Program-made: the position numbers and the translations under genes
In this document: positions 1 through 64,000 of the stretch, one piece after another
Numbering within the stretch: the stretch's first letter is position 1
Layout of the letters: every line of letters starts with the position of its first letter
Assembly (NCBI GenBank): GCA_963969345.1
Contig: OZ017768.1
Coordinates: 9,464,193-9,528,192, forward strand
Direction of reading: 5' to 3'
DNA from: Turbatrix aceti
Lineage: Eukaryota > Nematoda > Chromadorea > Rhabditida > Panagrolaimidae
Length of the DNA: 64,000 nucleotides
The notes under the pieces: generated by a model
The model's input: the letters and a program-made list of their open reading frames with translations, nothing else
The model's database searches: none
Told to the model about the DNA's origin: nothing

Positions 1-3000
1 ATAATTGGTATACCAAAAGAAAAAAAATTGCAACAGAAAAAAACAGGTCTTCCCAACACTGTGTTTCAGTAATGTTTTGTTACACGTTTGTTTCTTCATT
101 GATTGCCGCCGCTGCCGCCTTCAGTTGTCATCGTTGTCGCCTTTTTAGAAAAAGGAAAAAAGTGTAGAGAAAAAAAAGAGAGTTGTCGCTGCACTTCTAC
201 TACTCATAGACAACGTCGATTGTAAAAATGGAGCCTCTTCCTGTCCTGCTCTGACTGCAGTGGTCGCTTTGATTTTTGATTTATCGGGACAGAGAAAGAG
301 AGAGAGAGAAGCGAGGAACAGGGATGTTGGAAAAGGAAAAAAATTACAGGGGACAGGTAAAAGGGGACGAAAATCATTTTTGAGGGAGGGATACAGGCAT
401 TTCAAACTTTTTTGGTATTTTTAGTTTGGAATTTTGGAACAAAATTTGCAATTCGAACTTTTTTTTCGTGTTTTTGTTAAAGAACGGAAAAAGAAACAAT
501 TCTCTCAACCGTTTCCAAATTTATTTTTCAACTTTCTGTCTTCCGTCTTTCCTGCAGGCATTTTACGATGATTGTCCAGTCTGACAAAAGGAAAGAAATG
601 ACATGAAAATTGCTGAAAGACATGTCCGGACCAGAAAGAACCCAGAACAGAACAGACCAATTTACTGCACTTTTACAATCATTTTTTGCTCACCGTTTTT
701 TTTACGTTCAGTCGAACTCTAGATACAACTTGTGACTGACCCTGAACACACACCACCTGACATTCTTTGTACTCACGGATTTTTGGTTGAAGGAAAAAAG
801 AAAAAAATCGGAGCAAAAAAACACCTGAAGTTCAGTCAGGCGGTCCTGTCCGGTTTTGTCTGCATGACAACATGTGACTGATTGAGCTTTCTTCTATTTT
901 ACTCTGACAGGGCCATGCAGGCAGTAAGTGACGATCAGTACATGTACAATTTAAAAAAAAAGTGAATGTAATGAGTTTAAATGGAGGAACGAAAAAAAAT
1001 TAGAACAGATTATCGACAAGAACAAGGCAGACGAAAAAAGAAAAAAAAGAAAAGACAAATGCCCATTTATCAGGTTACACGGACGCAAAGAAATGCAGAC
1101 ATGAGCAGAACAAAGAATGCAATATAGCACATTTATCAAATACAAATCTTCGAATTGCAGGCAGCTGATATTTTTAAGACCAAGAAAGTGCACAATGCCA
1201 TGGCTCAGACGAGACTGGGAGACGTAAAAGGACATTCGAAGAGAGATACCACAAATTTAGGGGCTCTATTTTTACCCAAAGATTTTTGGCTGCATAGGGA
1301 ACTTTAAAATGATAAAATAAAATTATATTTTAGTTTTTTTAAAACAATTTTAAAAATTATTTAAAAAAAGTTGACGTAATTTTTGTTCAACATCACCCCA
1401 AAATCAGGCTAATCGACATGATTAAGGCTAATCAGTGGAATCATAAAAAAACCCGTTCTAGACTCAAATTCACGCCTGACGTGAGACAATGCAATTAAAG
1501 ATTTTCATCATTCTCAATGTGAAGTGATCATTCTCATTGATGTAAAAAAAAGGTGCAAAATACACGTCAATGTCGGCTTCCGGTCACAGTGACACAAATG
1601 TCTGGCTGATTGCAGGTTGGATAAATTTTGTTTAGGAACATTGACTAACTAGGTTTGCAGAAATTTATTTTCTGGTATCGATTTTGATTTTTTTTATGTA
1701 AAAGTGCGTTGTTTTCGATGTTTGTCCTAATTGCCATTCTTATCAAATCAAATTTTATTCAACCCACAAAGCTAATCGCTTAATTTCATTTCATTTCTTG
1801 CAAATGCCCAAAACATCAAAACACAATTTAGTCAGTCATCTTGCATAATCCCTCCGGTCTTTTTGCATAATGAGTGCCTCGACGCTTTGCAAGAAATTCT
1901 TCTCCGTGCCTTAGAGCATGTATCCATGTGTATTTATTTATGATGGCACATGTATGTAAAAAGACACAAAAAAGAGTGAATATGTGTTTGATGTCCTCGT
2001 TTCACGCGAATCAGTCATCTGAAAAAAAAAACTTATTGCGGTAGCTTTTTGGTGTACTGTATGCATATTTCAACGTGCAAACCTCTACTGATGTTATTAG
2101 AAACATGTTAGAAACAAAAAGACACTGCAATAGTTTGTTGGCTGTTGGCTGTTTTCTGGTGGTCTTTGAACCCTTTTTACCCCCATTCCCAGTTGTCTTA
2201 TGTTAGTAATCTTCGAGTATTGATGTGCGTCGTTAGCTAGATAATAGTGCAACGTACAACAACCATCGGTTTCTTATTGCCGGCCTTTCTTTTTCAAAAA
2301 TGTATCTAACATAAGTATGTATCTACTAACTTTTGTTGAGGGAGAAAAGGAAAGGCAGACTCTCGAGAGAGGGAATGAAGAAGATAGATAGATAGACGTT
2401 TTGAACCAAGAGCGAAAAAAAATAGTAGTGGGGAACGCAGTATCGCATACAGTTGAGGGGTACTCGTTGCCACACGGACAAATAAATGCACCAACGGCCG
2501 TTAAAACGGCACCTTCAAAGCTCGTCCACTCGTCCATCGTCTGACATCTGCTGGGAGACAGGGCGCGAAGATGGATGAGCGTGATTTGTGTGTTTTGGTC
2601 AACTGTGTTTTGATCCGTCTCATTTGGTCCCAAAAAGTGTCAAATTTAATGTTTTTAACGACGGATTTTTAACGATGATAAATTTTTTAATTAAAAATTA
2701 TTTTAAAAAATTTGTTGCATTCTCAACTTTTTTCATTTCAACGGAATATTTTTTATTGTTAAAATTTTTTAACATGCATAAAATTGAAAAAACATGCTTC
2801 AATTTTAATGCCATTCCCAAAAACACATTTTTTGAAAGCATGCCACAAACGGAACAGCTAGAAATAGAAGAAGAAAAATAAATTTGTTTCTCCTGTCAGC
2901 AGTACTATTTTTTACCATCTGTCCATCTGGACCCAAGAGTGACCTTTTTGCTGACCAATGACCAATAACCAGTCGCGCTAGTCATTTTGACCGTCGACAA

Positions 3001-3460
3001 CAACAACGGCAGACGAACGCTGTCTTCAATGCCGTCTTGACCGACTTTGTCGAACAACAACAAAAAAAAGAAATTACAGTTCCACATTGAAGAGGAAGGG
3101 ACATTCCAAAAAAAACATATTACTGTATAAACTTCAATTCCTTACAATTGGAGTTAGGAAACATTTGGGTTTGCTTGCAAACAAATTTATTATAATTTTG
3201 CTGTTCGTAATTGCAGAAAAATATTTTTTTTACAAATTTTAGCATAGTAAAATAACATTTTTTTGCCGTTTGTTTCTTCATAACTTTTATCGTTCGATTT
3301 TGCCAAAAAAAAAATATCGCAAAACGTTTGTTCGTTCTAAAAAAACTGTTCGCTCTTGAATTCTATTTCTGAATACTTTATTTCGTACCAAACGTAGAAT
3401 CCATCATAATTTACACAATTTACTGCAAAAAAGTCAGAGTTAAACAGGAATGCAAGTCAA
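1..3460. other. AT-rich region without a recognisable gene
   Basis: Open frames here are short and low-complexity (mostly translated T or A runs) with no recognisable domain. A short TAGA microsatellite lies near 2384-2397. The right edge (about 3377-3460) is the 3' UTR of the BTB gene on the minus strand. The rest may be intergenic or part of introns of a gene outside the window. Confidence 0.6.
3377..3382 (-). terminator. Poly(A) signal of the BTB-PHR gene
   Basis: AATAAA on the minus strand about 80 nt beyond the stop codon of the BTB-PHR gene. This is a canonical hexamer at a plausible distance. Confidence 0.5.
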
Positions 3461-6400
3461 TCAATCCTCCTTGGGCACAAAAATAAATTCCGGAATCTGT
3501 CCATCGTCCACACTCGTTCCATTGTTTTGTCCCGCCTGGTAGGCAAACTGGAAAGTCACGCATCGACTCGTGTTTGGAATGGTATGAGTAATGCGCCTCA
3601 GTCCCTTGGATCCATAATAGGTATCCGGGCCGATTAATTTGAGCAGCGCGGTGTAGAGAGTATCCGGTTGGATATCCACGGGATCGGTAAAGTAGACTCG
3701 ATGCGGATCAGCGGTGCCTGTGGAAATAATCGTTCTCTCAGCAGACGCGATGACGTCATCGGTAGCAGAGGATATCAATTCGATCTTGACAACGTGTCGC
3801 TTCTCAGCCTTGAGGGCAGTGTAGATGCCGAAGCCCTTGATGACTATCGGACAGTCGACCTGAAATTTGACCCGATCCGCGACTCCGGAATAGCCCCAGC
3901 GAGTTTCGATGCGTTGGAAGCGATTGATGGACATTTCCTGAAGACTGCTGGATCGAGGACGGATTTCGAAGGGAATAGATGGACGCTCCGCTTTCAGGGT
4001 TACGTAACGGTAGACATCGATGACTACGGCTTCTGCTAGCAGCTGGGTTGGAACGACGTGAGCTGAGAATTCTTCAGCCGACATGCAGGTCATGCGAACG
4101 CGATAGATGGTATCACCAAGCAGAGAACGGAGATTTTCGGGAGTCGGGTTCAGGTTGGAGCGCTTGCACGCTGTTTTGGCCCAACGGTATAGCTAAAAAT
4201 ATCTAGTAAAAATATTAAATTGTAACTAGCAAAAAATTGAGAACGATTTTGTCTTCAACGTTCATTTTTATCCTTAATTTTTTTTGAGTGGAAATTGAAA
4301 TTGGGATCAGAAGAATTTTAAAATTTTTTCGTCAGTTCCAAAAAATTTGAAAACATTTAGTACAGATCTAAAAAATACCAAAAATTCAACAGTATATTTT
4401 TTTTGATTCAGTCCCCGAAAAGTTTCAAAAATTAGTTTTGTTCGAAAATTTAAATTTTTTAGAAATATTTAGAAACAATTAAAATTATTGAGAACATACA
4501 AATTCTTGTTGGAAAAAGAATGTCGCGTTAATTAAAACGAAATTAAATTTTTTAAATCAAAATAAAATCTATAGAAAACGAATTTGTCGATTTTTTTCTG
4601 AAAATATTTGTTTGTGCTTGTTTTCCCATAATTTTGTCCTAAAAGATAAAAAAAACTGTTAAATGTGTGTTTCCAAACAAAATATTCAAATTTTCGAATT
4701 TCCAAATGAAAAAAGTTTTTTTCGCCAAATAATAATTTTTCGTACCGCATTGAAGATAGCCAACTCCGTAGCCCTCAGCTTATCTCGCGAGAAAACCATA
4801 TCTAGCGTCGAAATTGAAACGTCGAGAAATGAATCCGACTCAATAGCCTGCACTGTAGAGTCATCGATGACTTTGAGGCACAAATCGACAAGGAATGAAA
4901 TGTCAAATTTTTTTGCCTGATCCAGGAGGGCGAATGCGTTCTGCGTCGTGAGATTATCCGTGAGATATTCAATGCAGAGGCACTCAAGTGAGCGAATGAG
5001 GTACTTCTTCGCGAGGTAGAGTACCGCCATGACGCATTCGGAATTCAGAGCAATGGAATCCGTGTAAGCGAATTTGATGAGTCGTCGAAAAGCATCGACA
5101 TCGGCATCCGGAATGCCAATGGGATCCGTCGATTTCCACTCATCCCGCGTAAACATGACTTCAAAAATAGGAGAAGCAATGGAGAGCACAAATTTATGCG
5201 CTGTCACCTGGACCTCGGTAGGTCCGACGTAGAAGATGACATCGCTCCCGAGCTGGTTGTCGTGAAGGTAAAGCATGCGATCGCTGAGCGTAAAGTTCTG
5301 ATCGTGCCAGGATGCACCTTCGCCGAAGAAGCTGCTTCCCATGACGTGCCTCATGATGCCGTCGTCGAAGACGTTGTGCTCTGATATCTCCTCATCCGGG
5401 GATTTTTGCTGCATGTTTGTGGCCAAATCTCGGTTTTTTTTCACTTTAAGACGAGTGAGAAGGTTGCTCGCTGTGTGAATCTAAAAAAATTATTTGCCTC
5501 AATTTTGATATTTTCTGTGCAATTAAATATTAAAAATCGGGTTCCTTTTAAAAATTATCTAGAATTCGGCAACTTTCTTTGAAAATTCGGACAAAAACTG
5601 TTCGAACTACAATGATGTTCAGTGTCTAAAAAAAGTTGCAGACCGATTTTAACAGCCACTCTGTGAGCTTTTTTATTCGTAAGGTGGACCGTCCGACACA
5701 GGCATTTTACACCTTCCGATGTTTTGTGCCAAAATTGTAGGCACCTATGGGGAGGGTCCAAATACCCTTTTTAAAAATTTTTTAGATGCCGGATTCTGGA
5801 GCCACGGTTTCTGGAAGTTTCCGACATCAAATTTTCAAAAAGTTTCAAAAATTCTGATTTTTGGTACACAGGGGTATCTTGGCACGAGAAATCGACTGGT
5901 GTATTTACTTTTGTCAAACAACATCTGATTTTTTTGAAAAACCATGTTTTATCGTTTTCCCGCCTATTTTCGTCCGTTGCTTGGCTCCAGCATCCGTATT
6001 TTACTCGCCGAGGCCGTTTTCACAGTGATTTCTAACAGTACATATTGTTAGCTCTCTCAAGAAGTCAAAGAAAAAATTTATTTGCATACCTTTTTATCCA
6101 CAGAAACCATTTTGTAACGCCAACTGGGGTCAAAAACGGGCAAAAAGTGCACAGAAAACGTCGGAACGGGTCTCTTTTCATGTGCGCAACGTGCGAGCGC
6201 GCGCCGAGCTGCAACGCACGCATACCGCTCTCTTCTTTCTCTCGGTTTTGCCCGTTTTTGACCCCAGTTGGCGTTACAAAATGGTTTCTGTGGATAAAAA
6301 GGTATGCAAATAAATTTTTTCTTTGACTTCTTGAGAGAGCTAACAATATGTACTGTTAGAATTCACTGTGAAAACGGCCTCAGCAAGTAAAATACGGATG

Positions 6401-7270
6401 CTGGAGCCAAGCAACGGACGAAAATAGGCTCAAAATCCAGAAAACATGGTTTTTCAAAAAAATCAGATGTTGTTTGACAAAAGTAAATACACCAGTCGAT
6501 TTCTCGTGCCAAGATACCCCTGTGTACCAAAAATCAGAATTTTTGAAACATTTTGAAAATTTGACGTCGGAAACTTCCAGAAGCCGTAGCTCCAGAATCC
6601 GGCATCTAAAAAATTTTTAAAAAGGGTATTTGGACCCATCCCATAGGTGCCTACAATTTTGGCACAAAACATCGGAAGGTGTAAAATGCCTGTGTCGTCG
6701 GAAATAAAAAAGCTCACAGAGTGGGTCTTAATCGGATTAAAATCTGGCCAAAAATGGCATAAAAAGTTTTTTTTGCTTTTTAACCCAAAAGTCATTAAAA
6801 TAAATATAAGAGTTTTACAGCAAATAATATTTTTAAATACAATTTTAAATCTGGTCAAAAAATCAATCTAGATTTTTTTATGTTCAAAAACATTTTTTGA
6901 TATGAAATGCATTTTTTCACGGATTTTTCAGAAAAAACTGTGTTAAAAACAGTTTTTTGACCAGGGTAAAGCCGAGTTTTTTTGTACAATGCAGCCACAA
7001 AAATAGCAAAAATGATAAATTCGGCACCGAAAATTTGTTTCTGTTTGATTCCGCAAATTCTGTTTAGACTTTTCGTTGCTCAAATTTTATAAAAACTTTA
7101 GCAATATGGTTTACCAAATTCTAAATCCCCAAATCCAAAACCACGACAAAAAATCAAACAGTCTTCCGAAAACTTACAACATCGCCACTGAAAGACAGCA
7201 AACTCGACGAATTGCCAGCCGACTTGTTGGCCGTCGAAGTATCATCTGATCGACTGAAAAAATCCATCAT
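3461..7270 (-). CDS. BTB-BACK-PHR domain protein (BTBD1/BTBD2 type)
   Basis: Three coding exons give about 519 aa: 7270-7178, 5480-4746 and 4192-3461, all joined in phase 0. The first donor is GTAAGT. The N-terminus (about 50 residues) is Ser/Thr/Asn-rich. It is followed by a BTB/POZ domain (SDVIFYVG, then AHKFVLSIASPIFEVMF, about residues 85-190), a BACK region, and a PHR domain from about residue 345 (RFQRIETRWGYSG; KGLRRITH; NNGTSVDDGQIPEFIF near the C-terminus). The RWGYSG block and total length fit BTBD1/BTBD2 rather than BTBD3/BTBD6. In this family BTB binds cullin-3 and BACK-PHR recruits partners, so a ubiquitin-ligase adaptor role is inferred. Exon 2-3 joining restores the family motif (FNA then LYRWAK). 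Intron 1 (1.7 kb) carries a palindromic element. The start is the first ATG of a clean short exon; there is no acceptor next to it. Confidence 0.9.
5649..6731. mobile_element. Palindromic TTAA-bounded foldback element, copy 1 (intronic)
   Basis: Two arms of roughly 500 bp are near-perfect reverse complements about a centre near 6191-6195. Mirror ORF translations at 5719-5928 (+) and 6463-6858 (-) are almost identical. The outer ends read TTAACAGCCACTCTGTGAG on the left and, reverse-complemented, TTAAGACCCACTCTGTGAG on the right, so TTAA abuts both ends. The spacer around 6145-6245 holds GC-rich sequence. No transposase is encoded, so this is a non-autonomous element. TTAA targets are known for piggyBac-like transposons and for palindromic TTAA elements catalogued in nematodes; assignment here is by inference. 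It sits inside intron 1 of the BTB-PHR gene. Confidence 0.85.
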
Positions 7271-10200
7271 GTGTTTTTCTATATTTTTTATCATGTCTGT
7301 GAACTTTTACTGCCGCTCTCCGATAAATAAATACAACACAGTCCAGCGCGTACGTGCAACAACAAGTTGAACTTACTTCTTGGTATCAATGTCTGCCGAT
7401 CGAGACGCATCCATTTTTGTAACAATAAATTGATCGAAAATTGAAGAAAAGATAAATTGCCCTGAGAAGGTGGTGAATTCACAGAAAGCGAAGCAGAAGA
7501 CGAAGAAGATGTACAAAAAAAATGCGTAGAAACGGGGAACACTACGCACGCAATCGAGGTTTCCTCTGTTTCTGATGTGAATTTATTTTCTTTTGCTCGT
7601 CTTATTTTGCGTCGATAAATATTATACATTGCAGCGGCGCGCTACAGCATAGCCAAGGTCTTTGCTTGCTTACTTAGCACTTCATCGGAGGGTGCTTATC
7701 ACGGTATCACCAGAAATGTGATTAAAATTTTTTATGCATGCAGTGTGCGAGGACGAAAAAAACTGTTTATGTCTCTGCTTCTTGGCTGGTTGGTTTGTTA
7801 TCGGTCATCGTTACGATCAACAAATTATCAGGGGACATCTAATTTTTTTACTGAAAAATAAATTTTAGACCATATTTTGAGGGTTTTCAACTTGGAACAC
7901 AGCTAATGCCAACTGAAATGTGTATACACAATAATATATTTTGTTGTGACAATACAAAAGGAAAACATTCGCCGTTGTCAAGGAAAGTTTCCTAGAGATC
8001 GAGCCCAAATCGATTCGAGTCGTGGACGGGAAAGGTCGGTGGCAAAAATTGTTGGGGATAAGCAAAATTACCCCGAGTTTAACGGCTCATATAAAATATC
8101 GATGAAAAGTGTAAAAAACGCGGTTTTAAAACTAAAATTTGTCACTTTACGTGTTTCATGTCACATTTTGTTTAATCGCGGGAACAGGATTTTTTGTCTA
8201 GGACGAGGGTCAAAGGACCACTCCGGGGAACGAGCGGGGATTTCGAAGTTCGAATCTTGATGTTTCTTTTCGCTTGGGGTAACCATTTTTTTACAGTTGA
8301 GTGCAAGAAATTTGACTTTGTGTGAGAACAAAAAAACAAAAAAAAAATTTACATTTCGAATGACGCCGGGTCAAAAATGGTACAATTTGCCGTTGGCTTC
8401 TGATAATTATGAGCAGCTTTCGACTTGCATTTTGTATTCCGAACTTCAAGATATATGTACAATTGATTTATAAATACATATTTGTATGTTATCAAATTTA
8501 ATTTTTTGTTTGGATTTTTTGGATTTGAAAATATTTTCTTTTATTTAAAAAAAACATACATTATTTATTGCATCTATTTACGATACCACAAATACACAAA
8601 CACATTTTATTGTTGACTGAAAGGTTTACAGCACCAAATTTGTTTTAAAAAATGTTCGAAATTAATAAAGATTAAAAAAAGTTGATAAAAAACATGATAA
8701 TGCACTTTTGTTAACCAAATAAATTATTTGTTATTTCAAGGCGTGATTTGATTTGAAAAATTATTAACTTCAAGTTGGCATGACTCCGCCTTTTAAATAT
8801 TTTGCCATTTTTCTTTTAAAAGCCAACAGACAAAAACATTTTTTTGTTGCACACAAAGATCGGAATCAGAATAAAATATGATTCATTTTGGAGTCTCTGA
8901 AAAACAACATTTGACTGTTTTTACGTGTTGAATTTAGCGTTTCATCAATTTTTTTGTTTTGTTGTTCAAACGATCAGTTGTGCCTTCCGGCGTTCACCGA
9001 ACAGTACCGTACACTTGATTGTGTTGTTTTACTCTTGGCCCAAAAAAAAGTTGTTGTGTACTGCATTTTTTTAGTTTTCAGATTTTTTTAAGTTTAAAAA
9101 AATGTATCGTTTTTAAAAGTACATTTTTTATGTATGAATACACGGATTTTGCATGGCTCATGACTTTTCACACAACAAGCGCATAATCCCTGAAAACTTG
9201 TTCATATTTTTTTGTTTTCTTTTTTGAAAAAAATATGAGTCATGCGCGGTATTTTTTGACAACTTGGATTTAACTTTTCGGACCATAAAAAAGATCAGTA
9301 TGCACTGAGCTGTGCCAATTGTGATTGTTGTAAATATCTGAAATTTTATTTACAATAAATATGTTTTTCAAAAACAATCCAAAACTGCCAAAAAATATAA
9401 AATATGGCAGAGGTACATACCGGTAGGTGGGTAGGTATCTATTTGAATTGTTTTCTTGCAATCATCTGTCTGACTCGACCCGACCCCAACCCGAAACACG
9501 TATGTATACGTACAAACATCATGAACAATTTGATTCATTTTTGATCTATTTCCTTCATGGTCGTGTCAGGAAACTGGTTGACTACGATCTGGCTATCCTT
9601 CTTTTTTGGTTGAAAAATGGGGTTCTTGTTCACCGATTAGATCACATAAATATACGTAATGAATTTTTTCGTTGAGCTAACATTGGGGTTAAATAATGAG
9701 TTTTTGTTTACCAAAAAAAATTTTTCAAAAAAGTTGCATGCTGCCAAAAATGCTGCGCGCGCAATGTGCAAGTATTGAATGAAAAATGTACGGTAGAATT
9801 TAAAATATGTTTTTTAGGAAAATTAAACATTTATTTTAAAAAAATTAACAAGTAGTTTACAATTTTTTTGCAAAAAAAATACGTGCCTAGAAGTAAAATT
9901 TTTTGTCCAAATTTTCATCATGCACAAAAACATTTACTCACCATTACACACCCTAACTGTTCACAAATCCGCGTACATATATCCGATCAACTTTCCTCTG
10001 TCTGATTGATAATCGGCAACTTTTACTACAATGTTCAACCAACGATGAGCCTAATATACTCCCCCCCCTTCCACCCTCGCTCTTGCGTAAAAAAATCCGA
10101 TAAGCCTTTTTTGTGTTGAACAATCCTTTTCATTCATGAATTCGTTCAGGTGAACGAACGCAAATTTGGTGACCGATTTTTATTGGGTCAAAATCTGACT

Positions 10201-11148
10201 TCCTTTTCTTTTAAAAGACAAACTACATTTTTTTTGCTCTTACCGGGGAGAAAGTGTCTCTTCCGTTGACTTTTCATAATTACAGATAAATTAAAAAAAA
10301 TTGATTTACCTGATGATCATTCAATAAAAATAAATGGGATAGTAAATCTGATAATAAAACTGTGTTGATTTTTTGAGCGCATTATACACTAATTTTGGAG
10401 TAAAGTATTACCATTAAAAACAAATAAGGGATTCAAAAAAAACAGTGAAAATACATACAACTCAAATTTGACGCGCACCTGTCCGCGGGCGACACCTGTT
10501 TGTCGGTGTTTATGTGTCTCCTTTGTACCGTAAAACGATGTGTTCCTTCTCATTAACGCTGATCTTTTGCATTTATCCAAAAAAATAGAATGAAATAAAT
10601 TTAACGTCTCTTTCTCTCTTTCTCTCTCTTTCTCTTTGCTTGCAGTGATCAAACTTTGAATTACCAACCGACTACCTGTCAAACAGGGATAGGATGACGA
10701 TGATGATGCATATATTGATTTGCCTTCCCGCCTCCTCCTCCCCCCCCCCCTTTTGCTATTCGCCGAACAAGACAACAAAAATAACATGACAATAGGCTGC
10801 CTGACTGGCTCAGCAGCCGATGATGGCAAGCAGCCGATAGGAAGACCGGTACACCTGTAGCTCGATGTAGTTAGACGTGTTTCATCCCCCTTCCTACCCC
10901 CTTTTTTTCTGTCCTGTACTTTTTAACATCACATTTTTGATTTTGAATTTTTTGTTGTTTGTTGTACGTACAAAACATGTGTCGATCAGAAATGTCGCAT
11001 TTGTGATGATCCCGCGCAACACAAATTTTAAAAGGGGGTTAATTCTTTGACACACCACATAAAGTCATTCTCTCTACGAATTGCATTGCGTGGAGTTATA
11101 CATTGTTATAATTATTTACATTTAAAAATATTTTTGCTTTTTTAACAG
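7271..11148. promoter_or_regulatory. Intergenic region between the divergent BTB-PHR and OATP genes
   Basis: About 3.9 kb with no supportable coding exon. It holds AT-rich DNA, a CT-rich tract (about 10606-10640) and C runs near 10070 and 10740. It must include the promoters of both divergent genes and possibly 5' UTR introns. No specific factor site can be assigned. Confidence 0.5.
11136..11148 (+). promoter_or_regulatory. 3' splice site abutting the OATP start codon
   Basis: A T-rich tract ending in AACAG stops at 11148 and the ATG begins at 11149. This is either a 5' UTR intron acceptor or a spliced-leader trans-splice site. It supports the chosen start. Confidence 0.55.
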
Positions 11149-14137
11149 ATGCCAGAACATCGTGATGAACCTGAACCTCCCAAAAGAAGTCCACTGGGAT
11201 CCAATCGTCTACTCGCATTCTTGACACTATTTGCGGTCGTATACTTCCTCGAAGCCATTGGCAGCAGTTACATGGTATCGGCGGTGCAGAGTATTGAAAG
11301 ACAATTTCAAATTCCAAGCAAAATTAGTGGACTTTTAATCAGTGCAAGTTCGTTTTTTACTTTTATTGAGCAATTCGTTTTTGTAGCGTTGTACAAAAAC
11401 GCGGTAGTTTTTGGAAAAAAAATTGGTATTGAGTTCGATTCCAATTGGCTGCAAATTTTTTTTACGATAACTAAAATAGTTTTTGTTTTATAAAAAAAAA
11501 TGTTAAAATCATATTTCAGGTGACATTAGCTACGTTCCGACGGTAATTTTCATCTCTTATTTTGGAAGTCGTGGAAACCGTGCCAAATGGATAGGCGTCG
11601 GTTGTGTGCTGATGGCTCTCGCGCACATCATGATAGCCACCCCAAATTTTCTATTTCCGGTAAAAGTACCCCAGGTGAATCTCACAAAAATCGAGGAAGT
11701 CATACTTCCGGACGATCGTCTGCTTGGCGACAATACAACCCTTGCCGAACTCCTGTCCTATCCTCCGCTGCGTGATCGGTTTCCCACTGTCATGAGTGAT
11801 GCTCTGATCTCTGGAAATTCTCTGGATAATTCCATGAATTTTTCTTCACTCATGCCGGATGCAAACGGCAACGAAACATTAGGATCTAATCTCTACACGC
11901 TTGATGACGATCTGGTCTATGACATCCTCGTTGAGGCTTCACGTATTCTGGGAAACAGCAAGCCAACTGATAAATCCAAATTGCTGGGCATGCTTCGGCA
12001 ATTTGTCCATGACAGGATCGATAGCAAGGATGAAGACGTGGCAATTGTTCGACGGGCTGCCATAGCGCCGTTTGCATTCTGTAGTTCGGTCATTAATACT
12101 GTTCGCCAAAGTCTCCGCGATATACGGTGTTACAAGGAGAATCGTAATAGCAATTTTGCACCCCTCGCTGTCATATTTACGTCTCTCCTCGCACTCGGAG
12201 TTGGGCGAACGATGCCGTGGTCGCTTGGTATTCCCCTGATTGATGACAATGTCAAGAGAAAGTCTATGCCTGTTTACTTTGGTACTGTACTTTTTTTTTG
12301 TTTTTTTGAACTTTTGCGATAATGTATACGATAATTTTTAGGTGGTATATCGTTTATACGTATCCTAGGACCGATTACCGGATTTATAATCGGAAGTATC
12401 TGCAATAAGATGTACTACACTTCTCCGAGTACGTTTTTTTTCAAAAAAATTATTTTAAAAAAACACCGACAGCTTTTCAAAAAATTGTATTTTTTTATTT
12501 TTAGCACCACCTGGACTAACCCCATCCGACCCCACCTGGATCGGTGCCTGGTGGATGGGATTTCTCCTCATCGGCTGCATAAACATCGTCCCCTCCCTTC
12601 TGCTCTACTTCTTTCCAACCAAATCCCGTGCCGGAAAGGACGTCGTCGCAGATGCCAGCATGAAGCGACCACCCAGGCTTAGTTTGAAACTTTTCGATCG
12701 GCATCAGGATGAAAAAAAGGACAAAGACGGCTTGAAAGGTCTTTTTTTCCTAATTTTTCATAATGCATCCATTTTTTGTTTAGGTTTCGTAAAATCTTAC
12801 CGAGATGTTCTAAAATCCAAAATCTACGTTGGATCTGTGGTTGGACGTGTCATGGATATCCTAGCATTTCGAGGATATCTTGTTTTTCTTCCAAAATATC
12901 TCGAAAATCACTACGGTATTCCACAGTATAAAGTTCAACTTTATATGGGTAATTCTTTTTTTTGCACACAGCAGGGGGTTTTACAATACATAAATGTATT
13001 TTTTTCAGCTGCATTTGGTGTTTTTGGATTCGCACTTGGCACCCTACTTGGTGGTTTTATAACTCGAAAGTTTAAAATGTCTGGAAAATCTGCAGCGTTG
13101 TTTGTATTCGTCATTTCACTTGTCAACGCTCTGATATACTTTGGCAAAGGATTTCTGGGATGTCATTCAACCGTGAACAGAATTGGACAAAATGGAATGT
13201 AAGTTTAGGTTTTTTTAAGTTAGCCTAAAAAAATTCGTGATGCACAAAAAAAACTAATTTTAGTCCAAAAAGGTGCAGAAAACGAACACGCTGTTTGGAA
13301 TCTGTTCAAATTCATAGTTTTGCACTGAATGGAGTCAAAAAGTTTCGGACAAAATTCGAAGATCAAATTTTTTTGTCATTCGGTACAAAATGCCCAAAAT
13401 TAGTTTTTAAAATAAAAATTTGAGGCTAACTAAACTTACAAATTTGTTTCAGTGTGACAAACTTTAACTACACGACAACTTGCAACGCTGGCTGCGGATG
13501 CGAAGATGTGAGGATATTCCCAGTCTGCGACGTAACCGGCCAGGTATTCTACTCGCCCTGTCATGCCGGATGTCGTTCGGTTCGGGTTAACGACATCACA
13601 TCCTACGATCTACAATTCACCCAATGTGATTGTGCAGCTGAAAACATAGTCACAAAGGAGTACTGCGTTGATGACTGTGGCGGCATGATCTATGCCTTCT
13701 TTTTCACCGTAATCGCAGGATCGCTCGTTGCGGGAACCGGTGTCGTACCTGGCATGCTTATCCTCCTTCGCTGCGTCCCACCGGCCACACGTTCTCTTTC
13801 ACTTGGTCTCCAGGGCTTTCTCATCTCTCTCTTCGGCACTCTGCCTTCTCCCGTACTCTGGGGCTTCATTATAGACTCTGCTTGCCTTGTCTGGGAAAAG
13901 ACGTGCGACAATCGCGGTGCGTGTATCATTTACAATCCGGATAGCCTTCGAATGCGCATGCACATGATCTACGTATGCATACGTCTTGTCAGCTGTATCA
14001 CCGATATGTACGTCTGGATGCATGCTGATGGATTGAATATTCTCGACGAAGAAGAGGTCAAAAGCGAAGAAAAAAATGACGATGTTAAAAACGACATCAC
14101 GGAGGGAATCGAGGAAATTCCCCTGGCATCTATGTAA
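11149..14137 (+). CDS. Organic anion transporter (OATP/SLCO family)
   Basis: Seven exons give about 773 aa: 11149-11347, 11520-12281, 12342-12428, 12505-12738, 12784-12948, 13009-13198 and 13453-14137. Junctions fall inside conserved family motifs; for example exons 1-2 join as LLISASDISYVPT. The protein shows the OATP multi-TM layout: a first TM at about residues 22-45; the DISYVPTVIFISYFGSRG turn; GISFIRILGPITGF; and a large extracellular loop in exons 6-7. That loop is Cys-rich and Kazal-like (CNAGCGC, FPVCD, YSPCHAGC, QCDC, YCVDDC), the hallmark of SLCO carriers. The family moves amphipathic organic anions across the plasma membrane without ATP. The loop after the third TM block (about residues 110-230) is long and hydrophilic, and the tail is acidic. 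Intron 6 has self-complementary ends (see findings). Confidence 0.92.
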
Positions 14138-14209
14138 TTTTATTTGCGGGTTGTACAATGGTATTTATAAATTTGAATCTTATGTTTTAGAACGTAATTA
14201 TGCAACTGA

Positions 14210-14215
14210 AATAAA
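14210..14215 (+). terminator. Poly(A) signal of the OATP gene
   Basis: AATAAA about 73 nt after the OATP stop codon and before the tRNA gene. Confidence 0.5.
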
Positions 14216-14283
14216 AAACTATTTGACAAAAAGATCATCATGTAAACAAAGGATCCTAAAGGCAACCGAGGGCGCAAAAAGGC

Positions 14284-14355
14284 GCCTCGTTGGCGCAGTG
14301 GATAGCGCTTTGCTCTCCTAAAGCAAGGGTCGTGGGTTCGACCCCCACACGAGGC
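14284..14355 (+). tRNA. tRNA-Arg (anticodon CCT)
   Basis: A 72-nt cloverleaf can be drawn by hand. The acceptor stem GCCTCGT pairs with ACGAGGC. The D stem is GCGC/GCGC with a GG-containing loop. The anticodon stem is TTGCT/AGCAA with loop CTCCTAA, giving anticodon CCT, which reads AGG. The variable loop is GGGTC and the T arm is GTGGG-TTCGACC-CCCAC. No intron is present. A T6 run at 14361-14366 is a good Pol III terminator. The gene lies between the OATP 3' end and a repeat-rich block. Confidence 0.93.
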
Positions 14356-14523
14356 TATGACTTTTTTCCTATTTATAAACTTTGTTTTTAAACAAGCATT
14401 TTAAACTTGGTTTTTTTTAAACAATTTTAAAAAATTCCGATGCCAAATAATTTTCTTTGCTACCGCTTGCGTGGCAAAATAAATGATCCATAACTTTGAA
14501 AACCTCCTGTAAATGATCGATTG

Positions 14524-15470
14524 CAAGGTGTTGCATTTGTACAGCTTATTTTGTTCAAATTCAAAAATAGGCAGTGAATTATTTTCAAAAAAATAATACT
14601 GCTGGTTTCCAGACCTGCTTATTTTGCTTATTTTCGACATTAGGGGGGGGGCAGAGTTGTTCAATTCGACAATTTTCAGTGCTCGCTCTGCTCGCGCTCT
14701 TTGAGCAATTCAATTTTCCGTGCTCGCTCTGCTCATGCTCTTTGAGTTCCTAAAATTTTCGCGCTCGCTCCGCTCGCGCTCTTTTATTCTCAGATCCTCT
14801 GCTCTTGCTCTGCTCACGCTCGTGAGTTGAGCAGGAGCGAGCAATGAGCGAAAATGGCTCACACAAGAAAAGTGAATTTTGAGTCACAAATTCAGTCCTT
14901 TGCTAAAAGAAAGACCGCATATTGCTTGGAGATACCCCCAACATCGTGTTTTTGATCGAAACTACCAGTATTTTAATATTTGTAGCACTAAATTTATAGT
15001 GAGCAGTGCTCATTTTAAAAATTTCTCTTGCTCGCTCTGCTCGCGCTCTTTGAGCAATTCAATTTTTCGTGCTCGCTCTGCTCATGCTCATTGAGCACTC
15101 CAATTTTTCGCGCTCGCTCCGCTCGCGCTCGTGAGCTGAGCAGGAGCGAGCAGTGAGCAGGAGCAATTTGGTGAGCATCGAACAACTCTGGGGGGGGGGA
15201 ATAACCCGCATGTAAAATTTTTGCAAAAATTTTAACTTTATGATCGGAAAAGTAAAAATAGCTGCTTATTTTGCGATTTTTAAGCAGCTTTATTCTAATG
15301 AGGTATTAAAATCATGAAAATAAGCACCGCCCGATTTGCTTGTTCATATTTTCATGAAAATAATTCATTGCTTAAAATGAAGAAAATAAGCAGTGCAAAA
15401 TAAGTACTGCCTATTTGGATTATTTTTCATTCTGCGCGGCTAGCGTAAATAATTCAAATGCAACACCTTG
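14524..15470. mobile_element. hAT-type non-autonomous element with 8-bp target duplication
   Basis: The 947-bp unit begins CAAGGTGTTGCATTTG and ends with CAAATGCAACACCTTG, a perfect 16-bp terminal inverted repeat. It is flanked by the 8-bp direct duplication ATCGATTG (14516-14523 and 15471-15478). The empty site exists in this window: the related sequence at about 23577-23747 runs uninterrupted through ATCGATTG, confirming the boundaries. No transposase frame is present. 8-bp duplications are characteristic of hAT elements. A second element is nested inside. Confidence 0.85.
14652..15190. mobile_element. Nested hAT-like element carrying GCTCGCTC-rich repeats
   Basis: The 539-bp unit is bounded by CAGAGTTGTTC and its reverse complement GAACAACTCTG, with a run of nine G on each side that would serve as the target duplication. 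It lies inside the 14524-15470 element. The interior is built from repeats of a GAGCGAGCAGWGAGC-like word on both strands, able to form many hairpins. It is non-coding. Confidence 0.65.
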
Positions 15471-15680
15471 ATCGATTGTGCACGTATCGTGCTTCACGTA
15501 ATGCATCGAGCCTCACGCTGTTACGAGGCAAAGTGACGTTACAACAATCATTTAAATTTTCACCGAGAATTTTGAAAAGTTTGTGATACGGGACATTCGG
15601 GCTTTCGTCTGCGGCGACGGCCTTGATCATGATCGTTCCATCACGACCCGAGAACTCGCGACTCGGCATCTGGAGCTTTG

Positions 15681-16028
15681 TTACGCATTTCGCCTTGATT
15701 GTTTCCGTGTAATCGTCGTCTTCAATCTTTGCATACCTCCAAAGGAGTTTGAAGGCGCCGATAAAATGTGCAGCGGCGGAGGCACCACGCGTTCCAAAGG
15801 GGTGATGGCGTTGCTTGAGCTCGTCCAGTCGTGATGCAGGGACTCGACTGATCTGAGTGGTGCATTAGTCGTCACGCATCGCACACCATCGACGGTTTGT
15901 GTTTCAGCTTCACACAGAATGCAGGAGCATGTTGCCGACTGGCCTTGATGACCAAGAACGGTGCTGAGGAATTTGAGATCGCCGGAATTTGAGAACACAG
16001 GTTTCAATAACGTCCGCAAAAAAAGCAT
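15681..16028 (-). pseudogene. Mobile-element-type protein fragment, unrecognised family
   Basis: A 115-aa open frame contains GDLKFLSTVLGHQGQSAT, then a CxxC pair (CSCILC) and PPPLHIL. The pattern of a conserved GD...LG.QG block followed by a Cys pair and PPxLH looks like proteins found in dispersed animal elements, but I cannot name the family. The frame ends near TRKQSRRNA without an obvious domain end, and the related sequence at about 45541-45621 (+) has a stop in this frame. It is therefore probably a decayed fragment. Confidence 0.4.
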
Positions 16029-16415
16029 AACCCTGTCGCGCGATGTCGTTGCGCAACGATGGCTGCCACTCTAAAATTAGAAATAGTATTATATTTTTAT
16101 TACAACCAAAATTATTGTACAATTTGATTACCATCCGACAGTAGGTAAGTATTCCATATTGTAAGTACAATATGGAGCATATTTGTTAACAAGGTCATAA
16201 CTTAATCACTGAAAAAAATAAATTTAAATAAAACAAAATACTCAAAAAATGAGTGACAAAAAATCCGATCAATGACTCCTTTTTTGCGATCGTGCACAAC
16301 CTCGGTGACGAAGTATATGATCGAACTTTTTCCTTATTAATGTTCAAAAAACTTACTTTTGTAGCTATATAGAATCGTAACACATTTATATATTGAGCAG
16401 TTATAGTTTTTTTTA
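15995..16415 (-). repeat. Inverted copy of 45204-45621
   Basis: Read on the minus strand, about 420 bp matches 45204-45621 on the plus strand nearly base for base, including the tract around AACTGCTCAATATATAAATG and the start of the GGCAGCC...CGTTGCGCAACGACATC segment. It is part of the scrambled inverted duplication linking the two repeat blocks. Confidence 0.8.
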
Positions 16416-16737
16416 GTTTTTAGTCAAAACAGATAACGCCATTGAACGTATCTCGTAAAAGTGGTCCGTGTAGTGTGTTTTTCCGCTCCTAAAAGGTGTT
16501 TTTTTTTTAATTTTAAAAAATTTAAAAAAAAATTAAAAACTAAACCCTTGTCAAAAAAAAGAACAAGTCGGCATGGAATTGAACCTGGGCAAAAAGGTGG
16601 CGAAATGGATAGCTACGATGCAAAGCCACTGATGGCTCTGTTCCCGAGCCTATCCAACACCGATTTTTTGGGTAGCATAATATTATATAATATAAAAGGT
16701 GGCGAAATGGATGCAAGGCACTCGGTGCCATTATATT

Positions 16738-17034
16738 TGTTATCTGGGGGCCCCGGCACAAGCCGGGCGCTCGCCCAAACGCTCGTAACCCGGTTCTACT
16801 CGGATGTCCTTCCTCCTTCAGATATCAGAAGCAGTTTATTTTACGATAAACAATAGAATACAAAACAAGGTTCCTTCTCTGAAGTCGTTCTTCCCTCTCT
16901 CCTCTTCTTCTCCCTCTGGCGGCTCTTTTATTAGAAGACTCCGCCTGCCTTCTCGCCTTGTGGTTTTGGGTTGTTGAGGCGGAGCTGTGGGCTGATTGAT
17001 TGGTGAGTCGTCGTCCTCCGCGGCTCGTATGACA
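16738..17034 (-). repeat. 3' LTR of the gypsy-type element
   Basis: 297 bp starting TGTCATACGAGCC and ending CAGATAACA (minus strand). An AATAAA lies within it near 16840. The start matches the 5' LTR remnant at 18423-18380, including the GCCGCGGAGGACGACGA word. Confidence 0.7.
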
Positions 17035-17047
17035 TCCCCCTCCTCCG
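17035..17047 (-). other. Polypurine tract of the LTR element
   Basis: CGGAGGAGGGGGA on the minus strand immediately precedes the TG of the 3' LTR, as expected for the plus-strand primer of LTR elements. Confidence 0.7.
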
Positions 17048-17470
17048 ACAAAGGTGGACCCCACCTTATTTTTGTTGCCGGAGGGCCAAGATATATGGAC
17101 GAGGGATGTTGTTTGTCGGCCGGCGAATGGCAAGGGTGTCCGGGTGATGGTGACGTCCAGGATGGTATTTCGCGATGGGGTAAAGGCAGAGAGGAGAAAG
17201 AAGAGGGATGAGAGATTGAGTGGCGACAGAGTCAGAGTCAGAGTTCAATTAATGATCCTGTAAAAAAATTAGAGTAGTAGTATTGATATTATTTTTTTTT
17301 TCATTGCATCTTTTTTTTTTTTTTTTTTTTTTTTTTTGATTTAAGCACGTAGCATGTAATATGGGGAAGTATTAACACATCAGAAAAAAAGGTTACAATG
17401 AAACACAAATTTTACTTCAATGGGGTACATAGAAAAATTGGGGGGAGGAAAAAGGAAAAAAAAAATATTT

Positions 17471-18430
17471 TTACGTGTCTTCGTCAGTCGATTCGTGGAG
17501 GACAGGTGCGGCTAGAGCTTCGTCTGCCGTTCTGAATGGCAGCGTGCTCGGCTCTTGGAAGCGCTTCAGCTCATTATAGTGAAGGACGATGACCCTGTTC
17601 TCGTCGTCTTTCACTGTTGCGTTGGGGTAGCGGACCTTGATGACCGTGAAGGGCCCCTTCCATGTGCGGTCCAGCTTCTTCTTGGTGTGATTGAGCCGCA
17701 AAACCTTGTCACCCACCTTGAATTTTTTCATCGGGTTCTCAGCTCGGCTCCGGTTTGCTCGGTCGATACTTTCCTGCGATTTTTCCAGCCTGCTTCTGAT
17801 TTCTTTCCACATTGCTTGCAGGTCTTCTGTAGACGCCTCTACGGGCGCGTTCAGGGCATTGTCCTGCATTGTTCGCGCTTCTCGGCCATAAATGACCGAG
17901 TGTGGAGAAGTCTTCGTCGTTGTGTTGGTGCTGGTGTTGTAAGCGAAGGTGGTCATCTGAAGATGATCTTCCCACCTTTCTTTTTCTTCGCAGAGTGCCG
18001 TGAGTGTTGTTGAGATGGTTCGATTTTGCCGCTCTACCACCCCGTTGGATTGCGGGTGGTAGGGTGTTGACAGGTTGTGTTTGATCCCAAAGAGCTGTGT
18101 TAGCTGCTGCATTTGTCTCGATATAAGCTGTCGTCCATTGTCAGTGACCATTGTGACCGGTGCGCCGTGCTTGGTGATGAAGCAATCAGTGAGTGTCTTT
18201 GTCACCGTTTCAGCTGTCTGATCCTTCATTGGCGCCGTGACGAGGTACTTCGAGAACACATCGACCACCACGAAGATGTAGCGGTTTTCGTTAGAGACAG
18301 GAAGGGGACCGAGGATGTCCGCATGGACGATTTCGAAAGGGGTCTTGGGGAGGAGGGGTTTTTCGAGGGGGAGCGGGGGGTAGATTGATTGAGGATTCGT
18401 CGTCCTCCGCGGCTCGTATAACATATTCAT
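17471..18430 (-). CDS. Ty3/gypsy integrase, N-terminally replaced by LTR-derived residues
   Basis: An intact 319-aa frame. The catalytic core shows D in VHADILG, D in VTDNGRQ and E in YHPQSNGVVER, and the spacing between the last two is exactly 35 residues (DD35E). A C-terminal GPY/F-like module (RTWKGPFTVIKV) follows. The zinc-binding HHCC domain normally found before the core is missing. Instead the first 16 or so residues are translated from the start of the truncated 5' LTR, after which a Pro-rich linker leads into the core. Integrase joins element cDNA to host DNA; without the rest of pol this frame cannot support its own transposition. It is most likely a fossil, although the frame is unbroken. 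Confidence 0.85.
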   Translation of the reverse strand: MNMLYEPRRTTNPQSIYPPLPLEKPLLPKTPFEIVHADILGPLPVSNENRYIFVVVDVFSKYLVTAPMKDQTAETVTKTLTDCFITKHGAPVTMVTDNGRQLISRQMQQLTQLFGIKHNLSTPYHPQSNGVVERQNRTISTTLTALCEEKERWEDHLQMTTFAYNTSTNTTTKTSPHSVIYGREARTMQDNALNAPVEASTEDLQAMWKEIRSRLEKSQESIDRANRSRAENPMKKFKVGDKVLRLNHTKKKLDRTWKGPFTVIKVRYPNATVKDDENRVIVLHYNELKRFQEPSTLPFRTADEALAAPVLHESTDEDT

Positions 18431-18719
18431 ATTATGGCACCGAGTCGACCCTTAAAGTCATTCATTCCCGTGACGGTTGTCACTTCGGAGATGTAATAGG
18501 GCGAAGGTTCTAACACTTTCAACAAAAATAATTACATCCCACGCAGGAGCTCGTCTCTGCACACTTGAACGACTGAAATAACAATTGCCATTACAATGAG
18601 CACTGTCCCGCAAAAATAAAATAAATATCGGCAATATGGGGTGTCTGCGGGGGGATCATGGTTTCGACAAAAAAAGGCTAACATTCAGTTCTGTGCGACT
18701 AATGAAATGGAATGCATGG

Positions 18720-20764
18720 TTAACAGACACTCTGCGAGCCGATTTAGGACCAAGGTGGGGAGAAGGACACATCATTTTGACACTTTCAAATGTTTTGAGT
18801 CAGAGTTGTAGGCCTTCGGGGGAAAGGTCCAAAGCCGCGATATTTTATTTTATAAAATTCGGATTCACGAGATTCGGCTTCAGAAGTGTTTTTCACAAAA
18901 AATAGTGCCCTGTGCTACGTTGGTCATAGAAATTTATGAAAAAATTAACATAAGGGTTTCTGAGGACGGCGGATCCAATGACATACTCAGAATTTTTTTT
19001 CAGTTACGGTAATTATCGATTTTTTGATATCATACGTTTTCAAACCGCCATCATATTCGGATCTCCAACTTAAGCGGTAATTCGATTAGCCTATCTTCTT
19101 CCCCGTTGTTTTTTGTATCGGAAAACGAAAAACACGGAAAAAAACCGCGTGCCCAAGGTTGTCATAAATTTTAATTTATGCTCCAGACTCGACACCGAAG
19201 CCCTGCTCGCAACGTGCACGCATGATTTTGCGCTGCTGCACACGCGTATTGACCGTTACTTTTTAGACACATGCCTAACTTATTATAAAAATCGTTTTTG
19301 GAACCATTCAATAGGTGTGCCAAGGCGGGAAGGTGTACAGTAGTCTTTTTTCCAAGCTTCACCTGTAAAATGCCTGAGGCTAATAGCCATGAACATTTTG
19401 ACAAAAATGACCTAATCTATCTTTTAGAGAATTCAATTCTCTATGGTGTATAAAATTTTCAGATTTTTACCTTTATTTTTGGGTTCGGTACATTAATTTA
19501 AAAAACATACACCAAGTTCAGGGTTGCGAAGATGGGATTCCCCGGGAGATTCCCCGGGGAATATTCCCGGGAATCCCCGGGGATTCCCCCACCTTTGCCA
19601 AATTCCCCCCAAAATTCCCCGGGAAACTTCCGAAAAAATTAAGAAAAGTAAAAGGATGTGATTATTTTTTTTGAAGTTTGCCAATTGGGCTTCAAATCTC
19701 GCTTTAATGTGAAAGTTAGGTTGCAATTTTAATGCACGTTAATAAATAGACCGTTTTTGGTGTGTTTTTTTTTATTTTAGACCTCGTTTTAGACGCATGG
19801 CTTTATTTGGACGCGGGGAATTTGAAAGGGGATTCCCTGGGGAATCTCCGGGAATCCCCCGGGAATAGTCCCCCATTTTTCATTCCCCGGGGAATTTCGC
19901 AACCCTGACCAAGTTTAACCATCATTTTTCTGCCGACGCTTCTCTTAAGAAATAAAAATCTCTTAATTTGAAGTCAAATTTAGAACATGTTGGGCAAATT
20001 AAGCTACAGTATCCAAAAATAACGGCAAAAATCTGAAAATTTTATACACCATAGAGAATTGAATTCTCTAAAAGATAGATTAGGTCATTTTTGTCAAAAT
20101 GTTCATGGCTATTAGCCTCAGGCATTTTACAGGTGAAGCTTGGAAAAAAGACTACTGTACACCTTCCCGCCTTGGCACACCTATTGAATGGTTCCAAAAA
20201 CGGTTTTTATAATAAGTTAGGCATGCGTCTAAAAAATAAAGGTCAATACGCGTGTGCAGCAGCGCAAAATCGTGCGTGCACGTTGCGCGCAAGGCTTCGG
20301 TGCGGAGTCTGGAGCATAAATTAAAATTTATGACAACCTTGGGCACGCGATTTTTTTTCGTGTTTTACTTTTTCCTATACAAAAAACAACGGGGAAGAAG
20401 ATAGGCTTATCGAATTACCGCTTAAGTTTGAGATCCGAATATAATGGCGGATTGAAAACGTATGATATCAAAAAATCGATAATTACCGTAACTGAAAAAA
20501 AATTCTGAGTATGTCTTTGAATCCGCCCTCTTCAGAAACCCCTATATTAATTTTTTCAGAATTGTTCATGACCAACGTAGCACAGGGCACTATTTTTTAT
20601 GAAAAACACTTCTGAAGCCGAATCTCGTGAATCCGAATTTTATAAAATAAAATATCGCGGCTTTGGACCTTTCCCCCGAAGGCTTACAACTCTGACTCAA
20701 AACATTTGAAAGTGTCAAAATGATGTGTCCTCGATCCTAAATCGGCTCGCAGAGTGTCTGTTAA
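18720..20764. mobile_element. Palindromic TTAA-bounded foldback element, copy 2
   Basis: The left arm (about 18720-19475) and right arm (about 20030-20764) are inverted copies of about 740 bp. The ends read TTAACAGACACTCTGCGAG and its reverse complement, so TTAA abuts each end. The end sequence closely resembles that of the intronic copy at 5649-6731, so the two belong to one family. Mirror ORFs at 19113-19343 and 20091-20404 reflect the palindrome and are not genes. A 389-bp hAT-type element is inserted in the spacer. Confidence 0.85.
19519..19907. mobile_element. hAT-type MITE inserted in the foldback spacer
   Basis: 389 bp bounded by perfect 12-bp inverted repeats CAGGGTTGCGAA / TTCGCAACCCTG and flanked by the 8-bp duplication ACCAAGTT (19511-19518 and 19908-19915). 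Subterminal arrays of CCCCGGGGAATTCCC-like words can fold on themselves. No coding capacity. TIR and TSD are typical of hAT miniature elements. Confidence 0.9.
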
Positions 20765-21513
20765 AACTCATTTTTGCTGACTGGTCGAGGAAAAGCAAGT
20801 TCACGCCGATCGGTTACGGCAGCAAGTTCACGACCCCGGTAACACAGACAGCGCCGCCAAATCATGATCGTACTTTTTTCCCTATTACAGTTCAAAAAAC
20901 TTACTTTTGTAACTAATATAGAATTGTAATACATAACATACATAATATTATATTCATTAATTTACAGTCAATATTTGTTTTAGTTCATAGAAATTTAATA
21001 CATATTTTTTAAACAGAGCAGCAATCCACGATGCCACATCGCAGTCATTGACTTGTTTGAATAAAGCACAACTGCATTAACCTGCGCGGAGGTGAACATG
21101 TAACCTGCATGCCGTTGAAAAGCATGGCCAAGTATGTTCGCCGGTTTATGCGATGGAACTGAGATTAAATCGCGTACACAATGCAATCGTGGATTTGTTT
21201 GAACGAAACACGACTGAGGTCACCTGCGCACAGATGAACGCGTGATCACCATGCCACTGAAAGCTGTGACCATGTGTGTGCGTTTCTGCCAGCGCATGCT
21301 GAGATCGCCAAAATAACTCGAAACTAACTAAGAAATTGTAACACTTTCAGATCCTTAAAATTGATTTGTTCTTCCCAAGATTTTATTAACGGTGTGTGCA
21401 ATAATTTTCTATTTATCCGATTTTTACAAAATAAAACTGTAATATTTATATAACTTGTCAAAACGAAAATATGTACGATAACACATTTCAAACTCATGGA
21501 AAATGAAGGATTG

Positions 21514-22035
21514 CTACTGACAGCGATGATAAAAGCAACGGCCAATGTAGAGCAATAGAATGATTGCAATCATTATTGCTGCAATCAACGAATACCACAT
21601 ACGGTCTGCGACGGGGTCTCTTGTTTTGATAATGTTCTGTCGTTTTTGGATACTTTGTTGTTGTCTGTCATCGACATCATCAGATTTCAAAGATAAGTCG
21701 TGAAGCTGTAAAAATATAGATAATTTATTAATTAGGTATTTCAAATTACTTACGTTTTTAAACAAATTGCACAAAGCAGATACACTTGTTTTCATGAACG
21801 GAACTAGCTTGGTCCTCATTTTATTATACGACAAACAGATGTTGTACTGCTTCAATACTTCAACAACGTTTTCATCGTTCCATTTGCGATCTTGTGTAGT
21901 TTTGCGATTTTCAAGGTACCGTAAAATACTTCCATTTGAGAAGTCGATATATGGTCTTTGAACACCTTCTATTTCAATATTCTCTGTGTCTTTGACATAC
22001 TCCACGTCTGATTCCAGAGGCAAAGATTTTAACTA
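21514..22035 (-). CDS. Repeat-associated single-TM protein, intact copy
   Basis: At least two exons: about 22035-21754 and 21705-21514, split by a 48-nt intron with GTAAGT and TTTTTACAG. The product has an acidic/charged N-terminal half (VEYVKDTENIEIEG; LRYLENRKTTQDRKWNDE) and a Lys/Gln-rich middle. It ends in one hydrophobic segment (MWYSLIAAIMIAIILLLYIG) followed by RCFYHRCQ and a stop, as in a tail-anchored protein. A consensus acceptor at the 5' edge (TTTATAG before TTAAAATC) implies an upstream exon that I could not fix. Related copies lie at 43072-43485 and about 44203-44657 on the plus strand. No family was recognised. Confidence 0.5.
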
Positions 22036-22909
22036 TAAATAAAGTAGATACCTAATATAGAATCGTCATAACATACATAATATTATATTCATTAATTTAC
22101 TGCCAATATTTGTTTTAGTTTATAGAAGTTTGATACATATTTTTTAAACAGAGCAGCAACCCACGATGCCACACCGCAGTCGTGGATTTGTTTGAATAAA
22201 GCACGATTGGGGTAACATGCGCGCAAGTGAACAGGTAACATGCACACAGTGCGATTTTTTACGACCATGTTGTCGTGTTCTACAGACCGCGAGCTTTATC
22301 TTGCTGCGCTTCACACCTTCCCCGATGGCCCCCCAGAGAACCATCTGCTCCAATCTCTTGGAAATGCCGCCCAGCGGTGCCGTCTCCTTCGATTTGAATG
22401 CAGACTGTTTGTTCTAGATAAATCTTTTCCCTTTTGTGAATTGTCCTGCCCCTTTTGGACCGACTTTGTATGGCGAAGCTCAGCGTTCATCAAATCCTCG
22501 TTGACGGCAAGGCCTTTGAGCCCCCCCGCGACGTCATCATCCTCGGTCCGGTAGCGTCAACGCCGCGACCCCAGCCTTCTCCTGTCCAGTAGCCGGTCAG
22601 CGCCGCGACAATGTTTGTGTGCGCGCACAGGTATCTTTTGCGCAGTGTCATAAACTTCTTTGCTTAATTAAGCACATGCCGATCAATACGATTTTCTTGG
22701 CATATTAGGATTCCTGCCCATCAAACTTTTTTTGCATTTTATTTTTTTAACATAAACAAATCGTTATCAAATCTCGTTAGATGTAAAAAATGAGAAAAAA
22801 ATATAGGCATTCGTGTATGTTCGGATAGAGACCGGACGGTGGAAAAATCTGTTGAAAAAATTGCTGACGAAGGCATCATCACAGGTTATCGCTTCTGAAA
22901 AAAAATCAA

Positions 22910-23534
22910 TCAGTTTGCCGTCAAAAAATGAGTTCAATGACTTACCGCATCAGAGGTGCATTCGCAGACTGCGCAGGCTTCAGTGCCTAAAACAGGTTTT
23001 TATTGGAAAAAAATGTTAAAGAAAGTATTTCCGGTCGATAATGATCGTAACATAGGATAAACTACAGTATCGACCGTAACCCTCAAAAAACCAACCGTTT
23101 TTTCCGCAAGAATTCTTGAGAGAGAAACTGTTATTCTCGCAGAATTGCGTGACGAAGGCTTTCGCTTCCCGCATTGTCGCAGGCTTGAGAGCTGTTAAGT
23201 CGATTTCTTCGCCTACCCATCGAGGTTCTCGACTGTTGATGATAGCCCCGAGTTGAAGGAACACTAGACGCGGAAGAGTGCTCAATACTTCAAAGAATCG
23301 CTGAATGTCTTCGATGGGCATCGGCTCCTGATTGCGTTCGTCATCGAAGTCAAACGAGTACTCCAGAACGTACTTTGAGTTATTCTCGCTGATGACGTCC
23401 TCGGTGGGCGCAATCACAGTTTTGGTCCGTAAATGATCGTTGTTATCGAGTGGATTCTCATGATACTGATTCTGATCCGACGTCAGACCACAGCCGGCAG
23501 CATTGAGAGCATTCATGAGATTCTTGATTTTGAG
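22910..23534 (-). pseudogene. Truncated inverted copy of the BD2-ET bromodomain paralogue
   Basis: It starts inside what is exon 3 of the paralogue (NLMNALNAAGCG) and retains the whole ET domain (NQEPMPIEDIQRFFEVL through KPATMREAKAFVTQF), the exon 3 donor, the small Cys-rich exon and the following donor. It lacks the first exon, the bromodomain and any start region. The frame is uninterrupted over 166 residues, so the copy is recent. Confidence 0.8.
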
Positions 23535-23576
23535 ATTTTCTTATTTATAAATATTGTCTAAAATTCTGCTAAAATT

Positions 23577-23747
23577 CTGTTGCCGAATAATTTTCTTTGC
23601 TACCGCTTGCGTGGCAAAATAAATGATCCATAACTTTGAAAACCTTCTGTAAATGATCGATTGTGCACGTATCGAGCTTCACGTAATGCATCAAGCCTCA
23701 CGCTTTTACGGTGCGAAGTGACGTTACAACAATCATTTAAATTTTCA
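23577..23747. repeat. Copy of the sequence at 14440-15557 lacking the hAT insertion
   Basis: Shares CCGCTTGCGTGGCAAAATAA and onward with the 14.4-kb sequence in the same orientation, continuing without the 947-bp insertion to CAATCATTTAAATTTT. It serves as the empty-site reference and marks the right edge of the repeat block. Confidence 0.8.
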
Positions 23748-23851
23748 GGTAGACGGCAATTTAGCATGGCAACTGCAATTTATAACACTGCTTTTCAGAG
23801 CGATCGACTTCCATAGATTTCCAGTGTTGCTGCGTCAAGAGTTCGTTCGCT

Positions 23852-24883
23852 ATGGCTGAAACACCAGCAGCGCCGGATGCTGTGTCAACAGGTACGCCCG
23901 GTGTCGAACCCACTGCTACCGCAAGTGTTATTTCCAATACTTCTGTCGTAACACCGTCGTCCACAGCTGTCATAGACCCCACGCTCCAACCAGAAGTAAA
24001 GAGAAAATCTAATTTTCTTTGTTTTTATGTCTTTACAACGATATTCCTTTGCATAGCAATCGGTATCATTGGCTTTTTCATTGGAAAGGTCAGTTTTTTT
24101 TTCTATCAAAAAAATTGTTTATTTCGACATTTTTAGGGCAATAGTGATAATTCAATGTCAATGCCGAGTGCACAGCCGCCAGTCCTCCCCAAAGCAGTGA
24201 ACTGCACCCCTGTCATCGAAGCTTTCGCCAAACAAAAGTTTACCCAGTCGAGTGATGACTGCTGGAGTCTGGGCGGAGTTCCACGCAACGACTTGGATGC
24301 CGCTTGGAAAACCACCGGCGACGATGATCAGCGCTGTAAAAAAGGATTTGATATGGCGTTGTCAGCGGCTAAAGCTATCTACGATCGGCGATCAATTTTG
24401 GCGTCTACGACGAGTTCGACGACTTCAACGACCACGACTTCTCCTCTCCTTAACCCTGAAGTAACTTATAAGTTTGGCATTTGCACACTTCAAGAGTGTC
24501 CCAAAATCATTTTTTTGCTATGCTTGGTTATAATCAAAAACCCTCAAACGGAAATTTTTGAACATGGGCAATAAAATGCTTCGTTGTGATCATTTTTTGT
24601 CACGCACTTATTTTTATATAAATATACTTTGTTCGCCGTTAAAGTTTCATATTATCCTGTATCAAAAATGCATTCATTTCAGGAAATGAATTGCCTAACT
24701 ATGTTTAAAACAACAGAAATATTTACAAGGTTTACCGAAGATGCATCTCAATGTAAAACGATGGTTGAGAACGATTATGGTGATCCATGTTTGAAGAAGG
24801 CTGATTGCAGGGCTAGCTGCGAAAACTCATTCAAGGCAGTATTTGATTATTTATTGACTGTTATTGATAAATGTGAAAATTAG
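23852..24883 (+). CDS. Orphan type II membrane protein with Cys-rich ectodomain
   Basis: Three exons give 253 aa: 23852-24088, 24137-24460 and 24683-24883, all phase 0. The N-terminus (about 50 residues) is Ala/Pro/Thr/Val-rich. One hydrophobic segment follows (about residues 53-78: CFYVFTTIFLCIAIGIIGFF), preceded by KRKSN, which predicts a cytosolic N-terminus. The remaining 175 residues hold nine Cys after the membrane, in a pattern suggesting disulfides: VNC, DDCW, RCKK in exon 2; NCL, QCK, PCL, DCRASC, KCEN in exon 3. A Ser/Thr tract between the two Cys groups (about residues 166-180) looks like an O-glycosylated linker. It sits just upstream of a tyrosylprotein sulfotransferase on the same strand. 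No family was recognised; a lineage-specific secreted/membrane protein is likely. Confidence 0.7.
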
Positions 24884-25533
24884 TAAAAACGAATTGTATC
24901 AGAGATGGCAGATCAGATCACTTTTCGGATCAGATCCAGATAATCCAGATCAGATCATAAGCAAATGATCGCGTGCCCTCCTCGATACGCATCCGGATAT
25001 TCGCTGCGGCAAAGAGATCCACATCATTCCCATGTTCATGTCGATGGTCAGTCGCTGGGATAATCCTGCGCAGAGGCAGCGCCTCGACTTTGCCGGTGTC
25101 TCAAGAAAATGCATCATCGAAGCTCTCGGCGAATTCATCAGATCCGTAATGGCTTGTCCAGAAATTACGTCATCGCAAAATCTGGGATGTTCTTTGAAAA
25201 CAACGTTCTTTTAAGTATGACACCTGCGATATAAATAAATAGTAAGTATACTTAAAATTTTGCCTAATACACGCGTTGAAGCAGGATGCGCATCGTAATC
25301 TCCCGGTTTCCACGCTGCATTCCGGTGCGTAGGTAAAGGTATTACTCTGCATTCAGACATCCCCTCTCCCGCATCCAATCTGGCCAGCCGGCCTAATCTT
25401 CAACGAGGGATGGATGCATGCGCGCCTGACTCATTACCATTTTTTTCCCAATAGGCCGAAAAAAAGTTAGGTGAGAGGAAGAGACACGCAACTCATTAGT
25501 ACCCATATTTCGGGCTCCAGGCGTGCGAAAGCA
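24884..25533. other. Region between the orphan membrane gene and TPST
   Basis: Apart from the TPST exon fragment it holds a GATCAGATC-repeat stretch (24915-24960) and, at 25443-25454, an acceptor-like TTTTTTCCCAATAG about 80 nt before the TPST ATG. No gene otherwise. Confidence 0.5.
24971..25150 (+). pseudogene. Fragment of the tyrosylprotein sulfotransferase exon
   Basis: About 180 bp that closely matches 25711-25890 of the intact gene, covering the segment from RALLD through GEFI. The catalytic-base Glu context reads CGKEIH instead of CGEETH, and the copy has no flanking coding frame. Just upstream (24915-24960) GATCAGATC-type words repeat. Confidence 0.8.
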
Positions 25534-26547
25534 ATGCGCATCCGTGGTATGCGTGGCAGAATGTGTTCAAATAACTTTACCTTTGTATTTCTTGGTACGA
25601 TTCTTGTCATATTTTTTCTCTGCTCGCTGAAGCCACAGTGCGTGCCCAGTCTGACGGAGCAGAAGGTCATCTTCGTAGGCGGAGTTCCGAGATCAGGGAC
25701 AACGCTGATGCGTGCCCTCCTCGATGCGCATCCGGATATTCGCTGCGGCGAAGAGACCCACATCATTCCCATGTTCATGTCGATGGTCAGTCGCTGGGAT
25801 AATCCAGCGCAGAAGCAGCGCCTCGATTTTGCCGGTGTCTCGAGAAAAGTCATCAACGGAGCTCTCGGCGAATTCATTGGATCCGTAATCAAGAATCACG
25901 GCCCTCCGGCTGAGATTTACTGCAACAAGGATCCCCTATCGTTTAATGGGGTACGTCGTCTCGCCGAGATTTTTCCACACGGCAGATTTGTTCTCATGGT
26001 CAGGGATGCCAGGGCATCGGTGCATTCCATGCTTGTGCGCAACGTTACGGTCGTTGGATTTGATCGAACGTCTCACGCCAACATGTTTGCTGCGTGGGAC
26101 AAAATGATATCCAAGATGTACGATGAGTGCGATGCCGTCGGCCGAGAGGTCTGCCTGCCTGTGCACTACGAGACTCTTGTCCTCAACCTCAGGGAGGAAT
26201 TGGAGAGAATTTTCGAGTTCATCGACGTGCCATGGTCCGAAAACGTCATGCAGCATGAAAAGTTGATTGATAAAGAAATCAGGTTATCTCCGTGAGTTTT
26301 TTAAAAATAAATGTAATAAAAATTGATATTGATTTTTTTTCGTTTCAAGACCAATTTTTATTTCAGACGAGAATTCAGCTCATCCCAGGTGAAAAAGCAA
26401 GTAAATCCCGACGCTCTCTACACTTGGGTAGACTATTTTCCATCCGAAGTGCTGGGTGACCTCGCTAAAATCGCTCCAATGATGTCCAAACTGGGATACG
26501 ATACTACGAGTTCGAAGCCGGATTACGATAAACTAACCCCCCTCTGA
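25534..26547 (+). CDS. Protein-tyrosine sulfotransferase (TPST)
   Basis: Two exons, 25534-26291 and 26367-26547, give about 312 aa. A type II Golgi layout is evident: short basic N-terminus (MRIRGMRGRM), then one TM (about residues 12-32: FTFVFLGTILVIFFLCSL). The catalytic domain shows the 5'-phosphosulfate loop GGVPRSGTTLMRALLD, the catalytic base context RCGEETHIIP, the 3'-phosphate region YCNKDPLSFNGVRRLAEIFP and VLMVRDARASVHSML. Exon 2 holds the conserved C-terminus (VNPDALYTWVDYFP; MMSKLGYD). TPST transfers sulfate from PAPS to tyrosines of secreted proteins in the trans-Golgi. The earlier in-frame GTG at 25471 is less likely than this ATG. At about 312 aa it is shorter than vertebrate TPSTs (about 370), mainly in stem and tail. 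Confidence 0.93.
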
Positions 26548-26748
26548 CGCTTGTCTCTGCACGTTGCCGGCAGCATTCAACTGAAAAAAAAAGATAATTT
26601 CCATACTTTTGTTTCTCACTTGTGATTTTTTACTGTCGAATGAACGTAAAGGTGATGGAAGAGAAATATGACTCAGTCTGATAGATTGTCGCACACCGAT
26701 AGAGTACGACGTCTACACGCCGTCCCGTAATCAACGGCATTTATACCA

Positions 26749-28657
26749 ATGCAACCAGGTGCATCCTATACATCCTACCAGCCTCCACAACCCCAACAAT
26801 CCCAGCCCCAGCTACACACGCAGCAGCAACAACAACAGCAACAACAATCGCAGCCCGGATTACCTCATTATCCTCCCGGGGCCCCAAACGTCACGTCGGG
26901 TGATGCAAATGCACCCCAGGCAGCGCCACAGCTATTGGCACAACTGCCACCGGCGATTGCGTCGTCGATATACCTTCAGGAAGCATTGGCGCTTCCGTCC
27001 AAGCAGGAGGTAAGATTTTTAGGCCAAAAAAACCCCGATTTTTTTTGGCCTAAAATTATATTTTTTAATGATAAAAATTTTAGGTACGCCTAAAAATGTG
27101 CAATCTCTCCCTGTTCTCGTCCGGTGTCTTCAGCAACGTCTATCGCGGCATCCTCCTCGAACCCGAACCAGCACGGGAAATAGCACTCAAAAAAACGTGG
27201 CCAAATGACGATGAAAGATCGACCGAACTCATCATCCTGCTTGCACTCTCACGTGCACGGCATAAGAATATCGTACAGGTACTGTATACATTTCAAACAC
27301 TCCCGGATGCAAGGTCAAAGCATGTATGCGAATCGCTCATCTTTGATTTCATGCCTCAGACGCTCACCGCTACGATACCCGATCTCTTTGGTCCGCCGAT
27401 GAATGTCAACGACATCAAGCTGTACTCTTGGCAGATTTTCAATGGATTGTACTTCTTGATGAGGGTTGGTCTGCTTTTTTTGGTGCCAAAAAGGGGAGGA
27501 AAGTTACTACGATCGTTGAAAAAAAAAGATGAAAAATAATGCAGAAAAGGAAAAATACCGTAATTTTGAACGTTATCTTTTGCATCCAGAATTCTTGAAG
27601 CGAAAATTTTGATAGATAAAAAGTTATGCGGGCTTTTTTCGAGGAAAAAGTTATGGTGCTGCAAAAAAGAAGATAAAGAAGTGCAAAATTGTAAAAGTAC
27701 CGTAATTTTGGTTGCTTTACTTTTTATATACGTTTAGTTCTTGAAGCGACAATTTTGATTGTTTTCTATCGTAAAAATGTTTGCGTTTACCTTTTCGCTT
27801 TTTTTTGGAGTTTTTCGCTTTCGCAGTGGCTTTTCACACTTTTTCCCCTGTTTTGCCAGATTATCGCACCTATGTCGAGTTGGTGTAGTCGACGGTCGAT
27901 AATTGACCTCTTTGTCGCTTGCGCCGACCGCGGAATTTCGCATGCACAAACGGCACAATAAAAAATCAATTACCCTACACCGAACTTTTTTTAGCGACGA
28001 ATCTGTCACCGTGACATCAAGCCCCAGAATATCCTGGTCAACACCGAGAACGGCAATATCAAGATCGGTGATTTCGGGAGCGCAAAGTGCATGATCAATG
28101 TCGTCTCATCGACTTCGTATCAGGTCACCCGATTCTACCGGCCCCCAGAGCTCCTGCTGGACTCCACGCAGTACAGCTGTGCCGTTGACGTCTGGTCTGC
28201 GGGATGCTGTGTCGGAGAGATGCTTCGTGGATCCGTGCTCCTGCCCGGACGCGATACAAAGCATCAACTCAAACTCATCATGCAGTGCATAGGCTCGCCT
28301 TCTGAGGCTGATTTGGTTTCCATGAAGACGAGTACAAAGATTTACTGTGAAAAAGTTTCACCCAAGGGATTTGGACCGGTATGTTTTTTTTCTCTCATTT
28401 TTTTTCAAATAAAAATTTTCCAGCTGATACCTACAGCTCCAACGAGCTGTGTATCATTTCTCGAGAGAATCCTGGTCTTCAATCCCCGAATCCGACTCAA
28501 GGGCCGCGAACTTCTCCTGGATTCCTTTTTTTCTGACCTCTTTGTTCCGGGTAAAAGGAGAAACAACGGTCAACTCATCTCCGAAGTCGTTACCCCTGAA
28601 GACATCACAGAACTGGCGGGCAGGCATTCCAAGCGTCACTCCAATGGACAGCATTGA
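26749..28657 (+). CDS. Divergent GSK3-like protein kinase
   Basis: Four exons give about 419 aa: 26749-27009, 27084-27464, 27995-28378 and 28424-28657. The N-terminus (about 80 residues) is Gln/Pro-rich. The kinase domain keeps the VAIK-type Lys (EIALKKTW), an alpha-C Glu (STELIIL), the catalytic loop CHRDIKPQN, DFGSAK, and the GSK3-type activation segment with Tyr (TSYQVTRFYRPPELL), followed by AVDVWSAGCCVGEML. The glycine loop is degenerate: only the middle Gly of GxGxxG is kept (SSGVFSNVY). The Arg that reads primed phosphosites in GSK3 appears replaced by acidic residues (PNDDERSTEL). It is likely catalytically active with altered substrate selection. Nematodes carry expanded divergent GSK3-like kinases, some expressed in the male germline; that role is inference. 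It begins 201 nt after the TPST stop on the same strand. Confidence 0.85.
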
Positions 28658-28800
28658 AGCCCCCCGTCCGATGTCGTTCACACCCCCTGCCCGTTGTGTT
28701 ACCGTATAATGCAGTAAAAATTGAAAAAAAAGTGGCAATTTTTCAGAAAACGTAAAAAAACTCAACAAAAAATGAAATTCAAGCAATCGTTGCCGTCAAG

Positions 28801-31963
<3,163 letters not shown>

Positions 31964-34900
31964 ATGCTCGGTTCTCCAGACTCTGGAAACAACAGCGATG
32001 ATGTTCGTGAGCGTTCTGAGCCTGTCAATACGACCGCAGATACCAGTTGTACGGCATCTGTAGACGATAATACGCGCGAACCATCCATGCCGGGCGAAAT
32101 CAAGCCAAATCAATCGTCAACAACAACGACCAATGATGACAATGATAACGAGCCGGCACCCGTACTCAAGCGTGAGCAGGCAACAGGTATTTCCGTCGAT
32201 GGCGGCGGCAGAGGCGATGGACACAAGAATGCTGCCACCAATGCGACGGGGAGCGGTGAAAAGTCTCTGTCAACATCGTCAGCGGCAGCAACGGCGGCAA
32301 AGGGTGATTCAGAGTCGTTTTCGAACGATGATTCGCCGTGGAAAACGCCACCCCAGGCTCCGAGGGCTGGAAAGGTAGAACCGAGATGGCATCCACCCGA
32401 GGGCAAGCCTACGCGTCACACAAACAAGATTGAGTACATCAGAACAACGGTCATGAAGGCAATACGCAAGCACCAGCATTCCTGGCCGTTCATGCAGCCA
32501 GTTGACACCGAAAAGCTTCAGTTGCACGTGAGTTTTTTTAACTAGGCCTAAAATGCCGGAAATTTGCATATAAAACGTCGGTTTACGGCATTTTTTTGCA
32601 TAAAATCGTCCATTTTTATTCGAAAGTGCGCTTTTCGGCTGAAAAATATTGTTTTACGCAAAAATTGTTTTGGACGCAAAAACATGCCCGCGCAGATGTG
32701 AAGTAAAAATGCCGAAAGCGTACGCCGAAAACGAAAACGCTTAGAGAAGGTTTTTTCTCTAAAAAAACCTTCATTTTTGCTAAAATTTGTGCTGTGCTTT
32801 TTGTCAAAAAAAAACGTGTATGTGTTGTCCGAAATGACAGAAACATGCACGTGTAAGTTTTGTAAATCATTTTTAAATATGCCTAAAATTCTTACCATGT
32901 GCTTATGTTGGCATCAGAAACGTCTGTTTTCGGCGTTGTCTTTACAAAAAACGGCATTTTTCAAAGAAAAATCTCAGATTTGATCCAATAACGTTCTTTT
33001 TGGGCATTTTGTGCATATAAACTTCCATTTTCGATCGATTTTACAGTTTTTTTTGCCGCAAATGTTGTGACAAATTGATTTTTTATTACCAAAAATGGAA
33101 TGTAACATGGGCGAATTCAACTTTTCGCGTAATTGTAATACCTAATCGCGATGTTTCACATTCGGGACCTAAAATAACGGTTTTATTACTTTCGAACTTT
33201 ATAAAGAGCAACAAAAAACGAACTCTCAACCAAATGTAACAAAAAAGCCTTTTGACGTTATACAACGAGTCTATAACGTAGCAGCTCAGACAATTTGAAG
33301 TCGCACCCATACCAATAAATCGATCTCTTTCTTTGCACAGATTGCAATCTTCACCCTAAAATCTCGCATTTCATCTCTGTTCTGTTCTACTTTTCACTCT
33401 AAACTGATCTGTTTTTTTCAGGATTACTTCGATATCATCAAGCGTCCCATGGACATTGGTACGATCGAGAAGCGTATCAAAGCTGTCTACTATACCGGGA
33501 TTAATGAATGCCTAAAAGTGAGTTTTTCTTGAAAACCCCTTGGTTATCGTAGTTCTGGATCGTTTGTCTGTTTGCTAGAGTTATTATTAATTGGGTCGTA
33601 CGCAAAAACTTGTAAAAAACTATAATTTTTTGGCACACACAAAAAATCAAGCTGCACTTCCCTTTTAACAGCCTTTTTGGGAACAAGCGAGCTTACACTT
33701 TTTTACGGTTGATTTTTGTTTGCGTTGGCGTAGGAAAGGTATCGGAGGGGTCAAAATGCATTCACTAACAATTCAAAAAAACATTAACCAGGTTTTTGAG
33801 ACTGCTAGTGCCAGTTTTGCTCTTTTTTGTCTTTTGTGGTCGATTTTGAGGGTGATTGCTTTTGTTTTATGGACTGATTGATTATTAACTGAATAACACG
33901 GATGGTGTTGTATTTACATTTGTACATGCACGTACACGATTATTATTATTATTAACAAGTAATTGTTTGTTTGACCATTTTTTCGTTCACTATATATATA
34001 TATTTGTTTTTGCGGCATTTAAAAATTACCAAATTGCTTTTTTAAGGACTTTATGACAGTCTTTAACAATTGCTACACTTACAATCAACCGGAATTCACG
34101 GTTTATAAAATGGCGCAAGATATTGAAAAGTTACTACTTGAACTCGTGGGATCAATGCCCATTACCCAAGTAAGTTTATATCATTTGAATTCATTTTTCA
34201 GGATTTCTCGACTGTCTGGAACGATTGTTATAAGTATAACGGTAGTGCCGAAGACATCTATTACATGTGTAATGCTGTGAAAGATGTCTTTAATGCCGCT
34301 CTCAAAGGAATGCCAGCGGGAGAGGTTGTGTTATTTGATATTTCCACGCACACTTTGTTCCGGAGACAAGATGGATGTCGTTGTCGCTCTGTTGTCGTCC
34401 TCGACAACAGCAGTTTTTGAACAGATTTTTTGGAAAAAAAACAACAACCACATAATTTTTAATATGGCTTTACAAGAATAATGTCTCATTGTGAAGTTTC
34501 AGGAGCAGGACGTGACGCCATCGTGGATCAAGAAGAAGAAATCGAAGGCAACTGCTAAAGGTAATGCTGCGACCGCGGACACAGTGCTAGATTACTTCCA
34601 CAACGCAACCGTACAAGGTGCTCTAAATTTAGGCTTTTTCTCGTAGTTTTTATAAGCACAATCTCAAAAATTTCTCGTACTGAACAATTTGGGACGCTTT
34701 TGGGTTTTTTTTTGGAAAAAAAAACTATTTTAGGCCCAAATGTTGGCTTTTAGCGCGAAAAATAGTACCGTAACCGCGATTTTTTCCTATTTTTGTACCA
34801 ACGTTTAGTTTTTCGAGTTACGATCACTTTTTCGCAAACGCGGGCCTAAAACCAAAAAAAGGAGTTTTTTGGCCTAAATTTGTGGCTTTTGACACGAAAA

Positions 34901-37900
34901 TGATACCGTAATGTTTTTTGTTCTTTTGTGTCAGTTTCACAAATGCGGGCCCATAAATTGTTCCGAACGTTTTTGAGCCCCATTTTTTTTGTAATCAGTA
35001 CGAGAACCATCCCCACACAGAATAAAATACTAATTTTTGCACAATTTGAAGCAGGGATGCGATTTTATTCTAATTTACAGCATTTTTTTGTTGGTTCGAT
35101 GAGAATCTTTGACCTTGCACACTGACATCATTTTCATGTTGTTGTCATTTGTTGCAGTTGTACTGTCGTCTCTTCTAACTCACCTAAATCTCCCGTCATC
35201 TAGGTTTCCGTAGACTGTATTATCAGCTTCATCGTACGCTTTTTTGGATGACACTGAATACGAGCACTTTGACCGGTTGTTTCACATTTTTTTTGTTGTT
35301 TTTTTTCATTAGTTTTCCTTCCCTCCCTGCTTCTTAGGATTTTTTCTGCTTTGTTGGATGTTTTGACCAATTTTTTGTTCTTTTCAGTGTCAGTGAGCAG
35401 TTCGGAAGCCGGAGGTACGGGTGTCAAGAGAAAAATGGATCCACAGGACGTCGAGGAAGAAGAAATTCCGGCTAAGAAGAATCCGAATATCAAGAATCGG
35501 CCCCTACAGGATTATACCAAATGTCCTCCTCGGTATACTGGAAAGTTTTCATCGAGAATGAATGGTTGCCTCAAAATTCTCAATGATTTTTTGGCGAAAA
35601 AGAGCTCAAAGGTTGGTTTTTTGCAAAAAAAAACTTTTTTTGTCATTTTTTTTATGTTTTTTACCCTTCTTATCGTCGTTTTTCAGTTTGCCTGGCCATT
35701 TGTCGCTCCCGTCGACGTCGAAGGCCTCCAACTCGTTGATTACTACGACATCATCAAGAATCCGATGGATCTGGCTACGATGAAGAGAAAGTTCGACGCC
35801 CGACAGTACGCGAATGCCGAGGAATTTATCGATGACATGGAACTCATCATCCAGAATGCCTTTGTCTACAATCCTGAAAGTTCGATGGTCCATAGCGCAG
35901 CGAAGGACATGAAGAAGGTCTTTGAGGAACGGCGTAAGCGTCTGCCTCCCGATACTCCGGCGTATTCCGCTCCCCCGGAGACCCCGGCGACGTCGACTTC
36001 GTTCTCTACGCCGGCAGTGCCTGTCGCGACACCGGTTGCGGTTCGTCACCCGAAGGTCGAGCCGGTATCGATCATGGCCCCTCTCCACATCCAGCCGAGC
36101 ACTGCGAACAAGGTGATCGACAGCGATGGACAAGTCGAGCTCCTCCTTCTCCGTCTGCAGGCTGAAACGTCGAGACTCCAGGATAAAATTGCTGAAGTCG
36201 GACGTGTGACGCAGGATTTGTTCAACTTCAAGATCACAAAGTTTGCGGCGATGGCGGAAGGCAGGCCGACCCCAACGCTGCCTCCGGAGCTCCTGAACAA
36301 TGTCATGAAAGCGATCAAAGATTCCTCTGGACAGGAGCTGACGGCGTCCGCGATGCATACCCCGACGCTGTCTGTCGCTCCGGCCACTCTGGCGCCCGCT
36401 GGAAAGCGACGAGCCGGAAGACCGAAGGTCAACGCGACTCCGAGTGCTGCCGCTGTCACGAACGCGATCTTCCCGCCTCCCCCTGCGGCTGTTGCGACTC
36501 CCGAAGTGGCTACTCCGGCGCCTGCCAAAGCTGCCCATGTCGCTTCGACGCCGGATGTGTCGATGGAAGAGGCACCGGCCCCTGCCGTGCCGCAGAAGTC
36601 AAATCGCGGTCGTAAGCCGGGATCGAAAAATAAGCCAAAGCCGGATCCAACCCAGCTTCGTGATGACTATGCATTCGATTCTGGGGACGAGAGGAACAAG
36701 GAGCCGATGTCCTACGACGAAAAGCGACAGCTTTCGCTCGACATCAATCAACTGCCGGGCGACAGACTCTCGAAGGTGGTCTCGATCATCGATGCGCGAG
36801 AACAGCTACACGACTTCAATCCTGAGGAAATCGAAATCGATTTTGAAACACTCAAGCCTGTCACGCTCAGGGAGCTCAAGGCTTACGTTACACAGTACCT
36901 CAAGAATCGTAAAAGCACCAATAACACTGCTCGCAAGCCAAATGGTTGGTTTTGGTTTTTATATCCTTTTTTTTATGATTAATACGTTTTTTTATGTTCC
37001 CAGAGGAGATAATCTTACGCCCGTACCCTTTTTTAGCCTCTAGGAATTCGGTTGATCCAGAAACGCGCAAACGAGAACTGGAAAACCAAATCATGACGCT
37101 GTCAAACCGAACGGCTTCGTCGAATGCCCTGGCGTCGGCTGTCAATGCGCCGAGCAATTCGGGTGGCGCCGGCAGCAGTGGCACGGCCTCCAACGCTGCC
37201 GCAACCAACGGAAACAGGCAGCAGGGCTCTGCGTCTCCGCATCGACGATCGTCGAGTGGGTCGTCTTCGTCGTCGGATTCGGACTCGTCTTCGGACAGCG
37301 ATTCCGATAGCGGCAGCGAATCAGGTTAGAAAACTATCCATGGAGACCTCAAATGTCGAGCGAAAATTTTGGGAACATTTTTTTTGCACGAAATTATGGC
37401 CATACGCTGGCGCTTTTTTTAACCAAAAATTTTTTTGTACATAATGTTGGCGTATTTTTCTGGTTTATTTTTACCAAAACGAAAACATGATTCTCACCAA
37501 AAAATGAAATCTCACGACTATTTATGTGTTTTTTTTTGCATGTTGTATAAATTGTCCATGCTTTTTTTCCGTCCTCCTGCCCTATGTTTTTTTTTGCCAT
37601 AGAATATCATTTTTTGACGAATATCATCATCCTCAAGTTTTATTACACATTCCATTTGTTGTTACCTGGCTTTGCGCTTTGCTTTTTTTGTCCGTCCATT
37701 TTTCGAGTTACCGACCGGACCGGCGATTGTGCAGACAGACGACACGCTAAAAAAGCTGGATGCTTCTGCTTCGATAAGCATGCATTGCCATTTTTGACCC
37801 CTGTTTCCCACCCTCCGACTAATGTTGTCTTGGTGTTTTTTCTTTTCTTTCATTTTTTTTAAATCTCCTCACTTTTTTGATCATCACAGTCAGGAACGAA

Positions 37901-38925
37901 CGAGATTTAAGCCAATAAACTTGAACACAACGAAATAATTACAGACAAAAAAATGTGTGGCGGAGATGAAGAAAAAATGAGGAATATTTTGTTTTTCAGA
38001 ACAAGCCAAGGAAGAATGGTCGTCGCAGCCATCGAAGATGTCTAAAGTTGCGAACGGTTCCTCGACGAGCGCGGCCACGTCCAGCAAGGCGAATGCTCAC
38101 AAAGTTGGACGACCTGCCGCTGGTGCGGGTGGCGATCGTGTCGCTGGATCCCCTGTTCGGCCTTATGGTGGGTTTTTTTCGAGGGTTTTATAAAAAGCGG
38201 GTGTTACGGTTCTTTTTTTGTGTAAAAGTAACGTAACTTTGAATGTTATGCGGGAAACGTTTCTTTTATCTGGTTTTTAGGTTACTTTTAGGGTCGAAAC
38301 TGTTACAATCAAGTTTAGGCCTGTTTTTCTTGTTCACGATTTTTTTATTGTAATTTTGTCAAAATTTTGTTTTCTATTTTTTTAACTGTAATTTTGTCAA
38401 AAAAGTTTTTTTGGGGTTTCATCTTGTTTTTTCTGTTTTCTACAAATTTTCTTTTTTTTTGACATTTGGATCATTTTCATTATTTGGATCATTTTCAGGC
38501 GCCGCTGGTCGTTCGCCGGCTCACAATGGACATGCTGCGAAGTCTGAGGCTGCAGTTAGTGATAACAGAGCTAAGCATACGGTAATAATTTGATTTTTTC
38601 CTTGCCGAGCTCATGTTTTTGATTTTTCAGGGTGCAAGGCAGCAGACCATCAAACCGAGACCTCAGCAGAAGCCACCAACCCTGGCTCACGATCCCCTCG
38701 AGGGTCTGCTCGACGATGATGTTGCCAAGCCGCCGGAACGGCCTGCCAAGCATGTATGTTTTATTTGAAGGTTTTTATACGATTTTTTTGTGTAGTTTGC
38801 GGATTTTTGAAATAACTTTTATATTTTTTCAGCACAACCCCCCATCCTCGTCATCATCCGCTGCTGCGGCCGTGGAAGTTGGACGACAAATCGAACTCAT
38901 GGCGAACTTCGAAGACGACTTCTGA
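31964..38925 (+). CDS. bet-1: BET-family double-bromodomain protein (BRD2/3/4-like)
   Basis: Exons: 31964-32527, 33422-33517, then either 34047-34169 (3a) or 34202-34324 (3b), 34503-34560 (or to 34617), 35388-35611, 35687-36944, 37037-37324, 38000-38167, 38499-38581, 38631-38753 and 38833-38925; about 1025 aa. An acidic/Ser-rich N-terminus leads to BD1 ([27 protein letters not shown]; conserved CYxYN Asn in exon 3a or 3b). BD2 follows ([37 protein letters not shown]). Then come an Ala/Pro linker, basic [11 protein letters not shown], the ET domain ([18 protein letters not shown] to [12 protein letters not shown]) and a Ser/Asp SEED tract near 37253-37324. The tail ends in an acidic FEDDF. BET proteins read acetylated histones and recruit transcription machinery. 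Gene symbol by family resemblance. Confidence 0.92.
34047..34169 (+). other. BD1 alternative exon 3a
   Basis: 123 nt, 41 codons, starting [17 protein letters not shown]. Encodes the alpha-B to alpha-C half of bromodomain 1 with the acetyl-lysine-binding Asn (CYTYN) and, by alignment to human BRD4, Val at the gatekeeper position. Acceptor TTTTTAAG, donor GTAAGT. Confidence 0.85.
34202..34324 (+). other. BD1 alternative exon 3b
   Basis: 123 nt, 41 codons, starting [18 protein letters not shown]. Homologous position to 3a with the same binding Asn (CYKYN), but Ile at the gatekeeper and Glu-Asp before it, closer to vertebrate BD1. Acceptor TTTTTCAG, donor GTTGTG (weak). Only 32 nt separate it from exon 3a. 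Confidence 0.85.
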
Positions 38926-40403
38926 GCGAATGTGCGTGCCTCCGTGCCATACTTTTACAATAGCAGTAGCACAGACCAACGAACAAATAAGCTGGCCGTA
39001 ACCTCAATTGCCCTTCTTCTTTTCGAAAATTACCTCTCAACGGCGATACCGCAAGTCTGACCACCCTACCGTATTGCTGCTCTCCGCCCGACAACTTCTT
39101 CTGCTGCTCTACTTTTCTTCCTCCGACAACGACGAAGACGTTGTTCTGGAAATTTATACTTCTTTTGGTCCTTTTTTGTTTTTGGATTTCTTATTCGTTA
39201 TAACTGTATTGTTTTTTCTTTTAATTCAAAAACGGTACTTTTTCTTTCACTCAACAAACAAAAAACAGTCATCTGTGCGTTGCTCATTTTTTTCTTTTAG
39301 GTTTTTTTGTCACTAACTAATTATCTCTCGTGTTCCCCTCCTTTTTTGCGTGTTTGAACCTGAATTTGAATCCAACTCTTCTTTTTTTGTCTGTATTGTT
39401 CTCATTTACACAAAAAAAGAAACACGATTCCAATCCAATCGCTCCTCGCTGTCTGGTGGCTGGAGGGCGAAAAAACGAGCTGCAGTTTTTTTTGGCTCAA
39501 AAGAAAAAACAAAAAATTGTAAAATTTGGCACGTATAAAAAATCAGAAATGTTCTCATCGTTTTTTTTCTTCTTCGTTGTACTTTTTTTTTAGATTTGTA
39601 CGAAAACTTGACAATCAACAGCCAATGCGTGGTATTTTTGGCGTCATCAAAACTCTCCGAAAAAAAAATATTTCCATTTGGATAAAAAAATCATCGGAGA
39701 GTTTTTTTGGCCTTTTTTCTTTTTATGTTTCTTGTCATCCATCATCAACCAACAACTCCTACCTTTTTTATGACTGCGATAAAAAAATAAACAAACAAAA
39801 AACAATTTTTAGGCTCAATTTGTTTGATTTTTATTTTTTTCATGGATTATGCCTCCTCACAAATTTTTTGTTGCCCTTGTCACCAGTTTTTTTGCATGAA
39901 AAAAAGTTTTTACATTGTATTCTTCTCTTTTTACATGTTTTACGACAATTTGTTGTTTTTGACTTGGAACAAATAAAATTTCAAAATCGATATGTGAATT
40001 TTTGAATTGGACGACAAAAACAAACATAAAAAAGGATGAGCGAGCAAACGTTTCGATAATTTTGTTCGAGAAACGCATCGAATGCAGAGAAACACAGCTT
40101 CGTAACGAAAAACACTGTAATCTGGCAAAAGAAGTGCAAAAAAAGAACAATGAAACTGAAAAATACGGTACAAATATCTCAAAGCGACAAAACTGAAGGT
40201 ATCGTAAAAAGTGCGCACGCCAACAAATCTCGACACGAAAAATGTTGCCCCACCATTTTTTGATATCGTTTCGTCGTCCTACCCGGGTTTTTTCATTGGC
40301 ACGTTGTTGTTGTCATTGTTGTTGTCGTGTGACTCTCTTTTCCAGCTATTTTTTGATCGTCTTGTACTTTGTGTTATCTATTGTCAGCTTCTTACGATAC
40401 CAA
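38926..40403. other. Region between the two BET-family genes
   Basis: BET 3' UTR and the upstream region of the paralogue. T-rich, no supportable gene. It contains a stem-loop (39648-39709, listed separately). Confidence 0.5.
39648..39709. repeat. Stem-loop downstream of the BET gene
   Basis: CAAAACTCTCCGA at 39648-39660 pairs with TCGGAGAGTTTTTTTG at 39694-39709 across a 33-nt A/T-rich loop. Function unknown; possibly a 3' UTR structure or a small mobile-element remnant. Confidence 0.5.
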
Positions 40404-42038
40404 ATGTCGAATTTGTCCATAGGTAGGTTTATTTTTCTTTTTTTTCCCCAATTTTTTTCCTCTTTTCCGAACTTTTTCCTGTTTTTTATTTATTTTTTAC
40501 TCATTTCAGCGACTCTTGGATGCCGAGGCCTCAAGCGAAAAAACAGACCCCAGTATGGATACTTAATGGCGCCGAAGATTGTCAGGAATCGTCCTATCGA
40601 AGACTTCTCCAAGTTTCCACCGCGGCATCCCGAAAAGCTGTCGCCTCGGATGAATGGCTGCCTCCAGATTCTGAATGACTTTTTGAACATCAAGAATTTC
40701 AAGGTTGGTGATTGTTGGATTCGGGAAAATGCAAATTTTTGCAAAAATAAGGTTTTTTGCGGATTTTAGTTACCTTACCTAAAATATTGCAATTATTTCG
40801 CGTCGAGAACCCTACTTTCTTTTCTTTCTGTATTTTTTTTGCATTTTTTTTACCTAAAATGCCGTTTTCGATCTTTTTTCCTATTTTTTTTGTTTTTTTT
40901 CAGTTCAACTGGCCATTCCTCGCCCCCGTGGATGTCGAGGGCCTTGAACTCTACAACTACTACGACATCATCAAGAATCCGATGGATTTGGCCACCATGA
41001 AGCGGAAGTTCGACGCCAGGCAGTATGCCAATGCCGAGGAATTTGCCGCCGACATGGACCTCATTATCGACAATGCCCGCCTCTACAATGCCGATCATTC
41101 CGATGTGTTCAGCGCGGCTGTGTGCATGAAGAAGGTATTTGAGCAGCGAATGAAACGAATTGACCAAGAGACTTTGGCTGAGTTCGGCTTTCTCGCGCCG
41201 ACGACGAAGAATGTTGTTCCCCTTCATTTTGACTTCTCATTGATGAATGAGCTCAAGGCGGCTGAGTCGGATGACATTTTTCTGGATGCCGCGACTTTGT
41301 TCCTTCAATCGATCGTGCAGGACTGTCTGAACGCGAAACTGCAGCGTCTGAACGCCAAATTCAAGAACACGCCGATTCCGGAAGTCCCGCTCAAAATCAA
41401 GAATCTCATGAATGCTCTCAATGCTGCCGGCTGTGGTCTGACGTCGGATCAGAATCAGTATCATCAGAATCCACTCGATAACAACGATCATTTACCGACC
41501 AAAACTGTGGTTGCGCCCACCGAGGTCGTCATCAGCGAGAATAACTCAAAGTACGTTCTGGAGTACTCGTTTGACTTCGATGACGAACGCAATCAGGAGC
41601 CGATGCCCATCGAAGACATTCAGCGATTCTTTGAAGTATTGAGCACTCTTCCGCGTCTAGTGTTCCTTCAACTCGGGGCTATCATCAACAGTCGAGAACC
41701 TCGATGGGTAGGCGAAGAAATCGACTTAACAGCTCTCAAGCCTGCGACAATGCGGGAAGCGAAAGCCTTCGTCACGCAATTCTGCGAGAATAACAGTTTC
41801 TCTCTCAAGAATTCTTGCGGAAAAAACGGTTGGTTTTTTGAGGGTTACGGTCGATACTGTAGTTTATCCTATGTTACGATCATTATCGACCGGAAATACT
41901 TTCTTTAACATTTTTTTCCAATAAAAACCTGTTTTAGGCACTGAAGCCTGCGCAGTCTGCGAATGCACCTCTGATGCCGTAAGTCATTGAACTCATTTTT
42001 TGACGGCAAACTGATTGATTTTTTTTCAGAAGCGATAA
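40404..42038 (+). CDS. BET-derived paralogue with one bromodomain (BD2) and ET domain
   Basis: Exons 40404-40422, 40510-40703, 40904-41828, 41938-41978 and 42030-42038 give about 395 aa. The tiny first exon encodes MSNLSI. The rest matches the second half of the BET gene: PIEDFSKFPPRHPEKLSPRM before BD2; [30 protein letters not shown], identical to the parent; NARLYN with the binding Asn kept. A divergent linker follows, then ET (NQEPMPIEDIQRFFEVLSTLP; KPATMREAKAFVTQF). BD1, the SEED tract and the acidic tail are missing. It ends in a short Cys-containing exon (TEACAVCECTSDA) with a stop two codons into the next. It could act as a competitor of the full BET protein for acetyl-lysine or ET partners (inference). 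It lies 1.5 kb downstream, so a tandem duplication is likely. Confidence 0.85.
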
Positions 42039-43071
42039 CCTGTGATGATGCCTTCGTCAGCAATTTTTTCGACAGATTTTTCCACCGTCCGGTCTCTATC
42101 CGAACATACACGAATGCCTATATTTTTTTCTCATTTTTTACATCTTACGAAATTTGATAACGATTTGTTTATGTTTAAAAAAAATAAAATGCAAAAAAAG
42201 TTTGAGGGGCAGGAATCCTAATATGCCAAGAAAATCGTATTGATCGGCATGTGCTTAATTAAGCAAAGAAGTTTATGACACTGCGCAAAAGATACCTGTG
42301 CGCGCACACGAACATTGTCGCGGCGCTGACCGGCTACTGGACAGGAGAAGGCTGGGGTCGCGGCGTTGACGCTACCGGACCGAGGATGATGACGTTCCGG
42401 GGGGGGGGGGCTCAAAGGCCTTGCCGTCAACGAGGATTTGATGAACGCTGAGCTTCGCCATACAAAGTCGGTCCAAAAGGAAGGGGCCGGACAATTCACA
42501 AAAGGGAAAAGATTTATCTAGAACATACAGTCTGCATTCAAATCGGCACCGCTGGGCGGCATTTCCAAGAGATTGGAGCAGATGGTTCTCTGGGGGGCCA
42601 TCGGGGAAGGTGTGAAGCGCAGCGAGATAAAGCTCGCGGTCTGTAGAACACGACAACATGGTCGTAAAAAATCGCACTGTGTGCATGTTACCTGTTCACT
42701 TGCGCGCATGTTACCCCAATCGTGCTTTATTCAAACAAATCCACGACTGCGGTGTGGCATCGTGGGTTGCTGCTCTGTTTAAAAAATATGTATCAAACTT
42801 CTATAAACTAAAACCAATATTGGCAGTAAATTAATGAATATAATATTATGTATGTTATGTATTACGATTCTATATTAGTTACAAAAGTAAGTTTTTTGAA
42901 CTGTAATAGGGAAAAGATATTTTTTATAATAAATAATTTTTGAAAATGCCAAAATGAGAAAAGTTTTGCTCGCCATTGTATTTATCTTACTATTTTTGAA
43001 GCAATGGAATTTCACAATTTTTTTATAATATTCGTTTTGTTATAAATCATATGTATCTACTTTATTTATAG

Positions 43072-43485
43072 TTAAAATCTTTGCCTGTGGAATCATCCGT
43101 GAAGTATGTCAAAGACACCGAGGATATTGAAATAGAAAGTGCTCAAAGACCATATGTCGACTTCTCAAATATTTTACGGTACCTTGAAAATCGCAAAACT
43201 ACACAAGATCGCAAATGGAACGATGAAAACGTTGTTGAAGTATTGAAGCAGTACAACATCGGTTTGTCGTATAATAAAATGAGGACCAAGCTAGTTCCGT
43301 TCATGAAAACAAGTGTATCTGCTTTGTGCAATTTGTTTAAAAACGTAAGTAATTTGAAATACCTAATTAAGAAATTATCTTTATTTTTGCAGCTTCACGC
43401 CTTATCTTTGAAATCTGATGATGTCGATGACAGACAACAACAAAGTATCCAAAAACGACAGAACATTATCAAAACAAGAGACTGA
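43072..43485 (+). CDS. Repeat-associated protein, copy that has lost its TM exon end
   Basis: Exons about 43072-43344 and 43393-43485 with the same intron position as the copy at 21514-22035. The frame stops at KTRD because the segment encoding the hydrophobic C-terminus has been deleted, whereas the sequence after it (GACAAGTTATATAAATATTAC) is retained. The product would be soluble. Confidence 0.45.
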   Translation, partial: LKSLPVESSVKYVKDTEDIEIESAQRPYVDFSNILRYLENRKTTQDRKWNDENVVEVLKQYNIGLSYNKMRTKLVPFMKTSVSALCNLFKNVSNLKYLIKKLSLFLQLHALSLKSDDVDDRQQQSIQKRQNIIKTRD

Positions 43486-43629
43486 AAAAAAAGCTGTCGG
43501 ATTGATTGTACACTATTTTACATATTTTTGTTTTGACAAGTTATATAAATATTACAGTTTTATTTTGTAAAAATCTGATAAATGAAAAATTATTGCACAC
43601 ATCGTTAATAAAATCTTGGGATGAACAAA

Positions 43630-44025
43630 TCAATTTTAAGGATCCGAAAGTGTTACAATTTCCTAGTTAGTGCCGAGTTATTTTGGCGATCTCAGCATGC
43701 GCTGGCAGAAACGCACACACATGGTCACAGCTTTCAGTGGCATGGTGATCACGCGTTCATCTGTGCGCAGGTGACCCCAGCCGTGTTTCTTTTAAACAAA
43801 TCCACGATTGCGCTGTGGCACTGTGTACGCGATTTAATCTCAGTTCCATCGCATAAACCGGCGAACACACTTGGCCATGCTTTTCAACGGCATGCCGGTT
43901 ACATGTTCACCTCCGCGCAGGTTAATGCAGTTGTGCTTTATTCAAACAAGTCAATGACTGCGATGTGGCATCGTGGTTTGTTGCTCTGTTTAAAAAATAT
44001 GTATTAAATTTCTGAAAACTAAAAA
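43630..44025 (+). repeat. Tandem unit array with CGCAGGT...AACAAATCCACGA words, copy A
   Basis: Two diverged units of about 125-130 bp, each ending near GCGATGTGGCA or GCGCTGTGGCA. The whole array recurs in the same orientation at 44830-45215 and inverted at 20990-21330; single related units lie at 42690-42790 and 22145-22235. A frame with repeated AQV...NKS..A.WH residues stays open in two copies, but there is no independent evidence of coding. Confidence 0.7.
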
Positions 44026-44202
44026 AACTATAACTATGGTATACTGCTCAATATTATGTATGTTACGATTCTATATCGATGCCATATGCTACCCAAAAAA
44101 TCGGTGTTGGGTAGGCTCGGGAACAGAGCCAAGGTTAATTTCAAAAATTTTATACGAAAAAAATACCGCCCAAACCCGCGCAGTAGAACCCACCGTCAAA
44201 AT

Positions 44203-44657
44203 GAATAGGGCACAGGCACGCAAACTCCCTAATTATTCGGAGATGCCTAAGTACACAGATCCGCATGCTCCGTTACAGGATTTTGTCAAAGAATTCAATT
44301 CGCTGGCGGAGTTTTATAACTTGCGTTTAAAAATGTAAGTAATTTGAAATACCTTATTAAGAAATTATCTTTATTTTTGCAGCTTCACGACTTTAAAATC
44401 TGATAATGTCGATGACAACGGGTCGCAAACAGACAACGAAGTATCCAAAAACGACAGAACAGTATCAACGACTGAAAAAAAAGCTATTGGATTGATTGTA
44501 TGCTAATATTTTTATAATTGGTGGTTTTGTTATGCGATTTTATGCGATAATTAACAAAAATTCCCATCAAAGACCGTATGTGGTATTCGTTGATTGCAGC
44601 AATAATGATTGCAATCATTCTATTTCTCTACATTGGTCGTTGCTTTTATCATCGCTG
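44203..44657 (+). pseudogene. Third, frame-broken copy of the repeat-associated single-TM gene
   Basis: A different N-terminal segment (MNRAQARKLPNYSEMPKYTD...) runs to a GTAAGT donor. The intron and following exon match the other copies, but a small deletion after CTTCACGACTT shifts the frame to an early stop. Downstream, 44572-44657 still encodes the recognisable hydrophobic tail (MWYSLIAAIMIAIIL) in a disconnected frame. Confidence 0.6.
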
Positions 44658-44829
44658 ACGGTGTCAATCCTTCATTTTCCAAGAGTTTGAAATGGTTGTT
44701 ATCGTACATATTTTTGTTTTGACAAGTTGTATAAATATTACAGTTTTATTTTGTAAAAATCGGATAAATGAAAAATTATTGCACACATCGTTAATAAAAT
44801 CTTGGGATGAACAAATCAATTTTAAGGAT

Positions 44830-45215
44830 CCGAAAGTGTTACAATTTCCTAGTTAGTGCCGAGTTATTTTGGCGATCTCAGCATGCGCTGGCAGAAACGC
44901 ACACACATGGTCACAGTTTTCAGTGGCATGGTGATCACGCGTTCATCTATGCGCAGGTGACCTCAGTCGTGTTTCGTTCAAACAAATCCACGATTGCATT
45001 GTGTACGCGATTTGATCTCAGTTCCATCGCATAAACCGGCGAACACACTTGGCCATGCTTTTCAACGGCATGCAGGTTACATGTTCACCTCCGCGCAGGT
45101 TAATGCAGTCGTGCTTTATTCAAACAAGTCAATGACTGCGATGTGGCATCGTGGTTTGTTGCTCTGTTTAAAAAATATGTATTAAATTTCTGAAAATTAA
45201 AAAAAACTATAACTG
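44830..45215 (+). repeat. Tandem unit array, copy B
   Basis: Direct repeat of 43650-44040 with a short internal deletion (CTGTGGCACTGTG shortened to ATTGTG) and scattered substitutions. Confidence 0.75.
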
Positions 45216-45754
45216 CTCAATATATAAATGTGTTACGATTCTATATAGCTACAAAAGTTAGTTTTTTGAACAGTAATAAGGAAAAAGTTCGATCATATAC
45301 TTCGTCACCGAGGTTGTGCACGATCACAAAAAAGGAGTCATTGATCGGATCTTTTGTCACTCATTTTTTGGGTATTTTGTTTTATTTAAATTTATTTTTT
45401 TCAGTGATTAAGTTATGACCTTGTTAACAAATATGCTCCATATTGTACTTACAATATGGAATACTTACCTACTGTCGGATGGTAAGCAAATTGTACAATA
45501 ATTTTGGTTGTTATAAAAATATAATAATATTTCTAATTTTAGAGTGGCAGCCAGCGTTGCGCAACGACATCGCGCGGCAGGATTACGCTTTTTTAGCGGA
45601 CGTTATTGAAACCTGTGTGGTCTGGCGCCTAAACCAGCGGCTTCGACGTTCAGCCAAACAGCGGCTACTCATCCGGCACCGGTAAAAGCTGCATTTTTAG
45701 TTATTTTCATAACTGATGATTGCAAGTAGCACTAACCATGTTATTGGGGTTTTG

Positions 45755-46075
45755 TAATGTAGCGCATAAGGATTGTTACCGCACACCAACGGATCGGTAA
45801 TAACAAACTGGAAATGGCGATAACCAAAAACCTGCCATCCTAGATCAAGCCGCAAACAACAACTAATCCCCAAATCCGTTATCCCCTCTGGCTAAACAAA
45901 GGAGGCCCTTTGTTTTTGCTTGAAGGAGGGGTAGATGTAGCGCACAAAATTCTGCCTGTGCGCGATCCCTTTTGTCTCTGCTCAACTTGTAAACTGTATG
46001 GCCTTAATAAAGTATGTGTTAAGACAGAGTGTCAGTAAAACTTGGGGTAAAGTAGCATGTAGCCCTTGGCCTTCG
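45755..46075 (+). mobile_element. LTR-like remnant
   Basis: A polypurine tract (GAAGGAGGGGTAGA, about 45923-45936) immediately precedes TGTAGCGCACAAAATT. The following 130 bp contains AATAAA (near 46005) and CT-rich sequence, as in an LTR. A similar start, TGTAGCGCATAAGG, occurs at about 45762. No coding region or target duplication could be assigned. Confidence 0.35.
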
Positions 46076-46663
46076 GAATTCATAAGGGAGCACGGCTACA
46101 GTAATATCGGGGATGGGGTCTCTGCGCCAAAAAACAAAAAAATACGGATAATACGATTTTTTAGCCGTTAAAAAATACTTGTTTCAAAAAAATTGTAAAA
46201 TTCAACGCAAACATTTTTCTCGTATTTTTTATCTTGAAAACATTTTTTTATCTAAAACTCAAATAATTCTGATTTTTTGAACATGAATTTTTATAACTTT
46301 TTTATCTTCATTTTCAGTAATTTTTTTCTGCTCGTTGAATTAAACAAATTTGAAAACAAAAATTGTGTTATTTTGGGACATTGGAAGGGTAAACAGAAGA
46401 AAAAACCAACCATCAGATAAAAAAACAATGAACACCGTCAGGAAACGGTCATCGTTGAAAAAATAATCGAATTAGTCTGACTGAGTCCCGCCAAACAAGC
46501 AAAAGTCACACTACGCCAAGACTTCAAATTTTGGCGGGAACTTTACCCGCTCAATCGTTTGCTCTCGCCTGTCTTTTGATCGTCAGGTTGACTCGTTCAC
46601 AGGATTTCTAATTATCCGCGAAATCAGTCCGAATCAATAACTGCGTGATTTCCTCTCTGAATC
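46076..46663. promoter_or_regulatory. Upstream region of the Pol epsilon gene
   Basis: About 590 bp, T-rich then GC-richer toward the start. It holds short inverted words (GGTCATCGTTG; TTTGGCGGGAAC near 46532, resembling an E2F-type TTTGGCGGGAA site about 130 bp before the ATG). An E2F site would fit a replication gene, but this rests on one motif match. Confidence 0.4.
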
Positions 46664-49600
46664 ATGGATAACCAACCTGAAGCCGATGATTTGGTTGTGG
46701 TCGAAAAAGAGTGAGTTTTTTTTGCAAGTAAAAACTTTTTATATTTTTTGGATTTTTTTCAGCGATCGCAGCTACGACCAGAGGCTCAAAACCATCCGTG
46801 AGAGGGATGCCATCGATTCCAAGTACGGATACGAGAGGTATACCGATCCGCCGGCTCTCAATGCTTGGCTCGTCAATGTTCAACCTGTGAGCTGTTTTTT
46901 TGGAGGCGGATTTTATTTGTTCACTGACAAACTGCTAATTTCAGGCCGAAATGATGGATACCCAGACCAAAGCCTTTTACTCCGTGACCGATTTTTACTT
47001 TCTTGCCGAAAATGGAGGTCGTTTTAAAATATCGTATCCCTTTCGTCCGTATCTCTACCTCGCTACGACACCTGGTGCCGAGTTCAGGGTTTCTACCTTT
47101 TTGTCAAAAAAATACCCCCTGCTACGGGTTGAACACGTCGAAAAGGACGATTTGGACCTCGTAAGTCTACTTTTTTTTGCCCTATTTTCCGACCTAAAAA
47201 TTTTTTTTTGTAGAAAAACCACCTGTCAGGCTTGAAATCAAAGTTCTTACATGTGTCGTTTCCAAGTACGGTCGAGCAGGCTGCCTTCAAAAAGGATATT
47301 TTTCCTATAATCAGGAAAAACCAGGCTCATCTCAAGGCGGCTTCGGATTACACGACGATGCTTTCTGAGTGAGTTACGATAGGCATGGGGTGTAATATCA
47401 GGAAAACAGTTGTACAGTACTTGGAGTAACAAAATGGACGTAAAATAACGTTGCTCGAAAACGTAATGTTTGACGTACAGTTTTACCGTACATTGAGTAA
47501 TACAAGTTATATAAAAGTATCGTTACTCGGTTGAACTTTGTGTTTATGTTATTTTGGCCTAAAAATCGTACAAATTGTCGTTTTTGCTCTTTTTGCCGGT
47601 TTTTACCCATTTTTGTCTTTCAGACACATGGGCGCCCGTCAAACGCAATCCGAAGGCGATATCCTCGATGACGTCATCGAAATCCGTGAATACGACCTTC
47701 CCTACCACATGCGAGTCTGCATCGACGAGCGCATCTTTGTCGGCCTGTGGTACCGGGTTGTTGGTCGCGATGTCGCCACCCAGCTCCCCGTTATCACGAG
47801 AAATACAGATCTCATCGATCCTCCCGATCCCGTCATTTGTGCCTTCGATATTGAAACCACCAAAGAACCACTCAAGTTCCCAGACGCAGAACACGACCAA
47901 ATCATGATGATCAGTTACATGATTGACGGCGAGGGATTTCTCATCATCAATCGTACCATTGTCTCCGAGGATATTCGGGATTTTGAGTACACACCAAAGC
48001 CGGAATTCAAGGGAAATTTTAGCGTTTTCAACGAAGTCGACGAAAAAGCCCTTATTGAGAGGTTTTTTGATCACATGCTTCTCGTCAAGCCGCATATCAT
48101 GGTGACGTATAACGGTGATTTTTTTGACTGGCCGTTTGTTGAGACACGGGCGCAAAAGCATGGACTGGATATGCATGTACGCATCGGATTCTACAAGGAT
48201 AACATGGAGGAGTACAAGCACATCAACTGCATTCATATGGATGCTTTTCGGTATGTTTTGGGGTAAAAGGAGAGTAAAATTGTCAGTTCATAATTTTTTG
48301 TTCAAAAAATTTGATTTTTAGCTCAAAAACGCGAAAATGGACGTGTTTTTTACAAAAAAACTAATTTTACGTTCTTTTTGAAAGTGATCTATTTTCGTGT
48401 CGAGATTTTTTAGAACAAAGATTGTTTTACGTTCGAACGTAAAACAATCTTAATTTAAGCCTAAAAACCATTTTTTTACCAAAAATAGTTTTTAGCTGGG
48501 TGAAACGCGACAGCTACCTGCCAGTCGGTAGCCAGAACCTGAAAGCGACGACGAAGGCCAAGCTCCGCTACGACCCCATCGAACTCGACCCCGAGCTCAT
48601 GGTCGAGATGGCCCGCACGTCGCCGCAGACACTGGCAAGCTACTCAGTCTCCGATGCCGTCGCGACGTACTACCTCTACATGAAGTACGTGCATCCCTTC
48701 ATCTTCGCTCTCTGCACGATCATCCCCCTTGGGCCGGACGATGTCCTTCGCAAGGGCTCAGGCACGCTCTGCGAAGCCCTGCTCATGGTTGAGGCTTTTC
48801 ACAAGTCAATCATCTTTCCCAACAAGCAGATTGCCGAGACGCACAAGATGACGACGGATGGACATCTTATTGAATCCGAAACCTACGTCGGGGGACACGT
48901 CGAGGCTCTTGAATCCGGGATTTTTCGTGCGGATATTCCAACAAAATTTCGAATTGACATACCCACAATTCGCCGACTGCAGGAGGAAGTGCCGGATACG
49001 CTACGGTATTCTTTGGAGCACGAAATGGGCGTTGACATGTCAAAAATCGTGGATTTTGACGATGTTGTCGCCCAGGTGAAGGCGAAACTTGAAGAGCTCA
49101 CTGACAACCCGCTCAGAACCGAAAACCCCAAAATTTATCACCTGGATGTCGGAGCGATGTATCCAAATATCATTCTGACGAACCGCCTTCAGCCTCCTGC
49201 CGTGGTCGATGAAACTGACTGCCTCGCGTGCGTGTACAACAAGCCGGATGCTGAATGCAGGAGAAATATGAACTGGGTTTGGCGCGGGGAATTGAGTAAG
49301 CCTTTTTTTCTTATGTTAGTAAAAAACAAAAATTACTTTGAATACAAAAAATATAACGTTTTTTTACCGAAAAAAAAATATTTTGCAACCTTAAAAAAGG
49401 AAAGTAACAATTTTACGTAAAAAATACCGTATCGCATCGGAATGGTGTCGTAAGTAAATCTTGACACGAAAAAAAAAGTGTTTTTGAACAAAAAATCGTA
49501 GTTTTACCGTTATTTTTGAATGATATCGATTTTCGCGTCGAGATTTGTCATAGTTGCGATTTTGCGAAGTTTTATGTATCGTAAGTAAAATTTGACACGA

Positions 49601-52600
49601 AAAAGGGCGTTTTGAATAACAGAAGGAACCGTTATTTTTTCGTGTCCAGAGTTGTCTTGGTTGTTTTTACGATTTTTTTCCCATTTTTCTTTCTTTAGGC
49701 CTACATACCATTATTGCAATATTTCAGCTTATTTTACCGTTTTTTACCCCAAAATCCTTTCAGTTCCTGCAAAACGCGGCGAATATGAGCGTCTCATGCA
49801 GCAACTGGAGCAAGAGCGTTTCGGCAAGCCTCCCCGCCCCTTCCACTCCCTCAAAAAAGACGAACAACTCGTAATTGAGAAAAAAAGAATTCAAGATTAC
49901 TGTAAAAAGTCTTACGGTAAGGTCCACGTCACTCGTGTCGAGACCCGGACATCTGTCGTTTGTGAGCGTGAGAATGCCTTCTACGTCAACACTGTCCGTG
50001 CTTTTCGTGATCGTCGATACGACTACAAAGCTCTCCTCAAAAAAGCCAAGAATGCCCTTGGTGAGATTCCGGTCACCGATGTCGCAGGCGTCAAGACAGG
50101 TCAGGCGAGGGTGGTTCTCTATGAAAGTCTTCAGCTGGCCCACAAGTGTATCCTGAATTCTTTCTACGGTTACGTCATGCGAAAGGGTTCGAGGTGGTTT
50201 TCCATGGAAATGGCCGGCATTGTTTGTCATACGGGAGCAAACATTATCACAGAGGCCAGGCAGTTGGTTGAGCTGATCGGGCGCCCTTTGGAATTGGATA
50301 CCGATGGCATCTGGTGCCTGCTACCGTCATCCTTCCCTGAGGACTACAAACTCAAAACAACCGAGGGGAAGACGGTTACGGTCAGTTATCCCGGGGCAAT
50401 GCTGAACGCTGTCGTCAAGGAAAACTTCACAAACGATCAGTACCATAATTTGCTGCCAGATGGAAAAAGTTACTCCGTGTCGAGTGAAAATTCGATCTTT
50501 TTTGAAGTCGACGGACCGTATTTGGCCATGATTCTTCCGGCCAGCAAAGAAGAGGGAAAAAAGCTCAAAAAAAGGTACGCAGTCTTCAATTTTGACGGAT
50601 CCCTGGCCGAACTCAAGGGCTTTGAAGTCAAACGACGCGGCGAGCTCGCCATCATCAAGGAATTCCAAAAGGAGGTTTTCAAGGCTTTTCTCGGAGGGTC
50701 CAACACCCAGGAAGCCTACGCGTCGGTGGCAAAGGTGGCTGACAACTGGCTGGACATCCTCTTCACGAAGGGCGCCGACCTCAGCGACGAGGAACTCTTT
50801 GCTTTGATTTCGGAAAATCGATCCATGTCGAGAAAACTTGAGGATTACGGTGCGCAGAAGTCGACTTCGATTACGACAGCGAAGAGGCTATCTGAATTTC
50901 TCGGCCCAGAAGTGGTCAAAAATGCGGGCCTGGCGTGTCGGTATGTGATTTCGAGTCTCCCGGCGTTCTCACCGGTGACAGACCGGGCAATTCCCCTCGC
51001 AATCTTTCAATCGGACCCCAACGTCGCTGCGCACTACCTGAGAAAGTGGACTTCGAGCAACAAAATCAACACTGACAACATCAATATCCGGGAAATCCTA
51101 GATTGGCCGTATTACATTGAAAGACTCGGAAATTGCATTCAAAAAATCATCACAATTCCCGCAGCACTCCAGGGCATCCCAAATCCCGTGCCGCGAGTCC
51201 CGCACCCAGAATGGCTCGAAAATATGCGTCGACGTAAGATTGAACTCATAACCCAACCCAAAATCACGGATATCTTCAAAAAAGCTGTTCCGGCGAATAA
51301 TTCGGACACTCCGACGAGGCCGGGCCGGTCGGCGACGACGACTCCGATGAGAAAGAGGCCGCATATCGCGATTTTTACCGGCGATGAGGAGCCCGTCAGC
51401 AATGACGTGGAGGATGAGTACTCCAACGATGCGGTTGGAGCGGCGGGCATCAAGCGACCGAGGGTCGATGGAACGCCGGGAAGCGTGACTGCCTGGGCGC
51501 AGAGCCAGAGGCAACGAGCGTCTACGCAGGGCACTCCCGCGAGTCAAAGCAGGAATGCCAGTGATCTGATGACCAACAGGGCGAATAAGAAGACATGGGC
51601 CAAGGATGGGTTTTATGAATGGGTGAGTTGATTAAAAAATGGGTTTTTGGAGTTGAAAATTTGTTTTGGGACACAAATTGACTGTTTTTGGGGTAAAATG
51701 TCATTTTAGGACCGAGCTGTATTTTTTAGACCAAAAAATTCGTTTTAGGACCTAAAAGTTTAGTTTTATGATAGGCGTAGAAAATCATGTTTGGACACCA
51801 TGGGATTTTTTTTTGGGTTACAAGTCGTCTTGAGATCAAAGTTGACCTTTTTTGGGTCAAAATCGTTTGAAGACACAATTTGACAATTTTTGGTTTCCAA
51901 AAGTCGTTGTTGGGCCCAAAAAGTACAGTTTTGAACTTAAAAAATCGTGTCGGGACCTAACTGGACCATTTTTTTAAAATAAAATGGGCGTCTTTAAAAT
52001 CAACTGTATTTTTTGGGGACAAAAATCGCTTTAGGACCCAAAATTTGCATTTTTAGGCTTAAACAGTCGTACAGAGTCCTAAAAAAAGTTTTATTTAAAC
52101 TTTTAGTACTAAAAAAAGACTATTTTTTGTTTTTTACAGCTCAAATACCTAAAATCCAAATGGTCCAAAATGCGACTAGAACACCGTCGAAACCGAAACT
52201 CGGCCGCCTCGAACTTTGCAACTGGTCAAACCAGTCTCGAATGCATGGTGACCGCGAACCGAAATCGTCTCCGCTCCGAGATCTGGCACATCCTTCAAAT
52301 CTCCGAAACTCGAACCCCGGGCGTTTTCGATGCTTTTGCTCTCGTCGGGGACGTCATGCGACGCTTTACTCTGAAAATCCCGAGGATCTTTTACGTCAAC
52401 GACCTAACTCCCCGGGATTCAGGCTCGTCAGGTGCGAGTCGTGCCGTTCAACGCTCCCTGCCCAGGCTTCAGCCGTGCTACAATCTTTATGAATACGCAG
52501 TCGACGAAGCGCAGTTCTCAGCGAAGTTGAACGATTTCAACGCTCAGCTCTGCGCTGGGAACATTGCTGGAATTTACGAAACTCAGCTTCCCCTTCTTTT

Positions 52601-55600
52601 CCGGGCATTTGTCGAAATCGGAGCTGCTTGTCGAATTTCGACTTTTTCAGCGTCGTCTGTCCTGTCTCTGTCCCAGATGGAAAAGGCAGTCGAACCCGGG
52701 GTAGACGCTCTCGTCCATCTCAAGTATTTCTACTTCTACGAATACACCCAGTCTTCCCGGACCGTGGCTGGCTTCTTCACACCCGATCCAGGAGCCAGGG
52801 GATACGTATTCATCGTCAACAAGGCTAAAATCAGCGTTCCACCTGTCAATTCGACGTTTTCGACTGAATTTGAGAAATTTGAACGACGTTCAGCGGGTGT
52901 TCTTCCCCCGGAAGTCGCTTCCATGAAGGTGGAGGTCATCCAGACAGCTTCAATCAAGGAAGTCGGGCGGCAGATCGCAGGCATCCTCAAAGCGACCCGA
53001 TCCAATCCCTCCCAACCCGGCATCGTGGCGATCCAGTCGAATCGTCTGCAATCCGAGGTGTTGGAGGCGTTTCCGGCATTCAAGGAGCTGCCGAGTGTCA
53101 AGATTCGAATTTCTGAGCCTCCGAATCTGATGAACGTACTCGAATGGGCTCAAGTCATGGTCAAAAGGGCTATTCAGCACTTTTTTAATTCGTTTGTCTA
53201 TTTTACGGTAGGTTTCGTGTTTTTGGGGTTAAGAAGTCGTTATAGGACGGAAACTGGGGATTTTTGGGTTCAAAATTCGTTTTCAAACACAAAATAGATA
53301 TTTATGGGCTAAAAAAATGATTTTGATATCGAAATTGAACTTTTTGAAGATCAAAGTCGCGTCGAGACCAATAAAATCGTTTTAAGACCCAATTAGGTTT
53401 TATAGGATAAAAAAGTCGTGTTGAGATCTAAAATATCGTTTTGAAACCAAATTTGACTTTTTGGTGTTCAAAATTTTGAGATAAAAATTTTTTGGGTTAA
53501 ACGTTGTTTCAAGACCAAAAAATCGTGTAAAGTCCGAAATTACCGTGTTTAGGTTGAAACTCATGTTTTTAAGTAAAGAAAGTCGCTTTAAGACCAAATT
53601 TTTTTTACCTAAAAATCGTTTCAAAACCCAAAATTGCGTTTTTCAAATTTTCGTTTCAGGACTACTGCGCGATGGCCTCGTACATCGGAATCCCTATCGG
53701 CAACCTCACCGAAGACGTGGTTTCTCTCGCCCTCGACGTTTTCTTCGCCCGGGCTCTCAAACAGCAGAACTACGTCCTCTGGGCCTCGCCGTCATCGACC
53801 CCGGATTTCGGAGGCAAGGAAAGCGACGACCTCAGACTGGCCGTCGACTGGGAGACGTCGGCATTCAAGCACAACCACCGCCAGGTCATCAACGTGCCGT
53901 CCGCCGACGAAAAGCACTGCATCGCGGAACTCGAACTCGGCGCTCTGGCAGTCACGGCGCTCATCCAGCACCACAGAATCATCGAAGCCGAGGGTGCTTC
54001 CGAGTTTGTCGGATTCACGTCGGGGGTTTCAACGGGGTCGATTGACAAGTTGATCGCGAATGGCCTTCGTCCGACGACCGCAAATGTCACCGAATTCGAC
54101 GAGTCAGCCTCCGTCGCTGGGCCGATGCGTGTCCTGAGACAGGTCTTCCACGAACTCATCTCCGATATCCATACCCATGAAAATATATTTGCTGACCAGC
54201 TGGTTGGACAGATGTACAGGTGAGAAAACGTGAAAAAAATTTCAGGTAAAGTGAATAAATAATTTTTTTTGTCATTTCAGATGGATCAGCGATAGCAACT
54301 CGCTCCTCTACAACCCAGCTCTCAGCCGGGCCGTCAACATGCTCATGCGCAAACTCGAGCTTCTCCTTGCCACGGAGATCAATCGTCTCGGAGGCTCCGT
54401 GATTCATGCTTCCTTCACGAAGCTCGTCTTCTCGACGAATCGTCTTTCTGCGCTCGAAGCAAAGATTTTTGTGTCATCCATTATTGACACTCTGGCTATG
54501 AGTCCTGTTTTTGCTTCTCTTCACCTCGTGCCGGTTCATCTGTGGTCGTTTTGTCTGTGGATTGATGCGGTGAGTTTTTTTGAAAAAAATGGGGTGAAGA
54601 TTTTGAAAAATGGGTAAAAAGTTGCAAAAAACCAATAAAAAGATTTTGGAACCTAAATTTTTACCTAAAAAATCGAAAAGAATTTAAAACCCAAAAAAAT
54701 TGTTTCGAAACGCTAAAAGGCCTAAAAAATCTTTGAAAATGCCGAAAATGGTTTTATGAACCAAAAACGCAGCAAAAAATCTTAAAAATAAAAAAAAATA
54801 AAAATTTTTTAAAAATAAAAAAATCTGAAAATTGAAAAAATAGCAAAAGCCGAGTTTACAAAAAGTAAATTTGTTTTACAGTATCTTTTCTCGTTTTTCC
54901 ATCAAAATTCTTTTTTTTCAGTCAAACTACGCATCAATCACGTTCCCATCCGCCACGTCGTCGTCCCAGAACGAAAACGACGACATCGCCGTCCTCAACG
55001 ACACCCAGGATCAAGAAAACTCTGCCCTGACCCCGCAGCGAATCGACTCCCACTTTGCCATGATCAACAACCTCCCATCCAACTGCAAAACCGCGATCGT
55101 TCAACTCGTCGTTGGATACTTTACTGCGGTTGCCCGGGAAGCAAAAAGCGCTTCCGCCGAGGATTCTGACGTCGCTGCAGTCAGCAAAGCGCTCTTCCAG
55201 TCCGAAGTTGTTCCGCGGCTGTTCAAAATCACCGAGCGTCTCGTCGGCATGCGGGACACGCTCAACGCAGAATCCTCGCCCCAGAATCTCAAAATCGACA
55301 TACCAACCGAATTTGTCAAAACGACGTGTTACATTTTTTCGACGTACAAATGCCTGTCGGATGACGTCGACCTCCTCCACCTCCAACTCATCCGAAGCCT
55401 CGAAACCACGGCTTCGGTATCCGAACTCACCTGGCGTCAGCCGACGGTCGTCTGCGTCCTGGATACCTTTTTCTGCGCGCATTGCAATCGATGCGTCGAT
55501 ATTGACTTTGACAAGGCTGCGCCCGTTCTTCTCAGCGGAGAGGGCGAAGAAGAAGCCGAATCGAGCCAGGCTCAGCTCTCCTGCCCCCACTGCAACCACC

Positions 55601-55875
55601 ACATCGACCACGACGTGGTCGAAGAACTCCTCCTCGATCGTCTCTCCCGTCTGACGTCGTCATTCACGCTCCAGGACTCAAAATGCGTCAAATGTGGTCT
55701 CCTGGCCACCCGGTATCTGGCAAAGTTCTGCGAGTGCAGCAACGCGCTTCAACTCGTCGTCACGAGGGAAGAACTCCAGCAGAACCTCGCGACTCTTTCC
55801 CGGGTCGCCAAGCGGTTTGGATTTGATACCGTGGATCAGGCTGCCACCTGGTATCAAATGGCCAACGATTTGTAA
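46664..55875 (+). CDS. pole-1: DNA polymerase epsilon catalytic subunit
   Basis: Eleven exons give about 2232 aa: 46664-46710, 46763-46886, 46945-47160, 47214-47368, 47624-48250, 48496-49295, 49764-51622, 52140-53207, 53660-54219, 54281-54569 and 54922-55875. The proofreading exonuclease shows Exo I CAFDIETT, Exo [12 protein letters not shown] and Exo [14 protein letters not shown]. The polymerase shows motif [19 protein letters not shown], a Cys cluster C-x2-C-x8-C, the catalytic block [20 protein letters not shown] and motif [10 protein letters not shown]. Motif A has Gly where Pol epsilon usually has Ala (DVAAMYPN). The inactive C-terminal polymerase/exonuclease half is present (exons 8-10) and the C-terminus carries two zinc modules (CAHCNRC...CPHCNHH; CVKCGLL...CECS). 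It is the leading-strand replicase. Length is close to the human protein (2286). Confidence 0.95.
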
Positions 55876-56112
55876 CTTTTCATCAACCCTGTTTTTTTTC
55901 AATTTTTGTGAATTTCAATTTCAATTTTTTGGGTAAAAATGAGTTTGTGCATGTTTCACTGTTTTTTTCATCAAAAACACGAGTGTATTATTTAAATTAA
56001 ACGGAAACGATAAAAACACAGGGTCGTCACCAGACGGGTAAACAAACAAAAGAGAACATTCAGCAGCAAAAAAAACAGAAAAACACCAACCGTGGATCAG
56101 GAAAGTGGTTTT

Positions 56113-57498
56113 TTAGTGCTGCATGGGCTCCTCGTGGACAGCAGCGGACGCAGAGGCCGCCTCGGCACCGGTACGGGGGATATTGACGATGCGAGCGAGG
56201 TGAACGCCGACCTCGTCGTCTTCGAGCTCCTTGAAGACGGTATCGCGGCCGACGATCGCGATAGATGTATTCTTCTTCGACAGATTGTCTTCGGCAGGAA
56301 GGGTATCGCGGAGAGCGAGGAGAGAGTGCTCGATGAGTTGATCCGCAGACGACGTCTTAAAAGCGTCCAGGTTACGCTCGAGGTACGTGCGCGCAGACTG
56401 GGAGCGGGCGCCGATCGCTGTGGCGTAGGTTTCGACGACTTCGGCGGAGGGGTCGCTTTGGATGATGTGGGTTCCGTTGCGCTGAAAAAAAATGCGGAAA
56501 TTTGTATATAATGTCGAAAAATGGTTTTAAATAATGTTTTCAGGAGCTTATAGGTCAAAAAAAGTTGAAAACAGACATAAAATAATGTAAAATCGCAAAA
56601 AAACGTAAAAAAAAAGATTAAAAAATCGTAATCATTAAGGTAGAACGAAAATGATTAGAAAAACTTTCTTTTCGTGTCAAGATACCCCATTTCAGCACAA
56701 AAGTTTAGAAAACACTGTTCCCTTTTTTTGGGGCCCATGAGCAAAAAAAAACGCAAAAAAACAATGCAAAATCAAAAAATTAAAAAAAATCCCTAAAAAA
56801 ATTGCGTAACAACTCAAAATCCCCCATTTAACTCCAATAAGTTCAAAAACTCACGTCAAAAGCCCCGATGATGAGTCCAACGCCGAAAGGTCGACGGCCG
56901 TAATACTGGGTGTTCGCTTGGAGTTCTGAAAAGTTTTCAGTGAAAACCAATTCGATATAAAATTACCCAAAAAACCATCCAAAACGTACTCAGTTGAAGA
57001 TTGGTGCTGAGGATGGACAACGGAAGAGGTTCCTTGAAATCCCAACGCCAAGACGAACATTCTGTCTGTAGGTAGCGTCTGAAAAGCAGAAAAATGAAAT
57101 TACCAGGTGATAAAGTGAAAAAAAAAGAAGAAAACTCACGCAAGAATGCGTCCATCAGAAAGGAGGCCAGAAATTGATATTCCGCAATGAGTATCAATTT
57201 CGAAGATCTTCTTTTGATGAGAGCACAATTCGTTGGCGGCACGCTGAAAAAAATAAGGTTTTAGGCTAAAAGAAGAAAAAAACGATGACAAAAACGAACC
57301 TTGAGGGCAACGAGCACAACATGGGTATCACTCTTGATGCCGACCGTAGCGCTGCCCTGTTTCATAGCCTCGACGGCATAGTCGACTTGATGGAGGCGAC
57401 CCTACAAAAAAATAACCCTGAGACATAGAAAAACCCATCTCAAGACAAACCTGTGGACTCCACGTCGAAGCATCACTGTCATATTGGTTACGAAACAT
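56113..57498 (-). CDS. pas-6: 20S proteasome subunit alpha-1 (PSMA1)
   Basis: Six exons give 260 aa: 57498-57451, 57401-57300, 57243-57140, 57078-56990, 56925-56855 and 56481-56113. The N-terminus [19 protein letters not shown] is the alpha-1 signature, with the alpha-type motif [21 protein letters not shown]. Later blocks include [17 protein letters not shown] and [18 protein letters not shown]. The C-terminus has the Ala/Glu-rich tail ending EEPMQH, as in PSMA1. The subunit forms part of the outer gating ring. The stop-to-stop distance to Pol epsilon is 237 nt (convergent). Confidence 0.95.
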
Positions 57499-58056
57499 GA
57501 TGTCGCGATGTTGGTGATACGATAATCAACAGGGAAAGGAAGACAAGCGAAATACGAATACGAATTGTCCGAGACAATAGACAAGAAAGAACGTGCTCAA
57601 AAAACTCAGGAACAGTCAAATGTCATCAATTTTGCGCAAAAACTTGGTGCGTTGCAAAAATCGCTACGAGACCACGCGAGATGAAAAGCGTCATTCTAGA
57701 ACTCGGCGCGTTTGCAGTGAACGCTTTTGTTTTGTGCGGTTCGTGCAACAATCAATCTGTCTGTTCTTTACTTTTTACATTTTTCTTCCATGTTTGTGAG
57801 GTTTTTTGGAATTCATTGATCATGGTCTTGTCTTCAGGCATATGTTAGCCTGCTGGAAAGCTGCACAGATGCTTTGTGTATTTATAGGCCTGCATTTTTG
57901 TCTTAAAATCATCTTTTTTTCCTTTTTTGTTCGTTCTGCGTTCTTTTTGCGTTTGAATGATTTTACAATGCGTGTATGGAAATTAACGTGTTTGAAATCG
58001 GGCTGATAACTTCTATTTTTCATTTTTTAGGGTGATTTATTTCGTTCCAAGCGACA
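57499..58056. promoter_or_regulatory. Divergent promoter region between PSMA1 and eIF4E
   Basis: About 560 bp with no gene. A TTTTTTAG acceptor at 58029-58030 lies 26 nt before the eIF4E ATG and suggests trans-splicing or a 5' UTR intron. Confidence 0.5.
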
Positions 58057-59467
58057 ATGTCGGAGAGCAACATTGAGGCAGTCTCGGCCGATCAGCATCA
58101 GCAAATTGCAACTGCTGACGCCATCGCTCCCGATTCGGTTCCATCAACTGTTCAGCAGCAGACGAAAGCTTCATCGCCAGCCAATGGCATCGAAAATGCA
58201 TCAACCGTAAGTTTTTTTTTGTCCAAAATTTGAAAAAAAACTGTTTTATACCCATTTTTTTTTTCTTCCAGACATTCGAAGTTCCACCCGATTCGCCTCT
58301 CTGCGTCTCGCTTCCACTCAAGAAAAAGTGGGCTTTGTGGTATCTCAATGAGAAGAAAGACGAAGACTGGACTTCGAGGCTGAAATGTGTCTTCATCGCG
58401 GAGAGTCTCGAGAAATTCATTGCGTAGGTTTTTATTTCAATACTTTTAAAGATGATAACGTGTCACTGAACAATTTTTTTCTTTTACAGGCTTTACGACA
58501 ACATTCGTCCACCAAGCAGGTGTCCTCCGGGTTGCGATTATAACCTCTTTCGTGATAGCATTCAGCCAATGTGGGAAGTGGAAGAAAATAAGAAGGGCGG
58601 CAGACTCATGCTTTTTGTGAGTTATTTTTTGGGGGGAGGGGGGACGTTACGTTGATGTGAACGTAAACCTATGGTCTTTCGGTTTACGATTCTATAGTCC
58701 AAATTGATCGTATTTGTGCAGTTGCTGATCGTAATCTTTGCAACGTATCACATGCTTTTTTTTACCATATTTGGACTACTTTTAGGGTAAAATTTCTAAA
58801 ATAAGTTCTTTTATAAAATTATGGCAGTTGCTTGCTTTTTGTTATCTGATTTGGCGTTTTTCACTTTTTATTAATTGAAAACAACTTTCCTTGAAAATTC
58901 AGTTTTTAGGTCAAAGAATGTTTTATCCAGTTTTTATGGCGAATATTTTTTCTGTAAATGCATTTTTAGGGCTAGATTTGTGCCATTTTGACAGTTGTTG
59001 ATCTAGCAATGCTAATATTTGTTATCTGATTTGGCTTTGAGGCACTGAAAATACTTTTTCAATTTTTATACCCCAAAAATGGTATTTTATTTATTTTTAT
59101 GCAGTTTTTATGAAAAAATGTTCTCAATTTTTCCATTTTTTAGATTGATCGCGGAAGACCCGATATCTTGGACATCCTGTGGACAGAGCTGCTCTTTGGC
59201 CTCGTGGGCAACCAATTCGGGTCCGACAGCCAGTCTATCTGCGGTGCTGTTTGCAACATTCGTCAGAAGGGCTGCAAAATCAGTCTCTGGACCACGAATG
59301 GCAAAGATGACGAGGCAAACAAGCGTATCGGACAGACGATGAAGGATATCTTCTGTGCACCGGCGTTCAACAATTTTGACAAGTCTGAAATCAAAATTCG
59401 CTACGAAGAACACAAAGATGTGCAGGACAAGAGATCAAGCAGAATTCCGGAGAGATTTACGCTCTGA
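58057..59467 (+). CDS. Translation initiation factor eIF4E (cap-binding)
   Basis: Four exons give 250 aa: 58057-58206, 58272-58423, 58490-58616 and 59144-59467. A Gln/Ala/Ser-rich N-terminus of about 60 residues precedes the fold: KKKWALWYL; the first cap-stacking Trp in EKKDEDW; the second Trp with Glu in IQPMWEVEENKKGG; the eIF4G/4E-BP face VDxxW-equivalent (ILWTELLFGLVG); and KISLWTT. Both cap-stacking Trp and the Glu are kept, so cap binding is expected. The usual GGRW has become GGRL. The protein recruits mRNA to the ribosome through the cap; nematodes have several isoforms and this one cannot be assigned. Confidence 0.92.
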
Positions 59468-60522
59468 GGGTGGATGACGTGTTTCGCGGACCAGGAAGAA
59501 TCAACAGCGACAAACAAGACAGGACAACAAGAAAAATCGAAAAACAGCGTCTCTCTTTCCACAACTTTTTTTCTTCTTCTGCCGCTGCTGCCGTATGCCA
59601 AATTTTTTCGTGTTTCTTTTTTTCTTTTCTTTTCTCGACTTTTTATCGTAATTAATTTATAATAGTAAAACAAACTGTTGTTGTTGTTATTATTATTATT
59701 ATTATCATTACTTGGGTTTTGTTTTGTATTTGTCCTTTTTTTGCCTCCGTGTTTTTTGTTCATCTTTTTTTCAACGTTGTAACCGAAAAACGCGGAAAAA
59801 AAAGAGAAGAGATAACGTTTGAACCTTTTTTTCTATTTTGAATGGCAGAAAAAGGTGTAAAAGTTATTTTATTCCGTTTTAGTTTAATATAATTTTGATT
59901 TTCGAAATCACTGCATGGATGACGAGGACGAAGGATACTGCGTTTTATATCGCATTAATTACTGATGGATTTATGGGATTATTTGGGGCAAAAAAACAAC
60001 GAAAAATGGTCAGAAACGTTGGTGTTTTCAAAGCGGAAATCGTAATAGTTTTTTCGCTTCGAGAGTCGTTTTTATAAAATTTTGTGAACTTTTATGCAAT
60101 TTTTTGGTTTTATGGGTTTTTTTCTGTTCCGGAACGGAAAAGGCAACAAGAAGAACGAAAAAAGATCAAAAAATACCGTTTAAAAAAAATCGTAATCAAT
60201 ATTTTCGCTTCGAGAGCCGTTTTATAAAATATAGTGTACTTTTTGCAATTTTTTACTTTTTTTGTGGTTAAATTAGTTCTTTTTTATTGTAGAGAAGCTG
60301 TTTCTGGCGTCAGAAAATCTTTGCAGGTTGCAAATTGATTACAACACCGGCTTACGGTTATTACTTTTGCGTTGAAAGCCAATTTACGAAATTCGGGGCA
60401 TTTTTTCAAATTTTGGGTTTACTTCGCTTTTTTTTCATCTTTTAGAGAAATTTTTTTTCTGTTCGAGATACACCTTTTTTGTTGCGATATCTTACGTCTT
60501 CATTTTTTCCAGGCAACCAACC
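59468..60522. other. eIF4E 3' UTR and prefoldin 5 upstream region
   Basis: About 1.05 kb with no gene. It contains a TTATTATTATTATTA microsatellite (59689-59705) and two direct copies (60042 and 60190) of a segment with CGTAAT...TTTTCGCTTCGAGAG.CGTTTT. The acceptor TTTTTTCCAG ends at 60512, 10 nt before the prefoldin ATG. Confidence 0.6.
60501..60512 (+). promoter_or_regulatory. Putative trans-splice acceptor of prefoldin 5
   Basis: CATTTTTTCCAG ends 10 nt before the ATG of an otherwise intronless gene, so a cis-splicing role would need a non-coding upstream exon. A spliced-leader acceptor is the simpler reading. Confidence 0.5.
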
Positions 60523-60972
60523 ATGGCGAAGGAAGTGCGAGTAGAAGACCTCGCAAAGCTGAGCAACGAACAACTTCAGAACATTACCCAACAATTCACG
60601 GGTGAGGTAAAGTTTTTTAACCAATCCCTCACCGAACTCAAGATAGCGCTTGCATCATTTGCAAATTCCCGAACAGCAGTCAAAAAGATGTCCGAAGAAG
60701 CGACGGAAGGCAAGGAATCCCTCGTCCCACTCTCGGATACCATCTTTGTCAAAGCGAAGCCTACGCAGACCGACAAATACATCATCGAAATTGGCACCGG
60801 GTATTACGCTGAAATGTCGGCAGCCGCAGCCGAGCGACTCTTTGACCGCAAGCATGCCTACATCCAGACACAGATGCAGACCATCGTTGACATTATTTCG
60901 TCCAAAACCAGTGTTCTCAAAATCATCGAGGAAATCTGCAAGAAGCGAGGACTTCAAATCGTTCAGCAGTAG
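60523..60972 (+). CDS. pfd-5: Prefoldin subunit 5
   Basis: Single exon, 149 aa. An alpha-type prefoldin: an N-terminal coiled coil (about residues 8-60, LAKLSNEQLQNITQQF), a beta-hairpin core with PLSDTIFVKAK and YIIEIGTGYYAEMS, and a C-terminal coiled coil (about 105-145, ERLFDRKHAYIQTQMQTI). Length fits PFDN5 (about 154). It is part of the hexameric prefoldin that passes actin and tubulin chains to the CCT chaperonin. Single-exon structure is unusual among its intron-bearing neighbours. Confidence 0.93.
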   Translation: MAKEVRVEDLAKLSNEQLQNITQQFTGEVKFFNQSLTELKIALASFANSRTAVKKMSEEATEGKESLVPLSDTIFVKAKPTQTDKYIIEIGTGYYAEMSAAAAERLFDRKHAYIQTQMQTIVDIISSKTSVLKIIEEICKKRGLQIVQQ

Positions 60973-61530
60973 TCGACGACGACGAAATATTGGCTTTTTT
61001 GAATTGATCTTGAATTTTTTTTCTCCTTTTTTGTTGCAGACTGCTTTTTTTCTTTTGCTTGTTTTATGAGTTTTGAAAAATGAAGAAAAAATTGCTAATG
61101 AAGAAGTGGTGATTTCGTTTGCATCGTTTGATCGATGGAAAATACCGTAAAATGTGTGAAAAGACGAAAAAAACGGCGAAAATCGTTCAATTCTGTCAAA
61201 AATGAACGATTTTTAGCAAACAAATCGTAAAAGTGTCTTCAGGCGAATTGAATAAGGAGTTACGCGTTGAAAAATAATACTAGTTTACGGTATCATAACA
61301 TGAAAAACGCTACTTTTTGTTATGATACCTGTTTTTGTATTTCCGAGTCTTTTCGCGATTTTTTTTTCTTTTTGAGAAACAGCTTGAAAGAGCTTTTTTA
61401 TTTTTTTACGATAAGGTAACACGACAAATGTTACCTCTAAATTCTTACGATATCAGTTTTTGTACATTTTTAGTCATACCAAGATTTTTTTTTCGTTTTG
61501 AGAAACCACCCCATTTTACAGGCTTTGTGA
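60973..61530. other. Region between prefoldin 5 and the NDUFAF8-like gene
   Basis: About 560 bp, T-rich, no gene. It ends with acceptor CCATTTTACAG (61511-61521), 9 nt before the next ATG. Confidence 0.55.
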
Positions 61531-61725
61531 ATGCCGGGCGAGCAATTACTTCGCCCACCGAAGCAACGCTTGCTCCAGTTTGCCGAACGCCTTTCCACCT
61601 GTGCACCCGAAGCCACGATCTACGGACGCTGCGTAGCCGATCAAGCGGAAAAGATTACAAAAAACGCCTGTGCGAAGGAATTTGAAGTCCTTCTTTCGTG
61701 CTTCAAAAAGTCACAGAAAAAGTAA
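61531..61725 (+). CDS. NDUFAF8-like complex I assembly factor (twin CX9C)
   Basis: Single exon, 64 aa. Cysteines form two CX9C pairs (CAPEATIYGRC and CAKEFEVLLSC), the CHCH fold of proteins oxidised in the mitochondrial intermembrane space. The blocks RLLQFAERLSTCAPEA, IYGRCV and AKEFEVLLSCF match human NDUFAF8, which stabilises NDUFAF5 in complex I assembly. Other short CHCH proteins are possible, but the order of blocks favours NDUFAF8. The UTP23 ATG follows after only 16 nt. Confidence 0.8.
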   Translation: MPGEQLLRPPKQRLLQFAERLSTCAPEATIYGRCVADQAEKITKNACAKEFEVLLSCFKKSQKK

Positions 61726-61741
61726 AAAAAAGTAGGCAGTC

Positions 61742-62975
61742 ATGGTGAAGGTGAAGCGAACCAAGCACTCGCGACGCGTCATGACGTACTACAAGTTCAG
61801 GCATGGATTTGAGCCTCCGTACAACGTTCTCGTCGATGGAACCTTCTGCCAGGCTGCGCTGGATTCAAAAATTGCTCTCGAAGAACAGGTCTCTAATTAC
61901 CTCATTGAACCGACCAGGATCGTAACTACCAAGTGTATTATCAATGAATTGGGTGGGTTTTTTATAATTCTTTTGGCTAAAATTAGAATTTTTGGAAGAA
62001 AAAAGTGTTTTTTCGAAGTTGTTTACCTAAAATGATATTTTTAGGCTTAATTTTGGTATTTTTTCGTAAGAAAATTGTGGTTTTTATTTTTGCAATGTTG
62101 AAGTAGCCATTTTTACGATATTTTTTCTTTTTCGCGTCGAGACCAATGTTTTACGGTAGATGGTATTTTCGGCTTTTTCTTGCTATTTTGATCATTTCTG
62201 CAGCAATTGTTTATTATTAATTCTTCTGTAGCGTGTTGTAGTCATAACACCCACCCGAATCCCCCGATTATGTCTCACGCGCACCTTTTTTCGTCGAACA
62301 TGTACACGTGACACGTAAACCGTTATTCATGAATTGATCACCTGGTGATTGATGACTAACGGGGTGTTATGACTTTTTTTAACCTTTAAAAACATTTATT
62401 ATCACAAAAATAAACAAACAATTTTCAAACGTCAAAAAATTATTGTTTGCCTTTTTTTTGCAGAAAAACTCGGCAAGGATGTCTACGGTGCCCTCGTCAT
62501 CGCGAAGCAATTCAAAGTCGTCATGTGTCCTCACTCTCCGCTTCGGACTGCTTCCGAATGCATTGCCCACCTCGCCCGTCGGTCGCATACCACCGGCAAA
62601 GACAAGTACCTCGTCGGAACACAGGATGACGCTCTCATCACGAAATTGCGTCTTGTAGGCGGCGTGCCGCTCCTGGCAATTCGTTACAAGACCGTTATTC
62701 TTGAAAAACCAGCTGTTGATGCGGATCTGCCGGTCGATCATGACGAGATCGAAAAGGCCCGGGAAATGAAGATGGCTCTCGTCGCGCCTTCCGACAAAGA
62801 AGCCCAAAAAAGGAAAAAGAAAATCAAGGGCAAGAATCCGCTGAGTTGTAAGAAAAAGCAGAAAAAAGTCATCACCGGAGCGAGAAAATCTGAGGCTGAA
62901 AGGGTCAAAAAAACGAGGCGGAGAAAGAAAAAGACACGGCCTGATGGCGTGGATGCCGCTGCTGCCTCCGATTAG
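61742..62975 (+). CDS. UTP23: rRNA-processing protein UTP23 (PIN-like)
   Basis: Two exons, 61742-61952 and 62464-62975, give about 240 aa. The N-terminal block RTKHSRRVMTYYKFRHGFEPPYNVLVDGTF is the UTP23/FCF1 signature, split here into its parts: YYKFRHGFEPPY, then VDGTFCQAAL at the PIN active site. Later TTKCIINELEKLGKDVYGAL, VGTQDDALITKLR and GGVPLLAI follow. The C-terminal third is Lys-rich and contains the conserved GKNPLSCKKKQKK block that separates UTP23 from FCF1. It works in the small-subunit processome in early 18S rRNA cleavage. It is likely co-transcribed with the NDUFAF8-like gene. Confidence 0.93.
62241..62373. mobile_element. MITE-like inverted-repeat unit in the UTP23 intron
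   Basis: 133 bp with ends GTCATAACACCC and GGGGTGTTATGAC. The interior also holds shorter palindromic words (ACATGTACACGTGACACGT; GATCACCTGGTGATTGAT). No target duplication is clear. Confidence 0.5.
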
Positions 62976-64000
62976 GCTCGCTGGATATTATATTTTTCAT
63001 GGTTGATTTGACTTTGTTTTTGTTTTGGATTTTGTTCGGATTTGTTGAGCATGTTTCATCCTGCATCCGATAATAAATGTTTGATCGCTTGACGTGAGGA
63101 AAAATGCACGTAAACTTGGATCTGAGAAAAAAATTTGCGCATGCGCTGTTTTATGGCTCCCGAAACGAAAATTGATAAATATGGTATCTTGACGCGATTT
63201 TTTGTTTCTTACAGTAATGTATCGCTGAAAGTTCTAAAAATGGTCATAAATGTGGATTTTGAAAAAAACAAAACATTTTTATGGTTCTCGGCACGAAAAC
63301 TGAACAAATAAGGATTACTACGATTTTGATACAGTAATGCAAAAATGTTTTTTTTTCTTTTTTGATGCTTTTTTTTAACCACGTGTTCCCAGTTACCTGA
63401 CCAGGTGGTTTTTTGGTAAGAGATCACCTGCATCGTCCAAATTGTGACCAATTTTTTCGTGCTCACCTAAAATTGTGTCCTGATGTGTTCAGGGGGATTC
63501 ATTCATCTGGCTAATCCATTTTGGCACAACTCATGGTATTTTCTAAAAATAGATCGGATCACCTGGCTATCGTGACAATATTTATACCTGCGAAACTGCA
63601 CGTCCCTCATCCGGTGCTTCAAAGGTCGCCCCCCCCCTCCCCCTCCTCGACCCCCTCCAGGCCGTGTTCCAATGTCAATGTTGTTTTTGTCACGACGGAT
63701 AATTTTTATAAAATGTTTTTGGAGCATTAAGACTAAAAAACTAAATAAATAGAAACAGTCGAATGATGTTGAAGAAAATTAATATAAATAATAGTTTTCA
63801 ATGGAGAATCCAAAAAAAAATGAGGGGCACCACCTCAAAAAATGACAAAATCAGTTTTTACACGAAATAGATTTTTTTCACATCTGATTTGCGATAAATT
63901 GTGGAAATATCTCCTTTAATTTAGATTTTTAAAAGTGCTAAAAAATTTGTCCTTTTTTTGGAATAAAAAATTTAGAATATTGTGAAATTAAGTTTGAACA
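62976..64000. other. UTP23 3' flank, no further gene seen
   Basis: AATAAA at 63072-63077 is a likely UTP23 poly(A) signal, about 97 nt after the stop. The rest is AT-rich with one C-rich tract (about 63628-63658). No convincing coding exon in either direction. Confidence 0.55.

Follow-up and report, generated by a model that had tools for sequence, protein, structure and literature searches.

A tandem exon pair that probably swaps half of the first bromodomain of a BET protein in Turbatrix aceti

The stretch of Turbatrix aceti DNA analysed here (the window; 64,000 nucleotides) carries a gene on its forward strand whose modelled exons lead from a first bromodomain (BD1) to a second bromodomain (BD2) and an ET domain. 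Two neighbouring exons, 3a and 3b, encode alternative versions of the same half of BD1. The features, in window coordinates, are as follows:

31964..32527, forward strand: exon 1, as modelled; it begins at the first ATG after an acceptor-like site, and its upstream limit is a guess
33422..33517, forward strand: exon 2, common to both forms; 32 residues covering the remainder of the ZA loop and helix A, overlapped by the Pfam bromodomain match
34047..34169, forward strand: exon 3a; 123 nt, 41 residues, the helix B–BC loop–helix C half of BD1, with rim F-T-V and donor GTAAGT
34170..34201, forward strand: spacer; 32 nt holding the 3a donor and the 3b acceptor (GTAAGT...TTTTTCAG)
34202..34324, forward strand: exon 3b; 123 nt, 41 residues, the alternative helix B–BC loop–helix C half of BD1, with rim E-D-I, acceptor TTTTTCAG and donor GTTGTG
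34325..34502, forward strand: intron from 3b to exon 4; it contains the weak 3b donor and a hairpin at 34389–34410
34503..34560, forward strand: exon 4, short form; 19 residues, joining to 3a or 3b
34561..34617, forward strand: optional extension of exon 4; it ends at a second possible donor in the same frame and encodes a conserved FHNATVQ stretch
35690..36943, forward strand: BD2 followed by the ET domain, both belonging to this BET gene; Pfam matches on one open stretch (PF00439, 67 bits; PF17035, 82.8 bits)

Exon 1 supplies the N-terminus, helix Z and the start of the ZA loop with its WPF motif, and ends in a GTGAGT donor. Joined to the upstream exons, either 3a or 3b completes a bromodomain, scoring 68.2 and 63.3 bits, respectively (Pfam cut-off 21.7); together with BD2 at 67 bits, the protein has two bromodomains in both forms, and the ET domain follows BD2 with a score of 82.8 bits (cut-off 24.5). 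Since the gene continues into BD2 and the ET domain, it is a BET gene. It shares the two bromodomains and the ET domain with the family at large (BRD2/3/4/BRDT, fs(1)h, and BET-1 and BET-2 of Caenorhabditis elegans), and differs from it in having two alternative helix B–helix C halves of BD1. Its closest database relatives are the BET proteins of Panagrolaimus and Halicephalobus, at 44–48% identity.

The two exons are adjacent, homologous by profile, and alike in length and phase: each is 123 nt long, they are 32 nt apart, and both are in phase 0 with respect to the end of exon 2 (33517) and the start of exon 4 (34503). At 54/123 identical nucleotides and 13/41 identical residues, they are diverged paralogues. 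The BD1 made with either exon gives a gap-free alignment of 112 residues with human BRD4 BD1, such that the same stretch is replaced with no insertion or deletion. In the numbering of BRD4 BD1, we take the relevant residues to be Asn140, Asp144, Asp145 and Ile146; the acetyl-lysine-binding Asn140 is kept in both exons, whereas positions 144–146 read F-T-V in 3a and E-D-I in 3b. An earlier note, made from the letters of this DNA, had described two exons of equal length and phase, both encoding the helix B–helix C half of BD1 with the binding Asn and differing in the BC loop and gatekeeper region; the description is correct.

The exon pair is not a product of chance. Using profiles for 3a and 3b built from the exons of other nematodes, with the window's own rows left out, the two exons were the sole matches at E ≤ 0.1 among the 2062 stop-to-stop frames of at least 20 residues in the window. 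Each was also assigned clearly to its own type: the 3a profile gave exon 3a 62.5 bits and exon 3b 25.5 bits, and the 3b profile gave them 39.7 and 51.4 bits, respectively. Additionally, there is just one instance of GTAAGT-N16-26-TTTTTCAG in the window, against an expectation of 0.04.

A protein-level search of the whole genome (59.9 Mb, 28 contigs), with BD1 and both exons as queries, listed 17 matches and placed the pair in the window only; the idea that the pair recurs in another BET gene was rejected. The ET family matches at three places in the genome, namely in the window (81.5 bits) and twice on another contig, C1 (48.9 and 48.7 bits). The two C1 copies (loci L015 and L016) lie at about 2861000 on the reverse strand and about 2948500 on the forward strand, some 86 kb apart and in opposite orientation; they are nearly identical to each other and consist of a BD2-like domain and an ET domain, with neither 3a nor 3b in the 3.2 kb examined. 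When 3a and 3b were sought in the 3.2-kb loci around the C1 copies and the window copy, no match exceeded 3.2 bits. The C1 copies thus form a small BET-derived family, BD1 having not been found in the loci examined. A further, partial tandem copy lies downstream in the window itself (40242–41908): it comprises a pre-BD2 stretch, a BD2-like bromodomain (40913–41119; 64.7 bits) and an ET-like stretch that is weakened and gives no match in the ET family search, and there is no BD1 match upstream of the copy. Apart from the gene described here, no BET locus with a BD1 was found in the T. aceti genome, the other loci containing BD2-like and ET parts only.

Related BET proteins were gathered in three protein searches (47 proteins, the best 120 of 191, and 10; 166 proteins in all) of a database clustered at 90% identity, so that a species showing one type may carry both. 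Each protein was assigned to the best of four profiles (3a, 3b, canonical and BD2) scoring at least 20 bits. With these profiles, which were seeded from some of the proteins classified, the 166 matches listed divided into 16 with 3a followed by 3b, 18 with 3a, 23 with 3b, 78 canonical, one with a lone B label, and 30 with BD2-like matches only or nothing; the smallest margin between the 3a and 3b scores, for nematode rows with the full exon, was 15.9 bits. Two fungal proteins (P0016 and P0021) and one from a protist (P0027) had been forced to label B and were left out of the nematode counts; two of these three are among the 23 models with 3b, and the third is the lone B. Among the matches listed, 55 models are chromadorean BET proteins, several of them from one species: 16 contain both types, 18 contain 3a only and 21 contain 3b only, and the order is 3a before 3b in all 16 that contain both. 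Two other nematode models fall outside the 55, P0014 (Dirofilaria) having no BD1 match and P0036 (Pristionchus) being another bromodomain protein. In Globodera (P0057) and Mesorhabditis (P0063), a shortened 3a piece is joined directly to a whole 3b, probably through mispredicted splice sites; the two models entered the tally of 55 as containing both types, but their shortened 3a pieces appear in neither the tree nor the residue counts given below.

The genera concerned fall within clades III, IV and V. Plectus shows 3b only. The models from Trichinella (two) and Trichuris (one) have one canonical exon, and neither the 3a nor the 3b class was found among the non-nematode animal models P0079–P0158 or in the mite P0013. 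Judging by these predicted proteins, the exon pair is widely shared among chromadorean nematodes, a breadth that escaped the earlier note, which had proposed a comparison with related nematodes as a check.

A tree of the exons (71 rows and 41 columns; bootstrap not settled) unites the 35 3b rows in one group (support 100/100) and the 28 3a rows in another (99/96), and places the 3a group beside the one exon present in Trichinella and Trichuris (95/94). Both types are present in full in 16 entries, the window included. The long branches in the tree include both window rows, and window 3b has the longest end branch of all (3.26). The simplest reading of this topology is a single tandem exon duplication after the split from the Trichinella/Trichuris lineage, after which 3a would have kept the ancestral type and 3b would have diverged, a polarity that the earlier note had missed. 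The two tree groups, taken with the single canonical exon of Trichinella and Trichuris, imply that the duplication is old and has been kept; the pair would have arisen early in Chromadoria and been retained in many lineages.

Isoforms that carry one exon or the other are on record in two relatives. Proteins P0001 and P0003 of Panagrolaimus sp. PS1159, both of 923 residues, differ only at 206–244, where 29 of the 39 positions are changed. In Caenorhabditis briggsae, P0164 and P0166 share one locus tag, L3Y34_011252, and differ in the 3a/3b stretch and in one N-terminal insert; the insert in these BET-2-like proteins, of about 107 residues, constitutes a second alternative segment. The tag L3Y34 we take to denote strain QX1410. 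The QX1410 gene models were corrected against Illumina and PacBio RNA, and the authors of that work warn that some modelled isoforms may not exist (PMC10463891). Moreover, opposite types are found in close genera: Brugia 3b differs from Wuchereria 3a at 26 of 39 positions, and Ascaris 3b from Parascaris 3a at 28 of 39, in each case forming the largest changed block in otherwise closely similar proteins. Such a pattern would be expected if every entry in the database represented one of two isoforms.

In C. elegans, BET-2 (P0160) carries 3b. BET-1 isoforms A–C were reportedly defined by Shibata et al. in 2010. The tree places all three BET-1 cDNAs printed in PMC9835578 with 3b, and C. elegans bet-1 therefore seems to have lost the choice. 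In the same paper, overexpression of BET-1B lengthened life and that of BET-1A or BET-1C did not (PMC9835578); as the three are identical in exon 3, this effect on lifespan is unrelated to the exon swap. Overall, the Panagrolaimus and C. briggsae isoform pairs and the two tree groups lend strong comparative support to the proposal that mutually exclusive exons swap half of BD1.

What the swap may do to the protein is suggested by the residues at the pocket, counted over 28 3a, 35 3b and 8 canonical rows (window rows included, numbered from Asn140, with the Ditylenchus 3a row off by one residue in the table). At the Asp144 position, 21 of the 28 3a rows have Tyr or Phe, whereas 34 of the 35 3b rows have Asp or Glu. 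The Asp145 position is Asp throughout the 3b and canonical rows (35/35 and 8/8, respectively), and in 6/28 3a rows. The Ala150 position is Cys in 34/35 3b rows and Ala in 25/28 3a rows. In the BD2 alignments, the 144 position of BRD4 BD2 is occupied by His, and an aromatic residue there makes the 3a rim look somewhat BD2-like. The aromatic rim is not uniform in 3a: strongylid rows read S-D-I or S-E-I, close to Trichinella. On these residues, the swap changes the rim of the BD1 pocket, and the two forms may read different marks.

It is also conceivable that the forms are mutually exclusive and yet functionally equal, the swap being neutral or serving expression control only. Both are predicted to fold alike: AlphaFold2 gives the two Panagrolaimus forms the same helices (199–216 and 222–238), with a block pLDDT of 87–94 over 201–250, although such models speak to how well each form fits the fold, and not to binding. 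However, the signatures of the two types, Cys or Ala at the Ala150 position and, at the Asp145 position, the Asp found in all 3b rows but in few 3a rows, have been kept over many genera, and the 3a and 3b rows constitute two separate tree groups. We consider functional equality unlikely.

The splice sites of the two exons are of unequal quality. The 3a donor (CAA/GTAAGT) fits the consensus, whereas that of 3b (GAG/GTTGTG) fits it poorly, confirming the weakness ascribed to it at first inspection; the 3b acceptor is consensus-like. With so weak a donor, 3b could be a relic in T. aceti, left unspliced while 3a is used constitutively, and its extreme branch length would accord with an exon that is little used or decaying, as would its similarity to five other 3b rows at just 12–17 of 41 residues (window 3a matches that of PS1159 at 22/41). 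Against this, 3b has no in-frame stop and reaches its 51.4 bits with a 3b profile built without it; it still has the Asn that binds acetyl-lysine, an acidic pair (E-D) and the Met-Cys by which 3b is typified, in addition to a consensus-like acceptor; and 3b is kept in the nearest relatives (Panagrolaimus JU765, Halicephalobus and PS1159). We judge it highly improbable that 3b is such a relic.

The spacer was also compared with the short introns of the genome. In a strict donor–acceptor consensus scan over 283,131 bases of T. aceti DNA, in which the introns are not individually proven, 32 of the 70 pairs of 20–200 nt fall at 46–57 nt, the short-intron peak; an earlier census of 264,000 bases had found 31 pairs at 46–57 nt against none in one simulated control. 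Four pairs are shorter than 46 nt (25, 32, 40 and 43 nt), and the 32-nt one is the 3a/3b spacer itself. As the 40- and 43-nt pairs look like introns, the true minimum may lie near 40 nt. The gap of 32 nt is thus shorter than the genome's minimum intron as judged from the 46–57 nt peak, the exact minimum being uncertain, and its removal as an intron is unlikely: joins from exon 2 to 3a, or from 3b to exon 4, would be feasible, but hardly one from 3a to 3b. The census therefore lends indirect support to the earlier suggestion that the spacer, with its GTAAGT and TTTTTCAG ends, is too short for normal splicing. Frame does not enforce exclusivity, a possibility that we rejected because all the modelled joins (2-3a-4, 2-3b-4, 2-3a-3b-4 and 2-4) are open, those with both exons or neither included. 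Retention of the spacer would cause a frameshift, 32 nt not being divisible by three.

Inclusion of 3a and 3b in one mRNA, which would double the helix B–helix C unit of BD1 and reduce the single-exon forms to minor products or annotation choices, is very unlikely: the two types do stand head to tail in 16 of the 55 chromadorean models listed, which are presumably gene predictions, and the joined 3a–3b frame is open, but the spacer falls below the short-intron peak, one-exon models outnumber two-exon models by 39 to 16 among the same matches, single-exon isoform pairs are on record in Panagrolaimus and C. briggsae, and, because 3a and 3b each fill the same gapless part of BRD4 BD1, the doubled form would carry an extra 41-residue unit within the domain. 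Domain scoring was tried as a test of the doubled form and proved uninformative, as this form still passes the Pfam bromodomain model at 78.3 bits.

We favour, with a probability of about 0.9, the reading that the pair is spliced mutually exclusively in T. aceti, that the 32-nt gap is too short for the two exons to be joined, and that half of BD1 is swapped by an arrangement that is old and conserved. The pre-mRNA would include 3a or 3b, and not usefully both, and the choice would exchange 41 residues (helix B to helix C, including the BC loop and its acetyl-lysine-binding Asn), the remainder of the protein being constant. Exon 3a would retain the ancestral helix C, usually in combination with an aromatic residue at the Asp144 position, whereas 3b would retain the acidic, BD1-type rim and carry a new helix C. 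The likely purpose would be to switch the acetylated targets read by BD1, or the tightness with which they are bound. In T. aceti, 3a would presumably be the default, with 3b used where a factor activates its weak donor, as in let-2. More tentatively, chromadoreans may in general switch the acetyl-lysine code of BET BD1 by splicing, in a manner kept since early Chromadoria: the 3a form might then bind other marks and respond differently to BET inhibitors, and the choice might be regulated by tissue or stage through the weak 3b donor.

Candidate regulatory elements were sought around the two exons. Downstream of 3b, the hairpin at 34389–34410 has a perfect 9-bp stem and a 4-nt loop; the 43-nt stretch that contains it, which was picked by eye, folds better than 200 of 200 shuffles (z −3.34), and the whole intron between 3b and exon 4 gives z −2.35, 6 of its 200 shuffles folding equally well. 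The hairpin could regulate the weak 3b donor, and we regard it as a lead, not as evidence. Long-range pairing was rejected as the exon selector: the flanking introns and the exons yield only short or AT-rich inverted repeats, and one example, 34012–34022 with 34289–34299 (11 nt, 91%), is by our own estimate at about chance level for 985 bases. Among splice-factor motifs, TGCATG and TTGTTGTG are absent from 33518–34502, GCACG occurs once (at 33928), and the sole GTTGTG is that of the 3b donor; a role for CELF/UNC-75 in the choice of exon is only suggestive.

Mutually exclusive tandem exons are already known, also in nematodes: examples are exons 4a–c and 7a/7b of unc-32, exon 5B of egl-15 and its partner, and let-2. 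In each, as proposed here, one exon is chosen from a cluster of neighbours; the T. aceti gene differs in that the target is a histone-acetyl reader and in that exclusion is probably steric. Steric hindrance as a cause of exclusion is known from the alpha-tropomyosin type, in which the donor of the upstream exon is too near the acceptor of the downstream exon. The likeness holds for T. aceti, although the distance there is that of the whole 32-nt spacer. Steric hindrance is also stated in general terms in PMC3585155, which further reports that ASD-2 activates the donor of the downstream exon in let-2; by analogy, an activation of this kind is what the weak 3b donor of T. aceti would need.

The novelty here lies in the target and in the wide conservation. 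Among the titles and abstract openings of the best matches in the open PMC literature, we found no report of mutually exclusive exons in a BET gene or inside the bromodomain of a BET protein. In the passages of PMC3863420, PMC3862036, PMC9835578, PMC6361200, PMC13178736 and PMC6890932 that come up under isoform, exon and splicing terms, no such BET exons are mentioned. The earlier note's view that the arrangement was undescribed in BET genes thus stands for the open PMC literature, but isoform records are already in public databases: the event is annotated there, though apparently undescribed.

BET proteins read chromatin in a general way and serve as drug targets, and how a given bromodomain recognises acetyl-lysine is commonly regarded as fixed. 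If splicing switches the reading pocket itself, in an arrangement maintained in many nematode lineages, a single gene would provide two readers. The consequences would extend to BET inhibitors in filarial worms, where a given compound may act on only one of the two forms; in Brugia malayi, two of the 16 bromodomain proteins are stated to be BET proteins, in a paper that also deals with JQ1(+) (PMC6890932). Published nematode gene models that paste both exons together would also need to be re-examined.

The gene probably has a second, separate splicing choice at exon 4. Two possible donors, after 34560 and after 34617, are in the same phase, and the longer exon adds a conserved stretch of 13 residues that is present in 10 of the 166 collected proteins, all 10 of them from nematodes, and absent from the others among the matches listed.
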